NCBI GenBank assembly: GCA_028281285.1
Contig: JANQKF010000040.1
Span: 1-64,000, forward strand
DNA: 64,000 nt
Direction of reading: 5' to 3'
Source of the DNA: Cyclobacteriaceae bacterium
GTDB lineage: Bacteria > Bacteroidota > Bacteroidia > Cytophagales > Cyclobacteriaceae
The notes under the pieces were generated by a model. That model made no database searches. It was not told the origin of the DNA and saw nothing but the letters and a program-made list of their open reading frames with translations. This document shows positions 1 through 64,000 of this stretch, one piece after another (within the stretch, counting starts at the first letter, position 1; each line of letters starts with the position of its first letter). The translations under genes were made by a program, and so were the position numbers.

Positions 1-491
1 CCATCAGCCGTCTGCGCCCACTTAAGTATAACATAAGGCCTGTTTTTTTCAATAGCTGAAAAGAACCTTCGATTGAGGTCGCGACATTTTTTTTCTAAAA
101 CACCGACCTGTACATCAATTCCAGCCTCCTTTAATTTCCTAATTCCATTTCCTCCAACCTGAGGATTTGTGTCCTGGCATCCAATAATTACTTGACGAAT
201 ACCCTTTTTGATCAGGAGGTCAGAACAAGGCGGTGTCTTGCCGTGATGAGAACAAGGTTCAAGCGTGACATAGCACTTACATTCAGAAAGTAGCGCTTCG
301 TCTACGATACTGCTAATAGCATTGACTTCGGCATGCGCCTCTCCATATTTTTCATGCCATCCCTCTCCCACGATCTGATCATTATGCACTAAAACGCAGC
401 CTACCATGGGATTGGGGCTCACACTTCCCCTACCCTTTTCAGCAAGATCCAGGGCCCTTTGCATATAGAGTATGTCCTTGTCTTTTGGCAC
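1..491 (-). CDS. ribD: RibD, riboflavin deaminase/reductase (N-terminal part; cut by window edge)
   Basis: Bifunctional riboflavin enzyme that deaminates diaminohydroxyphosphoribosyl-aminopyrimidine and then reduces the ribose. Only the first ~163 residues are present, essentially the deaminase domain; the reductase lies beyond base 1. The zinc-deaminase signature is clear: HAEVNA, and further on EPCSHHGKTPPC with its two cysteines. I chose a GTG start at 491 because it gives the usual RibD opening (VPKDKDILYMQRAL) and an in-frame stop lies just upstream; the alternative is the ATG at 464. The gene diverges from prmC, separated by ~50 bases. Confidence 0.93.
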   Translation of the reverse strand, partial: MPKDKDILYMQRALDLAEKGRGSVSPNPMVGCVLVHNDQIVGEGWHEKYGEAHAEVNAISSIVDEALLSECKCYVTLEPCSHHGKTPPCSDLLIKKGIRQVIIGCQDTNPQVGGNGIRKLKEAGIDVQVGVLEKKCRDLNRRFFSAIEKNRPYVILKWAQTAD

Positions 492-543
492 GGCCCAAAG
501 TTAGCAGGATGTTTATTATGATCTAAATTTCCTAGTTTCGCGC

Positions 544-1407
544 ATGTCCGAAAGACATCAGTTTTTTAAGAAATATGTCGCTCTTCTCGAGCCCATTTAT
601 GAACGGCCTGAAGCAGAAGAGCTTGTCTATCGACTTATAGATGCTCACCTGGATAAAACGAGGCTTCAATTCTGGGATATTGCTGAAGAGAGGTCAGACC
701 TGAAAGACAAGGACTTGCTCGCAAAGTTTGACTCGGCCATACAAAGGTTGCACAATAAAGAACCCGTACAGTATATCGTAGGGCACACATATTTTCTGGA
801 TTATAAAATTCAGGTCAATCCATCGGTGTTGATACCTCGCCAAGAGACGGAAGAATTGGTTCTAAAAATTATCGATAGAGAAAAGTCAAATCAAGATTTG
901 CGAATCCTGGATATTGGAACGGGGTCTGGCTGTATACCTATTGCACTGGCAAGTCAGTTAAACACAAGTCTTGTGATAGCGCTCGATATTAGCTACCAAG
1001 CCTTGGAAGTGGCACAGAAGAATATTGCTCTTAATAATGTCGATGTCATCACAAAAAGGGCTGATATCTTGTCAGATGAATTTGATTTGAAGAATCTGGA
1101 CTTAATAGTTAGTAATCCGCCATATGTTTTGAACTCGGACAAGACTTGTATGAAAGACAACGTACTTAAACATGAACCAAGTCTCGCGTTATTTGTCCCA
1201 GATGACGATCCTCTTAAGTTCTACAAGGCAATTGCAGAACAAGGATTAAAATTATTAAAACCGGGCGGCCGGCTTTATTTTGAGATTCATGAGCGCTACG
1301 GGACTGAGGTTCAGGATGTTTTGGAAAGTAAGGGTTATATCAATGTAGAAATTATTCAGGACACCTTCCTTTCTAAAGATAGAATGGTATTTTCACAAAT
1401 AGGATAA
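544..1407 (+). CDS. prmC: PrmC, release factor glutamine N5-methyltransferase
   Basis: Methylates the glutamine of the GGQ loop in peptide-chain release factors RF1 and RF2, using S-adenosylmethionine. The 287-residue length is normal for the family. An all-helical N-terminal domain (about 1-75) is followed by the linker motif IPRQETEEL (about 97-105). The Rossmann methyltransferase fold has the SAM loop DIGTGSG (about 123-129) and the diagnostic catalytic NPPY at about 191-194, which in this family binds the substrate glutamine. It diverges from ribD, with a short shared promoter region. The next gene starts 64 bases downstream. Confidence 0.95.
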   Translation: MSERHQFFKKYVALLEPIYERPEAEELVYRLIDAHLDKTRLQFWDIAEERSDLKDKDLLAKFDSAIQRLHNKEPVQYIVGHTYFLDYKIQVNPSVLIPRQETEELVLKIIDREKSNQDLRILDIGTGSGCIPIALASQLNTSLVIALDISYQALEVAQKNIALNNVDVITKRADILSDEFDLKNLDLIVSNPPYVLNSDKTCMKDNVLKHEPSLALFVPDDDPLKFYKAIAEQGLKLLKPGGRLYFEIHERYGTEVQDVLESKGYINVEIIQDTFLSKDRMVFSQIG

Positions 1408-1471
1408 TACCATATTTTATTATCTTTAATCGGTATTTAATCTATATTGATTATCTATTCAGAAGTTTTTG

Positions 1472-2158
1472 ATGAACAACCTGATCTTATTACACGGTGC
1501 ACTGGGGAGCGAGGCGCAATTGAAATCATTAGGCGATTCTCTTTCTAACTTATTTAATATCCATACTCTTAATTTCTCCGGTCATGGTGGTAAACCTTTC
1601 TCAGATTCCGGGTTTGGCATTATGGAATTTTCTCAGGAGCTGAGGGACTTCATTATTCTAAACAAACTGCACGGCACCCCGATTTTTGGATATAGCATGG
1701 GAGGATATGTAGCTCTTAAGGTAGCTCAGAGCAATCCCGACCTGGTAGGCAAAATCTACACACTGGGCACAAAGTTCGACTGGAACCCCCTTTCGGTAGA
1801 ACAAGAATCCAAAAAACTAATTCCTCAGGTGATTGAAGAAAAAGTCCCGGCATTTGCACAGCTATTGGCCAGCCGACATGCTCCCAATGACTGGAAGGAA
1901 GTGGTGCTGAATACAAAGGAAATGATGCTTGGATTAGGTCAAAGTCCAGTCTTAAGTAAATCGGAGCTCCTGGAAGTTACGAATGACTGCATTATAGCCT
2001 TGGGAGATCAGGACAACATGGTGACTGAGGAAGAAACGAAGTGGGCAGTCGACCACCTTCATTTCGGCAAATTAAGGGTGTTGGAACAAACGCCACATCC
2101 CATTGAAAAGGTCGATATTGACTTACTTTCGGCTGAAATTGTAGCTTTCTTTCAATAA
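1472..2158 (+). CDS. Alpha/beta hydrolase
   Basis: A small cytoplasmic alpha/beta-hydrolase of 228 residues. The oxyanion-hole segment LLHGALGS is at the N-terminus, the nucleophile elbow GYSMGG puts the catalytic serine near residue 75, GDQDNM near 178 suits the acid, and the histidine of QTPHPIE near 210 completes the triad. The start is taken at the ATG at 1472; a TTG one codon earlier is also in frame. No signal peptide is seen. The substrate cannot be told from the sequence: esterases, lactonases and MenH-like enzymes all share this plan. Confidence 0.8.
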   Translation: MNNLILLHGALGSEAQLKSLGDSLSNLFNIHTLNFSGHGGKPFSDSGFGIMEFSQELRDFIILNKLHGTPIFGYSMGGYVALKVAQSNPDLVGKIYTLGTKFDWNPLSVEQESKKLIPQVIEEKVPAFAQLLASRHAPNDWKEVVLNTKEMMLGLGQSPVLSKSELLEVTNDCIIALGDQDNMVTEEETKWAVDHLHFGKLRVLEQTPHPIEKVDIDLLSAEIVAFFQ

Positions 2159-2205
2159 TCTCACCCTTTTCTCTTCCGGAATACTAATTGATCGTATCTT
2201 TTTTT

Positions 2206-3051
2206 ATGAAAAAGGCCAGCTATCTCCTTTTATACTTAACGTGCTTTCAGGTATTGACTGTCGCTCAGGAAAAGTTTGATGATAATGAAGCGGTAAAAAC
2301 AGCATTCTTATTCGGTCTCAAAAAGCATCAGAATATTGTCGAACACCTAAAAAACCTTAATTCACAGTCTGACTATGCTATCAATTATGGCAAGCAGAAT
2401 CCTCTGTTGACCGAACTTGTTGAAGGCCCGGGACCTCATCGAATCGTCTTTGTGGATCACATGTCTTATGTCGATCGCGATTCCCTTTTCGACCTCACAT
2501 TGAATGATCGATTTCGTTGGATGTATTTTTTGGCCCTGACCAACACCTTGGATGAATACGCCTTTGTCGATAACCCGTCAGAAATCGATAGTGCTACGCT
2601 TGAGACCGCGCGTAGACTCTACCATGATCAAAGTCAATATGTGTACATATTAGAGCTTGGCGGAAATCGGTCCAATGTCTCCCAAGTTGCCCCGGTTTTG
2701 GATCAAAAAGAGGTGGATCAATTACCGGTTCCCGTTGGTGGTCTGGAAAATTTTCTAAGGGCAGTTACCTTAAACGTGCCAGGTCGGGAAGAAATTGACT
2801 TTTCCAGTTTTCCTACTTATTCTGAGTTCGAGGTAGAGGTGGGTGGTGGCTATCGGATGAATTCAGTTGCAGTACTTACCAAATTTGATTCAGTCTTAGA
2901 CCCTGATGGTCAACAGACTAAATTCTTGGAGGCGATTGCAAGAAATATAGAGGATTACTCACACAATCAATATCCTTGGGAACCAGGGATCAAGGATGGC
3001 AAAAAAGTAGTGGTAAAAATGAAGCTCAGGATTCCCAGAGGGTATTTCTAA
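2206..3051 (+). CDS. Exported protein of unknown function
   Basis: Not recognised. The ATG at 2206 gives a typical signal peptide (MKKASYLLLYLTCFQVLTVAQ), so the ~281-residue protein is probably periplasmic or outer-membrane associated. It is rich in acidic residues, and its tail is basic (KDGKKVVVKMKLRIPRG). No transmembrane segment beyond the signal, no lipobox and no catalytic motif was found. Its stop overlaps the stop of the convergent downstream gene by four bases. The reading frame is intact and codon use is like that of the neighbours, so it is likely a real gene. Confidence 0.6.
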   Translation: MKKASYLLLYLTCFQVLTVAQEKFDDNEAVKTAFLFGLKKHQNIVEHLKNLNSQSDYAINYGKQNPLLTELVEGPGPHRIVFVDHMSYVDRDSLFDLTLNDRFRWMYFLALTNTLDEYAFVDNPSEIDSATLETARRLYHDQSQYVYILELGGNRSNVSQVAPVLDQKEVDQLPVPVGGLENFLRAVTLNVPGREEIDFSSFPTYSEFEVEVGGGYRMNSVAVLTKFDSVLDPDGQQTKFLEAIARNIEDYSHNQYPWEPGIKDGKKVVVKMKLRIPRGYF

Positions 3052-3686
3052 TTGTTGAGCAAATCTTCTACCACCCAAAGCGGTTTTTGATTGGTTTGAA
3101 TTTTCACTTTCCCAGATAGCTCTGAAGTCAATTCTATAGGTTCAATCAACATTTCATTTTCCCATTCTGTATAGAATCCTTCAGTCGTTAAAAAAGTGTT
3201 TGAACTGACAGGATGAATCGCCATGATTTTTCCGGTGTCGATCCATTTCTCAAAGATACCCTGACGGGCGTACACCCATTTTTGATTATTGTAGAAGACC
3301 ACTGAATCAATCTTGGAGGAAAATAGTCTGGCAAATTCCAGTACTTGTGAATTGAAAATATCTCCAAGTACGTTTACTGCGCTATAGTTATTCTCTAAGA
3401 GGAATTGGTAGGCGTTCTCAAGCAAATCTCCCGATTCAAACCCCAGAAGTTTCACCGGGCTTTGCTCTTGTAATTTTGGTTTGAGTGATTCAATAGAATC
3501 AAAAAATGCCACCACAATATCAATCTTGATTCCCCACTTTAATACCTCCTTCAACGCAGGTTCAAGCACCATCACAGTCGGGCTCCACTCAAGTAACGAA
3601 TCCACAAAATCTACTTCGAGTGCCTGTGGGTCTTGAATCAGCACTGCAGGTTCCTGCTCATCGCGAACTATGTGATGGGAAGACAT
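3048..3686 (-). CDS. Thiamine pyrophosphokinase-like protein with altered active-site motif
   Basis: A 212-residue cytoplasmic protein that resembles thiamine pyrophosphokinase (TPK) by eye. IDIVVAFFDSIESL (about 55-68) lines up with the TPK signature DLIVGDFDSI, and SGDLLENAYQFLLENNYSAVNVLG fits the KD-TD-helix-strand segment that follows in the family. The first acidic pair of the signature (GD) is AF here, so metal/ATP binding may be changed or lost. It may be a diverged Bacteroidota TPK or a non-catalytic relative. A thiamine uptake locus lies ~4 kb away. Function is inferred from motif resemblance only. Confidence 0.45.
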   Translation of the reverse strand: MSSHHIVRDEQEPAVLIQDPQALEVDFVDSLLEWSPTVMVLEPALKEVLKWGIKIDIVVAFFDSIESLKPKLQEQSPVKLLGFESGDLLENAYQFLLENNYSAVNVLGDIFNSQVLEFARLFSSKIDSVVFYNNQKWVYARQGIFEKWIDTGKIMAIHPVSSNTFLTTEGFYTEWENEMLIEPIELTSELSGKVKIQTNQKPLWVVEDLLNN

Positions 3687-3701
3687 GAATGCAAATTTAA
3701 T

Positions 3702-4454
3702 TCATCTCACCACCAATTTATCCTCTAAAAGGACTTTGAATATTTCCTCCCTCTTTTTCCTGTTAAATGGAATACTATCACCATTAGTCATGAAAATCTC
3801 ATTTCCATCTATTCGATCAACATTTCTTCTGTTCACAATGTAAGACCGATGTATTCTCAAAAAGTCGGCCTCCTTCAATCGGTCCATAATCTGCCTCAGG
3901 GTCAGATAAACAATATATTCCTCTTTGGAACAACGAATCTTAACGTAGTTCTGAAATCCTTTTATGAATAGAATGTTTGCAAACTCAATTCTCTGGTAAA
4001 CCCCTTGAGTCTTTACGAAGAAATATTCATCGTTAAATTCTGCCCGTTGACCCTTCTCTATTGAAGTCGGATCACCATCATTATTGACTTTGCTCAGAAA
4101 GTTTTCCACTCCAAATATTATCATTAAGGCGATCAATGTATAAAAACTCATAACAAAAGCCTTGGCATCCGGTAATGGCTCCATCAGTCCGAGAGCATAG
4201 TAGAGGCCGTAATAATAATAGAAGTTGATTGCCACCAGTAACACTACGCTTGACGCAAGGAATATCAACCAGCTTTTTCTGATCAGAAGCCCAGGGATCA
4301 ACACCCCCTTCATTACATAATAGGCGATCATTACAGATGTGACTTTAAAGAAAGGCACAGTCCACAATGAACTTGTTTCAAACTGAGATCTCCATAGAAC
4401 CAGAACTCCAAAATAGACAAGCCAACCAATGGATTTTCTCAAATATAAACTCAT
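3702..4454 (-). CDS. Membrane-anchored LytTR-family transcriptional regulator
   Basis: A 250-residue DNA-binding protein with four predicted N-terminal membrane helices (about 8-24, 33-50, 60-80, 100-118) and a C-terminal LytTR domain (about 150-245). Landmarks of the LytTR fold are ILFIKGFQNYVKI, FLRIHRSYIVN and the terminal PFNRKKREEI. It has no receiver domain and no histidine kinase beside it, so it is not a standard two-component regulator; membrane-bound LytTR proteins of this build are common in Bacteroidota. Targets are unknown. It lies 15 bases upstream of the TPK-like gene in the same orientation and may share its transcript. Confidence 0.82.
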   Translation of the reverse strand: MSLYLRKSIGWLVYFGVLVLWRSQFETSSLWTVPFFKVTSVMIAYYVMKGVLIPGLLIRKSWLIFLASSVVLLVAINFYYYYGLYYALGLMEPLPDAKAFVMSFYTLIALMIIFGVENFLSKVNNDGDPTSIEKGQRAEFNDEYFFVKTQGVYQRIEFANILFIKGFQNYVKIRCSKEEYIVYLTLRQIMDRLKEADFLRIHRSYIVNRRNVDRIDGNEIFMTNGDSIPFNRKKREEIFKVLLEDKLVVR

Positions 4455-4603
4455 GAATTCGGCAATGTACGAACGCTTAAAATTACAGATCCCAATTTAA
4501 CCAGACTCGTATTGGGTTCGACTTTCATCAAGAATATTGATCCCTTGATGTAAAATTTTATGAAAATCCTCTGGATTTGGATGATTTAGAAAAAAGGACA
4601 AAA

Positions 4604-5899
4604 ATGCGCTCATCCATTAAAACACTGGTTCTTGTTGCTGGCCTATTGCGAACATTGACCTTAATTTCTCAGGTTGATATTACTGACCTTAAACGCTATG
4701 GACATGAAATTGCATCCATTGCCCCAGCAGATACCAGCTTCAACGACCTTACTCCACTTGCAGAGGCCATCGGAGCTTCAAGAATTGTGCTACTAGGAGA
4801 ACAGGCACATGGGGAGGGTTCGACTTTTTCAGCGAAGATACGTCTCGTGAAATTTCTTCATCAGAAACTCGGTTTCAATACCCTGATTTTCGAAGCGGGC
4901 ATGTACGATGCAATGCAAAGCTGGAAGACGGCCAGAGTAATGCTCAACATGGGCAAACATTTCGATAGAATTGTCTACTCTCAATGGTCTCTTAGCGAGG
5001 AACTGACTCCCCTAAAGGACTATTTGGACGATCAGCTTATTTCAGACATGCCTTTGGAATTTGCAGGAATGGACGTCCATTTTGTTGATAGTACCCAATT
5101 CATCGGATATAAGCTGTCCACCCAATTAGAACAGTTTCTGGACAATAGAGGCATTCAAGTTACGAACTGGCCCATCTTTAAGAAAGTGCTTGCCAGATCT
5201 CTTTCGGACATGAGAAGAAACAAGTCGACCAAAAGTGAAGTAAACATCTTCTTTGAAGTGTTGGAAGAGCTAAAAGAATCGATAGATCATATGAACCCAG
5301 GTTTGGCTTCGGACCTCGAATGGAGCATTGGTTTTTGGAAACGGATGCTGGCAAGTATTGAAGTGACCATGCGTGTAAAATATGACCGCAACTATTTGAA
5401 GATTTATGAAAAGTCGCGTGACAGGGAAATGGGGAAAAACCTCATTTGGCTTCTCCATAATGTTTATCCGGATGAAAAGGTGATTGTATGGGCAGCTTCC
5501 TTCCACAACATGAAGAACATGCACCTTATTGAAAAACAAAGTGGCATAGATTACAGTGACTATACAACGATGGGACATTACCTGTATCAAGAATTTAAGG
5601 AAGAGGTTTACTCCTTAGCCTTTACAGGGTATGAAGGACAGTTATTTGATTTGAGAACCCATACTATACTAGAGTATCAACCTGCATCCCCTGGAAGTTT
5701 TGAGCACTTCATCAACATAGTAGGTAAGGAGTACTTTTTCTTTGATTTCAAAGAATTTCGGAATGAGCTTAATTGGTTATCGAAGCCAATGGTCGCGCGA
5801 TTACTGGGTAATCTGGAAATGAATGCCATATGGGCTAAAAACTTTGACGGAGTTTTTTACATTAAAACCGTTGAACCAAGCTCCAGAATAAAAAAGTAA
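4604..5899 (+). CDS. Erythromycin esterase family protein, exported
   Basis: A 431-residue member of the EreA/EreB/SusC-like hydrolase family. The ATG at 4604 is preferred over an in-frame TTG at 4577 because it gives a signal peptide (MRSSIKTLVLVAGLL). The family hallmark RIVLLGEQAHGEG, with its proposed catalytic histidine, comes early, followed by GFNTLIFEAGMYDA; a second conserved histidine block is VIVWAASFHNMKN. Family members include macrolide esterases, but most Bacteroidota copies are uncharacterised hydrolases, so a resistance role should not be assumed. It is convergent with the ROK kinase. Confidence 0.78.
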   Translation: MRSSIKTLVLVAGLLRTLTLISQVDITDLKRYGHEIASIAPADTSFNDLTPLAEAIGASRIVLLGEQAHGEGSTFSAKIRLVKFLHQKLGFNTLIFEAGMYDAMQSWKTARVMLNMGKHFDRIVYSQWSLSEELTPLKDYLDDQLISDMPLEFAGMDVHFVDSTQFIGYKLSTQLEQFLDNRGIQVTNWPIFKKVLARSLSDMRRNKSTKSEVNIFFEVLEELKESIDHMNPGLASDLEWSIGFWKRMLASIEVTMRVKYDRNYLKIYEKSRDREMGKNLIWLLHNVYPDEKVIVWAASFHNMKNMHLIEKQSGIDYSDYTTMGHYLYQEFKEEVYSLAFTGYEGQLFDLRTHTILEYQPASPGSFEHFINIVGKEYFFFDFKEFRNELNWLSKPMVARLLGNLEMNAIWAKNFDGVFYIKTVEPSSRIKK

Positions 5900-5922
5900 G
5901 CACTAAACGAGCGTCATAGAAT

Positions 5923-6915
5923 CTATTTCAATCGCTGTGGAACTTTGATCACATCGTGGTCCACAATCTCACTCCATACCAATGCCGCAGAACCCAGCAC
6001 GGCTGCGTTGCGATCCATCAAATCCGATAATCGGATTTCTATTTTCCCTTTGAACCCCGGATAGAGGTATTGATTGAAGTATTTTTTTGTGGCTTCAATT
6101 AGTATATCTCCAGCTTTGGCCAATCCACCGAAAATAAAAATCGCCTCTGGGCTTGTTACCGCAGCTGCGTCCGCCAGCTTCAACCCCAGTATGTCCGCAG
6201 TATAATCATATGCCTCCAGGGCAATTGGATCTCCCTGAATCGCCAACTCGGTGATCATTTTGGAGGTGAGCGTTTTGTAAGTATGATCTCGAAGTGGTGT
6301 TTTTACCTTGTTAGTGGCTAACAACTTGAAAACGGTCCGTTTTATGCCGGATGCAGAAGCATATGTTTCCAGGCAACCACGCTTACCACAATTGCACTCT
6401 CTTCCATCAGGATACACATTGGTATGTCCAAGTTCACCCGCAAGTCCGTCATGACCATAGATAAGCTTCCCCCGAGTCACGAAACCACTGCCTAAACCAG
6501 TACCAAGTGTCACTACTATAAAGTCTTCGAGATCCTTGGCTCCACCAAATACTTTTTCTCCAATAGCAGCTGCATTCGCATCATTGGTAAGTACCATGGG
6601 TAAGTCGAAATGCTCTGTAAACAAGTCTACAAATGGCACAATGCCTTCCCAGTTCAGATTAGGCGCATATTCAATAGTGCCCTTATAATAGTTACCGTTA
6701 GGGGCTCCGATACCAATGCCTTTAAGATCAATATCTCCAACTAGCTTGGACATTTCGGACTTTATGGCATCGGCCAAAGCGGCCAAGTATTTTTCCGGTC
6801 CATTTTCACTCTTCGTAGGAATGGAACTTTCAACCAGAATATTTCCTTCCGCATCTACCAATCCAAATTTGGTGTAAGTGCCACCTATATCAATCCCTAT
6901 TGCCGCTTCAATCAT
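5923..6915 (-). CDS. ROK-family sugar kinase (glucokinase type)
   Basis: ATP-dependent sugar kinase of the ROK family, 330 residues. It has the phosphate-binding motif DIGGTYTK (9-16), the catalytic-base region ND (111-112), GTGLGSG (about 138-144), GELGH (160-164) and the zinc-binding CNCGKRGC cysteines (174-181). There is no N-terminal helix-turn-helix, so it is an enzyme and not a NagC/XylR-type repressor. The likely substrate is glucose or N-acetylhexosamine. It stands alone; 186 bases containing a terminator separate it from the receptor gene upstream. Confidence 0.88.
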   Translation of the reverse strand: MIEAAIGIDIGGTYTKFGLVDAEGNILVESSIPTKSENGPEKYLAALADAIKSEMSKLVGDIDLKGIGIGAPNGNYYKGTIEYAPNLNWEGIVPFVDLFTEHFDLPMVLTNDANAAAIGEKVFGGAKDLEDFIVVTLGTGLGSGFVTRGKLIYGHDGLAGELGHTNVYPDGRECNCGKRGCLETYASASGIKRTVFKLLATNKVKTPLRDHTYKTLTSKMITELAIQGDPIALEAYDYTADILGLKLADAAAVTSPEAIFIFGGLAKAGDILIEATKKYFNQYLYPGFKGKIEIRLSDLMDRNAAVLGSAALVWSEIVDHDVIKVPQRLK

Positions 6916-7072
6916 TAGTTTTCAGTTGAAAATCAGGCGTTAAATATAAGAGTTTCAACCTACGAAATACGGCCGTTAGTACATTTCCGAGCTGATTTTT
7001 ATGCAATCGTTTTCGTAAAAACGCCCTAAACATTAAGAAAATAAAGAAACAAACGGTTGCACCACAGGATAT

Positions 7073-7096
7073 AAAAAAAGGCCTCACCAGAGGCCC
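7073..7096 (-). terminator. Rho-independent terminator of the TonB receptor gene
   Basis: Read leftward, GGCCTC pairs with GAGGCC around the loop TGGT and is followed by a run of seven T. It starts a few bases after the receptor stop codon. Seen directly in the sequence. Confidence 0.85.
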
Positions 7097-7101
7097 TTAT
7101 T

Positions 7102-9411
7102 TCACAATTTCATCCTAAGCATCATATAAAAATTCCGTGGTGGCTGAATCCTGAATCCCGGACCATCGATTGTTCCATCAAAATCCACATCGACCGGAGC
7201 ACCATCAGTGAAGTATTGTTCATCAAAGATATTATTCAACATCAGCGAAAAGCTCAGTGACTCTGACACGTTGATATCCAATCGGGAGTTCATCACAAAA
7301 TAGGATGGCAAGGTAAAGCCAGGTGAATTAGATAACTCCATAAATGACTCTGAAACTGATCTTGCATTCAAATTAAAATTGAATGTTTCGGAAGGTCTCC
7401 AATCAATTGAAGGACTAATGATCCAATCCGGAGCAAAAATATGTTCCACATTATTAAAGACTTCGGTGCCATTATCAAATGCTTCAACTTCTGTATTCAA
7501 ATAAGTGGCATTTAGACCAAAAGACCATTGCTGAGAAGGGCTGTACTGAGCCTGAACTTCGACTCCAGACCTCCTCGTATCCGCGATATTTTGTCGCAAC
7601 GGCACATAGGAATTGGCAGAAAGCCCTCCTACCAATGAAATTTCATCTTCGAAATCCATCAGGAAGTAGTTGGCCAAAACACTAAAAGTGGCCGTATTCA
7701 GTTCATATCCTAATTCCAGGTTATTCACATATTCTTCAGTAACCACCGTTTCATCTTGAGCAGAAGCAAAGTTGAATTCATTGATGGAAGAGCCGTCACC
7801 CTGTAAGATATCTGTTCTGGTAGGTTCTCTACCGGTTCTGCCAAAAGAAGCGTATAATCTGGAATTCTGGTTCAAACTATAGTTTACTCCTACTTTTGGG
7901 TTAAAAAAGAACCAATCACGGCTTGAGTTGATACCTCCTGCCGGCACTGCTCCTCCAAAGGAGAGAATTTCCGCAGCATTGAATTCCAATTTCACGGAGC
8001 GCAATTGAAAATCTGCGTAGAGATTGAACTTGCCTGTTTCATAGTTGACCTTGGTGAAATAGCTGAATTCATTTTTCTGCGTTTCGTCTTCGTAGCCCGG
8101 ATTGGTCACATTCGGAGCTGTATAATTGAAATTATTGCGATTGAATGTGTAAGCATGTAATCCGAAGGTCATGTTTAGCCCATTATGGTCATAGGTCATA
8201 TCGGATAGGATCCCATAGTGGTCATTGCTTAGACCAAACATTAACTGGTTGGTATTACTCAGACCAAATGGGAACACTCCTCTCGATCCGCCATAATACA
8301 CTGAGGTATTCAAATGCAACCGTGACCTCATTTTCAGACCATATTGAACCTGGATGAGTTCCTGTTCAAAGTTGTCAGTATCATTGGGGTTATTGTAATT
8401 AGTCTTCGGATCATTAAGAATATCCGCTAGCAGTACCGGTGTATAAGACTGGTCATTCTCCGTCTTTCCAGCAAAAGCAGTCACTCTCAAAATATCGTTG
8501 TCTCCTATATAGCCTCCCGATAAAAAGAAGGAATAGCTATCGGAACCCGAACTGTTCTTGAATCCATCGGATTGCGTTCGGGTGAATCGAGAATACAGCG
8601 CCAGGTTATTATCGAGCTTTCCTGTGCTCAGTTCTCCGGAAGCTCTCAGTGTATTGAAAGACCCTGATAGCAACTGTAATTCCGCGTTTGGAGCATCAGT
8701 ATTCAAGCGCTTTGATTCAAAGTTTACCGCTCCGGCAAATGAGGCGGTTCCGTTAGTCGATGTGCCTACACCTCGTTGAACTTGTATACTTTCCATGCTA
8801 TTCGAGAAATCGGAGAAGTTTGAAAAGAACACCCCTTGATCAATCATGTCATTCAAGGGTACTCCATTAAGGGTGGTATTGATCCTGGTCTGATCAATCC
8901 CTCGCATTCTGAACTGAACATAATTCCCAATATCCGCACCCGCATCGGAATAGGATAAAATGGAAGGCACTAACCGTTCTAAAACAACTGATGGATCCTG
9001 ACCAGAGTAGATGGATTCAATCGCCTCCACATCAAGATTTGTTGAAGTAAATGGATCATCCCCACCTACTCTTGTGGCAGTGACAATCACCGATTCAAGG
9101 CTTTGGACGTCTAGCTCAAGATTGAAATTGAGCAGGATGGCTTGATCGATTTGAATGGTAGATTCATAGGTCTCATACCCTACATGGGAAACCTGGAACG
9201 TGTATTTTCCAGGAACCAAGCCATCAATTTGGTATTCACCACTGGCATTGGTGACTGCTGTCTTTCGTGGCGCAGGTTTAAAAACAATAATGGTTGCACC
9301 TTCGATGACTTCTTGTGTCGATCGGTCCAACACCTTTCCTGTGATCGAGAATTGAGCACATAACCCGGATTGTATCAGCATCAATGCTGCAATCCACATT
9401 AACTTTTTCAT
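7102..9411 (-). CDS. TonB-dependent outer-membrane receptor, probably for thiamine
   Basis: A 769-residue outer-membrane transporter. It has a signal peptide (MKKLMWIAALMLIQSGLCAQ), a carboxypeptidase-like regulatory domain (about 20-105), a plug (about 115-230; SIQVQRGVGTSTNG) and a beta-barrel ending in an aromatic-rich strand (RNFYMMLRMKL). Imported substrates pass inward using TonB-ExbBD energy. A TPP riboswitch in the leader and the upstream pnuT-kinase pair point to thiamine or its phosphates as cargo; this matches thiamine-regulated outer-membrane receptors described for Bacteroidetes by comparative genomics. Cargo is an inference from context, as the barrel alone does not reveal it. 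Confidence 0.88.
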   Translation of the reverse strand: MKKLMWIAALMLIQSGLCAQFSITGKVLDRSTQEVIEGATIIVFKPAPRKTAVTNASGEYQIDGLVPGKYTFQVSHVGYETYESTIQIDQAILLNFNLELDVQSLESVIVTATRVGGDDPFTSTNLDVEAIESIYSGQDPSVVLERLVPSILSYSDAGADIGNYVQFRMRGIDQTRINTTLNGVPLNDMIDQGVFFSNFSDFSNSMESIQVQRGVGTSTNGTASFAGAVNFESKRLNTDAPNAELQLLSGSFNTLRASGELSTGKLDNNLALYSRFTRTQSDGFKNSSGSDSYSFFLSGGYIGDNDILRVTAFAGKTENDQSYTPVLLADILNDPKTNYNNPNDTDNFEQELIQVQYGLKMRSRLHLNTSVYYGGSRGVFPFGLSNTNQLMFGLSNDHYGILSDMTYDHNGLNMTFGLHAYTFNRNNFNYTAPNVTNPGYEDETQKNEFSYFTKVNYETGKFNLYADFQLRSVKLEFNAAEILSFGGAVPAGGINSSRDWFFFNPKVGVNYSLNQNSRLYASFGRTGREPTRTDILQGDGSSINEFNFASAQDETVVTEEYVNNLELGYELNTATFSVLANYFLMDFEDEISLVGGLSANSYVPLRQNIADTRRSGVEVQAQYSPSQQWSFGLNATYLNTEVEAFDNGTEVFNNVEHIFAPDWIISPSIDWRPSETFNFNLNARSVSESFMELSNSPGFTLPSYFVMNSRLDINVSESLSFSLMLNNIFDEQYFTDGAPVDVDFDGTIDGPGFRIQPPRNFYMMLRMKL

Positions 9412-9478
9412 TTGTAATAATTTAAATGGTCAAACAACTGAGAAGCCGGGGCAGCTTCCCAACTCATAGTTTACCATA

Positions 9479-9552
9479 CCTCCCTGCGCCAGCATTACCT
9501 GGATCAGGTTCAATGGGTATAATCTCAGCCCGAAATATTAGGGCACCCCTTA
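9479..9552 (-). promoter_or_regulatory. TPP (THI-box) riboswitch
   Basis: Read leftward, the leader has all core THI elements in order: GGGGTGCCC, GGCTGAGATTATACCC, GAACCTGATC, and GGTAATGCTGGCGCAGGGA. It ends ~68 bases before the receptor start. Downstream lies a GAAGC/GCTTC hairpin (within 9430-9460) without a T-run, so control may act on translation. A TAATTTC sequence just upstream of the aptamer could be a promoter -7 box. Confidence 0.96.
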
Positions 9553-9581
9553 ATTGGTTGTGAAATTAAGTCAGAATTTCT

Positions 9582-10091
9582 TTACAACAAAGTCTTGATT
9601 GCCGCTACCGCCTTTCTCAAGCGTGCCTGTCTATCCCCAGTCACAACAAGAAATGGCCTTCCTGAATTGACCAACAGATTCTGATAAATGTCGAAAAAAT
9701 AGGCGCGCTCCTCCGGATTTTCGCGAAGTGGATCTTCCTCATACGGTATGTCATGATACGTCAAAATGTAGAGATCATAGTCCTGCTTTTCCAACTCTTC
9801 CAGTATCCAAGGATCGGTTTCATGATACTTATAGTCGCTCCATACTTTCATGACATGCATATCGGTATCTGCAAAGAGATAATCTCCTCCTTTGGCAGCA
9901 TATTCCTCCAACAGTTGAAGTTGACCTTTAGCAATCTCCAATAAATCAGACTTTTCATAAGGATGGCTGAGGTTATTGAGGTATTCCCGGGAATATTCGG
10001 GAACCCAATTGCATTGATAGTACTCGGCTAGCCGTTGAGCCAGTTCTGTTTTTCCTGTGCTTTCCGGACCTATGATGGCAATCTTACGCAT
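9582..10091 (-). CDS. NadR-like P-loop kinase, putative thiamine (or nicotinamide riboside) kinase
   Basis: A 169-residue ATP-binding protein resembling the C-terminal ribosylnicotinamide-kinase domain of NadR: Walker A GPESTGKT near the start, EYSREYL, and DTDMHVMKVW. I chose the ATG at 10091, which overlaps the pnuT stop by eight bases; a longer in-frame start at 10136 would lie deep inside pnuT. The partner transporter and the TPP-controlled receptor suggest it phosphorylates and traps thiamine, but a PnuC-NadR pair classically handles nicotinamide riboside. The sequence does not settle this. Confidence 0.75.
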   Translation of the reverse strand: MRKIAIIGPESTGKTELAQRLAEYYQCNWVPEYSREYLNNLSHPYEKSDLLEIAKGQLQLLEEYAAKGGDYLFADTDMHVMKVWSDYKYHETDPWILEELEKQDYDLYILTYHDIPYEEDPLRENPEERAYFFDIYQNLLVNSGRPFLVVTGDRQARLRKAVAAIKTLL

Positions 10092-10725
10092 GACTGGTTT
10101 TAAGCATCGACTTCCTCCAGGCCAAGTAGCCGGCAATTGCCATCCCTACATAAACGAGGTACAGAAGAGAGAAGAAGTAGAGTTCTTTGTAAAAGTATAT
10201 TCCTGTTGCCAATACATCCACAACAAACCAGTAATACCAATTGTCAATCTTCTTTCTGGCAGTCAGAAACATGGCTGTGACGCTGAGTACCGATGTGGTA
10301 CTATCCCAAAATGGCAGCGATGCAGGCTCAATTCCCGAAATCCAATTGGGGAGGTTAATAAGAAATACCGCAAACAGAAAGATACCTACTGCGGAAAATA
10401 GCGCTGAACGGCCCAATCCGCGGAGATTCAACTTAGTCACCGGTATTTCTGATTCATTCTTGTTTTTGCCGTAAATCCAGAAGTACCATCCATAGACGTT
10501 CAGGATGAAAAAGAAAATGTGAAGTATGAAATCTCCGTATAGCCTGGCATTCCAAAAAACCACGAAGGCCGTGATGACATAGGCAATTCCAAAAGGCCAG
10601 GTCCAGATGCTTTCTCTAATCAGAAAAACAACACATAGAATGCCGAATATCCACCCTGAAATTTCCCATGCACTTGACTGTTCGGTATAGGAGATGACAC
10701 CTTGCCAGAAGTCAGATAAACTCAT
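10084..10725 (-). CDS. pnuT: PnuC/PnuT-family vitamin transporter
   Basis: A 213-residue inner-membrane protein with about seven hydrophobic helices, starting with EISGWIFGILCVVFLI and the family's tryptophan-rich segment SIWTWPFGIAY. PnuC relatives carry nicotinamide riboside, while PnuT relatives carry thiamine by facilitated diffusion coupled to intracellular phosphorylation. The overlapping kinase and the thiamine-regulated receptor next door favour PnuT. No second riboswitch fits in the 54 bases before this gene, so if it is thiamine-regulated the control is not from its own leader. Confidence 0.75.
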   Translation of the reverse strand: MSLSDFWQGVISYTEQSSAWEISGWIFGILCVVFLIRESIWTWPFGIAYVITAFVVFWNARLYGDFILHIFFFILNVYGWYFWIYGKNKNESEIPVTKLNLRGLGRSALFSAVGIFLFAVFLINLPNWISGIEPASLPFWDSTTSVLSVTAMFLTARKKIDNWYYWFVVDVLATGIYFYKELYFFSLLYLVYVGMAIAGYLAWRKSMLKTSHA

Positions 10726-10779
10726 GCGAGCAAATATATGATTTTGTGGTATCTTGGATCACACTAGAATGACATTCAC

Positions 10780-11301
10780 ATGTTCAAAGGCATTATAATT
10801 CTCGTTTTGTTGCTTGTGGTTTTTCCTTTGGTAACCAAAGGACAGGAGAAAATCTACAACAATGAGACGGAGAGTATTGACGAAAGCGTAAGGAAGATAT
10901 TAAATGGACCGATCACGAAAGAAGGGTTGCAACAGATGCCTTATAAGATGTGGTTCAACACCAACTACAAAACTTACCTTGTAGATGTTGGCACGTTGAG
11001 AAAAATCAAAAAGAGAAAGCTCAGGGACATCCGGATCCTGGCCATCATGGGTACCTGGTGTCACGATAGTAATCGTGAGATACCCCGACTCGTTCGAATT
11101 ATGGAAGAACTAGGCATTGCCGATCAACTCCAACTTTATGGAGTAGACGTTGACAAAACGAGTATTGAAGGCCGGGAAAAAGAATACGATATCAAAAAAA
11201 CACCGACTATTATTTTCTTCAAAGAGGGTGTTGAGATCAAACGAGTTCTGGAACGACCTGAAATCTCCTTCGAACACGAACTGTTAAAAATTACAGGCTA
11301 G
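10780..11301 (+). CDS. Exported thioredoxin-like protein
   Basis: A 173-residue protein with a signal peptide (MFKGIIILVLLLVVFPLVTKG) and a thioredoxin-like fold. The usual WCGPC is TWCHDS here: one cysteine only, so a dithiol exchange reaction is unlikely unless a partner supplies the second thiol. The cis-proline segment KTPTIIFF and the strand LQLYGVDVDK are conserved. It lies one base before the aminotransferase gene and is likely co-transcribed with it and with the DoxX gene. Confidence 0.75.
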   Translation: MFKGIIILVLLLVVFPLVTKGQEKIYNNETESIDESVRKILNGPITKEGLQQMPYKMWFNTNYKTYLVDVGTLRKIKKRKLRDIRILAIMGTWCHDSNREIPRLVRIMEELGIADQLQLYGVDVDKTSIEGREKEYDIKKTPTIIFFKEGVEIKRVLERPEISFEHELLKITG

Positions 11302-11302
11302 C

Positions 11303-12463
11303 ATGCTTACCAACCAAAGCCATTTGTTCAACCTTCCTGAAGGATTGACCTATTTGAACTGTTCCTACATGTCCCCGATGCTTAAGTCTGTAGCGGCAAT
11401 TGGGAGAGAAATGATATCAAAAAAGGACAATCCTGTTCAAATATTGCCCCACCACTTCTTTGATAACCCCAGAAGATTGCGTGAAGAGTTTGCAAAACTA
11501 TTGGAGATAGAAAACCCGGATCATTGCGCGGTGGTACCTTCGGTTTCCTATGCCCTCTCCAACGTGGCGAAGAATCTTGATGTAGAAAAGGGGGACAATA
11601 TCGTTTTGGCTGAAGAACAATTTCCGAGCAACGTCTATACCTGGAAACCACTTGAATCAGAAAAAGGTGTAACACTGAGAATAGTAAGTGCTCCCGAGGT
11701 AAAAGACGACCGTGGTACTCTTTGGAATGAGCATATTCTAGAAGCGATTGATTCGAAAACAAAGTTGGTTGCACTGGGACACGTGCATTGGGCCGATGGA
11801 ACAATCTTCGATTTGAAAAGGATTCGTGAGCGCACGAAAGAGGTTGGAGCCCTACTCGTAATTGATGGAACACAATCATTCGGGGCACTTCCCTTTAGTG
11901 TTTCGGAAATTCAACCGGATATGGTGGTTGCCGCTGGCTACAAATGGTTACTTGGCCCTTACTCTTCCGGAGTCGCTTACTATGGAGAGTACTTTCATGA
12001 CAAGTCTCCAACAGAGAATAATTGGATGCATAGGCTCGGTAGTGAAGACTTCGCTGGTTTGGTTAACTACGTGGATGAGTATCAACCCGGATCTATTCGG
12101 TATGAGGTCGGTGAAAGTGCAAACTTCATCCTGACTCCGATGCTCACAGAAGCCATTCGACAGATCAATGAATGGGGTGCTCAGGGAATCCAGGAGTATT
12201 GTGAAAACCTTACCTCCGAACTTGTCAATGAGTTGACTGAAATGGGTTATCAAATTGAGGATTCCAATAGTCGTTCACACCATATGTTTGGTATACGACT
12301 GCCTCAAGGAATAAACATTAACAGCCTGAAAAAGAGATTTTTAGATATGAACATTTTTGTATCTTTAAGAGGTAGCTCTGTTCGGGTAGCTCCTCATCTT
12401 TATAATAATGACAGTGACATGGACAGGCTTCTAGACGGCTTTAAACTAATGTCACATGCTTAA
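11303..12463 (+). CDS. Class V aminotransferase-fold PLP enzyme
   Basis: A 386-residue pyridoxal-phosphate enzyme of the cysteine desulfurase/kynureninase-like class V group. The PLP lysine sits in AAGYKWLLGPYSSG and is preceded by the cofactor aspartate in VIDGTQSFGA. No active-site loop cysteine of the IscS/SufS type was noticed, so a desulfurase role is doubtful. Family relatives include isopenicillin-N-epimerase-like and selenocysteine-lyase-like proteins. The stop overlaps the DoxX start by eight bases, which implies translational coupling. Confidence 0.78.
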   Translation: MLTNQSHLFNLPEGLTYLNCSYMSPMLKSVAAIGREMISKKDNPVQILPHHFFDNPRRLREEFAKLLEIENPDHCAVVPSVSYALSNVAKNLDVEKGDNIVLAEEQFPSNVYTWKPLESEKGVTLRIVSAPEVKDDRGTLWNEHILEAIDSKTKLVALGHVHWADGTIFDLKRIRERTKEVGALLVIDGTQSFGALPFSVSEIQPDMVVAAGYKWLLGPYSSGVAYYGEYFHDKSPTENNWMHRLGSEDFAGLVNYVDEYQPGSIRYEVGESANFILTPMLTEAIRQINEWGAQGIQEYCENLTSELVNELTEMGYQIEDSNSRSHHMFGIRLPQGININSLKKRFLDMNIFVSLRGSSVRVAPHLYNNDSDMDRLLDGFKLMSHA

Positions 12464-12860
12464 CAAAACAATCGGGGTATTTATCCTCAGAGTACTTCTT
12501 GGGCTACTTTTTCTGATGTCCGGTTATGGCAAAATTTTCACATGGGGTATGGATCAGGTGTATTCCAGCTTTCGGCCTTACGAGGAAACCTGGCTCCCCA
12601 AATTTTTAATTGACTTTGCGGCCTACTTCACTACTTATACTGAGTTTATTGCCGGGTTTCTGCTTGTCATTGGCCTATTCAGGAATTATGCACTTTATGC
12701 TTTAGGCGCTGTTCTTCTGATCGTTTCCTACGGTCATGGTCTTACATTTCCTATTTGGGATCTAGGACATGTGTTCCCAAGAGTGGTGCTTCTGGTTGCT
12801 CTTCTTTTGCTCCCTGAAGAGTGGGACAAATGGCAAATTCAGAAGTTGGTGAAGAAGTAA
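12456..12860 (+). CDS. DoxX-family membrane protein
   Basis: A 134-residue inner-membrane protein with four hydrophobic helices and the DoxX opening (ILRVLLGLLFLMSGYGKIF). The family includes quinone-linked oxidoreductase subunits and many proteins of unknown role. It closes a three-gene run with the thioredoxin-like protein and the aminotransferase; a redox function would fit but is not shown. Confidence 0.82.
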   Translation: MLNKTIGVFILRVLLGLLFLMSGYGKIFTWGMDQVYSSFRPYEETWLPKFLIDFAAYFTTYTEFIAGFLLVIGLFRNYALYALGAVLLIVSYGHGLTFPIWDLGHVFPRVVLLVALLLLPEEWDKWQIQKLVKK

Positions 12861-12900
12861 TTATTCGATAGACTTCTTTTTTTAAATCGAGTTATCTCAT

Positions 12901-12908
12901 TACTTTTG
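12901..12908 (+). promoter_or_regulatory. Candidate -7 promoter box for guaB
   Basis: TACTTTTG fits the Bacteroidota TANNTTTG -7 consensus and lies 31 bases before the guaB start. No convincing -33 TTTG was seen, so support is partial. Confidence 0.4.
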
Positions 12909-12939
12909 TCCGGCAAATAAAACGAAGTATTTATTTGCT

Positions 12940-14409
12940 ATGCCCATCGATTCTGACAAATTCCTCTTTGAAGCACTAACCTACGATGACGTATTATTGC
13001 TTCCCGGATATTCTGAAGTTTTACCTAGAGATACCAATACGCAAACCTATGTTACGCGTAATATTCAATTAAATATACCTCTTGTATCTGCTGCTATGGA
13101 CACCGTAACGGAGGCCAAATTGGCCATAGCCATGGCACTTGAAGGCGGTATAGGATTCATTCACAAGAATATGTCCATCGAAGCCCAGGCCCTCCAGGTA
13201 AGAAAGGTAAAAAGGTCTCAAAGCGGTATGATTCTCGATCCAATAACCCTAAATGTAGCCAGCACGGCTCGTGATGCCGAGAATATCATGCGAGAGAATA
13301 AAATCGGTGGAATCCCTGTGGTAAATGGTGATAAAAAGCTGGTTGGTATTGTGACGAACCGGGACATGAGATTTATCAAAGACATGTCTACTCCCGTCAG
13401 CGAAATCATGACCAATGAAAATGTCATCACGGGAGAAATGGGAATCACTTTGGATGATGCAGAACATGTACTTCAACAATACAAAATTGAGAAGCTTCCC
13501 ATTGTGGATGAAAAAGGACAGTTGACCGGGCTTATTACCTATAAGGATATTCTCAAAAATCGCGACCGGCCCAATGCCTGTAAGGATGAATTCGGCAGAT
13601 TAAGGGTTGGTGCTGCGGTAGGAGTGACTCCGGATATTGAAGAGCGCATTAATGCGCTAAAAAATGCCGGGGTTGACCTTGTAAGTATTGATACAGCACA
13701 CGGACATTCAAAAGGAGTAATTGATACAGCCAAAAGAATCAAGAAGCAATACAGCGACCTTGATGTTGTGGTCGGCAATGTGGCTACCGGTGAAGGCGCC
13801 AAGGCATTAGTTGATGCCGGAGCAGATGCGATCAAAGTTGGTGTCGGACCGGGGAGTATTTGTACCACGAGAGTTGTTGCCGGTGTAGGTATGCCTCAGC
13901 TTTCGGCAGTATATGAGTCGGCAAGGGCGATTGAAGGTTCAGGAGTTCCAATCATTGCAGATGGCGGTGTTCGCTATTCGGGAGATGTAGTAAAGGCCAT
14001 TGCCGCTGGTGCCAGCACGATCATGATCGGATCAATGCTTGCGGGTACCGAAGAGGCCCCGGGTGAGGTAATTCTTTATGAGGGAAGAAAATTCAAATCC
14101 TATCGAGGGATGGGATCCATTGAAGCCATGGAAGATGGCTCTAAGGACCGCTACTTCCAGGATGCCGAAGACGATATCAAAAAGTTAGTTCCGGAAGGAA
14201 TTGTAGGTCGGGTTCCTTACAAAGGGGTTGTTCAGGAAGTGCTTTACCAGATCACCGGTGGACTTCAAGCCGGCATGGGCTATTGCGGAGCAGCGGATAT
14301 CGCAGCCATGCAAGAGGCTAAATTCGTTAAGATTACTGGAGCAGGTGTTCGTGAAAGCCATCCGCATGATGTGCATATCACTCGGGAGGCACCGAATTAC
14401 AGTAGATAA
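12940..14409 (+). CDS. guaB: Inosine-5'-monophosphate dehydrogenase
   Basis: Oxidises IMP to XMP with NAD+, the committed step of GMP synthesis. At 489 residues it is full length. A TIM barrel is interrupted by a pair of CBS domains (about 95-205; [13 protein letters not shown] and [13 protein letters not shown]). The catalytic loop GPGSICTTR contains the active-site cysteine, and the flap region has YRGMGS. A strong terminator follows, so it is probably monocistronic. Confidence 0.97.
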
Positions 14410-14416
14410 TATTACC

Positions 14417-14438
14417 AGGAGCTTCGGCTCCTTTTTTT
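14417..14438 (+). terminator. Rho-independent terminator of guaB
   Basis: AGGAGC and GCTCCT form a stem around a TTCG tetraloop, followed by seven T. It begins eight bases after the guaB stop. Confidence 0.9.
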
Positions 14439-14511
14439 GTGCCCTATTGCTTTTGGCCTAATTATTTAATTAACTTATTGTCTACATCATTTTTCAATAA
14501 CCATTTAGTCT

Positions 14512-16431
14512 ATGGGAGATCTAAATGTCAAAGTAGTCAGCACACAGAAGCAGCTCAATGAGTTTACGAAATGCTTATTGAAAGACGTCCAGGCACTGGA
14601 ACGCATGCTGGAAGAAGGTTGGTTTGAAGATGGTCAAATGAAAATTGGTGCCGAGCAGGAAATCTGCCTGGTGGACGCCCATTACAAGCCTTCGCCCACA
14701 GCCATGGAAGTATTGGAAGCCCTCAACAATGATAGCTTCACTACAGAATTGGCCAAGTTCAATATTGAGGCCAACCTGGAGCCTAAGGATTTCAAAGGAG
14801 ACTGCTTTTCTGCCCTGGAAAAAGAAATCAATACCCTTTTAGGGAGCCTCGATCAAGTGACGGGAGATATGGGAATTGACTACCTGATTACTGGCATCCT
14901 TCCCACCCTTCGAAAGTTCGATATGGAATTGGAGAATCTTACCCCTCTTCCACGTTATCGGGCATTGATTGACGCGATCAGCAAATTGCGTGGTAAAATT
15001 TATGAGCTCAGAATCAAGGGTATCGATGAGCTCAATCTAAAGCATGATTCGGCCATGCTTGAGGCCTGTAATACCAGCTTTCAAGTCCACCTGCAGGTAA
15101 GACCTGATGAATTTGTAACGAAGTATAATGCGGCACAGGTATTGGCTGCTCCATGTGTGGCCATCAGTTCAAACAGTCCCATGCTCTTTGGAAAACGCTT
15201 ATGGCATGAAACCCGAATAGCGCTTTTTCAGCAATCTGTTGATACACGGATTACCAGCGAGCACCTTCGTGATAGAAGTGCACGGGTGACTTTTGGGAAT
15301 CAGTGGGTAAAAGACTCCATTCTGGAGTTGTATCGCGAAGACATTGTTCGATTCAGAGTGATGTTAATGACCGATGTAAAAGGAGATTGCCTGGAGAGTC
15401 TGGATAAAGGTATCACACCTAAGCTTCGGGCCTTGATGATTCATAATTCCACGGTCTATCGCTGGAATCGTCCCTGTTATGGGATTAGCCCTAATGGCAA
15501 GCCTCATTTGCGTATTGAGAATAGAATTCTACCAGCTGGCCCGACTGTGGTAGATGAAGTGGCCAATGCTGCTTTCTGGTTAGGGATGATGAATGCCTTT
15601 ACTGATCACTATCCGGATGTAACCAAACTCATGGATTTTGATGATGCCAATGCTAACTTCCATGCTACCTCCTATAACGGTTTACATAGTAAGCTGAGAT
15701 GGCTGGATGGACATAAAATTGGTGTAAGCGAATTGATCAAGAAAGAGCTTATCCCGATTGCCCGAGAAGGTCTGAAGAAAAACAAGGTCAACAAAGACGA
15801 TATTGACAGATACCTTTCGGTCATTGAAGAAAGAAATGAAAACAGTCAAAACGGTACTACCTGGATCTTGAAATCCTTTTCAAAACTGGCAAAGGATGCC
15901 AATAAGGAAGAAATATCCCTGGCCATTACCGCCTGTATGCTGAAATATCAAAAGCAGGGAATACCCGTGCATAAGTGGGATCTCGCCACTATTGAGGATA
16001 TAATCAAGTGGCATCCTTCCTCCATTTTGGTGGAAGAGTTCATGACCACCGATCTGTTCACAGTCAACAAGAAGGACATTTTAGAGTTAGTTGCTGATAT
16101 GATGGATTGGCAGAAAATCCGTTTCACCCCTGTAGAAGATGAGAAAGGAAAACTAATCGGACTGGTTTCTATGCGCATGATCATGCGCCATTTGAACAAA
16201 AACCGGGCAGAAACACCTGGGACCACGACAGTTCAGGACATTATGATCAAAGAACCCCTTTCAATAAGCCCGGAAAGTACTATTTTTGATGCCATGAATT
16301 TGATGCGGGAAAAAGGCATTGGCTGCCTTCCTGTAGTCAAAAAAGATCGATTGGTGGGAATAGTGACTGAAGGCAACTTCCTCAATATTACTGCCACACT
16401 TTTGAAGATCATCAACAAAAGCGGACTCTAA
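14512..16431 (+). CDS. GCS2-type carboxylate-amine ligase fused to two CBS domains
   Basis: A 639-residue cytoplasmic protein. The N-terminal ~480 residues match the glutamate-cysteine ligase family 2 fold: IGAEQEICLVD at the start, NIEANLEP, and later PHLRIENRILPAGPT. The C-terminal ~130 residues hold two CBS domains (VEEFMTTDLFTV and VQDIMIKEPLSI), which usually sense adenine nucleotides. The ligase part should form an amide bond between a carboxylate and an amine at ATP cost; the substrate is unknown. The next gene, a deacylase-family hydrolase, starts nine bases later, so the two probably act on the same type of bond. Confidence 0.78.
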   Translation: MGDLNVKVVSTQKQLNEFTKCLLKDVQALERMLEEGWFEDGQMKIGAEQEICLVDAHYKPSPTAMEVLEALNNDSFTTELAKFNIEANLEPKDFKGDCFSALEKEINTLLGSLDQVTGDMGIDYLITGILPTLRKFDMELENLTPLPRYRALIDAISKLRGKIYELRIKGIDELNLKHDSAMLEACNTSFQVHLQVRPDEFVTKYNAAQVLAAPCVAISSNSPMLFGKRLWHETRIALFQQSVDTRITSEHLRDRSARVTFGNQWVKDSILELYREDIVRFRVMLMTDVKGDCLESLDKGITPKLRALMIHNSTVYRWNRPCYGISPNGKPHLRIENRILPAGPTVVDEVANAAFWLGMMNAFTDHYPDVTKLMDFDDANANFHATSYNGLHSKLRWLDGHKIGVSELIKKELIPIAREGLKKNKVNKDDIDRYLSVIEERNENSQNGTTWILKSFSKLAKDANKEEISLAITACMLKYQKQGIPVHKWDLATIEDIIKWHPSSILVEEFMTTDLFTVNKKDILELVADMMDWQKIRFTPVEDEKGKLIGLVSMRMIMRHLNKNRAETPGTTTVQDIMIKEPLSISPESTIFDAMNLMREKGIGCLPVVKKDRLVGIVTEGNFLNITATLLKIINKSGL

Positions 16432-16439
16432 ATACATTT

Positions 16440-17345
16440 ATGGAAAGAATAATTGAGGCAGTTGACAGTGGGGATACTAATGTATTGATGGTTTTGGTAG
16501 GTGCCATTCACGGTAATGAAATGGCTGGTGTAAAGGCCATTAAAAACGTCTTTAATGAAATAAGACAAAACAATCTTCAGGTAAAGGGAAAAGTGGTAGG
16601 GGTCGCAGGCAATCTGCAGGCGATTCAAGCAAAAAAACGCTATTTAGACTTCGACCTAAACAGGCATTGGACACCTGAGTTTATCAAGTCCTTGCAAATG
16701 CAACCTAAAGAGGACCTCTTCCATGAAGATCTGGAATTGCTCGAGCTTCATGAACTCTTTATGACCCTTGGTAAAGAAGACTATGATTTAAAGCTATTGG
16801 TTGATCTACATACCACCTCAGCTGAAAATGGAAACTTCATAGTAATTCCCGGCAACCCAGCCGAAAACTCAATTGTCAGAAGTTTGAAGCTTCCTATCGT
16901 CATCGATCTTGATAATTACATCCCGGGTACTCTTCTTCAATATATGCACTCCAAAGGCTTCTTGTCTTTTGCCTTCGAGGGAGGCCAGATTGGTTCTGAA
17001 AAGGCCATTGACCTGCATACTCATGGCATTTGGGAATTGATGTACCAAGCTGGAGTTATTGAACCTAAACATGACATCAAGGAACTTTTACACTACGAGG
17101 AACTCGTGGGGTCTCTTCACAGCCATCTCCCACAGACAGTGAAGGTTTTACATCGCCATAAGGTCAAGTACGAAGACTATTTCAGAATGAAGCCAGGATT
17201 CGAAAACTTTCAGGCAGTCAAGAAAGGCGATATCCTGGCTGAAGATAAGAAGGGCATCATCACAGCTCCTTATGATGGCATGATCTTCATGCCACTCTAC
17301 CAGAATATTGGCAATGATGGATTCTTTATTGTAGAAGAGCTATAA
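16440..17345 (+). CDS. Succinylglutamate desuccinylase/aspartoacylase-family hydrolase
   Basis: A 301-residue zinc hydrolase of the M14-like AstE/AspA family. The zinc site is visible as GAIHGNEMAG (His and Glu) and, ~90 residues on, LLVDLHTTSAENG (His); the catalytic glutamate is probably in FAFEGGQIG. Such enzymes remove an acyl group from an amino acid by cleaving an amide bond. It is coupled to the GCS2-CBS ligase gene upstream, suggesting a make-and-break pair for one small amide. Its stop codon lies inside the following terminator's A-run. Confidence 0.8.
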   Translation: MERIIEAVDSGDTNVLMVLVGAIHGNEMAGVKAIKNVFNEIRQNNLQVKGKVVGVAGNLQAIQAKKRYLDFDLNRHWTPEFIKSLQMQPKEDLFHEDLELLELHELFMTLGKEDYDLKLLVDLHTTSAENGNFIVIPGNPAENSIVRSLKLPIVIDLDNYIPGTLLQYMHSKGFLSFAFEGGQIGSEKAIDLHTHGIWELMYQAGVIEPKHDIKELLHYEELVGSLHSHLPQTVKVLHRHKVKYEDYFRMKPGFENFQAVKKGDILAEDKKGIITAPYDGMIFMPLYQNIGNDGFFIVEEL

Positions 17346-17379
17346 AAAAGCCCCCGAATGATCATTCGGGGGCTTTTTT
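17344..17379. terminator. Bidirectional terminator between convergent genes
   Basis: A perfect 36-base palindrome: A6, then GCCCCCGAATG, its inverted copy CATTCGGGGGC, and T6. It can stop both the rightward hydrolase transcript and the leftward secDF transcript. Confidence 0.95.
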
Positions 17380-17393
17380 CGATAACTGCTCAC

Positions 17394-20300
17394 TTAAGCC
17401 TGTCCAGCTGCAGCTGCGGCCTTCGCACTGGCTTTGGCTCTAGCAGACTCTCTTTCTTTGTCAGCTGCCGCTCCAAGAGTTTTCTTGGTCATGTCAACTA
17501 CTATTGGCGTTGCAACAAATACTGAAGAGTAGGTACCGATGATAATACCAACCAAGAAGGCAAAGGAGAAACCTCTTAGTACTTCACCACCGAACAGGAA
17601 CAATACCAATACCACAATCAACGTAGTCATTGATGTAATCAAGGTACGATTAACCGTGCTGTTGATCGAAGCATTAAAGGTACCAATCAAGTCTCGCGAA
17701 CCTTTAAGCTGCAAGTTTTCCCTGATTCGGTCAAACACAACCACGGTATCGTTTATTGAATAACCCATGATTGTCAGCAATGCACCGATAAATACCTGGT
17801 CAATCTCAAAACTTATTCCTAGTACTCCAGCTATGGCAAAGGCTGATAATACAATCATAGCATCATGAACCAAGGCCACAATCGCACCCAATGAAAATTG
17901 CCACCTCCTAAATCTGATTAAGATGTAGAAGAATATGGCTACAATTGAGATGATGAAGGAGTTTAAAGACGATTTCTTAATATCATCTGCAATAGTCGCT
18001 CCTACTTTCGAAGAACCACCCTTTGTGAATTGGCCTACATCCAGATCAGTCGCGCCATCAATGTATGTTTTACCAGTGGCTTGTTCCAGTTCGCCAACCA
18101 AGGCATTTAATACCAGGCTATCTGCCTCTGTAGATTCATCTTCAACTAAGTAAGAAGTCGTAATTTTCAGGACGTTGCTTGTATTATAGGTTTTCACCTC
18201 GACTCCCACATCCTGAAAGACACCATTTGAAATTGAGGTCTTGACGTCAGAAGCGATCATTGGCTCGTCAAACTGCATCACGTACGAACGACCTCCCTGG
18301 AAATCAACGCCTAATCGAAGTCCGTTGGTAGAAATCAGAATCACTCCAACCAGAATGATAGATCCTGAAATGAAGTAAGCCATTCTTCTCTTACCTAGAA
18401 AATCAATGTTAATATTTGACAGCCAGCCTTTCGACATGGGACTTGCAAAAGAGAGTTTACTGTCGTTACCTTTTTTGCTCATCCAAGTCATGATCACTCG
18501 TGTAATGAATACCGCTGAGAAGAAGGAACATGCGATACCAATCATCAACGTGATTGCAAACCCTTTCACCGGTCCTTGTCCTAACCAATAAAGAATAATA
18601 CCTGTCAAGAAGGTAGTAACGTTGGCATCAATAATTGAGCTGTAAGCCTTTTTGTAACCCGAGGAAATAGCCTGCAATAGTGGGATGCCATTTCGGAGTT
18701 CTTCTCTAATCCTTTCAAAGATCAGAACGTTGGCGTCAATAGACATACCAATGGTCAACACGATACCTGCAATTCCGGGCAAAGTCAAGGCAGCACTTAG
18801 ATTGGCCAGGATTCCCATGATAAAGAAGATGTTGAAAAGCAAAGCCACGTTGGCTACAATTCCACCTTTTGCATAATAGAATATCATAAAGATGACCACA
18901 ATGATCAATCCGGCAAATATTGATTTTATACCTTGTGCCTGGGCCTCTTTACCAAGAGTTGGCCCAATAACACCTTCTTCAACGATTCTCGTTGGTGCAG
19001 GAAGGGAACCTGCTTTTAAGACATTCGCCAAATCGTCAGCCTCTTCGATAGTGAAGTTACCACTGATGGACGAGCTTCCATTCGGAATTTCGTTCACCAC
19101 ATTTGGCGCTGTGTATACATAGTCATCGAGGACTATAGCAATATTACGATTAATATTCTGCCCGGTAAGGTTCTTCCATTTTCGGGCTCCAATGGCATTC
19201 ATCTGCATGTCTACAGAAATACGTGTCCTTTCATCAAGCCCCTGACGAGCGTTGGTGATCACCTCACCAGTCAATGGTGCTTGTCCATCTCTTCCAATCT
19301 TAATCGGGTAAAGTTTCAACAATTCCGTGTCGACTTCGGGTTTTACTCCCCAAAGGAATTTTGCCCTTGCTCCTGCAATCAATCGCTTCACCTCTTGTTT
19401 CTGGAGCATTCGATTAATTTTGGCCGTATCACGTAGTTCGTAATAGATTCCTGTTGGATCGTAAGCCACTTGTCTTCTTAAGGAAATCCAGCTTGAACGT
19501 GTAATGGTACTTGTCAGCGAGTCTACAGCCGTAGAGTCGCTACCCGCTCCAGCCAACTGCTGCTCAAGCGTATTACCTGTATCTGTGCCTTCAGTAGTCG
19601 GTGTTTGAGGGTTGTTAGATGCCGCAAGCAATGCTGCACGTTCCTCACCTAGCAAATACTGATTGATCCCATTAAGTGCCGTTGCAATTTCATTTGGTTC
19701 ATGTACTTCCCAAAATTCAAGCTTCGCCACACCTTGAAGGAGCTTTCTTACCCTGGAAGGATTATCTACCCCAGGCAATTCAATTTGAATCCTTCCGGTA
19801 CCCTGTAGACGTTGAATATTAGGTTGAGAGGTACCAAATCTGTCGATTCTGGTTCTTAAAATATTAAAGGCTCTATCAATGGCATCATCAACCTCGTTGT
19901 TGATCAATTCCATCACTTCGTCATCAGTAGATTCAAAATTCAAACGATCCCTATTGGCAGCATTCGCAAAAATTCTGCTCAATTGCCCGTTCGGATTCTT
20001 TGATTTGTATGCTTGTTGAAAAAGGGTCGTGAAATTCTCCTGGCTGTTACGCTGAAGCAATCTTGCATCTTCAAGTGCTTGTAGAAATGCCGGGTCCTGA
20101 TTGTTCCCTGAAATGCCCTTGATAATTTCGACAGGTGAAACTTCCAGTGTCACATGCATTCCTCCCTGAAGGTCAAGGCCAAGGTTAAGTTCGTTTTCCT
20201 TAATCTCTTTATATGTGAATTCAGCACCCAGCAAATTCAATACTGGCTCTCTCCAAATTGAATCAAGGTACTGCTGCTTCTTGATCTGGTCCACAATCCC

Positions 20301-20432
20301 CGTATCAGGGTTTTTTGCAAATTGAACCGCATCATTTTGTATTCCTCTCGATATGAATGTGATGGAAAGGTAATACACACATAGCGCTGTAATAATCAGC
20401 GTGAGAAATATGATGGTATTCTTATTCTTCAT
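17394..20432 (-). CDS. secDF: SecDF protein-export membrane protein (single chain)
   Basis: Proton-driven accessory of the Sec translocon, with SecD and SecF fused in 1012 residues as is usual in Bacteroidota. The N-terminal helix is followed by the SecD periplasmic domain (LGLDLQGGMHVTLEV; about 85-480), six helices with the motif GMSIDANVLIFERIREEL, then SecF (RLGVDFQGGRSYVMQF and GYSINDTVVVFDRIREN) with six more helices. A basic, alanine-rich tail follows. It is probably monocistronic with the terminator shared with the convergent gene. Confidence 0.96.
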   Translation of the reverse strand: MKNKNTIIFLTLIITALCVYYLSITFISRGIQNDAVQFAKNPDTGIVDQIKKQQYLDSIWREPVLNLLGAEFTYKEIKENELNLGLDLQGGMHVTLEVSPVEIIKGISGNNQDPAFLQALEDARLLQRNSQENFTTLFQQAYKSKNPNGQLSRIFANAANRDRLNFESTDDEVMELINNEVDDAIDRAFNILRTRIDRFGTSQPNIQRLQGTGRIQIELPGVDNPSRVRKLLQGVAKLEFWEVHEPNEIATALNGINQYLLGEERAALLAASNNPQTPTTEGTDTGNTLEQQLAGAGSDSTAVDSLTSTITRSSWISLRRQVAYDPTGIYYELRDTAKINRMLQKQEVKRLIAGARAKFLWGVKPEVDTELLKLYPIKIGRDGQAPLTGEVITNARQGLDERTRISVDMQMNAIGARKWKNLTGQNINRNIAIVLDDYVYTAPNVVNEIPNGSSSISGNFTIEEADDLANVLKAGSLPAPTRIVEEGVIGPTLGKEAQAQGIKSIFAGLIIVVIFMIFYYAKGGIVANVALLFNIFFIMGILANLSAALTLPGIAGIVLTIGMSIDANVLIFERIREELRNGIPLLQAISSGYKKAYSSIIDANVTTFLTGIILYWLGQGPVKGFAITLMIGIACSFFSAVFITRVIMTWMSKKGNDSKLSFASPMSKGWLSNINIDFLGKRRMAYFISGSIILVGVILISTNGLRLGVDFQGGRSYVMQFDEPMIASDVKTSISNGVFQDVGVEVKTYNTSNVLKITTSYLVEDESTEADSLVLNALVGELEQATGKTYIDGATDLDVGQFTKGGSSKVGATIADDIKKSSLNSFIISIVAIFFYILIRFRRWQFSLGAIVALVHDAMIVLSAFAIAGVLGISFEIDQVFIGALLTIMGYSINDTVVVFDRIRENLQLKGSRDLIGTFNASINSTVNRTLITSMTTLIVVLVLFLFGGEVLRGFSFAFLVGIIIGTYSSVFVATPIVVDMTKKTLGAAADKERESARAKASAKAAAAAGQA

Positions 20433-20511
20433 TTTTTAGGTTAATTATTAAAGTTCTTTAAATAGGTATTGCTCAAGCGAGGCTCGAGTCTTGTCAGAAA
20501 ACCAAGTTTAA

Positions 20512-20874
20512 CTAAGGAGCGTTAGGCGAGATTATTTGCCTGAAGAGTGTTTTGAAATATGGAGTATTTTCAAGAGGAATATTTTGCGGTACAGGTGTAT
20601 CAACCTCCTGATCCAGAACAATTTCTCTTATAAATACCGGAATGAACGGTTCCAATGTGATAGCACTTCCTGGAAGGACCACATTTAAACTGAGCATGCC
20701 TACTTCGGTTTCTTGCTTCTCCTCTTCGGAAGATTGTTGCTCTTCAACCTCGGCTGACAGTTTAGAACAGTGATAGTCGATCACTTCTTGTGAAACCACA
20801 AATACTGCCACCAACATCCCTAAGACAAAGAAAATTGTCTTTTGAATCGAGGATATGTTTGAAGATGCTTTCAT
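20512..20874 (-). CDS. Small single-pass membrane protein, function unknown
   Basis: Not recognised. 120 residues: one N-terminal hydrophobic helix (about 12-28; TIFFVLGMLVAVFVVS), then an acidic stretch (EEQQSSEEEKQETE) and a proline-containing tail that is probably periplasmic. It lies between secDF and udk in the same orientation. The frame is open and begins with ATG, but no motif supports a role. Confidence 0.5.
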   Translation of the reverse strand: MKASSNISSIQKTIFFVLGMLVAVFVVSQEVIDYHCSKLSAEVEEQQSSEEEKQETEVGMLSLNVVLPGSAITLEPFIPVFIREIVLDQEVDTPVPQNIPLENTPYFKTLFRQIISPNAP

Positions 20875-20925
20875 GAAACGGGCACAAATGTATCGAATCC
20901 CTGTTAAAAATGCATGTTCTAAGCA

Positions 20926-21561
20926 CTAAAATTCCGGATTGGTCACCATCAGTTTTGAAGCAATGAACGCGCGAACCACATCCAGCGCTTTCTGAAAATC
21001 GCTATTGTTAGGAACTACGAGGTCAGCCGACTCCTTGTAGGGCTCAATATATTTTTGATAGGAAGGCATGATATGGTTCTCATACTTGTACAAAACATCA
21101 TCAGCATCATATCCACGTTCCTCACGATCTCTTTTCAATCGTCTTTGAAGTTTAATATAGTCTTTGGCATCAATAAAGATCTTCAAATCCAAAAGCTCCA
21201 CAATCTTCTTGTAGTGTAAAACAAAAATTCCCTCAACCAGAATTACAGGGGCAGGTTTCCTAATGATTACCGAGGGCTCTGCTTCCGGGTTGTTGAATGT
21301 ATATTCCATTTTTTCAACGGCCTTACCAGAAAGCAATGTCTGAAGGTCACTGGCGAAATGATCAAAGTCGATGGATTCCGGTCGGTCAAAATTATACTCT
21401 CCGTTCTTGTCCACCAGTTGATGTTCTCTTGGACGGTAGTAGTCGTCTTGCGACAAGCAGGTTACCTGATGATGCTTAAAATCATTCAGCAGTGTATTCA
21501 GAAAACGAGTCTTGCCAGAACCTGTTCCTCCGGTAATACCAATGACATAAGGTCTTTCCAT
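20926..21561 (-). CDS. udk: Uridine kinase
   Basis: Phosphorylates uridine and cytidine with ATP or GTP in pyrimidine salvage. 211 residues, normal length. Walker A is GITGGTGSGKT at 8-18; the substrate segment LSQDDYYRP and FDRPESIDFDHF follow, then VILVEGIFVLHY and the lid RRLKRDREERG. It is part of a leftward cluster with rdgB, although a terminator upstream of rdgB suggests separate transcripts. Confidence 0.94.
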   Translation of the reverse strand: MERPYVIGITGGTGSGKTRFLNTLLNDFKHHQVTCLSQDDYYRPREHQLVDKNGEYNFDRPESIDFDHFASDLQTLLSGKAVEKMEYTFNNPEAEPSVIIRKPAPVILVEGIFVLHYKKIVELLDLKIFIDAKDYIKLQRRLKRDREERGYDADDVLYKYENHIMPSYQKYIEPYKESADLVVPNNSDFQKALDVVRAFIASKLMVTNPEF

Positions 21562-21590
21562 CTTGCAAAAATAGTACAGTTAAGTGTTTT

Positions 21591-22175
21591 CTAGGAATCG
21601 GATTTTAAGAAATTGACCAATTTTTGGACTGCCCTTTTCCGGTGGGAAATTTGATTCTTCTCATGACAAGACATTTGAGCAAATGTCTCATTGAAACCAA
21701 CAGGAATAAAAATCGGATCATAACCAAATCCCTGTTCGCCCGAAGGTGTTTCAGTGATTGTTCCTTCCACTGTTCCCTCAAATTGTACTGTTTCAATTGA
21801 ATTGATCAGGGTAATAATCGTGCGAAATTTCGCGGCCCTGTCGGATTGGGTTGCCAGTTCGTCAAGCACCTTGCTCATATTATCCTCATCACTTCTATGA
21901 GGACCTGCATACATAGCCGAATATACACCCGGCCGACCATTTAATCCGCTAACCTCAAGCCCGGTATCGTCCGCAAAAACCGAAATCTGATACTTGTCAA
22001 ATACGTACTGTGCTTTTTCGAGGCTATTGCCCTCAAGGGTCTCCTGATTTTCGGGAAGTTCTTCTTCACACCCAATACTTTTCAGAGACAGTACCTCATA
22101 CTCACCTTCCAACATTTGTTGAACTTCCGAGAGCTTGTTTGGATTGTTGGTAGCGAAGCAAATCTTCTTCTTCAA
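21591..22175 (-). CDS. rdgB: RdgB/HAM1-type XTP/dITP pyrophosphatase
   Basis: Removes non-canonical purine nucleotides (XTP, dITP, ITP) from the pool. The N-terminal SHR-like motif is FATNNPNKLSEV; later come FADDTGLEV, GRPGVYSA, GFGYDPIF and FAQMSCHEKNQISHR. I place the start at the TTG at 22175, giving MKKKICFATNN, the usual family opening. An ATG at 22226 is also in frame but would put a strong terminator (22188-22212) inside the coding sequence and add 17 atypical residues. Confidence 0.92.
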   Translation of the reverse strand: MKKKICFATNNPNKLSEVQQMLEGEYEVLSLKSIGCEEELPENQETLEGNSLEKAQYVFDKYQISVFADDTGLEVSGLNGRPGVYSAMYAGPHRSDEDNMSKVLDELATQSDRAAKFRTIITLINSIETVQFEGTVEGTITETPSGEQGFGYDPIFIPVGFNETFAQMSCHEKNQISHRKRAVQKLVNFLKSDS

Positions 22176-22187
22176 ATTTGTAGGTTC

Positions 22188-22212
22188 AAAAAAAAAGTGC
22201 CCGCGAGCACTT
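22188..22212 (-). terminator. Rho-independent terminator downstream of the FKBP lipoprotein gene
   Basis: Read leftward: AAGTGC, loop TCGCGG, GCACTT, then a run of T continuing the stem. It sits ~20 bases after the stop at 22233 and immediately before the rdgB TTG start. Confidence 0.85.
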
Positions 22213-22232
22213 CTATTTTTTATCAATTCGTT

Positions 22233-22727
22233 CTAGCGTATATCTATAAGTCGCACCTCAAACATCAGCACCGCATTAGGAGGTATCGTCTGAAAGCCTG
22301 CGGTCCCATAGGCGAGTCCGGAGGGTATGAAAAATGTCGCTGATGTTCCCTTTTCAATTAGTGCGAAACCAATATCCCAGCCTGCAATAACATCTCCTCT
22401 ACCCAATACGAAGTTAAAAGGCCCTCTTTCATCAGTAGTATCAAATTGTTCTCCGGTTAGCAAAAACCCGTTGTAACGTGTAATTATAGTGGATCCGAAG
22501 GTTGGTTTTTCCCCGGTCCCTTGTTCGTTTATTAAATAATAAATATTGGATGCAGTATCTAATTTAGCCCTCTCGAGTAGACTTCTGTTAGTCAAAAAAG
22601 TCCTGATCGATGCAGTATCAATCTGAAGTTGCTCCTGAGTATCAAAAAATTCATCTCTACTACACCCTGCAGCAAACGTGGCCAGCACAACCAATCCAAT
22701 CACTAAAATGAATTTGAAAACCTTCAT
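22233..22727 (-). CDS. FKBP-type peptidyl-prolyl isomerase, lipoprotein
   Basis: A 164-residue lipoprotein: signal peptide with lipobox AAGC (cysteine at about 22), then one FKBP domain at the C-terminal half. FKBP landmarks are GFLLTGEQFDTT, VIAGWDIGFALIEKGTSATFFIPSGLAYG and PPNAVLMFEVRLIDI. Such proteins help fold envelope proteins by isomerising X-Pro bonds. Its start shares one base with the stop of the related gene upstream (TAATG). FKBP lipoproteins in this kind of neighbourhood include GldI, a gliding-motility protein in Flavobacterium; this one or its neighbour may be the counterpart. Confidence 0.88.
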   Translation of the reverse strand: MKVFKFILVIGLVVLATFAAGCSRDEFFDTQEQLQIDTASIRTFLTNRSLLERAKLDTASNIYYLINEQGTGEKPTFGSTIITRYNGFLLTGEQFDTTDERGPFNFVLGRGDVIAGWDIGFALIEKGTSATFFIPSGLAYGTAGFQTIPPNAVLMFEVRLIDIR

Positions 22728-23620
22728 TATTCTCCTATTTCTACTAATTCAACATCAAATATAAGCACTGAATTCGGAGGAAGTTTGCCTCCGGGCCCAG
22801 TAGTTTCTCTATATGCCAATCCTGAAGGCACTAAAAACTTAGCTTTGGTTCCTTTATTAATCATACCGATTCCAATATCCCAACCATCAATCACTGCTCT
22901 TGTTCCAAGCCTGAATTTATAAGGACCATAGGTCCTTCGCGAATTATAGGTATTGTTTTCTCTATTAAGCTGTTCATCGCTGGAATCAATAAAAGTACCA
23001 TCCAACAACCTCAGAACGTAATTGACGCTCACGAACTCACCCTGGGTTGGAAGTTTACCCCTCCCCTTTTTTTCAATAACGTAATAAAGTCCTTGTTCTG
23101 TCGATTCGGCTTTAAGATTATTCTCAGCAATATAGTTTTCAATAATTTCCTTGTCTTTTTCTAATTGCTGCCGCCTTTGTTCTGCTGCCTCGGCATTTCT
23201 GCGATCAAGATATTCCTGGCGATTAACAACTTTTGTAACTCTCATCTTCATGAGTACGGTTTTGTTTTCTGCCATTTGTCTATTGAGAGCACTTCTGGTG
23301 GCCGTACCGTAGTCGTCTACCGGTAGTCTTATATGTACACTGTCACCTTCTGTGCACAACTTAAATACACTGGTGAGAATATCAGGCCCTTGTGAAGGTG
23401 TAAGAGTGAGTCCGTCCTTAGTGACAGTACGCATAATCACACTGTCACCAGACATGTTTTCCATTTGAACCAGCATAAGGTCACCCGGACCTGGTACTTT
23501 GCCATTCGCCTTTTCAATGAATTTGTATTCAGAACCAAATTCCGTCTTAGTGAATTCATCACCGCACCCTGCTAGGAGTGCAGCCATCAATAAACATGTA
23601 CAAAGTCGTATTCTTTTCAT
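22727..23620 (-). CDS. FKBP-type peptidyl-prolyl isomerase, lipoprotein with two FKBP-like regions
   Basis: A 297-residue lipoprotein starting at the ATG at 23620 (lipobox LLAGC, cysteine at about 19); an open frame continues upstream to 23707 but overlaps nrnA. The N-terminal part (about 30-140) looks like a degenerate FKBP fold. A charged helix (AEAAEQRRQQLEKDKEI) then leads to a clear C-terminal FKBP domain: VIDGWDIGIGMINKGTKAKF and PPNSVLIFDVELVEI. It lies five bases downstream of nrnA and is coupled to the second FKBP gene, so the three likely form one operon. Confidence 0.86.
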   Translation of the reverse strand: MKRIRLCTCLLMAALLAGCGDEFTKTEFGSEYKFIEKANGKVPGPGDLMLVQMENMSGDSVIMRTVTKDGLTLTPSQGPDILTSVFKLCTEGDSVHIRLPVDDYGTATRSALNRQMAENKTVLMKMRVTKVVNRQEYLDRRNAEAAEQRRQQLEKDKEIIENYIAENNLKAESTEQGLYYVIEKKGRGKLPTQGEFVSVNYVLRLLDGTFIDSSDEQLNRENNTYNSRRTYGPYKFRLGTRAVIDGWDIGIGMINKGTKAKFLVPSGLAYRETTGPGGKLPPNSVLIFDVELVEIGE

Positions 23621-23625
23621 CACTT

Positions 23626-24645
23626 TCAATTCTTCTCTTTGTCTAGAAGTTCTTTGTAATCCGGTAATATTTCCTTGAATTTTTGAACAGTCTGACCTAA
23701 TGACCATTCAGTCCGTCCTCCAGCAGCATTGCGGTGCCCTCCTCCGTTAAAAAACTTGGCGGCTATCTCGTTGGCCGGAAACTGTCCTATTGACCTAAAA
23801 GACATTTTAATTGCTTCTTTTCTATCTGTAAACAACGCTGCCAGAACTATCCCTTGCAAAGATAAGGCATAATTCACCAATCCTTCAGTGTCACCGGTTT
23901 TGGAATTGTATCTGTCCAACTCCTCGGAGGTAATGGCAAAATAAGCAGTAGAATACTCCTTCATAACCACAAGTTTTTCACTAAGAACAAACCCCAAAAA
24001 TTTGAGTCTGTCCAATGAATTGTTGTCATAGATATTCTTGGCCACTTTTGAGTTGTTGGCTCCCAGTTCAATCAGGTTAGCGACCACTTCATGTACATTC
24101 CTCGAAGTATTCGGATGACGAAACCCGCCTGTGTCAGTCATTATACCAGCGTATAGGCATTCCGCGATGTCTTGATCAATAAGGTTTCTGTCTCCAAGTC
24201 CAACGATAAGTTCATAGCATAATTCGCAAGTCGCTGCTGCCTGAGTATTCGAAATTTGAAAGTCGGCAAAATCTTCAGGATCCAAGTGGTGGTCGATGTT
24301 TACCTTATAGGCCTTGGATTCTCTCACAATCTCCCCCAATTCATTAATCCTATTCAGACTAGAGAAATCGAGCGCAATTATGACATCACTTTTTTCAACG
24401 ATCCTTTTCGATTTGTCCTCGTTTCCATTGTTGAAAATCACAACACCGTCATTTCCTTTCATCCAATGCAGAAATTCAGGGTAGTCTGTAGGGGTGATGA
24501 CAGTGACATGATGCCCTTTTTTGAGTAGATAATTGGCCATTCCCAATGATGAACCAAGTGCATCCGCATCTGGCTTATGGTGAGTGGTAATGACTATATT
24601 TTTAGGAGCACCGAAAAGTGCCTTGAGTGGTTTTAAATCTTGCAT
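23626..24645 (-). CDS. nrnA: NrnA-like DHH phosphoesterase (oligoribonuclease/pAp phosphatase)
   Basis: Degrades very short RNAs and dephosphorylates 3'-phosphoadenosine 5'-phosphate. 339 residues, normal length. DHH domain motifs: TTHHKPDADALGSSLG (about 20-35), VIIALDFSS, the family-naming NIDHHLDPEDFAD, and MTDTGGFRH. The DHHA1 domain ends with FNGGGHRNAAGG. Genes of this type sit beside FKBP lipoproteins in Bacteroidota. It diverges from ndk. Confidence 0.93.
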   Translation of the reverse strand: MQDLKPLKALFGAPKNIVITTHHKPDADALGSSLGMANYLLKKGHHVTVITPTDYPEFLHWMKGNDGVVIFNNGNEDKSKRIVEKSDVIIALDFSSLNRINELGEIVRESKAYKVNIDHHLDPEDFADFQISNTQAAATCELCYELIVGLGDRNLIDQDIAECLYAGIMTDTGGFRHPNTSRNVHEVVANLIELGANNSKVAKNIYDNNSLDRLKFLGFVLSEKLVVMKEYSTAYFAITSEELDRYNSKTGDTEGLVNYALSLQGIVLAALFTDRKEAIKMSFRSIGQFPANEIAAKFFNGGGHRNAAGGRTEWSLGQTVQKFKEILPDYKELLDKEKN

Positions 24646-24791
24646 TTACGGGTTTGCCTGACCAGCAGACACGATCGAATCGGCAAAGTTGTCAAGAAAA
24701 TAGCTACCAACCAAAGTATCGGAAGTTTTCAGATGTTAAAAAACCTAAAGAGAATTAGTTGATTACCAGTCGCATTATTAAAATTTACCCC

Positions 24792-24799
24792 TATTTTTG
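24792..24799 (+). promoter_or_regulatory. Candidate -7 promoter box for ndk
   Basis: TATTTTTG fits TANNTTTG, 31 bases before the ndk start and within the 185-base divergent region shared with nrnA. No good -33 element was seen. Confidence 0.4.
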
Positions 24800-24830
24800 C
24801 GCCTGAATTTCAATAAGGGAACAAAAAAAT

Positions 24831-25250
24831 ATGGCAACAAATAGAACATTTACAATGATCAAACCGGACGCAGTTGCGGACGGAAACATTGGAGGAATTA
24901 CCAAGATGATCGAGGACGCGGGATTTAAGATCATTGCAATGAAATACACTCGCCTGACCTCAGAGTTGGCAGGTAAATTTTATGCCGTTCATGCTGAAAG
25001 ACCGTTCTACGGTGAATTGTGTGAATACATGTCATCAGGCCCGATTGTAGCGGCAATTCTTGAAAAGGAAAATGCGGTGGAGGATTTTCGAAAACTAATC
25101 GGAGCTACTAACCCGGCAGAAGCAGAAGAAGGCACTATAAGAAAAATCTACGCGAAATCTATCGGAGCGAATGCAGTACATGGTTCGGATTCAGATGAAA
25201 ACGCTGCTATAGAAGGTAATTTCTACTTCCCTGAATTAGAGAGATTCTAA
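24831..25250 (+). CDS. ndk: Nucleoside diphosphate kinase
   Basis: Transfers the gamma phosphate from ATP to other NDPs and dNDPs through a phosphohistidine. 139 residues, normal length. [10 protein letters not shown] opens the protein, and the active-site histidine lies in [12 protein letters not shown]. The start follows an A-rich stretch typical of Bacteroidota starts. A terminator follows ~24 bases after the stop. Confidence 0.97.
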
Positions 25251-25274
25251 GCGGATAAAAGAAATGATTTCAAG

Positions 25275-25297
25275 AGCCACCACTTGGTGGCTTTTTT
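25275..25297 (+). terminator. Rho-independent terminator of ndk
   Basis: AGCCACC and GGTGGCT form a seven-pair stem around ACTT, followed by six T. The T-run overlaps the last codon of the convergent gene. Confidence 0.88.
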
Positions 25298-26345
25298 ATT
25301 TCTTCTTAAAAAAGACCATTCTCACCCACCTTGGAAGGAAAACAGCACCTAAGATCAAATACGGATAGTAGGACAACAATCGCCAGAATATGCTAACACC
25401 GAATGTGTATTCACCCAGAAACCCCTGATAGAATTCCTGAAAAAAGAGTTCCGCTGTTCCACTACTTCCTGGAGTAGGAGACACTAGCATGACAATCCAC
25501 ATGATGATATGCCGCGCAAAGATCAGAAGGTGATCTGAAAAAGAAAGATCGGCATAGGCAGCAACCAGAGAGTTGAGCATTAAATACCTTGAAAACCAAA
25601 TAAATACGGTTGCAAAAGAGATTTTAACCCAATAAGCGCGCACCATTTTCCTTAATTGCTTTGAGGCCAATATCATTTCATCACCTTGAGCGATTGCTGC
25701 ATGTCTCCATTTTCTGAACCATTTGATCGAGGTAAGTTTGATCAATATCCACTTTACAGCTCTTGGCTTTATTAGTACACCATACGCCATTATGGCGGTG
25801 TAAAAGGCAATCAACCCATAGCTCAAATAAAACAAGTATTCAAGACTGTTTCCTACTTTGAACTGCATATCCGCAGCTTCCGGAAATGCCATACCATCAC
25901 TGAAAAAAATGGCCAATGGTGCAGAAATCAGGAAGAACATATTGTCGAGGATAGCCGTGAGGAAAACATAGGCCAACGCCTTCCCGAAAGGAAGTCCATG
26001 TTTCATAAGAATAAAAATGGCCACCCCGGTACCTCCTACAACGGATGGGGTTACTGCGGAAGCGAATTCCCAAAGAATAATGACATAAATGCTATCAGTC
26101 CAGGTGAGTTCTTCAAGGGACAATACCCTGATTCTATAGACATACCCGACACCTCGAAAAAGGATGAAAAGGATAGTAACTAAAATTGGGAACCATGCGG
26201 CATCAAAAATTAGCCTTAAAGAATCTGAGGTCAGATCCGGATCAGAGTAAAATAGATAAAAAACGATAGCCAGCCCTATACCAACCGGAATCCAAACTTT
26301 ATTGGGATTTAAAGTTTTGAGTGCATCTTGATTCTTCAGTTCCAT
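25296..26345 (-). CDS. Flippase-like membrane protein (LPG synthase TM-region family)
   Basis: A 349-residue inner-membrane protein with about eight hydrophobic helices and no soluble catalytic domain. SAVTPSVVGGTGVAIFILMK and the later SPTPGSSGTAELFF are characteristic of the lysylphosphatidylglycerol-synthase transmembrane family (UPF0104). The C-terminal aminoacyl-transfer domain of MprF is absent, so it may move lipids and not modify them. It lies two bases downstream of scpA on the same strand and is convergent with ndk. Confidence 0.8.
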   Translation of the reverse strand: MELKNQDALKTLNPNKVWIPVGIGLAIVFYLFYSDPDLTSDSLRLIFDAAWFPILVTILFILFRGVGYVYRIRVLSLEELTWTDSIYVIILWEFASAVTPSVVGGTGVAIFILMKHGLPFGKALAYVFLTAILDNMFFLISAPLAIFFSDGMAFPEAADMQFKVGNSLEYLFYLSYGLIAFYTAIMAYGVLIKPRAVKWILIKLTSIKWFRKWRHAAIAQGDEMILASKQLRKMVRAYWVKISFATVFIWFSRYLMLNSLVAAYADLSFSDHLLIFARHIIMWIVMLVSPTPGSSGTAELFFQEFYQGFLGEYTFGVSIFWRLLSYYPYLILGAVFLPRWVRMVFFKKK

Positions 26346-26347
26346 GA

Positions 26348-27124
26348 CTAGCTGACCAGTTCCCCTTCTACTTTTTCTATCCAGAAATTATTAAACCCTA
26401 AACCTAAATGAAGTGTGATTTCTCTTAGTTGAAGTAACTCAAGAATGGCCAGAAAGTTGAAAATGACCGCCACTTTGTTTGGCTCAAATTCAATCAGCTG
26501 TCCAAATGACAGTTTGGGGTGCTTGTGGAGTTGCCCCAGTATGTAACCCTTTTGATTGGAGATACTATAAGGGTATTGGACTACTTCATGTACAGGCCGG
26601 TTTTTCTCTAATTCATATCTGTCAAGTACCCTTCTGTATACTTTCAGAAGTTTGTACAGATCAATGTTCTGCAACTCAGCTTCAACATTGTTCCCTTCGG
26701 CAAGCTTCTTCAATTCCCTGATCACATTGCCTCGCCTTTCCTTTTGCTGCCGGTCATCCTCCATTTTGCTCAAATTCTCGATTACAGACTTGTATTTCTT
26801 GTATTCAAGCAAATGCTTCACCAACTCATCCCGAGGGTCAATCTCATTACCCTCCTCATCAAGAACCGGCCGAGGCAAGAGCATTTTGGCTTTGATCCGC
26901 ATCAATGTGGCAGCTACCAATATAAATTCACTAGCCACCTCCACGTTCATTTTTTCTAAATGGTGCAGATAATCCAGGAAATCATCTGTGATTTTGGAAA
27001 TTGGTATGTCGTGAATGTCCAGCTCATCCCGTTGAATGAAAAAAAGGAGGAGGTCAAATGGTCCTTCAAATAGTGGGAGTTTGATTTCGAAGCTCAAGGT
27101 TTTGCTCGTTTCCGGTCGGATCAA
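26348..27124 (-). CDS. scpA: Segregation and condensation protein A
   Basis: Kleisin subunit that bridges SMC heads in bacterial condensin. ~258 residues. The N-terminal SMC-binding region has the classic LPLFEGPFDLLLFFIQRDEL and HDIPISKITDDFLDYL; the C-terminal winged helix ends with FLAILELLQLREITLHL. No ATG precedes the conserved N-terminus: the start must be TTG, either at 27124 or at 27097. It diverges from dxs over 125 bases. Confidence 0.92.
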   Translation of the reverse strand: MIRPETSKTLSFEIKLPLFEGPFDLLLFFIQRDELDIHDIPISKITDDFLDYLHHLEKMNVEVASEFILVAATLMRIKAKMLLPRPVLDEEGNEIDPRDELVKHLLEYKKYKSVIENLSKMEDDRQQKERRGNVIRELKKLAEGNNVEAELQNIDLYKLLKVYRRVLDRYELEKNRPVHEVVQYPYSISNQKGYILGQLHKHPKLSFGQLIEFEPNKVAVIFNFLAILELLQLREITLHLGLGFNNFWIEKVEGELVS

Positions 27125-27171
27125 ATATATTACTAATCACCCATAAGGCGTTCTGAAGCAAAAAATATTTT

Positions 27172-27179
27172 TAATTTTG
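27172..27179 (+). promoter_or_regulatory. Candidate -7 promoter box for dxs
   Basis: TAATTTTG fits TANNTTTG, 70 bases before the dxs start in the divergent scpA-dxs region. No clear -33 element. Confidence 0.35.
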
Positions 27180-27249
27180 TGTCGATTTGGAATCCGTTGT
27201 GAACAATTCAATCGTATCTCGGTTTTCTAATCATACTTTTAAGACCTGA

Positions 27250-29181
27250 ATGTTAATCGAACCCGGAAACCTCCTAAAAGGAATAGACTCTCCTGAAGAT
27301 CTTAAAAAACTGGATCAAGCCCAGTTGGTTAAGGTATGTGAGGAACTGAGGCAATACATCATTGATGTGGTTTCAGTCTACGGAGGACATTTCGGGGCGT
27401 CACTCGGGGTTGTTGAGCTGACGGTTGCACTACATTATATTTTCGATACACCAAAAGATCAATTGGTATGGGATGTTGGGCATCAGGCCTATGGCCATAA
27501 GATTCTAACCGGTAGAAGAGACGATTTTCATACCAATAGAGTGTATAATGGACTTTCTGGTTTTCCGAAGAGGAAAGAAAGTGAATACGATACGTTTGGG
27601 GTAGGTCATTCATCCACTTCTATTTCGGCTGCACTCGGGATGGCAGTAGCCAACCAATATAAAGATGATGACAGACAGCATATTGCGGTAATCGGAGATG
27701 GAGCCATGACCGGAGGTCTGGCCTTTGAAGGTATGAATCATGCCGGGGTGTCAAATAGCAACTTGTTGATTATTCTTAATGATAATTGCATGTCGATTGA
27801 CCCCAATGTAGGCGCATTAAAGGAATATTTAACAGACGTATCCACTTCTCATGCCTACAACAAGGTCAAGGATGAAGTCTGGAAATTGCTAGGCAAGTTC
27901 AGCAAGTTTGGAAAGAGTGCACAAGAGGTGATATCAAAGGTTGAGGGCAGTATGAAGTCCTTGTTGCTAAAGCAGAGTAATCTTTTCGAATCTCTTAACC
28001 TGAGATATTTTGGCCCGGTGGACGGCCATGATGTACATCATCTGGCGCATGTTCTAAATGATCTAAAAGCGATTCCAGGTCCAAAAATCCTGCACTGTGT
28101 TACGGTTAAAGGAAAAGGATATAAGCCGGCCGAAGAAGGTAATGCAACCAAATGGCATGCTCCCGGCAAGTTTGATAAAGTCACCGGAGAAGTTTACAAA
28201 AAAGTAAATGATGCCCCTCAGCCACCGAAGTACCAACAGGTTTTTGGCCACACATTAGTGGAACTGGCCGAGAAGAATGATAAAATAATGGGCATAACGC
28301 CAGCGATGCCTTCCGGCTCTTCCATGAATATCATGATGGAAGCAATGCCCGACCGGGCCTTTGATGTAGGCATTGCAGAACAGCATGCAGTGACATTTTC
28401 CGCAGGACTGGCCACCCAGGGACTAGTCCCATTCTGTAATATTTATAGCACGTTTATGCAACGGGCCTTTGATCAGGTAGTGCATGATGTATGTATTCAG
28501 AACCTTCCGGTTAACTTTTGCCTTGATCGTGCCGGTTTCGCAGGTGCCGATGGACCTACACATCACGGTGCTTATGATTTGGCTTACATGCGGTGTATTC
28601 CAAACAATATTGTCGCAGCACCCATGAATGAGGCAGAGCTGAGAAATCTAATGTATACTGCCCAATTACCTCGAGACGGACAGGCCTTTACTATCCGATA
28701 CCCAAGGGGCCAGGGTGTAATGCCGGAATGGCGCACCGAAATGAGGAAAGTTGCGATCGGAACCGGAAGAAAAATCTCTGATGGAGAAGATGTTGCCATC
28801 CTAACAATTGGTCATATTGGAAATTATGCAATTGAAGCAAAGGAAGAGCTAGCCAAAGAAGGTGTTGTTCCGGCCCACTATGATATGCGTTTCGTGAAAC
28901 CTCTGGATGAAGAATTACTTCACGACATTTTCAGAAATTTCAAAAGAATCGTAACCGTGGAAGATGGTTGTGTGATGGGGGGATTCGGTAGTGCTGTGTT
29001 AGAGTTTATGGCTCAGAACAAGTACATGGCCCAGGTGGAGATTTTGGGAATTCCGGATCGAATAGTCGAACATGGCACCCAGCTTCAGCTTCATGAAGAA
29101 TGTAATTTTGATCCTAAAGGAATTGCGAAGGCTGTGAGGTTGATGCTTGAAACGAGCCCTGTACAAAGCCCGTTGACCTAA
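27250..29181 (+). CDS. dxs: 1-deoxy-D-xylulose-5-phosphate synthase
   Basis: Condenses pyruvate and glyceraldehyde 3-phosphate with thiamine diphosphate as cofactor, the first step of the MEP isoprenoid route. 643 residues. HFGASLGVVELTVALH and WDVGHQAYGHKILTGR open the protein; the ThDP motif starts at GDGAMTGG and runs to NDN about 25 residues later; the transketolase middle domain has the catalytic glutamate region DVGIAEQHAVTFSAG; RAGFAGADGPTHHGAYD follows. The carotenoid gene at the right edge and this enzyme would use and feed the same precursor pool. It converges on trxA with only two bases between the stops. Confidence 0.97.
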   Translation: MLIEPGNLLKGIDSPEDLKKLDQAQLVKVCEELRQYIIDVVSVYGGHFGASLGVVELTVALHYIFDTPKDQLVWDVGHQAYGHKILTGRRDDFHTNRVYNGLSGFPKRKESEYDTFGVGHSSTSISAALGMAVANQYKDDDRQHIAVIGDGAMTGGLAFEGMNHAGVSNSNLLIILNDNCMSIDPNVGALKEYLTDVSTSHAYNKVKDEVWKLLGKFSKFGKSAQEVISKVEGSMKSLLLKQSNLFESLNLRYFGPVDGHDVHHLAHVLNDLKAIPGPKILHCVTVKGKGYKPAEEGNATKWHAPGKFDKVTGEVYKKVNDAPQPPKYQQVFGHTLVELAEKNDKIMGITPAMPSGSSMNIMMEAMPDRAFDVGIAEQHAVTFSAGLATQGLVPFCNIYSTFMQRAFDQVVHDVCIQNLPVNFCLDRAGFAGADGPTHHGAYDLAYMRCIPNNIVAAPMNEAELRNLMYTAQLPRDGQAFTIRYPRGQGVMPEWRTEMRKVAIGTGRKISDGEDVAILTIGHIGNYAIEAKEELAKEGVVPAHYDMRFVKPLDEELLHDIFRNFKRIVTVEDGCVMGGFGSAVLEFMAQNKYMAQVEILGIPDRIVEHGTQLQLHEECNFDPKGIAKAVRLMLETSPVQSPLT

Positions 29182-29183
29182 GG

Positions 29184-29483
29184 CTAAATCGCCTGCGAAA
29201 TCATCTGAGATAAGTCTCTTTTTGTCATCATACCTGCTCGCTGGGAGATTACTTTTCCATTTTTGAATAAAATGAAATTAGGAATTCCTCTGACCCCAAA
29301 TTTCTGAGCCACGGCTTGATTTTTATCGACATCCACTTTGATGATCTTCACCTTGTCTCCAAGTTCACCGGCAACCTCTTTTAAAATCGGAGCCATAGAC
29401 TGGCAAGGCCCGCACCAGTCGGCATAGAAATCGACAAGCACTGGCGTGTCTTTGTTGATCAATTGACTAAAACTTTCCTTCAT
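29184..29483 (-). CDS. trxA: Thioredoxin
   Basis: A 99-residue cytoplasmic thioredoxin with the full active site ADWCGPCQSMAP (about 23-34), the strand KIIKVDVDKN and the cis-proline in GIPNFILFKNGK. It reduces protein disulfides, being recharged by thioredoxin reductase. No signal peptide. Transcribed alone, convergent with dxs. Confidence 0.95.
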   Translation of the reverse strand: MKESFSQLINKDTPVLVDFYADWCGPCQSMAPILKEVAGELGDKVKIIKVDVDKNQAVAQKFGVRGIPNFILFKNGKVISQRAGMMTKRDLSQMISQAI

Positions 29484-29578
29484 CTCATTAATGCTTCAAT
29501 TTTTCAAACTGCCATGAATTCGGAATAGTTCCGGATTCATTCATACGAACATTTCAAAAAAACCTAAGTTTGACAGAT

Positions 29579-30355
29579 ATGCATCAGTATGACTTTACCG
29601 AACCCAGCACTTTCCTGGTATTAACATTACTGATGTTTCTGATCGTGGTCTTTCGCTATGTGCTCATAGCTGGAATCTTCTACATTGTATTTTACGTATT
29701 TGACCCCAAAGGCTTTGAGAGGAGGAAAATTTTTCCCAAACATAAAGACCCCAAACAGTACCGAAAGGAAGTCTTTTGGTCGGTATTCACTTCGTTGCTT
29801 TTTGCAATAGCGGGAGGCTTAATGGTGGTGATGTGGCAGAAAGGGTATACCCAAATTTATGAAGATGTAAGACAATTTGGCTGGTGGTACATACCTGTCA
29901 GCTTTTTGATTGCCGCTTTTATTCATGAGACGTATTACTATTGGCTACACCGATGGATGCATAAGCCGAAAGTTTACCGTTTGATTCATAAAACACATCA
30001 CGACAGCCATATTACTTCCCCATGGACGTCATTTTCTTTTCATCCGGGTGAAGGCGTACTTCAGTCGATCATCATTCCGGTAATCATTCTGTTTCTTCCA
30101 ATGCACTATTACACCATAGTGGCTTTGCTTACTTTTATGACCTTAACCAGCGCGATCAACCATTCCAATGTGGAGATTTATCCCAAGGGCTTTCATAAAC
30201 ATTGGCTGGGCAAGTGGTTTATAGGGGCTACTCATCACAGCCTACACCATACCCAATACCGTTTTAACTACGGCCTCTACTTTACCTTTTGGGATAAATG
30301 GATGAAAACGGAGAGTGAGAAATATCCCGAAAACTTTGAAAATCACACCATCTGA
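29579..30355 (+). CDS. Sterol desaturase/fatty acid hydroxylase family protein
   Basis: A 258-residue inner-membrane di-iron enzyme. Three histidine clusters typical of the superfamily are present: HETYYYWLHRWMH, HKTHHDSH and HHSLHHTQY, with hydrophobic helices before and between them. It should hydroxylate or desaturate a lipid; the substrate is not evident, and carotenoid or fatty-acid hydroxylation are both known in related proteins. The ATG at 29579 is used; a TTG three codons earlier is also in frame. It stands alone before a putative operator region. Confidence 0.8.
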   Translation: MHQYDFTEPSTFLVLTLLMFLIVVFRYVLIAGIFYIVFYVFDPKGFERRKIFPKHKDPKQYRKEVFWSVFTSLLFAIAGGLMVVMWQKGYTQIYEDVRQFGWWYIPVSFLIAAFIHETYYYWLHRWMHKPKVYRLIHKTHHDSHITSPWTSFSFHPGEGVLQSIIIPVIILFLPMHYYTIVALLTFMTLTSAINHSNVEIYPKGFHKHWLGKWFIGATHHSLHHTQYRFNYGLYFTFWDKWMKTESEKYPENFENHTI

Positions 30356-30384
30356 CTAAATATTTTTTTTAATTTATTATTTAG

Positions 30385-30406
30385 TTAGGATTCCTTACTA
30401 TATTTG
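30385..30406 (+). promoter_or_regulatory. Putative operator (TTAGGA-T-TCCTTA) with -7 box before the small thioredoxin gene
   Basis: TTAGGA, a central T and TCCTTA (30385-30397) form an inverted repeat with one mismatch. A TATATTTG -7-like box (30399-30406) follows directly. A perfect form of the same palindrome recurs before the marR gene, so this is the likely MarR binding site covering the promoter. Confidence 0.6.
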
Positions 30407-30431
30407 GCCTCACGTAACTAAATTTTGAATC

Positions 30432-30665
30432 ATGAAAAAATCAGTATTCTATCACGCAGGATGTCCTGTCTGTGTAAGTGCAGAACACGACATTATTAGC
30501 CTAATTGGAAAGTCCAACGTTGAGGTGGTTCATCTGGGTGAGCAAAAGACCCTCATTGACGAGGCCGAACAGTTTGGAGTTAGTTCGGTACCTGCTTTAA
30601 TCACTCCGAATGGCAACGTCCTTCACATCAACTTTGGAGCTTCCTTGACCGATTTGAAGGCATAA
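30432..30665 (+). CDS. Small thioredoxin/glutaredoxin-like protein
   Basis: A 77-residue cytoplasmic protein with a CPVC redox motif near the N-terminus (HAGCPVCVSAE), the cis-proline segment SSVPALITPNG, and a length typical of minimal thioredoxin-fold proteins. It is followed by the Cys-rich MarR gene and shares that gene's palindromic operator, which suggests a redox-responsive unit. The target of reduction is unknown. Confidence 0.82.
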   Translation: MKKSVFYHAGCPVCVSAEHDIISLIGKSNVEVVHLGEQKTLIDEAEQFGVSSVPALITPNGNVLHINFGASLTDLKA

Positions 30666-30679
30666 TGCTTTTTTTTGAA

Positions 30680-30700
30680 TAAATTTGTTAGGATTCCTAA
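30680..30700 (+). promoter_or_regulatory. Putative autoregulatory MarR operator with -7 box
   Basis: A perfect 13-base palindrome TTAGGA-T-TCCTAA (30688-30700), abutting a TAAATTTG -7-like box (30680-30687). It matches the site upstream of the preceding gene at all but one base. Confidence 0.62.
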
Positions 30701-30713
30701 TAAATTTTATTTT

Positions 30714-30739
30714 AGCCTGTCTCACCGACAGGCTTTTTT
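30714..30739 (+). terminator. Rho-independent terminator directly before marR
   Basis: AGCCTGTC and GACAGGCT pair around TCACC and are followed by six T, ending at the base before the marR ATG. It should end the small thioredoxin transcript, but it also lies within the leader of marR. Confidence 0.8.
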
Positions 30740-31312
30740 ATGGCATCAGAAACAGCTGGTAAAATCATCATAGCCCTGGAAAGAATATCAGAGGCTTTTA
30801 AGTCCATGCTATGGTTGAAAGCAAAAGAGTTTGGATTGAGTCCAATACAAATCCAGATACTCTTATTTGTCTCCAACCATAAGGAAGAACTGTGCAATGT
30901 CAGTCATTTGGCCAAAGAATTTAATCTGACCAAACCAACCATTAGCGATGTTATTAAAGTTCTGGAGAAGAAGGCCTACATTACAAAATCGCCTTCAGCA
31001 GTCGATGCCCGTAGGTTTAATGTCATACTGTCTCCTACCGGAACCAGGCTGATTGATGAACTCGAAGAATACCACTCACCCTTCAAACAACTGGTCGATC
31101 AATTGGGCGAATCACAACTTGAGGTACTCTACCAAAACCTGACTAGTCTGGTATTCCAGCTCAACCGCGCAGGTATTCTTTCAGTTCAAAGAACATGTTT
31201 CGGCTGCATTTATCACCAGGTTTCAGACAACAAACACCATTGCCGCCTACTAGGCATTGATTTGGCGATTACCGACATTCGGTTGGACTGTCCAGATTAC
31301 GTTGAAAAATGA
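30740..31312 (+). CDS. MarR-family regulator with a C-terminal Cys/His cluster
   Basis: A 190-residue winged-helix regulator; the DNA-binding part has LAKEFNLTKPTISDVIKVLE and the wing KSPSAVDARRFNVI. An added C-terminal segment (about 152-190) contains TCFGC, then a histidine, HHC and LDCPDY: four cysteines plus histidines that could bind iron-sulfur, zinc or sense oxidation. Palindromes at 30385 and 30688 are its likely operators. The stop abuts the convergent permease stop. The start is uncertain because a terminator ends one base upstream; an in-frame ATG at 30806 is possible but would trim the first helix. Confidence 0.82.
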   Translation: MASETAGKIIIALERISEAFKSMLWLKAKEFGLSPIQIQILLFVSNHKEELCNVSHLAKEFNLTKPTISDVIKVLEKKAYITKSPSAVDARRFNVILSPTGTRLIDELEEYHSPFKQLVDQLGESQLEVLYQNLTSLVFQLNRAGILSVQRTCFGCIYHQVSDNKHHCRLLGIDLAITDIRLDCPDYVEK

Positions 31313-33718
31313 TCATTCTGACCTTAATGAATTCACAGGGTTGGCCCTGGCTGCTCTGCTAGTCTGAAGACTTACAGTGGCCAGAGCAATCAACAGAACC
31401 ACAATCGATGGGATTACAAATATGTACCAGCCCAAACTGATCCTGAATGCGAACCCATTGAGCCATTCATTCATACCATAGTAAGCGAGGGGAACAGCCA
31501 AAACAACTGAAATCAAAATGAGCTTCAAAAAGTCAGTTGACAACAAATTGACGATATTCGAAACAGATGCTCCCAGCACTTTCCGAATCCCAATTTCCTT
31601 GGTTCGTTTTGTTGTCATAAAAGCCGCCAAACCGAAGAGTCCTAAACATGCCACAAATATTGCCAGAGACGAAAAAACGGTAAATACGGTTCCGAATTGT
31701 TGATCTGCTTTATATTGCTCCGCGAAGTCGTCATCGAGGAAAAAGTATTCGAAAGGATTTCCAGGAAAGAATTTGGCCCAATTCTCTTCAGCCAGTTTAA
31801 TCACTTCCTGGGTGTTATCGGCACTGTATTTAATCGAAAAATATCCTCTCGTGTTTGGCAATAATCTAAAGATCAACTTATCGAAATTGTCTCTCAGCGA
31901 TGTCTGGTGATAATCTTCCAGTACCCCAATAATCGTATAAACATCACCCCAAAAGGTAATTCGCGTGTCTAAGGCTTCTTCCGGATCAGAAAATCCCAGT
32001 TGTTCGATCGCGGATCTTGAGAAAAGGATTTTAGATTCTTCATCTCCGTATTCTTTTGAGAAACTCCTTCCGGCAATTAACTCAAGGTCATAAGTCTCAA
32101 CAAATTCATAGCCTAACCCTAAAACCCTATACTGTTTACCTTCACTGCTCGGGGCGCCTTCTTTGCGAATTCCGCCCGCATTCCAGTCCACGGCCCTGCC
32201 AGGAATTGCCGTGCTTACTACAACATTTTCAATATTGGCATTCCCTTTCACCACATCTGAGAACGCGGAAAATTTCTCCTGGTAAGTGGAGTCAGCCACT
32301 CCCGGCCCAACCAATACCATTGTCTGGCTAATGTCTACGCCCAAATCCTGATTCCGCATGAAAGAAATCTGCTCATAAACCGCGTAGGTTCCTATGATGA
32401 GCCCTACCGAGGCCATAAACTGAAAAACGACCAATCCCTTTCTAAGCCTACCTCCTCCGGAATTTGCCAAGCTTGATCCTTTGAGGCTGTCCACAGGTTT
32501 GAATGACGATAAGACAAATGCCGGATATAGCCCAGATAGAAAAGTCCCTATTAAGAACAAGGCTCCTAGTCCCAGCCAAAATCCTTGCTGCTTAAACAGC
32601 TCAAGCGTCACAGGCTGGTCAGTCAATTGAGCAAAGGAAGGGAGAACCAGGGCTACTATACCAAAAGCAAGAACCACAGCCAACAAGTTTACTAAAAATG
32701 ATTCTGTCAAAAACTGTCGGATCAATTGCCCTCTCAAAGACCCCATTACTTTTCTTAGACCCACTTCTCGTGACCTTTCCATCGATTTAGCTGTGGACAG
32801 ATTGATATAGTTTACCCAGGCGATCAGAATGATAAAAAAAGAAATACCCAACAAGGCATAAACAGAATCACCATCGCCATTTACCTCGGCTTCTCCGATA
32901 AAGTTGGAATACAAATGTATATCACTGAGTGGCTGCAACTCAAAATCCATCCAGGACTCTTCCTCGCGCATATCATCTCCCCATTGTCGTTCTATTAGTT
33001 CATCAATCTTCACCATTAACTCATCCGTATCCGTACCTTCCCGAAGGGTGATATAATTAAAATATCCATCCCAGTACCAAACGGAGTTAAACTGCTCTTC
33101 TCTACTCCCGGCTCTTGTAATCCAGGAAGCGAGAATATCATATTTCATATGTGAATTGCGAGGGACGTCAGCGAAGACTGCACTTACCTTAATAGGTATA
33201 GTTCTATTGCTCATTAACGTTTCCCCTACCACGTCACTCTTACCAAAGTATTTTATCGCAGTGCTTTCAGAAATGGCAACATTCAACCTCTCATCTAAGG
33301 CAGTGGAAGGATCTCCGTATAGAACTTTGGTACCCAATACGTCAAATACCGTGCTGTTTGCAAAATAAATGTTGGTTTCCCTGAATTCTCGATCTTCTTT
33401 CGAAATAATCGAACTTGTTCGCATCAACCGAGCATAACTTTCGACCTCCGGCATATTTTCATGGAGTAGGTAACCGATAGACACTACTCCCGAGGCCCAT
33501 TGAGTACTTAGTTCACCTTTTTCATAGCGATTTGTCTTTAGTCGATAGACATGATCCGATTTCGAATTGAAATTCTCATAGCTCAACTCATAGTTGACGT
33601 ATTGGAGTATCAACAGACTCGCGGCAATACCAAATGCCAGACCAGTAATATTGATAAATGAATAAATCTTGTTTTTGAGGATAGATCGCAGGGCAACCTT
33701 GAAGTTGTTTTTAAGCAT
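31313..33718 (-). CDS. FtsX/MacB-type permease, duplicated copy A
   Basis: An 801-residue inner-membrane protein of the MacB permease group. One N-terminal helix (about 20-40) leads to a periplasmic MacB core domain, then three helices with the FtsX signature EVGLRKVMGS, a further periplasmic domain, and a second FtsX block with EIGIRKVLGASVSNI. No ATPase gene is nearby; such proteins in Bacteroidota are often encoded without one. In the first 60 residues it matches copy B at 52. The proteins probably couple ATP hydrolysis by a partner to periplasmic work or export; the cargo is unknown. Confidence 0.88.
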   Translation of the reverse strand: MLKNNFKVALRSILKNKIYSFINITGLAFGIAASLLILQYVNYELSYENFNSKSDHVYRLKTNRYEKGELSTQWASGVVSIGYLLHENMPEVESYARLMRTSSIISKEDREFRETNIYFANSTVFDVLGTKVLYGDPSTALDERLNVAISESTAIKYFGKSDVVGETLMSNRTIPIKVSAVFADVPRNSHMKYDILASWITRAGSREEQFNSVWYWDGYFNYITLREGTDTDELMVKIDELIERQWGDDMREEESWMDFELQPLSDIHLYSNFIGEAEVNGDGDSVYALLGISFFIILIAWVNYINLSTAKSMERSREVGLRKVMGSLRGQLIRQFLTESFLVNLLAVVLAFGIVALVLPSFAQLTDQPVTLELFKQQGFWLGLGALFLIGTFLSGLYPAFVLSSFKPVDSLKGSSLANSGGGRLRKGLVVFQFMASVGLIIGTYAVYEQISFMRNQDLGVDISQTMVLVGPGVADSTYQEKFSAFSDVVKGNANIENVVVSTAIPGRAVDWNAGGIRKEGAPSSEGKQYRVLGLGYEFVETYDLELIAGRSFSKEYGDEESKILFSRSAIEQLGFSDPEEALDTRITFWGDVYTIIGVLEDYHQTSLRDNFDKLIFRLLPNTRGYFSIKYSADNTQEVIKLAEENWAKFFPGNPFEYFFLDDDFAEQYKADQQFGTVFTVFSSLAIFVACLGLFGLAAFMTTKRTKEIGIRKVLGASVSNIVNLLSTDFLKLILISVVLAVPLAYYGMNEWLNGFAFRISLGWYIFVIPSIVVLLIALATVSLQTSRAARANPVNSLRSE

Positions 33719-33808
33719 GGCAGGGTGATTTTGAGTTTATGTTCCGAAGACCAATAGTCATCCGGATACCGTAATAAGACGCATATGTTCACGTTTCATT
33801 ACACCAAA

Positions 33809-33831
33809 GAAAAAAGCCGGCAATGCCAGCT
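33809..33831 (-). terminator. Duplicated terminator between the permeases
   Basis: Copy of the 36445-36466 hairpin: AGCTGGC, ATT, GCCGGCT and T-run read leftward, with one G-T pair. It probably stops read-through from permease copy B. Confidence 0.65.
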
Positions 33832-33856
33832 CTTCTGTAGTTACTCATTCATGTGA

Positions 33857-33902
33857 TTAGGGCTTAATCTTTTTCATCAAAAGTTTAGCTCCTGAAAAAC
33901 GG
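33857..33902 (-). pseudogene. Relic 3' end of the exported-protein gene at 36492
   Basis: Read leftward, it aligns with the last ~15 codons of the gene at 36492-36905 (AVLQE and MKKKIKP stop in the parent). One T is missing, so the relic is out of frame. It has no start and no upstream part and is a by-product of the tandem duplication. Confidence 0.75.
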
Positions 33903-33932
33903 CTCGACTGTCCGGATTACTTTGAAACGTGA
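33900..33932 (+). pseudogene. Relic 3' end of the MarR gene
   Basis: Encodes RLDCPDYFET and a stop, against RLDCPDYVEK and a stop at the end of the intact marR. As there, the stop codon abuts the convergent permease stop (TGATCA). Only these ~30 bases remain, directly joined to the relic of the exported-protein gene. Confidence 0.8.
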
Positions 33933-36338
33933 TCATTCTGACCTTAACGAGTTCACCGGATTAGCACGTGCAGCCCTAGAAGTTTGAAAGCTGACCGTGG
34001 CCAACGCCACCAAAATGACAAACAAGGCTGGTAATGCAAGGATATACCAATACAAGTCTATCCTGAAGGCGAACCCATTCAGCCATTGTTCCATTCCATA
34101 ATAAGCTAGCGGAATGGCCAGCACCACAGACAGCCCGATCAACTTCAAAAAGTCAGTTGATAACAGGTTAACAATGTTCGAAACAGACGCCCCGAGAACC
34201 TTACGAATGCCAATCTCCTTCGTACGCTTCGAAGTCATGTAAGCCGCAAGACCAAAGAGACCTAAGCAAGCCACGAAAATGGCCAGTGAAGAGAAAATGG
34301 TAAACACACTACCAAATTGCTGATCAGCCTTGTACTGTTCGGCATATTCGTCATCCAAAAAGAAGTATTCGAAAGGATTACCCGGGAAGAATCTGGCCCA
34401 ATTCTCTTCTGCTGTATTGATCACATCCTTGGTGTTGCTTGCGGTATATTTGATGGAGTAATAGCCTTGAGTATTTGGAAGAAGTCTGAAAAGTAGCTTG
34501 TCATAATTGTCCTTCAATGATGTATGGTGATAGTCTTCGACAACCCCAATAATGGTATAAATCTGACCCCAGAATTGGATTCTTGTATTCAGTGCTTCCT
34601 CCGGACTGGCAAAACCAAAGTCCTTAACTGCGGATCGTGAAAACAGAATCTTTGATTCTTCATCGCCATACCCACGCGTGAAACTACGCCCCGCAATCAA
34701 TTCCATGTCGAAGGTCTCTACAAATTCATAGCCCAATCCGAGTACTCTGTATTGTCTTCCTTCGCTGTCAGGTGCACCTTCTCTTCTAATTCCTCCTGCA
34801 TTCCAACCTACTTCTCGTCCGGGAATTGCCGTACTAACTACAACATTGTCAATTCCGGAATTTCCCTTTAGTACATCGGCAAAGGCAGTGAACTTTTCCT
34901 GGTAAGTGCTATCGGTCACACTAGGGCCGGTAATTACCAAAGTTTGCTTTATGTCGATACCCAGGTCTTGATTCCTCATAAAGGAGATTTGTTCGTAAAC
35001 GGTATATGTTCCGATGATTAGCCCTACCGAGGCCATAAATTGGAATACCACAAGTCCTTTTCTCAACCAGGTTCTTCCCGAATTCGCTGCATTTGAGCCT
35101 TTCAAACTCTCAATCGGCTTAAACGAGGACAGAACGAATGCTGGATATAGCCCAGACAGGAACGTTCCTATCAAAAATAAGGCACCCAAACCAATCCAAA
35201 ATCCTTGTTGCGTGAATAAAGCCAGGGTCATTGGCTGATCTGCCAACTGGGCAAAATAGGGAAGTACAAGCACCACTATACCGAATGCCAGAATCACCGC
35301 CAGTAAATTGATCACGAAAGACTCTGTCAGGAATTGGCGAATCAGCTGTCCTTTTTGCGAACCCATTACCTTGCGCAAACCGACTTCCTTTGACCTTTCC
35401 ATAGATTTAGCAGTGGAAAGGTTCACATAGTTCACCCAAGCGATTAGAATGATAAAAAATGAAATCCCTAACAATGCATAGACAGAGTCGCCATCGCCAT
35501 TGACTTCTGCCTCTCCAATAAAGTTGGAATATAGATGGATGTCGCTAAGGGCCTGGAGCTCAAAGTCCATCCATGTATCGGCATTTCTCATTTCTTCACC
35601 CCACTGAGTTTCTACAAAACCATCGACTCTCTGGGCAAATGCTTCAGGATTCGTTCCTTCTTTCAACAGTACATAATTGAAGTACCCATCCCAGTACCAA
35701 ACCGAATTCATTTGTTGTTCTCTACCACGAGAAACAGTAGCCCAAGATCCGAGCATGTCAAATTTCATATGCGAGTTTTGTGGGACATCCTCAAAAACAG
35801 CAGTAATCTTGATGGACCTGCTTTTGTTATACATTAGAGTTTCTCCAACAACATCGGTTCTGCCAAAGTATCGATTAGCCGTGCTCTCCGATACCGCCAT
35901 TGTATAGAGTTCATCAAGAGCTGTTTTCGGGTCTCCATCAATCAAATCGATATCGAAAACATTGAAGACATCAGAGTTTGCAAAGTAGATTTTCCTCTCC
36001 CTGAATTCATTATCGCCATTTGAGATTACCCCACTGGTTTGAGTCAGTCGTGCATAAGCTTCGACCTCCGGCATATTTTCCTTAAGTAGAGGCCCTATGG
36101 AGACGACTCCTGAAGCCCACTCCGTGCTGAGCTCTCCCTGGTTGTATCGATTTGTCTTCAGGCGAAAGACCCGATCGGCTTTTTCATTAAAATTCTCATA
36201 ATTCAACTCGTAGTTGACATACTGAAGAATCAACAAACTGGCGGCTATTCCGATTGCTAAACCAGTAATATTGATAAAAGAAAAAATCTTGTTTTTGAGG
36301 ATTGATCGCAAAGCGATCTTGAAGTTGTTTTTGAGCAT
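33933..36338 (-). CDS. FtsX/MacB-type permease, duplicated copy B
   Basis: 801 residues with the same layout as copy A: N-terminal helix, MacB core domain, FtsX block with EVGLRKVMGSQKG, second periplasmic domain and FtsX block with EIGIRKVLGASVSNI. Both copies are open, equal in length and have diverged mainly at conservative positions, so both are probably still under selection. Copy B sits nearest the ancestral upstream neighbour (the gene at 36492), and copy A sits nearest marR. It has no adjacent ATPase. Confidence 0.88.
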   Translation of the reverse strand: MLKNNFKIALRSILKNKIFSFINITGLAIGIAASLLILQYVNYELNYENFNEKADRVFRLKTNRYNQGELSTEWASGVVSIGPLLKENMPEVEAYARLTQTSGVISNGDNEFRERKIYFANSDVFNVFDIDLIDGDPKTALDELYTMAVSESTANRYFGRTDVVGETLMYNKSRSIKITAVFEDVPQNSHMKFDMLGSWATVSRGREQQMNSVWYWDGYFNYVLLKEGTNPEAFAQRVDGFVETQWGEEMRNADTWMDFELQALSDIHLYSNFIGEAEVNGDGDSVYALLGISFFIILIAWVNYVNLSTAKSMERSKEVGLRKVMGSQKGQLIRQFLTESFVINLLAVILAFGIVVLVLPYFAQLADQPMTLALFTQQGFWIGLGALFLIGTFLSGLYPAFVLSSFKPIESLKGSNAANSGRTWLRKGLVVFQFMASVGLIIGTYTVYEQISFMRNQDLGIDIKQTLVITGPSVTDSTYQEKFTAFADVLKGNSGIDNVVVSTAIPGREVGWNAGGIRREGAPDSEGRQYRVLGLGYEFVETFDMELIAGRSFTRGYGDEESKILFSRSAVKDFGFASPEEALNTRIQFWGQIYTIIGVVEDYHHTSLKDNYDKLLFRLLPNTQGYYSIKYTASNTKDVINTAEENWARFFPGNPFEYFFLDDEYAEQYKADQQFGSVFTIFSSLAIFVACLGLFGLAAYMTSKRTKEIGIRKVLGASVSNIVNLLSTDFLKLIGLSVVLAIPLAYYGMEQWLNGFAFRIDLYWYILALPALFVILVALATVSFQTSRAARANPVNSLRSE

Positions 36339-36444
36339 GGCAGGGTGATTTTTGAGTTTCTGTTCCCAAGTCTTATATACTTCTATATAGACATTTGGTT
36401 ACCCTGTTAAGACGCATATGATCAGAGTTAATTACACTATAACG

Positions 36445-36466
36445 AAAAAAGCCGGCAGGGCCGGCT
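36445..36466 (-). terminator. Rho-independent terminator of the exported-protein gene
   Basis: Read leftward, AGCCGGC and GCCGGCT form a perfect stem around CCT, followed by T5. It lies ~26 bases after the stop at 36492. Confidence 0.85.
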
Positions 36467-36491
36467 CTTAAATTGTCACACATTTATGTGA

Positions 36492-36905
36492 CTAAGGCTT
36501 GATTTTCTTCTTCATCAAAAAATTTACCTCCTGTAAAACGGCCGTCTGATCTGCAATATTATCGCGCCCATCTCCAATTGGAAGTGTATAAGCGAATACA
36601 AATTCCCAGCCCTGCCCACTCATATAGTTCAAAGCGTCCACGGCCGAATTAAATTTTTTCACTTTACCGGAGTGCTCATCTCTGATACGGGTATCTCCTC
36701 CCCAAAAATTTCTTTCTTGTCCATAGTCTAATCGGATCGATACTTTGTTGGAAAGAAATCTAGGTCTGATTCTGATTTGAGCGTAAACTTCCTTTTGTAC
36801 AGCCGCTGTGTCAAGCACTTCTGATTCAAATACTTTTTGAGCATTGGCCTCATTCGCAAAAATGAAGGGGAAGAGCAATAGTGCGAGAATAATAAGTCGT
36901 TTCAT
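36492..36905 (-). CDS. Exported protein of unknown function
   Basis: Not recognised. 137 residues from the ATG at 36905, which gives a clean signal peptide (MKRLIILALLLFPFIFANEANA). The mature part is basic and ends in MKKKIKP. A segment with DALNYMSGQGWEFVFAY resembles the end of small periplasmic proteins in which a helix precedes a 'GW.F' strand, but no named family can be assigned. A longer in-frame start at 36980 is unlikely because it would hide the signal peptide. Its 3' end was copied in the tandem duplication to the left. Confidence 0.6.
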   Translation of the reverse strand: MKRLIILALLLFPFIFANEANAQKVFESEVLDTAAVQKEVYAQIRIRPRFLSNKVSIRLDYGQERNFWGGDTRIRDEHSGKVKKFNSAVDALNYMSGQGWEFVFAYTLPIGDGRDNIADQTAVLQEVNFLMKKKIKP

Positions 36906-36964
36906 TAGAGTAAGAGTTTGTTCAAAGGTCTTTATGAAAAAATAGTGCCAATTAGGAAGAGTCC

Positions 36965-36997
36965 AAAATAAAAGAGTCACTCCCGTTGGAGCGACTC
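36965..36997 (-). terminator. Rho-independent terminator of the candidate small RNA
   Basis: Read leftward, GAGTCGCTCC pairs with GGAGTGACTC (one G-T pair) around AACG, followed by TTTTATTTT. Confidence 0.85.
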
Positions 36998-37219
36998 CCT
37001 TTCACCTAAACACCTGGGCAACTAACTACTCATAGTGAATCTAAAAGATTCCTATACCCAGACTTATCTTTAGTTCATCTGGCAATGAACATTATCAGCA
37101 TGTTGAATGAATCTTCTTATTTTCTGAAATGACCCAGGAAGATTCTAATTTCTCTTCCCAACTACCAACTGCACGAGGTCTCTGCAGCTGTTCCTTTAGC
37201 AGCACTATTTGGCAGAGAC
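36965..37219 (-). ncRNA. Candidate structured small RNA (~255 nt), unclassified
   Basis: The 443-base gap between the exported-protein gene and the aldehyde dehydrogenase holds no credible ORF but is full of perfect stems: GTCTCTGC/GCAGAGAC (37178-37219), GAATCTTC/GAAGATTC (37109-37145), GTTCAT/ATGAAC (37073-37090) and GAATCT/AGATTC (37037-37051), then the terminator. A TAACTTTG box at 37225-37232 would start leftward transcription about six bases later, exactly at the first stem. No tmRNA, RNase P, SRP or riboswitch core was recognised. The remaining part of the gap, 37233-37348, shows nothing else. Confidence 0.55.
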
Positions 37220-37224
37220 AGAGT

Positions 37225-37232
37225 CAAAGTTA
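37225..37232 (-). promoter_or_regulatory. Candidate -7 promoter box of the small RNA
   Basis: Read leftward, TAACTTTG fits TANNTTTG. No TTTG -33 element was found at the usual distance. Confidence 0.45.
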
Positions 37233-37348
37233 ATATGAATTTTGAATAAATGAAATTTAACATTGCCTTAATTCATAAAACTTTTGAACAATCTTATCCA
37301 CAATCCGTTGATTTTCACGCATATAGAAAAACGTTGTTCGTCACAAAA

Positions 37349-38791
37349 CTATAGTTTTATGCACACATTGCGGGTTTCTGTGAAGAATTTTAGTGCCTCC
37401 CAACCCCCTTCTCGCCCGACTCCCGACTTTTTCATACCACCGAAAGGAGTTCGAAGATCTCGAAGGAGCCAGCAATTCACCCAAATTATTCCTGACTTTA
37501 GTTTATGCGATACGCGGTGTGCCCGGGTCAGGTCTTGAGTCCAGATGGTCGCAGCCAATCCATATTCGGTACTGTTAGCCATGGTCAATACTTCCTCTTC
37601 AGAATCGAACGGAGTCAAGGTGACCACCGGCCCAAAAATCTCTTCCTGGTTTGTCCGACATTGATAATCGAGTCCTTCAATCACAGTCGGCTCTAGATAA
37701 TAGCCTTCGCTGAATTCACCATCCAGTTCAACTCGATTTCCTCCTGCGAGTATTTTCCCTCCTTCCTTCTTCGCTAAGTCAATATAGGAGAGCACTTTTT
37801 CCATATGTTGTTTGGAAACTACTGCGCCCAAATTTGAACTCTCGTCCAATGGTGGTCCTATTTTTAAACGGTTGACTTTTTCTACGAAGGCATCCCTGAA
37901 TTTCTCATAAATCGGCCGTTCGATGAATATCCTGGACCCACAAAGACAAATCTGGCCTTGATTGGCAAAACTCGATTGCACAGAGATCCGCAAGGCATTG
38001 TCGAAGTCGCAATCTGCAAATATGATATTGGGGTTTTTACCACCAAGCTCTAAAGAAAGCTTCTTGAACATTGGAGCCGCAGTCGCGGCAATAGCTTTAC
38101 CTGTGGCCGTTCCCCCGGTAAATGAAATCAACGGAACATCCGGATCTTCTACAATGGCCTGACCGACCTTTGGGCCAAGACCATGAACGATATTCAACAC
38201 CCCTGAGGGCAGTCCCGCTTCAATGCACAATTCTGACAACAAAAAGGCCGTCATCGGGGTGATCTCAGATGGCTTTGCAACCACCGTATTGCCAGCTGCC
38301 AATGCCGGTGCGATTTTCCATGTGAACAAATAGAGCGGCAAATTCCAGGGAGAAATACATCCTGCCACTCCCACTGGTGTACGTGTGGTGTAATTAATGG
38401 CTTCACCTTCCATCAAATGTGATTCCGAAGCGAAGTGGATAACTCCCGTTGCAAAGAACCTAAAATTCGAAGAAGCTCTAGGAATATCTACTCTGCGAGC
38501 TAATTTTAAAGGTTTGCCATTGTCCTTTGATTCGGCCAGGGCTAGCTTCTCGAGATTTTCATCAATGAGGTCAGCAATTCTCATCATTATTCGTGAGCGT
38601 TCCTCATTGCTTTTAGCCGACCACTCCGGAAAGGCCGTTTGGGCCGCTGTTATGGCTTCCTTAACATCTTCCCTGTCAGAATCCGGAATTTCTCCATAAA
38701 CTACCCCCCTGGACGGGTCGTAGTTGTCAAGATAGTTACCCGACTTCGGCTCGACCAATTTTCCATTAATGTAGTTTAGTATTCGTTCCAT
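37349..38791 (-). CDS. Aldehyde dehydrogenase, probable 2-aminomuconic semialdehyde dehydrogenase
   Basis: NAD-dependent aldehyde dehydrogenase of 480 residues from the ATG at 38791. It has the motifs SPWNLPLYLFTWKIAPALAAGN, FTGGTATGKAI, the glutamate of LSLELGGKNP and the catalytic cysteine in NQGQICLCGSRI. Together with the dioxygenase and ACMSD genes on the opposite arm, it should oxidise 2-aminomuconate semialdehyde, the ACMSD product. It starts two bases after the dipeptidase stop and is the last gene of the SDR-dipeptidase-dehydrogenase run. Confidence 0.85.
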   Translation of the reverse strand: MERILNYINGKLVEPKSGNYLDNYDPSRGVVYGEIPDSDREDVKEAITAAQTAFPEWSAKSNEERSRIMMRIADLIDENLEKLALAESKDNGKPLKLARRVDIPRASSNFRFFATGVIHFASESHLMEGEAINYTTRTPVGVAGCISPWNLPLYLFTWKIAPALAAGNTVVAKPSEITPMTAFLLSELCIEAGLPSGVLNIVHGLGPKVGQAIVEDPDVPLISFTGGTATGKAIAATAAPMFKKLSLELGGKNPNIIFADCDFDNALRISVQSSFANQGQICLCGSRIFIERPIYEKFRDAFVEKVNRLKIGPPLDESSNLGAVVSKQHMEKVLSYIDLAKKEGGKILAGGNRVELDGEFSEGYYLEPTVIEGLDYQCRTNQEEIFGPVVTLTPFDSEEEVLTMANSTEYGLAATIWTQDLTRAHRVSHKLKSGIIWVNCWLLRDLRTPFGGMKKSGVGREGGWEALKFFTETRNVCIKL

Positions 38792-38793
38792 GG

Positions 38794-39777
38794 TCAATTC
38801 CAATTTTTGGCTATAAATCGTTCTACATTTTGATAAGCCAGCTTTGATTTTTGTGCAACGCTTAAACTATCTCCCAAATCTTGCAAAATCTGGTGATACT
38901 TCGTAGCATCTTCATGATCAGGGAAATAATAGGGGTGACGTGAAGGGTCAGGAAAATCATTTATGTTGAAGAAATCAGCACCAAAACAGAGTGCATTTTC
39001 TCCTCCTCCCAAAGACAACCCATAGTTGATATGATCCAATAGAGCTTCCGGTTGATCATTATTGACAAAGGCCCGCAAAAAATTCATCCCGATTAATCCT
39101 CCTCTTCGAATAACTTCTTCAGCGTTTTCCTCAGTCAGATTGCGGGGGTGGTCCCATATTTCACGAAAATTAGAATGACTGGCTATCACGGGGACTTTTA
39201 ACCCTTTTTTATAGGTATAATCCAGAATATCATGGGCGAGAGCATCAGAGGTATGGGATAAATCGACAGCAATTTGTTTACCCGATAAATAATCAAGCAG
39301 CACCTCGCCATCCGCCTTTAATCCAGGTTTGGAATAGTTTCCCCCTCCAAATCGATTCTCCTCATGATGGGTCAGGCTTATATAGAACAACCGACCGCAA
39401 TTTTCAAGGATCGTCTCCAGGTTTTTAAATGCATTTTCCAGAGATTCCTCCTCATTGCAAATGCCAGTAGCGCTCTCAATTGCAGCCACCACCCCGATAC
39501 GATCATCCTGCCCACATCTAAACCCCGATTCCGCTTGAAATATATCCCTATCGTGACTTCTAAGTAATTTCTTATGTATCTCAGATTGAGTAACTCCCAA
39601 TTCCGAACTTCTGGGATCGACAGGTGTATAAATCGCCATTACCTGAAGGCCAACATTACCTTCCTTTAGACAAGGAAAACTTGCTCCAAAAGTCCTTTGA
39701 TTGGGATCAGCATCCGGGTTCATCAGAAGATGGATTAGCAGATCACAGTGCAGGTCTATTATTGGTAGTTTCTCCAT
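38794..39777 (-). CDS. M19-family (renal-dipeptidase-like) metallopeptidase
   Basis: A 327-residue amidohydrolase-fold peptidase. The opening IIDLHCDLL carries the first zinc ligands; VDLSHTSDALAHDIL and VIASHSNFREI fit the second histidines. No signal peptide, unlike secreted family members, so it works in the cytoplasm. Family enzymes split dipeptides, some D-amino acid containing, and beta-lactams. Its place between SDR and aldehyde dehydrogenase inside the kynurenine cluster suggests a step in, or supply to, this pathway, but no such reaction is established. Confidence 0.82.
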   Translation of the reverse strand: MEKLPIIDLHCDLLIHLLMNPDADPNQRTFGASFPCLKEGNVGLQVMAIYTPVDPRSSELGVTQSEIHKKLLRSHDRDIFQAESGFRCGQDDRIGVVAAIESATGICNEEESLENAFKNLETILENCGRLFYISLTHHEENRFGGGNYSKPGLKADGEVLLDYLSGKQIAVDLSHTSDALAHDILDYTYKKGLKVPVIASHSNFREIWDHPRNLTEENAEEVIRRGGLIGMNFLRAFVNNDQPEALLDHINYGLSLGGGENALCFGADFFNINDFPDPSRHPYYFPDHEDATKYHQILQDLGDSLSVAQKSKLAYQNVERFIAKNWN

Positions 39778-39778
39778 T

Positions 39779-40567
39779 CTAGAGGCTACCCGTTCTTCCA
39801 CCATCTACCGGAACGTTTATCCCATTGATGTAACCAGCCGATGGAGTAGCCAAAAAGGCAATTGCCGATGCTACTTCAGATGGATCTGCAAACCTACGTG
39901 CCGGTATTTCATTCTTCATTTCCATCTCTGTTTCATCAACTGACTTGCCCAATTTTTTTGCCTTATTCTCTATTATTGATGTTAACCGTTGTGTGGCAGT
40001 AGCGCCTGGTAAAACGTTATTGACTGTGATTCCAAATTGTCCCAACTCATTGGCTAGTGTTTTTGACCAATTCCCTACTGCTCCTCTAATGGTATTCGAT
40101 ACACCTAAGCCTACTATCGGAATCTTAACTGAAGTGGAAATTACATTAATGATTCGACCATACCCTTCTTTCTTCATCCCATCAACCAACGCTTGGGCCA
40201 AAATCTGGTTGCAAATCAAGTGCTGATTGAAGGCTATTCTAAATTCTTCCAATTGCGCTTCGATGGCCTGTCCTCCGGGAGGCCCTCCGGTGTTATTCAC
40301 AAGTATATGATATGGCCGTTCGGCATTGACATGATCAGATAAGGCACTCCGCAGATTCTCCGGCTTGGAAAAATCTGCCACTAATATCTCATGATCCTGT
40401 CCCAGCGTGGAAAACAACTCTGATTTGGCTTCTTCCAGAGCTTCTTCGTTCCTGGCCAGTAGAGTCACAGACGCACCAAGATTGGCGAGCTCAATAGCAG
40501 CAGCTTTGCCAATACCCTGCGTACTGCCACAAACAAGCGCTCTCTTTCCTTTAAGGTTTAAATCCAT
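39779..40567 (-). CDS. Short-chain dehydrogenase/reductase
   Basis: A 262-residue NAD(P)-dependent oxidoreductase. The cofactor loop is GSTQGIGKAAA, followed by NNTGGPPGG where NNAG is usual, and the sequence ends with the SDR tail INVPVDGGRTGSL. The usual YxxxK catalytic pair is not evident: at the expected place the sequence reads STSVKIPIVGLGVSNTIRGAVGNWSK by position (roughly residues 135-160), with no tyrosine. Activity may therefore differ from classical SDRs. It opens the leftward arm of the kynurenine cluster. Confidence 0.83.
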   Translation of the reverse strand: MDLNLKGKRALVCGSTQGIGKAAAIELANLGASVTLLARNEEALEEAKSELFSTLGQDHEILVADFSKPENLRSALSDHVNAERPYHILVNNTGGPPGGQAIEAQLEEFRIAFNQHLICNQILAQALVDGMKKEGYGRIINVISTSVKIPIVGLGVSNTIRGAVGNWSKTLANELGQFGITVNNVLPGATATQRLTSIIENKAKKLGKSVDETEMEMKNEIPARRFADPSEVASAIAFLATPSAGYINGINVPVDGGRTGSL

Positions 40568-40667
40568 ATGGGTAAAGTTAGAAAAATTGCTCAAAGGCGA
40601 TTCTCAAAATTCTACTAGTCCGCGGCCTAATTTTTCTTAATTTAGCCGGATACCAAATCTTCTTGTC

Positions 40668-41198
40668 ATGGCTGCAAAACGTCCTTTTAATCTTCAAAAA
40701 TGGATCGATGAAAACCGAGATATTCTTAAGCCTCCTGTAGGAAATAAGAACCTATATCCTGAAGGAACAGACTATATCGTCATGATTGTGGGCGGACCCA
40801 ATGCCCGCAAGGACTACCACTACAATGAGACTGAGGAGCTTTTTTATCAGGTGGAGGGCGATATCAATGTTCGAATTCAAGAAGATGGAAAGGCTGTGGA
40901 TATTCCGATAAAAGAAGGTGAAATGTTTTTGCTTCCTCCAAAGGTGCCTCACTCACCCATTCGATCAGAGGGTTCAATTGGTTTGGTAATTGAAAGAGTG
41001 AGGAAACCAGAACATACGGATGGACTCATGTGGTTTTGTGAGAAGTGCAACAACAAACTCCACGATACCTATTTCCCTTTAAAAAATATTGAAAAGGACT
41101 TTTTGCCTCGATTCAAAAAATTCTATGGCTCTGAAGAATTGAGAACTTGCTCGAACTGTGGTCATGTGATGGAGACAGACCCAAGGTTTGTGGATTAG
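40668..41198 (+). CDS. nbaC: 3-hydroxyanthranilate 3,4-dioxygenase
   Basis: Iron-dependent cupin enzyme that opens the ring of 3-hydroxyanthranilate to 2-amino-3-carboxymuconate semialdehyde. 176 residues, the bacterial single-domain length. Iron ligands lie in KDYHYNETEELFYQ (His, Glu) and LPPKVPHSP (His). A rubredoxin-like four-cysteine site (CEKC and CSNC) sits at the C-terminus, as in known bacterial enzymes. It starts the rightward arm of the cluster. Confidence 0.94.
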   Translation: MAAKRPFNLQKWIDENRDILKPPVGNKNLYPEGTDYIVMIVGGPNARKDYHYNETEELFYQVEGDINVRIQEDGKAVDIPIKEGEMFLLPPKVPHSPIRSEGSIGLVIERVRKPEHTDGLMWFCEKCNNKLHDTYFPLKNIEKDFLPRFKKFYGSEELRTCSNCGHVMETDPRFVD

Positions 41199-41235
41199 TA
41201 ATTAGTATCTGATGTTTAGTGTCTGGTGTTTGGAA

Positions 41236-41595
41236 ATGAAGGACTTTACTGAATTAGAGGTTTGGAGAAAGGCTCGCGAATTGGCAAAGACGATCTATAA
41301 AGTCACCGAGTCCTTCCCGGAAAAAGAAAGATATAGGTTGACTGATCAACTTTGTCGAGCCTCTGTTTCGATTTCTTCAAATATTGCAGAAGGCATAGGA
41401 AGAAATACGTCTCGAGATAAGATGAAGTTTATGTTTATCGCGCGAGGCTCAGCTTTCGAAGCAGAAACACAATTGTATATTGCCAGCGATTTGAATTATC
41501 TCAATCCAGGAGAATTAGAATCTACACTACAAGAACTGGCAATAGTCAAAAAATTAATCAATGGTTTCGTCAACTATTTAAATACCAAAAACTAA
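41236..41595 (+). CDS. Four-helix-bundle protein, S23/IVS-encoded family
   Basis: A 119-residue all-helical protein. The family signature is plain: DFTELEVWRKARELAK at the start, then LCRASVSISSNIAEGIGR and the final helix with KKLINGFVNYLN. Relatives are encoded in intervening sequences of 23S rRNA genes and also occur as stand-alone chromosomal genes; avd of diversity-generating retroelements has the same fold. The gene interrupts a catabolic operon and is flanked by short G/T-rich and complementary A/C-rich stretches, so it may be an inserted cassette. Start at ATG 41236. Confidence 0.88.
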   Translation: MKDFTELEVWRKARELAKTIYKVTESFPEKERYRLTDQLCRASVSISSNIAEGIGRNTSRDKMKFMFIARGSAFEAETQLYIASDLNYLNPGELESTLQELAIVKKLINGFVNYLNTKN

Positions 41596-41617
41596 ACACA
41601 ATACACAAAACACCAAC

Positions 41618-42628
41618 ATGCTCAAAATCGACATGCACACCCATATTATCCCGAAGCATCTTCCGAAATGGACAGAGAAGTTCGGATATGGGGATTTCAT
41701 TCACCTGCACCATCATAAAGAAGGAGCTGCACGAATGATGAAGGGGTCGAAGTTTTTTCGGGAAATTCAATCGAATTGCTGGGATGCTGAAGAAAGAATC
41801 GAGGAGTATGCTACTCACGGCACTCAGGTACAAGTAATTTGTACTATTCCCGTGATGTTCTCCTACAATGCCAAGCCTCATGATGCATTAGAGATTTCTG
41901 AGTTTTTAAATGATGACGTAGCCACAACATGTCAGAAATTTCCCAAGAATTATGTTGGCCTCGGCACCATCCCAATGCAGGATGAAGAACTGGCCATTAA
42001 GGAATTGGAACGATGCAAAAATGAGCTCGGTTTACCAGGAATTCAGATAGGGTCGAATATTAACGACAAGAATTTAAGTAGCCCTCGGTTCTTTCCAATT
42101 TTTGAGGCTTGCCAGGAACTCGGAATGGCGGTGATGATCCACCCGTGGAATATGATGGGTTTTCATAGCATGGAGCGCTATTGGTTACCTTGGTTGGTGG
42201 GAATGCCTGCCGAGACTTCCAGGGCTGCCTGTTCTATGATATTCGGTGGAGTTCTGGAGCGACTACCGGACCTTCGGGTGAACTTCTCCCACGCAGGAGG
42301 GTCGTTCTTGCCAACGCTCGGCAGGGTGGAACATGGTTTTAACTGCAGGCCGGACTTGGTAGCCATCGACAATAATGTGAATCCCAGAGAATATGTCGGT
42401 AAATTTTGGGTAGACTCTATTACACATGACCCACTCCTTCTTAAGTACGTGCTTGAGGTACAAGGGTCAAATCGCATCACCCTGGGATCTGACTATCCAT
42501 TTCCTCTTGGCGACCTGGAGATAGGTACCTATATCGAGAAAATGGGTCTACCGGAAGAGGTTGTTGAAGATATTTTTTGTAATGCTGCCTTAGAGTGGCT
42601 TGATTTACCAAAAAAACAGTTTTTGTAG
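41618..42628 (+). CDS. nbaD: 2-amino-3-carboxymuconate-6-semialdehyde decarboxylase (ACMSD)
   Basis: Zinc amidohydrolase-fold decarboxylase, 336 residues. IDMHTHIIPKHLP carries the HxH zinc ligands, MVIHPWNMMG the next histidine, NFSHAGGSF another, and LGSDYPFPLG the metal aspartate. It decarboxylates the product of 3-hydroxyanthranilate dioxygenase to 2-aminomuconate semialdehyde, the substrate of the aldehyde dehydrogenase on the other arm, and so diverts flux from quinolinate/NAD. Confidence 0.93.
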   Translation: MLKIDMHTHIIPKHLPKWTEKFGYGDFIHLHHHKEGAARMMKGSKFFREIQSNCWDAEERIEEYATHGTQVQVICTIPVMFSYNAKPHDALEISEFLNDDVATTCQKFPKNYVGLGTIPMQDEELAIKELERCKNELGLPGIQIGSNINDKNLSSPRFFPIFEACQELGMAVMIHPWNMMGFHSMERYWLPWLVGMPAETSRAACSMIFGGVLERLPDLRVNFSHAGGSFLPTLGRVEHGFNCRPDLVAIDNNVNPREYVGKFWVDSITHDPLLLKYVLEVQGSNRITLGSDYPFPLGDLEIGTYIEKMGLPEEVVEDIFCNAALEWLDLPKKQFL

Positions 42629-42629
42629 G

Positions 42630-43124
42630 ATGAATGCAGGGATTACCTATATGGATTCACCTCTTGGAGTGGTGAAAATAGTGGGCGACCAGGAAGCCAT
42701 CAAAATGGTCTCCTTTGTTGAAAAAAAAGGCCAGGAAAGTGGGGGTATACTTCCACTTCATGTTCGGCATGCAAAGAAGCAATTAGGGGAATATTTTGAT
42801 GGAAAGAGAAAGAAATTTAACCTCCCCTTAGCCCCTGATGGCACAGCGTTTCAGAAGGAAGTTTGGAATGCACTGTTAGAAATCCCTCATGGTGAAACGA
42901 GCACCTATGCTAAGCAATCCGTCAAACTCGGGGACATCAAAAAAATCAGAGCAGTAGGAACAGCAAATGGAAAAAACCCTATCGCTGTAATCATCCCATG
43001 TCATCGCGTAATCGGAACCGATGGTAGCCTGACCGGTTATGCCGGTGGGCTCGATAAAAAGGAATGGCTCCTCAGGCATGAGGAGAGTCTTCCGGGAATG
43101 AACCAAACGACTTTATTCGGATGA
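42630..43124 (+). CDS. ogt: Methylated-DNA--protein-cysteine methyltransferase
   Basis: Suicide DNA-repair enzyme that takes alkyl groups from O6-alkylguanine. 164 residues from the ATG at 42630, one base after the ACMSD stop. The catalytic cysteine is in AVIIPCHRVIG, preceded by the DNA-binding helix region STYAKQSVKLG. Its stop overlaps the kynureninase start by four bases (ATGA), so it is translationally coupled into a catabolic operon where it has no obvious role. Confidence 0.93.
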   Translation: MNAGITYMDSPLGVVKIVGDQEAIKMVSFVEKKGQESGGILPLHVRHAKKQLGEYFDGKRKKFNLPLAPDGTAFQKEVWNALLEIPHGETSTYAKQSVKLGDIKKIRAVGTANGKNPIAVIIPCHRVIGTDGSLTGYAGGLDKKEWLLRHEESLPGMNQTTLFG

Positions 43125-44395
43125 CCTACGAAAATTCCCTGGCATTTGCTCAACAAATGGATGCTGAAGATCCATTGAGATCATATCGGGATCGGTTTCA
43201 CTTTCCTCAAATCAATGGAAAAGATGCCTACTATTTTGTCGGCAACTCCTTAGGGCTTCAACCAAAATCGGCAAAATCATTTGTGGAGCAAGAGCTAGAT
43301 GACTGGAAAGATTATGCAGTGGAAGGGCACTTCAAAGATGCTGCCCGGCCATGGATGTATTACCACAAATTCTTAAAGGAGTCATTGGCCAAATTGGTAG
43401 GTGCGAAACCAATAGAAGTAGTTTCGATGAACCAATTAACCGTCAATCTCCATTTGTTGATGGTTTCTTTCTACCGACCAACCAATAAACGCTATAAAAT
43501 CATCGCTGAAGCCGGAGCATTCCCTTCCGATCAATACATGTTCGAATCACAAATCAAATATCACGGGCTTGATCCCAATGAAACCTTGATTGAGCTGAAG
43601 CCAAGAGATGGAGAACATAATCTGAGAACTGAAGACATTGTTTCAGCTATAACCGAAGCAAGTGATGAATTGGCGGTAGTATTTCTAAGTGGAGTCCAAT
43701 ATTACACAGGCCAGTTCTTTGATATCCCAACAATCACCAAAGCGGGACATGACGTTGGTGCTTATGTAGGTTGGGATCTGGCACATGCTATGGGTAATCT
43801 ACCACTGCAGCTTCATGATTGGAATGTGGACTTCGCTACATGGTGCAGCTACAAATACCTAAACAGTGGTCCGGGTAATGTCTCCGGAATCTTCGTTCAT
43901 GAGCGTTTTGCCCATGATAAATCTATACCACGCTTTGCCGGATGGTGGGGGTACAATGAAGCTGAACGCTTTCAAATGACCAAAGGATTTGACCCTATGC
44001 CGGGAGCAGATGGTTGGCAATTGAGCAATGTGAATATAATCTCTAGTGCTGCCCATATCGCATCTTTGGAAATCTTTGATGAAGTGGGAATGGACGCCTT
44101 GAGGAAAAAGAGCTTAAAGCTGACTGGCTACATGGAATTCCTTATCGATGAACTCAATGGAGATGATGCCATTTTTGAGGTCTTGACTCCCCGTGATCCG
44201 AATCAACGAGGTTGTCAGCTTTCGATTTTCTTTCACAAAAATGGAAGAGCACTCTTTGACGAGTTGACTGAAAATGGGGTATTGGCTGACTGGCGGGAAC
44301 CCAATGTAATTCGTGTTGCCCCTGTCCCATTATATAACAGTTTTGAAGATGTATATCAGTTCGCCAATATCCTAAAAACCGCATTAGACCGATGA
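43121..44395 (+). CDS. kynU: Kynureninase
   Basis: PLP enzyme that cleaves kynurenine or 3-hydroxykynurenine to (3-hydroxy)anthranilate and alanine. 424 residues. Landmarks are YFVGNSLGLQPKS near the start, GWDLAHAMGN with the cofactor aspartate, and the PLP lysine in CSYKYLNSGPG. Overlaps ogt and kmo by four bases on each side, so the three are tightly coupled. Confidence 0.95.
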   Translation: MTYENSLAFAQQMDAEDPLRSYRDRFHFPQINGKDAYYFVGNSLGLQPKSAKSFVEQELDDWKDYAVEGHFKDAARPWMYYHKFLKESLAKLVGAKPIEVVSMNQLTVNLHLLMVSFYRPTNKRYKIIAEAGAFPSDQYMFESQIKYHGLDPNETLIELKPRDGEHNLRTEDIVSAITEASDELAVVFLSGVQYYTGQFFDIPTITKAGHDVGAYVGWDLAHAMGNLPLQLHDWNVDFATWCSYKYLNSGPGNVSGIFVHERFAHDKSIPRFAGWWGYNEAERFQMTKGFDPMPGADGWQLSNVNIISSAAHIASLEIFDEVGMDALRKKSLKLTGYMEFLIDELNGDDAIFEVLTPRDPNQRGCQLSIFFHKNGRALFDELTENGVLADWREPNVIRVAPVPLYNSFEDVYQFANILKTALDR

Positions 44396-45711
44396 GTAAA
44401 GGGAAAATATCGATTCTTGGAGCTGGCCTTGTGGGGTCGTTGCTTGCTATTCTTTTAAAGAAAAGAGGCTATGAAGTTGTCCTTTTTGAAAGGAGACCTG
44501 ACACCAGAAAATTGGGCGGGATCGGTGGCCGATCGATCAACCTGGCCCTAAGTCATCGGGGATTGAAAGCCCTTGAATTGGCTGGCATCAAGGATACGAT
44601 CCAAAGGAGCTGTATTCCTATGCCCGGGCGTATGATCCACGACTTGGAGGGGAATCTGGATTTTCAACCTTATGGCAAGGAAGGACAATTTATCAATTCG
44701 GTTTCTCGTGGCGGTCTGAATGAGTTACTGATCAGTCAGGCGGAAGAACATGGGGTTGAAGTACGATTTGATCATCGCTGTACCGAAGTGAATTTCGGAA
44801 CGGCAACTGCCATATTCGATAATGGAAATTCGGAATCAGCCGACTATCTATTCGGAGCCGATGGTGCTTTCTCCGCATTGCGCTCTGCTATGCAAAAGAC
44901 CGACCGGTTCGATTATTCACAGATGTATATCTCAGCCGGATATAAGGAACTGACCATGCCGGCTACCCCTGAAGGCGATTTTGCCATGGATCCGGGGGCT
45001 TTGCATATCTGGCCACGTGGCGAATTTATGCTCATCGCACTTCCTAATCTCAACAAGAGTTTTACCTGCACTCTTTTCTTTCCATTTGAAGGGAAAATCT
45101 CATTTGATTCACTCAAGACCCCGGAAGATGTGGAAGCCTTTTTCAAAACCACCTTCCCAGACGCAGTTCCTCATCTTCCCCAGTTAAAGGAAGAGTTTTT
45201 CGAAAACCCCACTTCAAGCCTGATTACAGTTCGCTGCTATCCCTGGGTCAAAGAAAACACCGCATTGATTGGGGATGCTGCACATGCCATCGTCCCATTC
45301 TATGGGCAAGGCATGAATGCAGGGTTCGAGGATTGTTATGTCTTTGACCAACTAATGGATAAGCACGGTAGCATTAATGCAAAGATGCTTGAAGAATATC
45401 AACAGCTTCGCAAACCGGATGGAGATGCCATTGCAGATTTAGCACTCTACAACTTCATTGAAATGAGAGACAAAGTTGCTGACGACAAGTTCCTGCTTCA
45501 AAAGAAGATCGAGAAGAAACTCAATGAGCTCTATCCTGATCAATGGGTTCCGCTGTACTCGATGGTGACCTTCTCCGATTATCGTTACTCAGAAGCCATT
45601 GCTCGCGGCAATAAACAACAGGCTATTATGGATGAAGTGCTTTCACGACCGGGGATCGAAGAGAATTGGGAAGGATTGGACTTTGGGGAAATAGTCAAAA
45701 GCCTCAAATAA
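44392..45711 (+). CDS. kmo: Kynurenine 3-monooxygenase
   Basis: FAD-dependent hydroxylase giving 3-hydroxykynurenine from kynurenine with NADPH and O2. 439 residues. The dinucleotide-binding motif ILGAGLVGSLLAILL is at the N-terminus, GGRSINLALSHRG follows, and the second FAD motif is LIGDAAHAIVPFYGQGMNAGFED. Last gene of the operon; a palindromic repeat follows its stop. Tryptophan dioxygenase, formamidase and 2-aminomuconate deaminase were not found here. Confidence 0.94.
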   Translation: MSKGKISILGAGLVGSLLAILLKKRGYEVVLFERRPDTRKLGGIGGRSINLALSHRGLKALELAGIKDTIQRSCIPMPGRMIHDLEGNLDFQPYGKEGQFINSVSRGGLNELLISQAEEHGVEVRFDHRCTEVNFGTATAIFDNGNSESADYLFGADGAFSALRSAMQKTDRFDYSQMYISAGYKELTMPATPEGDFAMDPGALHIWPRGEFMLIALPNLNKSFTCTLFFPFEGKISFDSLKTPEDVEAFFKTTFPDAVPHLPQLKEEFFENPTSSLITVRCYPWVKENTALIGDAAHAIVPFYGQGMNAGFEDCYVFDQLMDKHGSINAKMLEEYQQLRKPDGDAIADLALYNFIEMRDKVADDKFLLQKKIEKKLNELYPDQWVPLYSMVTFSDYRYSEAIARGNKQQAIMDEVLSRPGIEENWEGLDFGEIVKSLK

Positions 45712-45720
45712 GACTTGGTA

Positions 45721-45800
45721 TTACGAGGAACAAGCAAAGCTGTGATGAAGTAATCTCTTTTTTTGAACTGGAGATTGCTTCACTACGTTCGCAATGACAG
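45721..45800. repeat. Palindromic intergenic repeat, family 1, copy 1
   Basis: Begins TTACGAGGAAC and ends CTACGTTCGCAATGACAG, with imperfectly complementary ends and an AGTAATCT/AGATTGCT middle. Copy 2 (46108-46184) is the same over most of its length. It overlaps the 5' part of the GIY-YIG reading frame. Confidence 0.82.
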
Positions 45801-46101
45801 TCAATTAAATATCTGGGGCTACAATTACTTCATCTACATACTGACCAACAAGAATCATACAGTCCTTTACACTGGAATGACGAATGATCTTCAAAGACGT
45901 ATCTATGAGCACAAGGAAAAGCTTGTCAAGGGTTTTACCAAAAAATACAATGTTGACAAGCTGGTCTATTATGAAAGGTTCTCGCATGTTGAAGCAGCTA
46001 TATCGAGAGAAAAACAAATTAAGGCTGGTTCTAGACAAAAGAAGGTTGATTTAATCAGTAGTATCAATCCTGAATGGAATGATTTGTATGACCGAATTTG
46101 A
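45763..46101 (+). CDS. GIY-YIG nuclease-domain protein
   Basis: A small single-domain GIY-YIG protein of at most 112 residues. The motif is FIYILTNKNHTVLYTGMTNDLQRR by position (about 23-46), with YI..L and YTG where GIY and YIG are expected, the arginine in LQRRIYEHK, and the metal-site glutamate in AAISREKQIKAG. There is no ATG before the conserved core; translation must begin at a TTG (45763 or 45775), both within the flanking repeat. A second repeat copy begins six bases after the stop. Relatives are uncharacterised and commonly lie among repeats in Bacteroidota. Confidence 0.78.
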   Translation: MNWRLLHYVRNDSQLNIWGYNYFIYILTNKNHTVLYTGMTNDLQRRIYEHKEKLVKGFTKKYNVDKLVYYERFSHVEAAISREKQIKAGSRQKKVDLISSINPEWNDLYDRI

Positions 46102-46107
46102 CTGCCA

Positions 46108-46184
46108 TTACGAGGAACGCGGAGCGTGACGAAGTAATCTTTCTCTTTGAATTGCAGATTCCTTCACTACGTTCGCAATAACAG
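46108..46184. repeat. Palindromic intergenic repeat, family 1, copy 2
   Basis: Direct copy of 45721-45800 on the other side of the GIY-YIG gene: TTACGAGGAACGCGGAGCG, AAGTAATCT, then TTCACTACGTTCGCAATAAC. Small differences and one shortened segment show some age. Confidence 0.82.
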
Positions 46185-46194
46185 TTCCCTTTTT

Positions 46195-46246
46195 GTCATC
46201 CCGAGCTTGTCGAGGGATCTAGATGCTGAAACAAGTTCAGCATGAC
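46195..46246. repeat. Palindromic intergenic repeat, family 2, copy 1
   Basis: GTCATCCCGAGC at one end and GTTCAGCATGAC at the other, with GTCGAGGGATCTAGATGCTG between. The outer bases pair (GTCAT/ATGAC), and GCTGAA pairs with TTCAGC. The rest of the 46102-46427 gap (46247-46371) shows nothing recognisable. Confidence 0.75.
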
Positions 46247-46371
46247 TAAAGAATTACCCCACATGAATATTCGGGATATAGCTTTTGGTCGTTACTTTTC
46301 CTGGCAAAACGCACCGACTCTTTACGCTTCAGCACACGTGCTATGGTTGATTAAAAAAGTCAAAATAAAAA

Positions 46372-46424
46372 TTTGTTTTACAAGTTCAATAGAAATATAT
46401 TATATTTGTTTTACAAATTCAATA
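46372..46424 (+). promoter_or_regulatory. Tandem PadR-type operator over the padR promoter
   Basis: Two direct copies, 33 bases apart, of TTTGTTTTACAARTTCAATA (46372-46391 and 46405-46424; R is G, then A). Each contains the inverted repeat TTGT-TTT-ACAA. A TATATTTG -7-like box (46401-46408) enters the second copy. The ATG follows three bases later. Confidence 0.65.
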
Positions 46425-46427
46425 CTT

Positions 46428-46760
46428 ATGGGTCGGACATCTTATTTGGGAGAGTTTGAAGAGTTGATCCTTACCATGGTGCTCATCCTCGAAGACAATG
46501 CCTATGGCAACACCGTTGTCAAGGCCATCAAGGAGCATCAAAACCGGGAGATCAACCTAAGCTCGGTGCACATCACACTCTATCGGCTGGAAGAAAAAGG
46601 CTTTCTCAGCTCACATATGGCGGGTGCCACCAATCAGCGCGGAGGTCGTAAGAAACGATACTTCACCATTACAAATGCCGGTAAGTCTCTGCTTCAGGAA
46701 ATGCAGGCGGCTCGTATGAACCTCTGGAAACTAAGCCCTCTGCTGAACTCCAAATCATGA
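46428..46760 (+). CDS. PadR-family transcriptional regulator
   Basis: A 110-residue winged-helix repressor. LGEFEELILTMVLILED and the helix-wing region LSSVHITLYRLEEKGFLSS, then GGRKKRYFTITNAGKSLL, are typical PadR. The start is the ATG at 46428, directly after the twin operator; an open frame upstream back to 46242 crosses the promoter and is not used. Its stop overlaps the permease start by four bases. PadR plus a permease with an N-terminal prefix domain is a recurrent Bacteroidota pair. Confidence 0.9.
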   Translation: MGRTSYLGEFEELILTMVLILEDNAYGNTVVKAIKEHQNREINLSSVHITLYRLEEKGFLSSHMAGATNQRGGRKKRYFTITNAGKSLLQEMQAARMNLWKLSPLLNSKS

Positions 46761-49372
46761 GTAAGCCCAGCCCCCCGAAAGCCCTGGTCCGGTTTCTCAA
46801 GTGGTACAGCCGGTCTAAACTACAGGAGTCGATTCTGGGCGACCTTGAAGAGCAATACTATGAAGACATTGATGTCTATGGTCTCAGAAGGGCCAGGTTC
46901 CGCTTTAGTTGGAATGTTTTCCGGTTCATAAGGCCTGGTATCATAAGAGAATTCGAAGGAAATCAACAACTCAATCACTACGGCATGGTCAAGCAACATT
47001 TCAAAACGACATTCAGAATTATCAAACGGGAGAAACTTTACTCGCTTATCAACATTTTGGGACTCACGGCAGGCTTCAGTATCGCCTTGCTCACACTTTC
47101 CTATGTGTATTTTGAGCTAAGCTATGAACAGCACAATCCCAATAGTGATCGGCTGGTTCGCATTACCATGGACTACCTTGACGGTAAAACCCTGATCGAT
47201 CAGGATTGCGAAACCTATCATCCGCTCGGGCCTATGATCAAAGAGCAGTTTCCCGAAGTGGAGGAGTATGCCAAAGCCTTCAGAATGAATGCAGCAGTCA
47301 TCAAAGTTGATGATCGGAATTTCAGAGCTGAACGCATTTATTCAGTCACTCCCAGTTTCTTTGAGTTATTCCACTACCCCTTCATTTACGGCAATTCTGA
47401 AACCGCATTCAGAGGTCAGCTCGAGGTAGTACTCACACGCTCGATGGCGATGAAATACTTTGGCAAAATCGATGTATTGGGAGAAACCCTCTGGGTATCT
47501 ACTACTCGACAACAAATGGAAGTGGTCGGAGTAGTTGAAGATAGCCCAGCCAACACCCATTTCAAGTTCGACATCCTCTATCCTTATGAGATGATGAAGG
47601 AAACCCTGGCTAAAAGAAACAGCCAATGGGAGAGCAATGATACCTTCACCTACTTTTTACTGAATCAGTCTAATCAGTATGAGCGATTCAGGCAGTCACT
47701 GGATCGTCTGAACAAACAGCTAATAGCAGAAGAAAAAATCGTTAATGAAAGGGTCATCAGTCAACGGGCTTCCGATGTACATCTCTATTCGCATAAGTCT
47801 TTTGAGGCCGAAGTGAACGGAGATGCCACCATCGTTTTCTTTTTGCTCGGAGTGGCCATATTGGTAATCATCGTTGCCATTGTTAATTACATCAACCTAG
47901 CTACTGCCAAGTCGTTGGACCGGGCCAAAGAAGTAGGTATCCGTAAGGTCATCGGTTCTTCACGTACTCAATTGAGGTTGAGGTTTTTTATCGAATCTTT
48001 CACAATCAACTTCATATCAGGTCTGTTGGCTCTGGGTATTATCGCACTGGTCACTCACCAGTTCAAGCAATTGGCAGGCCTGCCCACGGATTTCGACTTG
48101 TTTTCGAATCCTCAGTTCTGGATCCTTTTCCTAACTATGGTGATAGTCAGCAGCTTTTTAGGAGGGATTTTCCCCGCTTATACCATTGCTTCTTTTGATC
48201 CGCTGGCAATGTTAAAAGGAAAATTTTCCAGCTCAGCCATCGGAGTTTGGCTCAGAAAAGGATTGGTCGTGTTCCAATTCGCAATAGCCACTTTCTTATT
48301 AATTCAAACCTTCACCTCTATCCGCCAACTGGAGTATATGCAGAACAAGGACCTGGGATTGAATGCAGAACAGGTTTTGGTGGTGAAAACTCCAGCTACA
48401 GCGCGAGAAATGAAAAACCTGACACCCTTCCGAGATGCGCTTCTTAATCAACCCAGTATCAGCTCAGTCTCTCTTTCCAACTGTATCCCTGGCTTACCCA
48501 CGAGCATGATGGGAAGTACGACCAATGTTAACCTAGTGGGCTCTGTGGACAGGCATAGTTTCAATTTCTTCCTGTATTTCTTCGATGAGCACTTCATCCC
48601 TACCATGAAAATGAAACTCTTGGCGGGAGAAAATTTCAGAGAGGGAAGGCAAGCCGGGGATGTGATAGTGAACGAAGAGGCCATCAGGCTATGGGGCATC
48701 ACAAGCCCGGAAGAAGCTATCGGGAAAAAGATAAATCTTGGTGAGTCATCCACGATTGTGGGCGTGATCAAAAACTTCCACCAAACCGGGGTCAAATCCA
48801 ATCACATCCCTATGATTTTCAGGCATTCCCGTAACTGGGGCAACTATTTTAGCCTCCGACTCAGCTCCGGAGATGCCAGATCGCAGATAGTTGCCATTGA
48901 GGAGTCTTACAATACTCACTTTAACAGTCCCTTCGAGTTCTTCTTCCTCGATGAGAAGTATGATGCCCATTTTAGGACAGATCAACAGTTCCAAACCGTA
49001 TTTGGTACACTAAGCCTCTTTGCATTGCTAATCACCTGCCTGGGTATTTTCGGCCTGGCATCATTTACGGTGGCCAAAAGACAAAAAGAAATTGGCATCA
49101 GAAAGGTATTGGGAGCCACGATCATCCAGATTATCGGTTTGCTTTCGAAGGAGTTCTCTGCCCTGATCGTCATAGCTACTATGCTATCCATACCTGTGAC
49201 TTACCTAGTTATTCAGAGTTGGCTTAATACTTATGCCTACCATATCGACATTCAGGCGAGCCTGTTTGCCTTGCCGGCCTTCATCGTCATCGCCATTGCC
49301 CTGATCACCATCCTGTCCCGCACCCTTCAGATTTCGAAAACACAACCAGCCGATGTGTTGAGGAATGAGTAG
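46757..49372 (+). CDS. FtsX/MacB-type permease with N-terminal prefix domain
   Basis: 871 residues; like the 801-residue permeases at 31-36 kb but with an extra ~75-residue N-terminal soluble segment (permease prefix domain; LKWYSRSKLQESILGDLEEQ). Then come one helix, a MacB core domain, an FtsX block with EVGIRKVIGSSRTQ, a second periplasmic domain, and an FtsX block with EIGIRKVLGATIIQI. No ATPase is adjacent. It is coupled to, and probably repressed by, the PadR protein. It is more distant from the tandem pair than those two are from each other. Confidence 0.88.
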   Translation: MSKPSPPKALVRFLKWYSRSKLQESILGDLEEQYYEDIDVYGLRRARFRFSWNVFRFIRPGIIREFEGNQQLNHYGMVKQHFKTTFRIIKREKLYSLINILGLTAGFSIALLTLSYVYFELSYEQHNPNSDRLVRITMDYLDGKTLIDQDCETYHPLGPMIKEQFPEVEEYAKAFRMNAAVIKVDDRNFRAERIYSVTPSFFELFHYPFIYGNSETAFRGQLEVVLTRSMAMKYFGKIDVLGETLWVSTTRQQMEVVGVVEDSPANTHFKFDILYPYEMMKETLAKRNSQWESNDTFTYFLLNQSNQYERFRQSLDRLNKQLIAEEKIVNERVISQRASDVHLYSHKSFEAEVNGDATIVFFLLGVAILVIIVAIVNYINLATAKSLDRAKEVGIRKVIGSSRTQLRLRFFIESFTINFISGLLALGIIALVTHQFKQLAGLPTDFDLFSNPQFWILFLTMVIVSSFLGGIFPAYTIASFDPLAMLKGKFSSSAIGVWLRKGLVVFQFAIATFLLIQTFTSIRQLEYMQNKDLGLNAEQVLVVKTPATAREMKNLTPFRDALLNQPSISSVSLSNCIPGLPTSMMGSTTNVNLVGSVDRHSFNFFLYFFDEHFIPTMKMKLLAGENFREGRQAGDVIVNEEAIRLWGITSPEEAIGKKINLGESSTIVGVIKNFHQTGVKSNHIPMIFRHSRNWGNYFSLRLSSGDARSQIVAIEESYNTHFNSPFEFFFLDEKYDAHFRTDQQFQTVFGTLSLFALLITCLGIFGLASFTVAKRQKEIGIRKVLGATIIQIIGLLSKEFSALIVIATMLSIPVTYLVIQSWLNTYAYHIDIQASLFALPAFIVIAIALITILSRTLQISKTQPADVLRNE

Positions 49373-49556
49373 TGTTGTGCAAGAAATTTCGAAGTGGTGA
49401 AATAATTCGCGTACAAAAAAAGTTGACCCTTAGCTTTTGAATTTGGGAGTTTTACTTTTTTGCTCGCCTACAGAAGCGACATAAAAGAGTGAAAAGCCGC
49501 TAAAGACTCCTTCACCCAAATGGGCTCCGAACCTTTAGATATTGGAGTAAGCCTGT

Positions 49557-49596
49557 CTGTCGAGGGATCTAGATGTTGAACCAAGTTCAGCATGAC
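49557..49596. repeat. Intergenic repeat, family 2, copy 2 (truncated)
   Basis: TGTCGAGGGATCTAGATG through AAGTTCAGCATGAC matches copy 1 at all but two of 39 bases, in the same orientation; the left end GTCATCCCGAGC is missing. With copy 1 it brackets the PadR-permease pair. Confidence 0.7.
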
Positions 49597-49604
49597 ACCA
49601 ATTT

Positions 49605-50474
49605 CTACCCCACCCTAATATTCCGGATATACTGCTTGGGTGAATACCCCGTAATTGCTTTGAACTTACGGTTAAAATGAGAGAGGTTATTAAACCCGGA
49701 GAGATAACAGATCTCCCCTATTGTTCGGTCCTCATTCACGAGCATTTTGCAGGCCTGCCCTACACGAACCTCATTCAGGAAATTGATATAAGTCTTACGA
49801 GTGCGCTGCTTGAAGTACCGACAGAACGCAGAAACCGTCATGTTCGCGATATCCGCAACCTCTTCCAGTGAAATAGGCCGCTGATATTCCTTCATGGTAA
49901 ACTGAAAGATATCATTCAGCCGCTGGCCCTCTGATTCCTTAAAGCCAGAATTCAATGCCTCAGATGAAAGGAATACCGTCTGATCCTCCTTGGAGAGTAA
50001 GTGCAAAATCTCCAGGAAATCGGTCATCCGCTTCACTCCTACTTTCACATCAATGTTCAGGATTAGCTCCTTCAACGGGTCCTTGTGATTTCCCACCACT
50101 TTGAGTCCTCGCCCTGAAACATTAAGTAGGTGTCTCACCTCAGCCATTTCTGGCAACTCAAAAAAGCCTTGTCCCAAACTCTCCTCATCGAAGAACAGGG
50201 AGATCGCCTTGGCTGCTCCCTCGATCTCGTCCTCATAGTAACTTCGGTCATTTCTAAAGACATGAGGGATGTTGGCACCAACCACTATTACATCTCCTGG
50301 CTGGAACTCCCCGATGTGATCTCCCAGAATTAATGTACCGGTACTCTGCTGAATCAAAGTGATCTGCGTTTCCGGATGCTGATGGAGCGTATCGTAGAAA
50401 TGCGGTTCAACATCATGTTGTACTCGAAACGAGTGTTCGGTAACTTTAGGAATCTTGAACGGCAGGACTTTCAT
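49605..50474 (-). CDS. AraC-family regulator of the hydroxyproline locus
   Basis: A 289-residue regulator from the ATG at 50474. The N-terminal cupin sensing domain (about 15-95) has HQHPETQITLIQQSTG and FQPGDVIVVGANIPH; the C-terminal ~100 residues hold two AraC helix-turn-helix units (ISLEEVADIANMTVSAFCRYF and GEICYLSGFNNLSHFNRKFK by position). It diverges from the catabolic operon, so it is the likely activator, responding to a hydroxyproline-derived compound (inference from position). Confidence 0.86.
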   Translation of the reverse strand: MKVLPFKIPKVTEHSFRVQHDVEPHFYDTLHQHPETQITLIQQSTGTLILGDHIGEFQPGDVIVVGANIPHVFRNDRSYYEDEIEGAAKAISLFFDEESLGQGFFELPEMAEVRHLLNVSGRGLKVVGNHKDPLKELILNIDVKVGVKRMTDFLEILHLLSKEDQTVFLSSEALNSGFKESEGQRLNDIFQFTMKEYQRPISLEEVADIANMTVSAFCRYFKQRTRKTYINFLNEVRVGQACKMLVNEDRTIGEICYLSGFNNLSHFNRKFKAITGYSPKQYIRNIRVG

Positions 50475-50598
50475 TAATACAATATATACGACAAATTTAT
50501 ACAAATTTATCTATTCATGTCAATATCATACCAATTACCGATAAAATTTGGTCGCATATCTGGTTTCTCATTGGGTAATTTTACACTCCAATTAATAA

Positions 50599-50686
50599 CG
50601 TCACTCTGACCCCGAGTGCTCGGGGGAAAGAGTCTCCAAGTTGTAAAAACGGGATTCTTTCGGTCGCAAGCTTCCTCAGAATGACG
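50599..50686. repeat. Palindromic intergenic repeat before the hydroxyproline operon
   Basis: Ends CGTCACTCTGA and TCAGAATGACG are inverted copies with one mismatch; inside is a perfect CCCCGAG-TG-CTCGGGG hairpin (50610-50625). It lies in the 232-base divergent region between the AraC regulator and the operon. It belongs to the same general type as family 1. Confidence 0.7.
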
Positions 50687-50706
50687 AAAAGCTAAAAAAG
50701 AAAGAC

Positions 50707-51621
50707 ATGAAAGTTGCCTGGAACGGAGTATACCCGGCTGTGACCACCAAGTTCAATGCGAACGATACGCTTGATCTTGAAACCTTTGAATTAAATATCA
50801 ATGCCCAACTGGAAGCCGGTGTAGACGGCATTATCCTGGGAGGAACCCTTGGCGAAGCCAGTTCTCTTCAGGAAGACGAGAAGGACGTATTGGTAAGAAA
50901 AACCGTAGAAATCGTCAATGGTAAAGTGCCTGTGGTAATGAACATCGCTGAGCAGACTACCAGCGGAGCGATCACTGCGGCTTCGAAAGCTGCGGATAAC
51001 GGAGCCAGTGGATTAATGATGTTACCACCTATGCGCTACAAGGCCGATGACCGCGAGACAGTGGAATACTATAAGGCAGTGGCCAAAAATACTTCCCTAC
51101 CTATTATGGTATACAACAATCCTGTGGATTATAAGATCGAGGTTACTTTGGACATGTTCGCTGAATTGGCAGCGCATGACAATATCCAGGCGGTAAAAGA
51201 ATCGACTCGGGACATCTCTAATATCACGCGGATGATCAATCGATTTGGTGATCGATTTAAGATACTTTCAGGTGTGGATACACTGGCGCTGGAAAGCATA
51301 TTCATGGGTGCTGATGGATGGGTTGCAGGGTTAGTTTGTGCCTTCCCAAGAGAAACGGTTGCCATTTATCGTCTTGCTAAGGCCGGAAGACATCAAGAAG
51401 CTTTGGAAATTTACCGATGGTTCTTACCATTGTTAGAGTTAGATATCAATGCCAAGCTGGTTCAGAATATCAAATTGGCCGAAGTAGGCACCGGTATCGG
51501 CACAGAAAATGTCAGAGCACCTCGACTACCACTGGTTGGAGCAGAAAGAGAGCATGTTCTCAACATTATTAATGAAGGAATAAAAAACAGACCAGAACTT
51601 CCCGACTATCTAAATCTTTAA
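50707..51621 (+). CDS. DHDPS-family lyase, probable pyrroline-4-hydroxy-2-carboxylate deaminase
   Basis: A 304-residue TIM-barrel enzyme of the dihydrodipicolinate synthase/N-acetylneuraminate lyase family. GGTLGEASSL is the carboxylate-binding motif, MVYNNPVDYK carries the catalytic tyrosine, and the Schiff-base lysine is in QAVKESTRD. Followed by a 2-oxoglutarate semialdehyde dehydrogenase and linked to hydroxyproline genes, it should deaminate and dehydrate 1-pyrroline-4-hydroxy-2-carboxylate. The family also contains aldolases, so the assignment rests on context. Confidence 0.86.
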   Translation: MKVAWNGVYPAVTTKFNANDTLDLETFELNINAQLEAGVDGIILGGTLGEASSLQEDEKDVLVRKTVEIVNGKVPVVMNIAEQTTSGAITAASKAADNGASGLMMLPPMRYKADDRETVEYYKAVAKNTSLPIMVYNNPVDYKIEVTLDMFAELAAHDNIQAVKESTRDISNITRMINRFGDRFKILSGVDTLALESIFMGADGWVAGLVCAFPRETVAIYRLAKAGRHQEALEIYRWFLPLLELDINAKLVQNIKLAEVGTGIGTENVRAPRLPLVGAEREHVLNIINEGIKNRPELPDYLNL

Positions 51622-51624
51622 TCC

Positions 51625-53205
51625 ATGATCAGCGGACAAAATTATATCGGAAACCAGGCTTCTTCTCAGGGAAGCCAGACACTCAAGGCTTATAACCCCA
51701 CAGATGGATCAGAATTTCCGGAAAGCTTTACAGCGGCCACTTCAGGAGAGGTAGATGCTGCCGTGGAAAAGGCGGAAAGTGTCTTTTCTGCTTACAAATC
51801 TGTCTCTTACGAACAAAGAGCACAGTTCCTCGAGGCAATTGCAGATGAAATAATGGATTTGGGCGATGCTTTACTGGAAAGAGCAAGTGGAGAGTCCGGT
51901 TTGCCGACCGGCAGGTTCCAAGGTGAGCGAGGGAGGACCTGCAATCAATTGAAGATGTTTGCCGTAATACTCAGAGATGGTTCTTGGCTAGATGTAAATA
52001 TTGACACCGCTATTCCCGATCGAGCTCCGGTCCCTAAGCCCGACCTAAGAAAAATGAATGTTCCGATTGGTCCGGTAGCAGTTTTTGGTGCAAGTAACTT
52101 CCCATTAGCCTTCTCAACGGCCGGTGGTGATACGGCTTCAGCACTTGCTGCTGGAAATCCAGTTATAGTCAAAGGACATGAGGCTCATCTTGGCACCAAT
52201 GATATGGTGACTCAAGCAGTATTAAGAGCCGCTGAAAAAACCGGAATGCCGGATGGTGTTTTCTCCATGGTAAACGGAGGCATTAGCGTAGGTCAGCAAT
52301 TAGTCAAACACCCCAAGATCAAAGCTGTTGGTTTTACCGGTTCTCTTCTAGGTGGAAGAGCTATCTACGATTTGGCCAGCCAAAGACCAGAACCTATCCC
52401 AGTCTATGCAGAGATGGGAAGTACCAATCCAAGCTTCTTGATGCCCGATAAATTGGCGGCCGACCCCGAAGGTCTGGGAAACACTTTTGCAAGTTCAGTA
52501 GCACTAGGAGTTGGTCAGTTTTGCACCAGTCCGGGATTGTTGATTGGTGTGAAATCAGATGCATTGGACACATTCACTTCTACCTTGAGTCAGGCCTTGG
52601 CAGATGCCAGTCCAGCCACTATGCTCAATGAAAGAATTGCCACCAGCTATTACGATCATCGGGGAGCCTTGATTGAGCAAATCGGTGTAGAGACTCTTGG
52701 AGATGCTTCAAATCCGGGTGAAAACAAAGGGAAGCCCCTTACAGCCAAGGTCGATGGTCAGTCCTTCCTCAATAATCCGAAGCTGCACGAAGAGGTCTTC
52801 GGACCATTCACAATGGTTGTGGAATGTGAGGATGCCAATCAAATGGCTGAGATTGCAAATAGTATTGAAGGCCAGCTGACTGGAACGATGGTAGCGAGTG
52901 AAGAAGATATCAACAATCACCCTGAAGTTGCTGAAGCCCTCAGCAGAAAAGTGGGAAGGTTATTGTTTAATGGTGTGCCAACGGGAGTTGAAGTCTGTCA
53001 TTCAATGCAGCACGGTGGGCCTTATCCCGCTTCTACTGATTCCAGAACTACTTCAGTGGGCACAGCGGCCATCAACAGATTTGTCAGACCTATTTCCTAT
53101 CAGAACTGGCCGGATTCGTTGCTACCGGATCCACTTAAGAACTCGAATCCCCTTGGCATATGGAGGGCCATCAACGGAGAACGAACTAAAGCCCCGATTG
53201 AATGA
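51625..53205 (+). CDS. 2-oxoglutarate semialdehyde dehydrogenase
   Basis: A 526-residue NADP-type aldehyde dehydrogenase, the length of the bacterial KGSADH group. FGASNFPLAFSTAGGDTASALA is the cofactor entry, GFTGSLLGGRAI the Rossmann part, EMGSTNPSF holds the glutamate, and GVGQFCTSPG the catalytic cysteine. It finishes the 4-hydroxyproline route by yielding 2-oxoglutarate. It starts three bases after the upstream gene and overlaps the downstream one by four. Confidence 0.9.
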   Translation: MISGQNYIGNQASSQGSQTLKAYNPTDGSEFPESFTAATSGEVDAAVEKAESVFSAYKSVSYEQRAQFLEAIADEIMDLGDALLERASGESGLPTGRFQGERGRTCNQLKMFAVILRDGSWLDVNIDTAIPDRAPVPKPDLRKMNVPIGPVAVFGASNFPLAFSTAGGDTASALAAGNPVIVKGHEAHLGTNDMVTQAVLRAAEKTGMPDGVFSMVNGGISVGQQLVKHPKIKAVGFTGSLLGGRAIYDLASQRPEPIPVYAEMGSTNPSFLMPDKLAADPEGLGNTFASSVALGVGQFCTSPGLLIGVKSDALDTFTSTLSQALADASPATMLNERIATSYYDHRGALIEQIGVETLGDASNPGENKGKPLTAKVDGQSFLNNPKLHEEVFGPFTMVVECEDANQMAEIANSIEGQLTGTMVASEEDINNHPEVAEALSRKVGRLLFNGVPTGVEVCHSMQHGGPYPASTDSRTTSVGTAAINRFVRPISYQNWPDSLLPDPLKNSNPLGIWRAINGERTKAPIE

Positions 53206-54143
53206 GAAACATCTCGGCTGAAGACATCCTTGAACATTTCAATTATGGGGAGTTTATCCCGATGCTCAAGGAAGCTTTTTGCCGAGATTATGAAGTTCCG
53301 GACCGACATCATTACGACTACGACAATGGAGTTGGGCCGAATAAATCTGTCTTGCTCATTATGCCGGCATGGTCTGACAAGGAATATGTTGGGGTAAAAG
53401 TCGTAACAGTCTCACCGTACAATGGACAATTCGACTTACCCGGGATTCAGGGTGTGTACACATTGATCAAGGCTAAAAATGGGTTGGTGGCAGCGCAGAT
53501 TGATGCCAAAGTATTAACGGTTAAAAGAACAGCAGCTACCTCGGCACTAGCCTCCTCATTCCTTTCAAGGACAGATTCATCAACCCTTTTTATGGTGGGA
53601 ACGGGAGCATTAAGTCCAGAGTTGATCCGGGCGCATTGCTCTGTCCGACCCATAAAGGAGGTTATGGTTTGGGGCCGGAACCATGACAGGGCTCAAGCAA
53701 TTTGTGATGGCCTTTCACTGGATAGAGTGACCTGTAAGCCAGTTGATTCGATAGAGGCGAGCATGGCAAGAGCCGATATCATCTCAGTAGCCACCTTAAG
53801 TCAAGAACCCTTGGTGTTTGGAAAATGGATGAAGGCTGGTCAACACTTGGATTTAGTGGGAGCTTATCGCCCGGATATTCGAGAAGCGGATGACGAGGCC
53901 ATAAGGATTGCTTCTGTTTTCATCGATCATGAAGGTGCCACCAGGGAAACCGGTGATGTGGTGATACCCTTGGCCAATGGTTCAATTACTCGACAAGACA
54001 TTAAAGCCGATCTGTTTGAACTTTGTAATGGTTCAAAAGCCGGTCGGGCAAATAATGAAGAAATTACCTGGTTCAAGTCAGTTGGGCATGCCCTCGAAGA
54101 CTTGGCTGGGGCTTTGTATATAATAAACAAACTAAAAAAGTAA
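53202..54143 (+). CDS. Ornithine cyclodeaminase/mu-crystallin family, probable 1-pyrroline-2-carboxylate reductase
   Basis: A 313-residue NAD(P)H-dependent enzyme. RTAATSALASSFLSR, then the dinucleotide loop FMVGTGALSPELI and, later, LVGAYRPDIREAD are typical of the family. Family members in hydroxyproline clusters reduce 1-pyrroline-2-carboxylate to proline, the second step of trans-3-hydroxyproline breakdown; the dehydratase that makes this substrate is encoded at 56506. A repeat element begins at the base after its stop. Confidence 0.85.
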   Translation: MRNISAEDILEHFNYGEFIPMLKEAFCRDYEVPDRHHYDYDNGVGPNKSVLLIMPAWSDKEYVGVKVVTVSPYNGQFDLPGIQGVYTLIKAKNGLVAAQIDAKVLTVKRTAATSALASSFLSRTDSSTLFMVGTGALSPELIRAHCSVRPIKEVMVWGRNHDRAQAICDGLSLDRVTCKPVDSIEASMARADIISVATLSQEPLVFGKWMKAGQHLDLVGAYRPDIREADDEAIRIASVFIDHEGATRETGDVVIPLANGSITRQDIKADLFELCNGSKAGRANNEEITWFKSVGHALEDLAGALYIINKLKK

Positions 54144-54247
54144 CGTCATTGCGAGGAGCGCAACCGATATTCGTCCGGATGCGTGACGTGGCAATCCCCT
54201 TATCGCGTTTAGGAGATTACTCGTCACTTCGTTTACCTCAGAATGAT
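54144..54247. repeat. Palindromic intergenic repeat inside the hydroxyproline operon
   Basis: CGTCATTGCGAGGAGCGCAA opens it and CAGAATGATG closes it, with a GGCAATCCCC/AGGAGATTACTCGTCACTTCG middle. It is of the same type as family 1 (45721 and 46108). It separates the first three operon genes from the rest and supplies one possible start codon of the next gene. Confidence 0.75.
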
Positions 54248-54257
54248 GCGATGCAAA

Positions 54258-55259
54258 ATGAGTAGCAAACGATTCTTTTGTGTAGATGCCCACACGTGTG
54301 GCAATCCAGTCCGATTAGTGTCAGGTGGTGGCCCTTTATTGGAAGGGGCCAATATGAGTGAAAAGCGACAGCACTTTCTGAAAGAGTATGACTGGATTCG
54401 AAAAGGCTTGATGTTCGAGCCAAGGGGGCATGATATGATGTCAGGGAGCATTCTTTATCCTCCTTCAGACCCTGCAAATGATATCGGAGTATTGTTCATC
54501 GAGACCAGCGGCTGTCTTCCAATGTGTGGACATGGAACTATCGGAACCGTTACGATCATGATTGAGGAAGGCCTTGTTACACCAAAAACTCCCGGACAGT
54601 TGAGGTTGGAAACTCCCGCAGGCTTGGTCTTAATCGACTATAAGCAAGAAGGCAGGAAAGTTACTTCCGTAAAGTTGACGAATGTACCAGCCTACTTGGC
54701 AGCGGAAGATATAGAGGTAGAGTGTCCCGACTTAGGAATGCTAAAAGTGGACGTGGCCTATGGAGGAAACTATTATGCCATTGTCGATCCCCAGGAAAAC
54801 TATCAGGACATGGCCGACTATACCGCGATGCAATTGATAGGTTGGAGCAAAGTCTTACGTGATCGAATCAATGAAGATCATAGCTTTAAACATCCTGAGA
54901 ATGATACTATTGGAGGATTAAGCCACCTTTTGTGGACTGGCCAGCCTACACAACCCAATTCCACGGCACGAAACGCAGTGTTTTATGGTGATAAGGCCAT
55001 AGATCGATCTCCTTGTGGCACAGGAACATCTGCACGAATGGCACAATGGGCGGCAAAAGGGAAACTCAAAAGAGGTGACCAATTTGTCCATGAAAGTATC
55101 ATTGGAAGCCAATTTATTGGCAAGGTGGAAGATGTAGTAAAGTTAGGCGAACATGACGCGATAGTACCAAGCATCGAAGGATGGGCCAGAATCACAGGAT
55201 ATAATACCATTGTAATTGATGATGACGACCCGTATGCACATGGGTTTCAAGTAATATGA
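54258..55259 (+). CDS. 4-hydroxyproline 2-epimerase (proline racemase family)
   Basis: Interconverts trans-4-hydroxy-L-proline and cis-4-hydroxy-D-proline. ~333 residues. Both catalytic cysteines are present: PMCGHGTIG and DRSPCGTGTSA, the pair expected of epimerases and racemases. DAHTCGNPVRLV near the start is also typical. The ATG at 54258 gives the usual N-terminus; ATGs at 54243 and 54246 lie within the repeat element. Its stop overlaps the oxidase start by four bases. Confidence 0.92.
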   Translation: MSSKRFFCVDAHTCGNPVRLVSGGGPLLEGANMSEKRQHFLKEYDWIRKGLMFEPRGHDMMSGSILYPPSDPANDIGVLFIETSGCLPMCGHGTIGTVTIMIEEGLVTPKTPGQLRLETPAGLVLIDYKQEGRKVTSVKLTNVPAYLAAEDIEVECPDLGMLKVDVAYGGNYYAIVDPQENYQDMADYTAMQLIGWSKVLRDRINEDHSFKHPENDTIGGLSHLLWTGQPTQPNSTARNAVFYGDKAIDRSPCGTGTSARMAQWAAKGKLKRGDQFVHESIIGSQFIGKVEDVVKLGEHDAIVPSIEGWARITGYNTIVIDDDDPYAHGFQVI

Positions 55260-56509
55260 GCGATAAGAAAGTCATAATCGTAGGAGCCGGAATTGTCGGC
55301 TTAAGCACAGCCTACTACCTCCATAAAAAAGGAGTTGAAGTCACCGTAGTCGACAATACGGACGGTTCGGATAATTGCTCCTTTGGGAATGCCGGCTATG
55401 TCGCTCCAAGTCATCTAATCACACTTTCATCCCCCGGAATTATCAGTCAGGGATTAAAGTGGATGATGAACCCAGAAAGCCCGTTCTATATTAAGCCACG
55501 ATTGAACAGGGATCTGATGAAATGGGGTTGGTTATTCAAAAAAGCAGCCACCCAAAAGAGAGTGGATGCCGCTGTTCCGGTACTCTATGAACTTACAGTA
55601 AGAAGCCAGCGACTTTACGAGGAGATAATAGCCGAAGAAAGCATTGATGCAGGATACAATAAGCCAGGCCTATTAATGATCTGCAAAACTCAAGAAGCCC
55701 TCCATCACGAAATAGAGTTGGTTGAATTAGTTAAATCTTATGGTCTGGAAGCCGAAACACTTAGTCGAGAAGATATTGAGCAAATGGAGCCTGAGGTGCA
55801 GTATGATATGACTGGTGGAGTATTCTTTGGTTGCGATGCCTGGATGACACCGAATGTCTTTATGAAAGAATTCCAGACCAAGCTCATTGCTGCTGGCATT
55901 GACATTCAATTCAATACCAACCTTCAAAAAATTATCCATCAAAATGGTTCAATCGACAAGATTATTACTGACAAAGGAGAGATACAAGGTGACGATTATG
56001 TGATCGCAGCTGGTTCCTGGACACCTAATCTGCTAAAACAGGTCAAAGTGGATATCCCCCTTCAAGCTGGTAAGGGGTACAGTTTTGTGCTGCCAGATCC
56101 TGTAGTGATGCCAAAACTCCCTTCAATTCTTACCGAAGGGAAAATCGCTACCACGCCAATGCTGCACGGATTGAGGTTTGCAGGTACCATGGAGTTGGCC
56201 GGTACTCAACTGAACATAAATCAAAGGCGGGTAGATGGAATCATCAAGGCCGTCAAGGACTTTATGCCTCAATTCAAAGAACAGGATTTCTCACAAATCA
56301 AGGAATGGGCTGGTCTAAGACCTTGTACACCTGACGGACTTCCCTATATCGGCAGGACGAAACGATACAAAAACTTACTAGTGGGTACCGGTCATGCGAT
56401 GTTAGGTTGGACGCTTGGTCCAATCACAGGACATTTATTGACACAAGAAATTATTGGTGATCAACCTGACTATTCTTCGCAACTCCTGGAGGTAGAACGC
56501 TACGCATGA
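55256..56509 (+). CDS. FAD-dependent D-hydroxyproline oxidase/dehydrogenase (DadA-like)
   Basis: A 417-residue flavoprotein of the D-amino-acid dehydrogenase group. VIIVGAGIVGLSTAYYLHKKG binds FAD by position (about 5-25); NCSFGNAGYVAPSH and GLRPCTPDGLPYIG are DadA hallmarks, and GTGHAMLGWTLGPITG closes the fold. It should oxidise cis-4-hydroxy-D-proline to the pyrroline acted on by the DHDPS-family enzyme. Four-base overlaps on both sides. Confidence 0.9.
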   Translation: MSDKKVIIVGAGIVGLSTAYYLHKKGVEVTVVDNTDGSDNCSFGNAGYVAPSHLITLSSPGIISQGLKWMMNPESPFYIKPRLNRDLMKWGWLFKKAATQKRVDAAVPVLYELTVRSQRLYEEIIAEESIDAGYNKPGLLMICKTQEALHHEIELVELVKSYGLEAETLSREDIEQMEPEVQYDMTGGVFFGCDAWMTPNVFMKEFQTKLIAAGIDIQFNTNLQKIIHQNGSIDKIITDKGEIQGDDYVIAAGSWTPNLLKQVKVDIPLQAGKGYSFVLPDPVVMPKLPSILTEGKIATTPMLHGLRFAGTMELAGTQLNINQRRVDGIIKAVKDFMPQFKEQDFSQIKEWAGLRPCTPDGLPYIGRTKRYKNLLVGTGHAMLGWTLGPITGHLLTQEIIGDQPDYSSQLLEVERYA

Positions 56510-57564
56510 ACACCTATGAAAACATATTGGCTAAAATCAACTATGATTCACCGGATTCATGGTTGAAGATCCGAACCATAGACATGCACACCGGGGGAGA
56601 ACCACTACGAGTAATTGTGGATGGTTTACCGGAATTACAAGGAAACTCGGTCTTGGAATATCGCAGATTTATGAAGGAAAACTACGATATCCTGAGAACA
56701 GCACTAATGTTCGAACCACGTGGCCATGCCGATATGTACGGATGCGTTCTGCTCCCACCAAATGATGATTCTGGAGATTTTGGCATTCTCTTCCTTCATA
56801 ATGAAGGCTATAGTACCATGTGTGGCCATGCGGTGATCGCCATTACCAAACTGGCTGTTGAGATGGGTTGGGTCGATTTGACAGAGCCGGAAGTTCAGGT
56901 AAATATTGATGCTCCTTGTGGTCGCATTAAGTCCTTTGCCAGGGTGAACAGCCAAAAAGTGCAAGATGTTTATTTCCATTGCGTGCCATCTTTTGTAGTG
57001 GCTCTGGACGAAAAGGTCGATGTTGAGGGATTGGGAGAGGTGACCTATGATTTAGCTTATGGTGGTGCCTTTTATGCTTATGTGGATGCAGATGCCCTCG
57101 GCATAAATCTAAGCCCTGAAAATGTACAGGAGCATATTCAAAAAGGCATGGCCATCAAACGAGCCGTGATGAGCTCAGCTTCTAATATCATCCATCCTTT
57201 TGAAGAAGATTTGAGCTTTCTATATGGTACTATCTTCATCAGTCAAAACCCCCGGAATGGTGGTGACAATCGCAATGTATGTGTCTTTGCCGAGGGTGAA
57301 GTAGACCGTTCTCCAACCGGTTCCGGAGTTTCAGGAAGAATGGCTATTCACCATGCTCGGGAGGAAATGAAAGTGGGCCAGGAACCTATGGTCATTGAAA
57401 GCATTTTGGGTACAAAATTCAAAGCATCCATTATTGATGAAGTAGATTATGGGCCCTTTAAAGCGGTAATCCCGAAAGTTGAGGGAACAGCCTATGTAGT
57501 AGGCCAAAACGAGTGGATCATTGACCCCGAGGATCCACTGAAATCAGGTTTTATTCTTAGATAA
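56506..57564 (+). CDS. trans-3-hydroxy-L-proline dehydratase (proline racemase family)
   Basis: A 352-residue proline racemase relative. The first catalytic cysteine is kept (STMCGHAVIA), but the second is threonine (DRSPTGSGVSG). This Cys/Thr arrangement is the mark of trans-3-hydroxyproline dehydratases, including the human enzyme. The product, 1-pyrroline-2-carboxylate, would be reduced to proline by the enzyme at 53202. Overlaps the oxidase gene by four bases and lies six bases before the peptidase gene. Confidence 0.92.
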   Translation: MNTYENILAKINYDSPDSWLKIRTIDMHTGGEPLRVIVDGLPELQGNSVLEYRRFMKENYDILRTALMFEPRGHADMYGCVLLPPNDDSGDFGILFLHNEGYSTMCGHAVIAITKLAVEMGWVDLTEPEVQVNIDAPCGRIKSFARVNSQKVQDVYFHCVPSFVVALDEKVDVEGLGEVTYDLAYGGAFYAYVDADALGINLSPENVQEHIQKGMAIKRAVMSSASNIIHPFEEDLSFLYGTIFISQNPRNGGDNRNVCVFAEGEVDRSPTGSGVSGRMAIHHAREEMKVGQEPMVIESILGTKFKASIIDEVDYGPFKAVIPKVEGTAYVVGQNEWIIDPEDPLKSGFILR

Positions 57565-57570
57565 GTAGTT

Positions 57571-59811
57571 ATGAAAAAGACATTCTCATTTCTGATCACC
57601 CTCCTATTCGTCCAAATTGGGTGGGGACAAACTGACCCTGGATTGTTGAACCTGGAAAGAATTTTCAGCTCTTCCGAATTTGCCCAGGAAGGTTTTGGTC
57701 CTGCACGTTGGATCGAAAACGGTGATGGTTATACTACTTTGGAACGGTCACCAAACTACCAGGGAGCAAGGGATGTAATCCGGTACGAAACGAGAACTGG
57801 GGATCGCTCTGTCTTGATTTCTGCAGATCGATTGATACCTCGAGGTCAAAATCAGCCTCTTCGCATTGCCAACTACATCTGGTCTCCGGACAAAAAGAAA
57901 ATGCTCATTTATACCAATACCAAGCGTGTGTGGAGACAAAACACAAAAGGTGATTATTGGGTGTTAAATCTTGAAAACTGGAATCTCAGACAGCTTGGGC
58001 CTGATTTTGAACCTTCGACATTGATGTTTGCTAAATTCAGCCCGGATAACACAAAGGTCGGTTATGTTCAAAAACACAATGTGTATGTGGAAGAAATAAG
58101 CTCAGGGAAAATTACTCAACTCACCAATGATGGGTCTGTGAAAATCATCAATGGTACGTTTGATTGGGTTTATGAGGAAGAGTTGGGGCAAAGGGATGGC
58201 TTCCGCTGGAGCCCCGACTCAAAGCGTATTGCGTATTGGCAACTCGATGCCAACGGAATCAGAGACTTTTTGATGATCAATAATACGGACTCAATTTACT
58301 CCAGAACAATCCCGATACAATACCCTAAAGTGGGTACCGATGGATCCTCAGCCAGAATAGGTGTAGTGAGTATCGAAGGAGGAGCAACCATCTGGATGAA
58401 TATTCCTGGTGACAAACGACAGAACTACCTGGCTCGGATGGACTGGGCAAACAATGACGAACTCGTTATTCAACACCTAAACAGGAAACAAAACACTAAT
58501 CAAGTGATGCTGGCCACAGCTTCTAACGGGGTGGTAAGAACTATGATGACCGAAAGAGATGAGGCCTGGGTACAAATGCATAATGATTTGAACTGGATCA
58601 ACGATGGAAAAACCTTCACTTGGGTAAGCGAAAGAGATGGTTGGAAACATATTTATGAAGTAACTAAAGATGGCGAAGCCAAACTTTTGACTCCATGGGA
58701 TCATGATGTCGTTTCAATACAGCATTTGGATGAACGAACAGGGTGGGTGTATTACATCGCTTCCCCTGATAATGCCACACAACGCTACCTCTATCGCTCC
58801 AAGTTGAATGGCAAAGGAAAAGCCGAAAGAGTAACCCCAGATGACCAATCGGGAACACATACCTACCAGGTATCCCCGGATGCGAAATGGGCAATCCACA
58901 CCTATTCGAGTTTTGGAAAACCAAGGACAATTGACTTGATCTCATTGCCGAATCACAAGACCATCCGCGTGTTGGCGGCCAATCAGCGAATGAAAGATGT
59001 AGTTGCTGGTCTGAAAGCGACCCCACATGAGTTCTTTAAAGTCACTATTGACGAAGGAGTAGATTTAGACTGCTATATCATTAAACCTCATGATTTCGAC
59101 CCTTCGAAGAAGTATCCGATTCTTTTTCACGTATATGGCGAACCAGCAGGGCAAACAGTTCTTGATCGCTGGGGGGGGAGCAATTATTTATGGCACTCCA
59201 TGCTCGCCCAACACGGATATGTCATTGTCAGTATGGATAATCGAGGCACTCCGCGACCTAAAGGCAGAGCCTGGAGAAAAAGCATTTATGGGCAAATTGG
59301 TATTCTTGCTTCACATGATCAGGCCAAAGGTGCTAAGGCCATATTCGAAAAATTCGACTTCATTGACCAAGATCGGGTGGGCATCTGGGGCTGGAGCGGT
59401 GGAGGATCCATGACCCTGAATATGCTTTTCCGATATCCTGAGATCTACAAGACGGGAATGTCCATTGCCCCGGTTGGAAACCAATTGCTTTATGACAATA
59501 TCTACCAGGAACGCTACATGGGCCTACCATGGGAAAATGGGGAGAATTACCGTCTTGGCTCTCCTTTCACACATGCAAAGAACTTACAGGGCAATCTATT
59601 GCTCATACACGGCACAGGAGATGACAATGTGCATTACCAAAATGCCGAAGTAGTCATCAATGAATTGATCAAATACAATAAGCCTTTCACCATGATGGCA
59701 TATCCCAATAGATCTCATGGGATTTTTGAAGGGGAAAACACATCCAGACATCTACGAGAACTGCTCACCAGGTACTTAAAAGAGAATTTACCAGCTGGAC
59801 CAAAACAATAA
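57571..59811 (+). CDS. Dipeptidyl peptidase IV (S9B), exported
   Basis: Serine exopeptidase releasing X-Pro (and similar) dipeptides from N-termini. 746 residues with a signal peptide (MKKTFSFLITLLFVQIGWG). The beta-propeller half contains the substrate-binding double glutamate in FDWVYEEELGQRDG. The hydrolase half has the nucleophile in IWGWSGGGSM, the aspartate in GTGDDNVHYQNA and the histidine in NRSHGIFEG. Placed at the end of the hydroxyproline operon, it could process collagen-like peptides in the periplasm. Confidence 0.94.
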   Translation: MKKTFSFLITLLFVQIGWGQTDPGLLNLERIFSSSEFAQEGFGPARWIENGDGYTTLERSPNYQGARDVIRYETRTGDRSVLISADRLIPRGQNQPLRIANYIWSPDKKKMLIYTNTKRVWRQNTKGDYWVLNLENWNLRQLGPDFEPSTLMFAKFSPDNTKVGYVQKHNVYVEEISSGKITQLTNDGSVKIINGTFDWVYEEELGQRDGFRWSPDSKRIAYWQLDANGIRDFLMINNTDSIYSRTIPIQYPKVGTDGSSARIGVVSIEGGATIWMNIPGDKRQNYLARMDWANNDELVIQHLNRKQNTNQVMLATASNGVVRTMMTERDEAWVQMHNDLNWINDGKTFTWVSERDGWKHIYEVTKDGEAKLLTPWDHDVVSIQHLDERTGWVYYIASPDNATQRYLYRSKLNGKGKAERVTPDDQSGTHTYQVSPDAKWAIHTYSSFGKPRTIDLISLPNHKTIRVLAANQRMKDVVAGLKATPHEFFKVTIDEGVDLDCYIIKPHDFDPSKKYPILFHVYGEPAGQTVLDRWGGSNYLWHSMLAQHGYVIVSMDNRGTPRPKGRAWRKSIYGQIGILASHDQAKGAKAIFEKFDFIDQDRVGIWGWSGGGSMTLNMLFRYPEIYKTGMSIAPVGNQLLYDNIYQERYMGLPWENGENYRLGSPFTHAKNLQGNLLLIHGTGDDNVHYQNAEVVINELIKYNKPFTMMAYPNRSHGIFEGENTSRHLRELLTRYLKENLPAGPKQ

Positions 59812-59815
59812 AACC

Positions 59816-62800
59816 ATGAAGAAGCTTCAACCACTTTTTGTCTTTGTCTTATTTCTACTTTTTACTTTTTCCTCGGAAGCACAACGAAGAGGCAGAAGGT
59901 CCTCGCCTCCTCCCCCGCCTCAACCTGATATTGCCATATTCGATAACATTGGTATTCGGAATATTGCTCCTGCCAAAACTTCGGGTAGAATCACCAGGGT
60001 TGCCATTAACCCTCAAAACCGAAGTATTCGTTATGTGGCGACAGCTTCTGGAAATGTTTGGAAAACCACTAATGCCGGCACTACCTGGGAACCAATCTTT
60101 GATCGTTACGGCTCCTACTCCATTGGAACCATCACCCTTGATCCAAATAATCCAAACATCATTTGGTTAGGCACTGGTGAAAATAATAGCCAGCGTTCTG
60201 TTGGGTTTGGTAACGGTGTTTACAAGAGTTTGGATGCAGGAAAAACATGGACCAACGTTGGCCTGAAAACCTCTGAGCATATAGGTAAAATAATTGTCAA
60301 CCCTGACAATTCTGATGAAGTCTATGTGGCCTCACAAGGCCCACTTTGGGCTTCAGGTGGAGAAAGAGGGCTGTACAAAACTATTGATGGTGGAAAAACC
60401 TGGAACCGCATTTTGCATGTAAGCGAAAACACCGGTATTTCTGATGTGGCCATGGATCCAAGAAACCCGGATGTCCTGTATGCGGCTTCCTATCAAAGAA
60501 GAAGACACTTCGGAATTCTCGTGGCCGGAGGGCCTGAAGGTGCCATCTATAAATCTATCGATGGTGGCGAAAATTGGAAGAAACTCACTCGAGGACTTCC
60601 TGGAGGAGATCTAGGACGAATCGCGATTGCCATTTCGCCCCAACAACCTGATGTGGTTTACGCCCTGATTGCCGGAACTGAACGTTCAAAAGGTTTTTAT
60701 CGCTCATCGGATATGGGAGAAAGTTGGGTTAAGAAAAGTGATTACATGGTTGTAGATGCCCAATACTATATGGAGTTGTTCCCCGATCCACATCAATTTG
60801 ATCGAGTTATTTCCGTTGATATGAGAACCAACATCACCAATGATGGTGGAACTACTTTTACTCGTATCAATGAAGACTTTAAACATGTAGACAGTCATGA
60901 TGTGAATTACGACCCGAACGACCCGAACTATATTATGATAAGCTGTGATGGGGGTATTTACGAAAGCTGGGACAAAATGAAAACCTGGCGCTTCACCGAC
61001 AACATGCCCATCACTCAGTTCTATCGTGTGGGGATTGATAACGCTGAACCATTCTACAATGTCTATGGTGGAACTCAGGACAATGCAAGCCTCGGTGGCC
61101 CTTCACAAACGATTAACCGCTCTGGAATTGCCAATAGTGATTGGTACGTGACTACGGGAGGAGATGGGTTTCAGGTAAGAGTGGATCCTACCAACCCGGA
61201 TATCGTTTACACTATGTCTCAGTATGCCGGCATTGTTCGCTTCGATAGAAAAAGTGGAGAGAGAGTAGACATTCAGCCACAACCTGCAGAAGGAGAGCCC
61301 ACATTAAGGTGGAATTGGGATGCACCGTTAATCGTAAGTCCCCACAACCCAAAACGCATGTATTATGCGGCCAACAAAGTATTCAAGACTGAAGATCATG
61401 CCAACACCTGGACCAGAATTTCAGATGACCTTACTAAACAAGAAGACCGCAATGCCAAGGAAGTGATGGGAAGAGTTTGGGGAGTAGATGCCATCTTCAA
61501 AAATGTATTTACATCACCTTTGGGAACTATTGTAGCTCTGGACGAATCTCCGATTCAAGAGGGGTTCTTGCTTGCCGGAACCGATGACGGTTTACTGCAA
61601 ATCACCGAAGATGAAGGCCAAACCTGGAGAAGAATTGACAGTTTCCCTGGACTTCCCTCTACCGCATATATCACTGATGTCTATGCATCAAGACATGATG
61701 TGAATACGATTTATATCAGCTTCAACAACCATAAATATGGGGACTTCAGTCCTTATCTTTTCAAGAGTACTGATAAAGGAAATTCATGGACATCCATAAT
61801 TAATGGTTTCCCAGAAAAAGACTTCATATGGTCAGTAGTACAAGATCACGAAAATGCCAACCTTCTTTTTGCCGGTACTGAATTTGGGCTTTATTATTCA
61901 TTAAACGAAGGAGATAGTTGGAATAAATTCAATCGTGTCCCAACCATTCCTATTCGAGATTTAGAAATTCAAAGAAGAGAGAATGACCTTGTCGCTGCAT
62001 CCTTCGGGCGAGGCTTTTTCATCCTTGATGATTATACACCCTTAAGAAATATAACAGCCGAAGTAATGAATAAGGAAGCTCACATTTTCCCTGTTTCTGA
62101 CGCATTACAATACAATTTCGCTAATACAGATGGTCGAGGTTCTTTGGGGCACTCCTATTTTACCTCTCCAAATCCGACTTATGGAGCTATTATTACTTAC
62201 CGCCTGAATTCTTCATTACGGTCAAAGAGGCAAGCACGAATCCGAGAAGAAGCCAATAAGGTGAGAAACAATCAACCCGTAGGTTACCCGAGCTGGGAAG
62301 AGTTGACCGAAGAAAAGAACGAACAAAGGTCTGCGATTGTGCTTACAATTGAAGATGCTCAGGGAAACTTGGTAAGAAGGTTCACGGGGCCATCCTCCAA
62401 AGGACTGCATCGTGTGGCATGGGATTTAAGACAATTTGGCTTTAGAGAAGGCAGCCCTTTAGGTAGGTCATCCGGTCCGATGGTTGTTCCAGGTACGTAT
62501 TCAGTGTCGATTTCAAAACTAGAGAATGGAGTCTGGACCAACTTCGAAGGAAGTCAGTCATTTGAGGTCAAAGCCTTGGGGAATACCACATTGCCAGCAA
62601 ACGACCGAAAGGCTCTTTTAGACTTTCAAATCCAAGTGAGTCAACTAAACCTTGAGATTTCCGAAGCCAACCGAAAAATTCAGGATGCGCTAGCAAGCTT
62701 ATCCAGAGTTAGGTCAAATGCCGTAAACAATCAATCTGAGGATGCAGCCAGACTCAAGGCAATCTATGATTTAAGGCAGAAGTTTCTTGCTATGGATATC

Positions 62801-63019
62801 GAGTTAAATGGTGAAAGAATCAAGGCAGACTATGCGGAATTAATGGATCCGTCAATAAGTAGTAGAGCAAGACGAGCAGGTAGAGTAAATTTTGGAACAA
62901 CTTCTGATCCAACCACCACTCATCGTGATAATTATAATATAGCCCGAAGACAGTTTGACTCCTTCAATACAAAATTGGAAAGAGTTATATCACAGGAATT
63001 ATCTGCCATAATCAACTGA
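59816..63019 (+). CDS. Secreted BNR/sortilin-like beta-propeller protein
   Basis: 1067 residues with a signal peptide and a proline-rich linker (RRSSPPPPPQPD). At least nine BNR-type repeats of the S-D-x-G-x-T-W form occur, for example KTTNAGTTW, KSLDAGKTW, KTIDGGKTW, KSIDGGENW, RSSDMGESW, ITEDEGQTW, KSTDKGNSW and YSLNEGDSW, consistent with one or two beta-propellers of the VPS10/sortilin kind. The last ~300 residues contain a coiled-coil-like stretch. It has no recognised catalytic centre. It starts four bases after the peptidase gene and is probably co-transcribed; it may bind peptides or polymers at the surface. Confidence 0.83.
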   Translation: MKKLQPLFVFVLFLLFTFSSEAQRRGRRSSPPPPPQPDIAIFDNIGIRNIAPAKTSGRITRVAINPQNRSIRYVATASGNVWKTTNAGTTWEPIFDRYGSYSIGTITLDPNNPNIIWLGTGENNSQRSVGFGNGVYKSLDAGKTWTNVGLKTSEHIGKIIVNPDNSDEVYVASQGPLWASGGERGLYKTIDGGKTWNRILHVSENTGISDVAMDPRNPDVLYAASYQRRRHFGILVAGGPEGAIYKSIDGGENWKKLTRGLPGGDLGRIAIAISPQQPDVVYALIAGTERSKGFYRSSDMGESWVKKSDYMVVDAQYYMELFPDPHQFDRVISVDMRTNITNDGGTTFTRINEDFKHVDSHDVNYDPNDPNYIMISCDGGIYESWDKMKTWRFTDNMPITQFYRVGIDNAEPFYNVYGGTQDNASLGGPSQTINRSGIANSDWYVTTGGDGFQVRVDPTNPDIVYTMSQYAGIVRFDRKSGERVDIQPQPAEGEPTLRWNWDAPLIVSPHNPKRMYYAANKVFKTEDHANTWTRISDDLTKQEDRNAKEVMGRVWGVDAIFKNVFTSPLGTIVALDESPIQEGFLLAGTDDGLLQITEDEGQTWRRIDSFPGLPSTAYITDVYASRHDVNTIYISFNNHKYGDFSPYLFKSTDKGNSWTSIINGFPEKDFIWSVVQDHENANLLFAGTEFGLYYSLNEGDSWNKFNRVPTIPIRDLEIQRRENDLVAASFGRGFFILDDYTPLRNITAEVMNKEAHIFPVSDALQYNFANTDGRGSLGHSYFTSPNPTYGAIITYRLNSSLRSKRQARIREEANKVRNNQPVGYPSWEELTEEKNEQRSAIVLTIEDAQGNLVRRFTGPSSKGLHRVAWDLRQFGFREGSPLGRSSGPMVVPGTYSVSISKLENGVWTNFEGSQSFEVKALGNTTLPANDRKALLDFQIQVSQLNLEISEANRKIQDALASLSRVRSNAVNNQSEDAARLKAIYDLRQKFLAMDIELNGERIKADYAELMDPSISSRARRAGRVNFGTTSDPTTTHRDNYNIARRQFDSFNTKLERVISQELSAIIN

Positions 63020-63068
63020 TTTACTGTCTCTTTAGTAGCTGATGACCCTGATACAAACAACATTATAT

Positions 63069-63188
63069 TGTATGTAAATACATTCTTTTCTTTCGGTATT
63101 GCTTGGAATTATCACATTTGAGGCACATTTTTAGTCTGGAATTCAGGCTACCTACCTCAACCCCGTCATCATCCTCTAAGTTGTATGT
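63069..63188. promoter_or_regulatory. Possible operator repeats before the desaturase gene
   Basis: The 177-base gap contains the inverted repeat TGTAT-GTAA-ATACA (63069-63082) and a second TTGTATGT (63181-63188) near the start codon. They may be regulator sites for the carotenoid gene; nothing else was recognised in the gap. Confidence 0.25.
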
Positions 63189-63196
63189 GATTGTAT

Positions 63197-64000
63197 ATGG
63201 CTAAATCGGTCATTGTTATAGGTTCAGGTATTGCAGGGTTGGCGGCTTCCATTAGGCTTGCTAACAAGGGCTATATTGTCACGGTTTTTGAATCGAACGA
63301 TCGTCCAGGTGGAAAACTCTCTGAGATCAGATTAGGTGATTACCGATTTGATGCAGGCCCATCTTTATTCACTCTCCCGGAACATGTTGAAGACCTATTT
63401 GCCCTTTCCGGTGAAAGAGTTGATGACCATTTCCAATACAAAAAACTTGACACTACCTGCCAATACTTCTATGCTGATGGTACTCATGTGAAAGCCTATG
63501 CCGAAGTAGATAAATTTGTGGAGGAGGTCCACACAAAACTAGACGAGCCTACGATCAACATAACGAAAGCACTTCAAAAAAGTGAATACTTATATGATAA
63601 TTTAGAGCCATTATTTATGCAACGTTCATTGCATAAGCTGGGCACATGGATAAATGGAGCGGCTCTTAAGTCATTGGCAAAATTTGGGAAGTTTGATTTT
63701 AATCGAACTATGCATCAAGCCAACAAGTCAAGGTTCAAGAATTCCAAGACAGTTCAACTTTTTGATCGGTACGCTACTTACAATGGCTCCGACCCTTTTC
63801 AAACTCCAGCAACGATGAATATCATTCCGCACCTTGAGTTGGGTCGTGGTGCTTATTTCCCATTGAAAGGGATGAACTCTATTAGTCAATCGTTGTATGA
63901 ACTGGCTAAAAAAGTAGGCGTGAACTTCCACTTTAACACGCCAGTTGACAAGATTGTCTTGCATAAAGGTGCTGCTAAAGGGGTAAATACCCCTATGGGA
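63197..64000 (+). CDS. Phytoene desaturase-family (CrtI-type) oxidoreductase, 5' part
   Basis: The first 268 codons of a FAD-dependent carotenoid desaturase-like enzyme, open to the window edge. SVIVIGSGIAGLAASIRLAN and FESNDRPGGKL bind FAD; YRFDAGPSLFTLPE and YFPLKGMNSISQSL are characteristic of CrtI/CrtD proteins. Desaturases in this family act on phytoene or hydroxylated carotenes, built from the isoprenoids that dxs initiates. Further carotenoid genes would be expected to the right. Confidence 0.88.
   Translation, partial: MAKSVIVIGSGIAGLAASIRLANKGYIVTVFESNDRPGGKLSEIRLGDYRFDAGPSLFTLPEHVEDLFALSGERVDDHFQYKKLDTTCQYFYADGTHVKAYAEVDKFVEEVHTKLDEPTINITKALQKSEYLYDNLEPLFMQRSLHKLGTWINGAALKSLAKFGKFDFNRTMHQANKSRFKNSKTVQLFDRYATYNGSDPFQTPATMNIIPHLELGRGAYFPLKGMNSISQSLYELAKKVGVNFHFNTPVDKIVLHKGAAKGVNTPMG

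Follow-up and report, generated by a model that had tools for sequence, protein, structure and literature searches.

Small palindromic repeats are common in bacteria, and their GTAG class has a known associated enzyme, RAYT. For the CGTC class, a survey reports none (Di Nocera et al. 2013, PMC3733652). The CGTC-tagged REPs are described there as dispersed stem-loops with a CGTC end, for which the survey reports no dedicated transposase and among which Neisseria dRS3 and Rickettsia RPE-4 and RPE-6 are counted. In REP/RAYT systems (REPtrons), small palindromes are dispersed, the enzyme gene is flanked by copies of the repeat, and enzyme and repeat vary together. Free-standing GIY-YIG homing endonucleases have that catalytic domain with conserved residues and are encoded by patchy, site-linked genes, and Slx1, another protein compared here, acts on branched DNA according to the titles of its PDB entries. 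Penelope-like elements are eukaryotic retrotransposons with reverse transcriptase; they are reported to have a GIY-YIG endonuclease, palindromes, repeats that may extend over the initial ORF codons, and target duplication on insertion, with duplications of 8-10 bp or none (PMC3846280).

The locus reported here lies in a 64,000-nt stretch of a Cyclobacteriaceae genome (contig JANQKF010000040.1, positions 1 to 64,000), hereafter the window, and contains the gene of a small GIY-YIG nuclease between two copies of a palindromic repeat. The features of the window are the following:

45720..45801, plus strand: left palindromic direct-repeat copy, a degenerate CGTC-type REP by alignment and folding, holding both TTG starts; family ATTACGAGG..AGTAATCTC/GAGATTGCTTC..CGCAATGACAGT
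45763..46101, plus strand: ORF of a small single-domain GIY-YIG nuclease (Pfam, invariant residues, AlphaFold model, PDB neighbours)
46107..46185, plus strand: right palindromic direct-repeat copy (alignment, folding)
46195..46246, no strand assigned: second, different GTCAT..ATGAC palindrome directly after the right copy, core GTCATGCTGAAC on the minus strand at 46235
49558..49596, no strand assigned: 95% copy of part of the 46195..46246 palindrome, core GTCATGCTGAAC on the minus strand at 49585, beyond a PadR-MacB gene pair
50599..50686, no strand assigned: nuclease-free CGTC-type REP, CTGAG family, with outer stem, side arm CCCCGAGTGCTCGGGG and central arm
54144..54248, no strand assigned: chimeric, nuclease-free CGTC-type REP whose 5' end belongs to the GCGAGG family and whose 3' end belongs to the CTGAG family

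A preliminary description of this DNA placed the ORF between two direct palindromic repeats, and the alignment confirms it. The copies, 82 and 79 nt long, have 84% identity over 82 columns when gapped, and 87% over 60 nt when ungapped (45742-45801 and 46126-46185). The flank alignment score is 47, whereas 1448 window positions tested with identical geometry as controls reach at most 17.5. Both are mostly self-complementary when folded (MFE -22.4 and -21.4 kcal/mol). The CGTC end is degenerate in both copies, and because of this degeneracy a palindrome scan of the window under strict settings (arms of 11 nt, up to 2 mismatches) found none. The two flanks are the close copies of this repeat, with a few weaker matches elsewhere. 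The palindromes at 50599-50686 and 54144-54248, which the same description had listed as related and free of a nuclease, are indeed of the same general kind, with CGTC at the 5' end and no adjoining GIY-YIG gene. Also as described, the only possible starts of the window ORF are two TTG codons, 60 and 48 nt upstream of the domain, both inside the left copy.

From the first TTG, the protein has 112 aa, with a match to Pfam PF01541 (GIY-YIG) at residues 21-93 (E 8.6e-17), and neither Pfam nor the AlphaFold model (pLDDT 93, 48 sequences) contains a further domain beyond the catalytic domain of about 100 residues. The protein retains the invariant residues Y, Y, R, H, E and N, which we take to be catalytic by comparison with I-TevI. 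The closest PDB fold to the model is UPF0213 BH0048 (Foldseek E 7e-5), followed by Slx1 entries (E 0.01 and above); a sequence-profile search also places UPF0213 first (1zg2, E 2.1e-10), and NCBIfam and PHROGs give weak matches only, mostly to homing endonucleases. Across the family, the median dN/dS is 0.12 (range 0.04-0.31) in 55 usable of 296 pairs, which overlap in members and count one ORF under two names, and these ratios show the nuclease genes to be under purifying selection.

The parallel with REP/RAYT drawn in the preliminary description is apt as an analogy, that of an enzyme gene flanked by dispersed repeats, but the enzyme is unrelated: Pfam finds GIY-YIG only, the PDB neighbours are UPF0213 and Slx1, and no HUH/Y1 tyrosine transposase was found in the window ORF. 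Likewise, the GTAG tag of REP/RAYT systems was not found at the repeat ends, which are GTCAT/ATGAC here. Further differences from these systems are the few copies per genome in this genus, the long target duplications, and a sister clade of nucleases on tRNA genes. From free-standing homing endonucleases, the window protein differs in having no separate DNA-binding region that could be found, and its family in having palindromes or tRNA genes as sites, with long duplicated flanks. Slx1 and UPF0213 are its best structural neighbours; neither is known to be encoded by a mobile gene with its own targets on both sides. To the preliminary description the arrangement was not a known system; in the open literature (titles and abstracts among the matches listed) no paper was found for it, nor any that connects REPs or duplicated tRNA genes with GIY-YIG genes of bacteria.

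The association extends to the whole genome of this bacterium, in which GIY-YIG matches occur at 12 places, 10 of them in small stand-alone frames (one shortened by TGA), and direct repeats of 15-102 nt bracket 10/10 of the small ORFs. The left copies of these ten repeats gave no matches when compared with each other at E 0.01, by which a single repeat family for all loci is rejected; L004 and L006 nevertheless share one kind of ends (CTGAG family). Some of the ten repeats are palindromes, the repeat of L002 is the end of a tRNA gene plus its terminator, that of L003 is part of tRNA-Leu, and that of L008 is the 68-nt start of a sir2 gene. The single repeat family assumed in the preliminary description does not stand, given these ten repeats and the sister clade on tRNA genes. 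The ORF with the in-frame TGA (L009, around 2043-2210) lies between 47-nt direct repeats.

For a wider sample, loci were picked by hand, mostly from the same genus, among the matches listed in 39 genomes; they held 104 ORFs, or 101 after removal of three duplicates (L026, L032, L042). With an alignment score of at least 14 as the call, flank repeats were found in 77/101 ORFs versus 44/1930 control positions of the same loci; the locus of 20 of these ORFs contains a second nuclease ORF, and there the neighbouring copy can raise the score. The enrichment over other DNA that the preliminary description had named as a check is strong in both clades described below, R (40/53) and T (37/48), and is also present in a cross-phylum clade-R set, with 36/81 testable ORFs versus 31/1111 distal controls. 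The ORFs without a flank repeat by the score test (24/101 in the sample, 45/81 across phyla) count against the explanation preferred below. In the same sample, the idea that the repeat is in general part of the gene finds no backing: every possible start lies inside the repeat in 8 of the 77 repeat-flanked ORFs, some possible start does so in 22/101 (an ATG in 10 of those 22), and in 35 of the 40 repeat-flanked clade-R ORFs an ATG follows the repeat ahead of the domain. To start within the repeat is unusual and not the general rule.

The tree of the 101 ORFs splits into clades T and R with support of 100/99; it was built from few columns, and its inner forks are only partly settled. Clade T has 48 rows, of which 32 have an intact tRNA gene within 350 nt, six a tmRNA (by motif label), nine other repeats and one none. 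The 53 rows of clade R, which includes the window gene, have no tRNA label; direct repeats are present in 40, none are found by the score test in 12, and one is labelled tmRNA solely because its locus also holds a clade-T ORF. All tRNA genes listed beside sample ORFs (43/43) are in the direction of the ORF, as are those at clade-T loci outside the genus. The clade-T profile, made mostly from tRNA-side members, matches in 73/118 sampled genomes of the phylum, and at 27/29 best loci outside the genus (own-genome locus excluded) a tRNA gene lies within 400 nt; at clade-T loci outside the genus, flank repeats were found in 30/36 testable ORFs.

Many clade-T loci have an intact tRNA gene with a terminator on one side of the ORF and a pseudo-tRNA on the opposite side, in which a hairpin replaces the anticodon arm and often also the T arm (for example TCCCGA...TCGGGA or CCCCGA...TCGGGG). 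The retention of an intact tRNA gene on insertion, a trait of integrative elements in tRNA genes, is thus found in clade T (the 32/48 rows and 27/29 loci above). In L108 the inserted unit of about 390 nt, read by eye, consists only of the GIY-YIG ORF and the pseudo-tRNA. Two further arrangements were observed. L279 contains a tandem array (1129-4024) of 7.9 units of 364 nt, each with a GIY-YIG ORF, a hairpin-armed pseudo-tRNA tail and a terminator. The loci L084, L085, L087, L097, L098, L100 and L068, whose ORFs form a seven-member subclade, have about 370-420 nt of similar DNA in common, and six of them have a tmRNA motif.

In clade R, many repeats have GTCAT...ATGAC ends, which places them in the CGTC class of PMC3733652. 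In a strict scan for CGTC-type palindromes (11-nt arms, near meaning within 350 nt of the ORF), these were found near the ORF in 13/50 clade-R loci of the sample (0.353/kb near versus 0.115/kb far), and in 1/41 clade-T loci (0.023 versus 0.022/kb), which is no enrichment. For the cross-phylum set, named genomes of many phyla were scanned with the clade-R alignment, and GTCAT...ATGAC palindromes lie near 34/80 loci, the best 80 of 577 (0.605 versus 0.073/kb, 8.3-fold). Palindromes of the strict scan on both sides of the ORF are rare (2/50 sample clade-R loci and 6/80 across phyla), and both this rarity and the limited share of loci with one near the ORF (13/50 and 34/80) also count against the preferred explanation. 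The core GTCATTGCGAGS has 7 to 60 copies versus 0 to 2 for its reversed control in eight cross-phylum genomes, hand-picked mostly for flanks of that family. In L044, seven REPs of 136-137 nt, mostly with a period of about 165 nt, lie upstream of a GIY-YIG gene (140-1410).

These densities bear on whether chance or ascertainment could produce the association, palindromes being common between genes and small ORFs being intergenic. REPs do occur far from the nucleases as well (0.073-0.115/kb), but the excess of flank repeats over the controls (77/101 versus 44/1930) and the opposite patterns of the clades, T being tRNA-adjacent without palindrome enrichment and R the reverse, refute this explanation, to which we give hardly any probability.

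Within clade R, nuclease and repeat family go together at unrelated loci, as judged from comparisons of protein and flank sequences. Protein identity correlates with the similarity of the non-coding flanks in the sample (rho 0.316, 54 ORFs), across phyla (0.258, 80) and in both together (0.406, 134), with 0/2000 permutations as high in each case. The control with distal DNA gave rho 0.04 in the sample and 0.009 in both sets together (188 and 636 of 2000 permutations as high), values biased towards zero because locus pairs with similar distal DNA had been dropped. The clade-R set used in this correlation and in the palindrome scan includes one clade-T row, the tmRNA-side ORF of L068. A Mantel test (rho 0.427) was discarded since its flanks overlapped the 3' coding end, and the non-coding flanks were used instead.

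This pairing would be expected if the nuclease were the dedicated mobiliser of CGTC REPs, a functional counterpart of RAYT that acts in trans on solo REPs and transfers its own gene as a REP-gene-REP unit. The nuclease gene is flanked by its own, co-diverging repeat family, copies of that family are dispersed without a nuclease, so that this trait of REP/RAYT systems is present, and CGTC REPs are reported without a transposase (PMC3733652). However, the number of REPs depends weakly on the presence of the cognate nuclease (one-sided p 0.010, or 0.059 without the nuclease-adjacent copies, which were removed by hand), in genomes that are non-independent and for which nuclease presence was taken from the matches listed, so some genomes counted as without may have one; among these, G018 has 8 REPs and G013 has 6. 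Palindromes on both sides occur in few loci of the strict scan. The small GIY-YIG nuclease is, from its sequence context, a candidate for the dedicated enzyme of CGTC REPs, and we consider the full mobiliser reading possible while leaning slightly against it.

The shape of the targets may link the two clades. In single-sequence fold predictions, the CTGAG-family REPs of L046, L004, L006, L090 and window position 50599 have an outer stem and three arms, unlike some entries of that list (L057 and L080, for example), in which these are not clear. These REPs have similar sequences in the outer stem and the central arm, and side arms that vary between copies and remain palindromic. The side arm CCCCGAGTGCTCGGGG at 50599 is of the type of hairpin arm that replaces tRNA arms in clade T, and because such arms occur both in REPs and in clade-T pseudo-tRNAs, the predicted folds suggest a common structural rule for target choice in clades R and T.

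Comparison of sites with and without the nuclease points to duplication of the target. In L008 the order is a second copy of the sir2 start, the nuclease and sir2; the copy has 23 codons, 95.7% identical at the protein level. The sir2 gene is present in 19/19 genomes of the genus, and its 5'-end duplication of 68-69 nt around a nuclease is found in this genome only; at the sir2 loci of the relatives, a second sir2 piece (tblastn, E 1e-5) or a nuclease is absent in 18/18. The HD-domain gene that adjoins the duplicated start in L008 lies upstream of sir2 in 14/18 relatives, in 13 of them within 250 nt. At a tRNA-Asn locus, the nuclease of G004 lies between two copies of about 120 nt, and G005, with 94.7% identity to G004 upstream, has one copy and no nuclease, as apparently does G014. 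Relatives without the nuclease thus have the single copy (68 nt at sir2, about 120 nt at tRNA-Asn in G005); a comparison of empty sites in sister strains had been proposed in the preliminary description. Since G006 shares the insertion of G004, the tRNA-Asn sites of G005 and G014 may be losses through recombination between the repeats, and loss is as possible there as non-insertion.

Other orthologous sites without a nuclease are L156 and L159 (for L109), L165 and L144 (for L075) and L148 and L155 (for L025). L160, L166, L151 and L152 were rejected as empty sites because nuclease ORFs or pieces of them are present. At the tRNA-Ala locus of G014, relatives have the tRNA and the pseudo-tRNA adjacent, without a nuclease, so the order of events is not fixed there; in L163 and L164, a hairpin-armed pseudo-tRNA comes after an intact tRNA-Ala, and no nuclease separates the two. 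The KMO (kynurenine monooxygenase) gene next to the window locus is present in 19/19 genomes, with a nuclease near it in 1/19. Gene order downstream of KMO varies among the relatives, with other palindromes there in G011 and G017, and this variation led to the rejection of the KMO locus as a drawn empty site for the window insertion.

Presence and absence at orthologous sites is also what a free-standing homing endonuclease would produce, for which REPs and tRNA genes would be safe and plentiful landing sites: it would cut the empty site by sequence and be copied in by homologous repair, the palindromes being moved otherwise. GIY-YIG is the domain of known homing endonucleases, there are weak matches to TIGR01453, an endonuclease of group I introns, and to PHROGs of homing endonucleases, the clade-target pairing is expected of a sequence-specific cutter, and REPs are few (0-19 per core motif per genome in 19 genomes). 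Set against this are the protein itself, with no domain found beyond the catalytic one, the intact tRNA that remains beside the nuclease and would be recut, and the 68-nt duplication of a non-repeated gene start, since long duplication of a gene start is not known as a usual product of homing. We regard homing as a possibility whose odds fall a little below even.

A host structure-specific repair nuclease captured by tandem duplication, around which the repeats merely recombine, would agree with the UPF0213 and Slx1 folds as closest solved structures and with the tandem arrays of nuclease and pseudo-tRNA. It is improbable, because the gene shows presence/absence patterns and non-orthologous loci, being patchy (beside KMO in 1/19), placed at many unrelated sites and paired with a repeat family.

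Here it is proposed, with a probability of roughly 0.7, that the window ORF is a mobile gene for a structure-directed nuclease, in partnership with cloverleaf-like DNA. The proposal builds on the association, the clade-target pairing, the single-copy state without the nuclease and the purifying selection shown above. According to it, genes of small single-domain GIY-YIG nucleases would insert next to DNA capable of a branched, cloverleaf-like fold, and a second copy of the target, tens to more than 100 bases long, would remain on the other side of the gene. The clade of the window gene would use CGTC-type palindromic repeats as target and would have co-diverged with them; the sister clade would use tRNA or tmRNA genes and often leave a pseudo-tRNA with strong hairpins in place of the anticodon and T arms. 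When its cognate repeat is in the branched form, the nuclease would nick the two strands at points far apart; during repair, the nuclease gene and the repeat would be copied into the break, which would duplicate the target and preserve the host function (tRNA, gene start). The same nick-and-repair reaction may also spread solo repeats.

A broader form of this proposal, which we offer tentatively and judge slightly less probable than its opposite, is that the dedicated enzymes long missing for CGTC-type palindromes across bacterial phyla are the single-domain GIY-YIG nucleases, which would recognise cloverleaf-like branched DNA and use distant nicks to move repeat and gene, with duplications of tens to more than 100 bases as the outcome. 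Recognition of such DNA would explain the tRNA/tmRNA sister clade and the swapping of hairpin arms. A nuclease gene between CGTC repeats, co-varying with them and recurrent across phyla, makes the question of what moves these REPs directly testable, and the tRNA sister clade with its hairpin-armed pseudo-tRNAs connects a single nuclease superfamily with palindromic repeats as well as with tRNA genes. It would also assign a role to a widespread small protein annotated by its domain alone.

Directly after the right repeat copy (46195-49596), a gene for a PadR regulator and a gene for an 871-aa MacB/FtsX-type permease lie between the two GTCAT-type palindrome copies listed above, which are 95% identical over 39 nt. 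Several relatives have an apparent AraC-type gene, read by eye, after the KMO gene instead of this block, and because of this the PadR/MacB block looks inserted.
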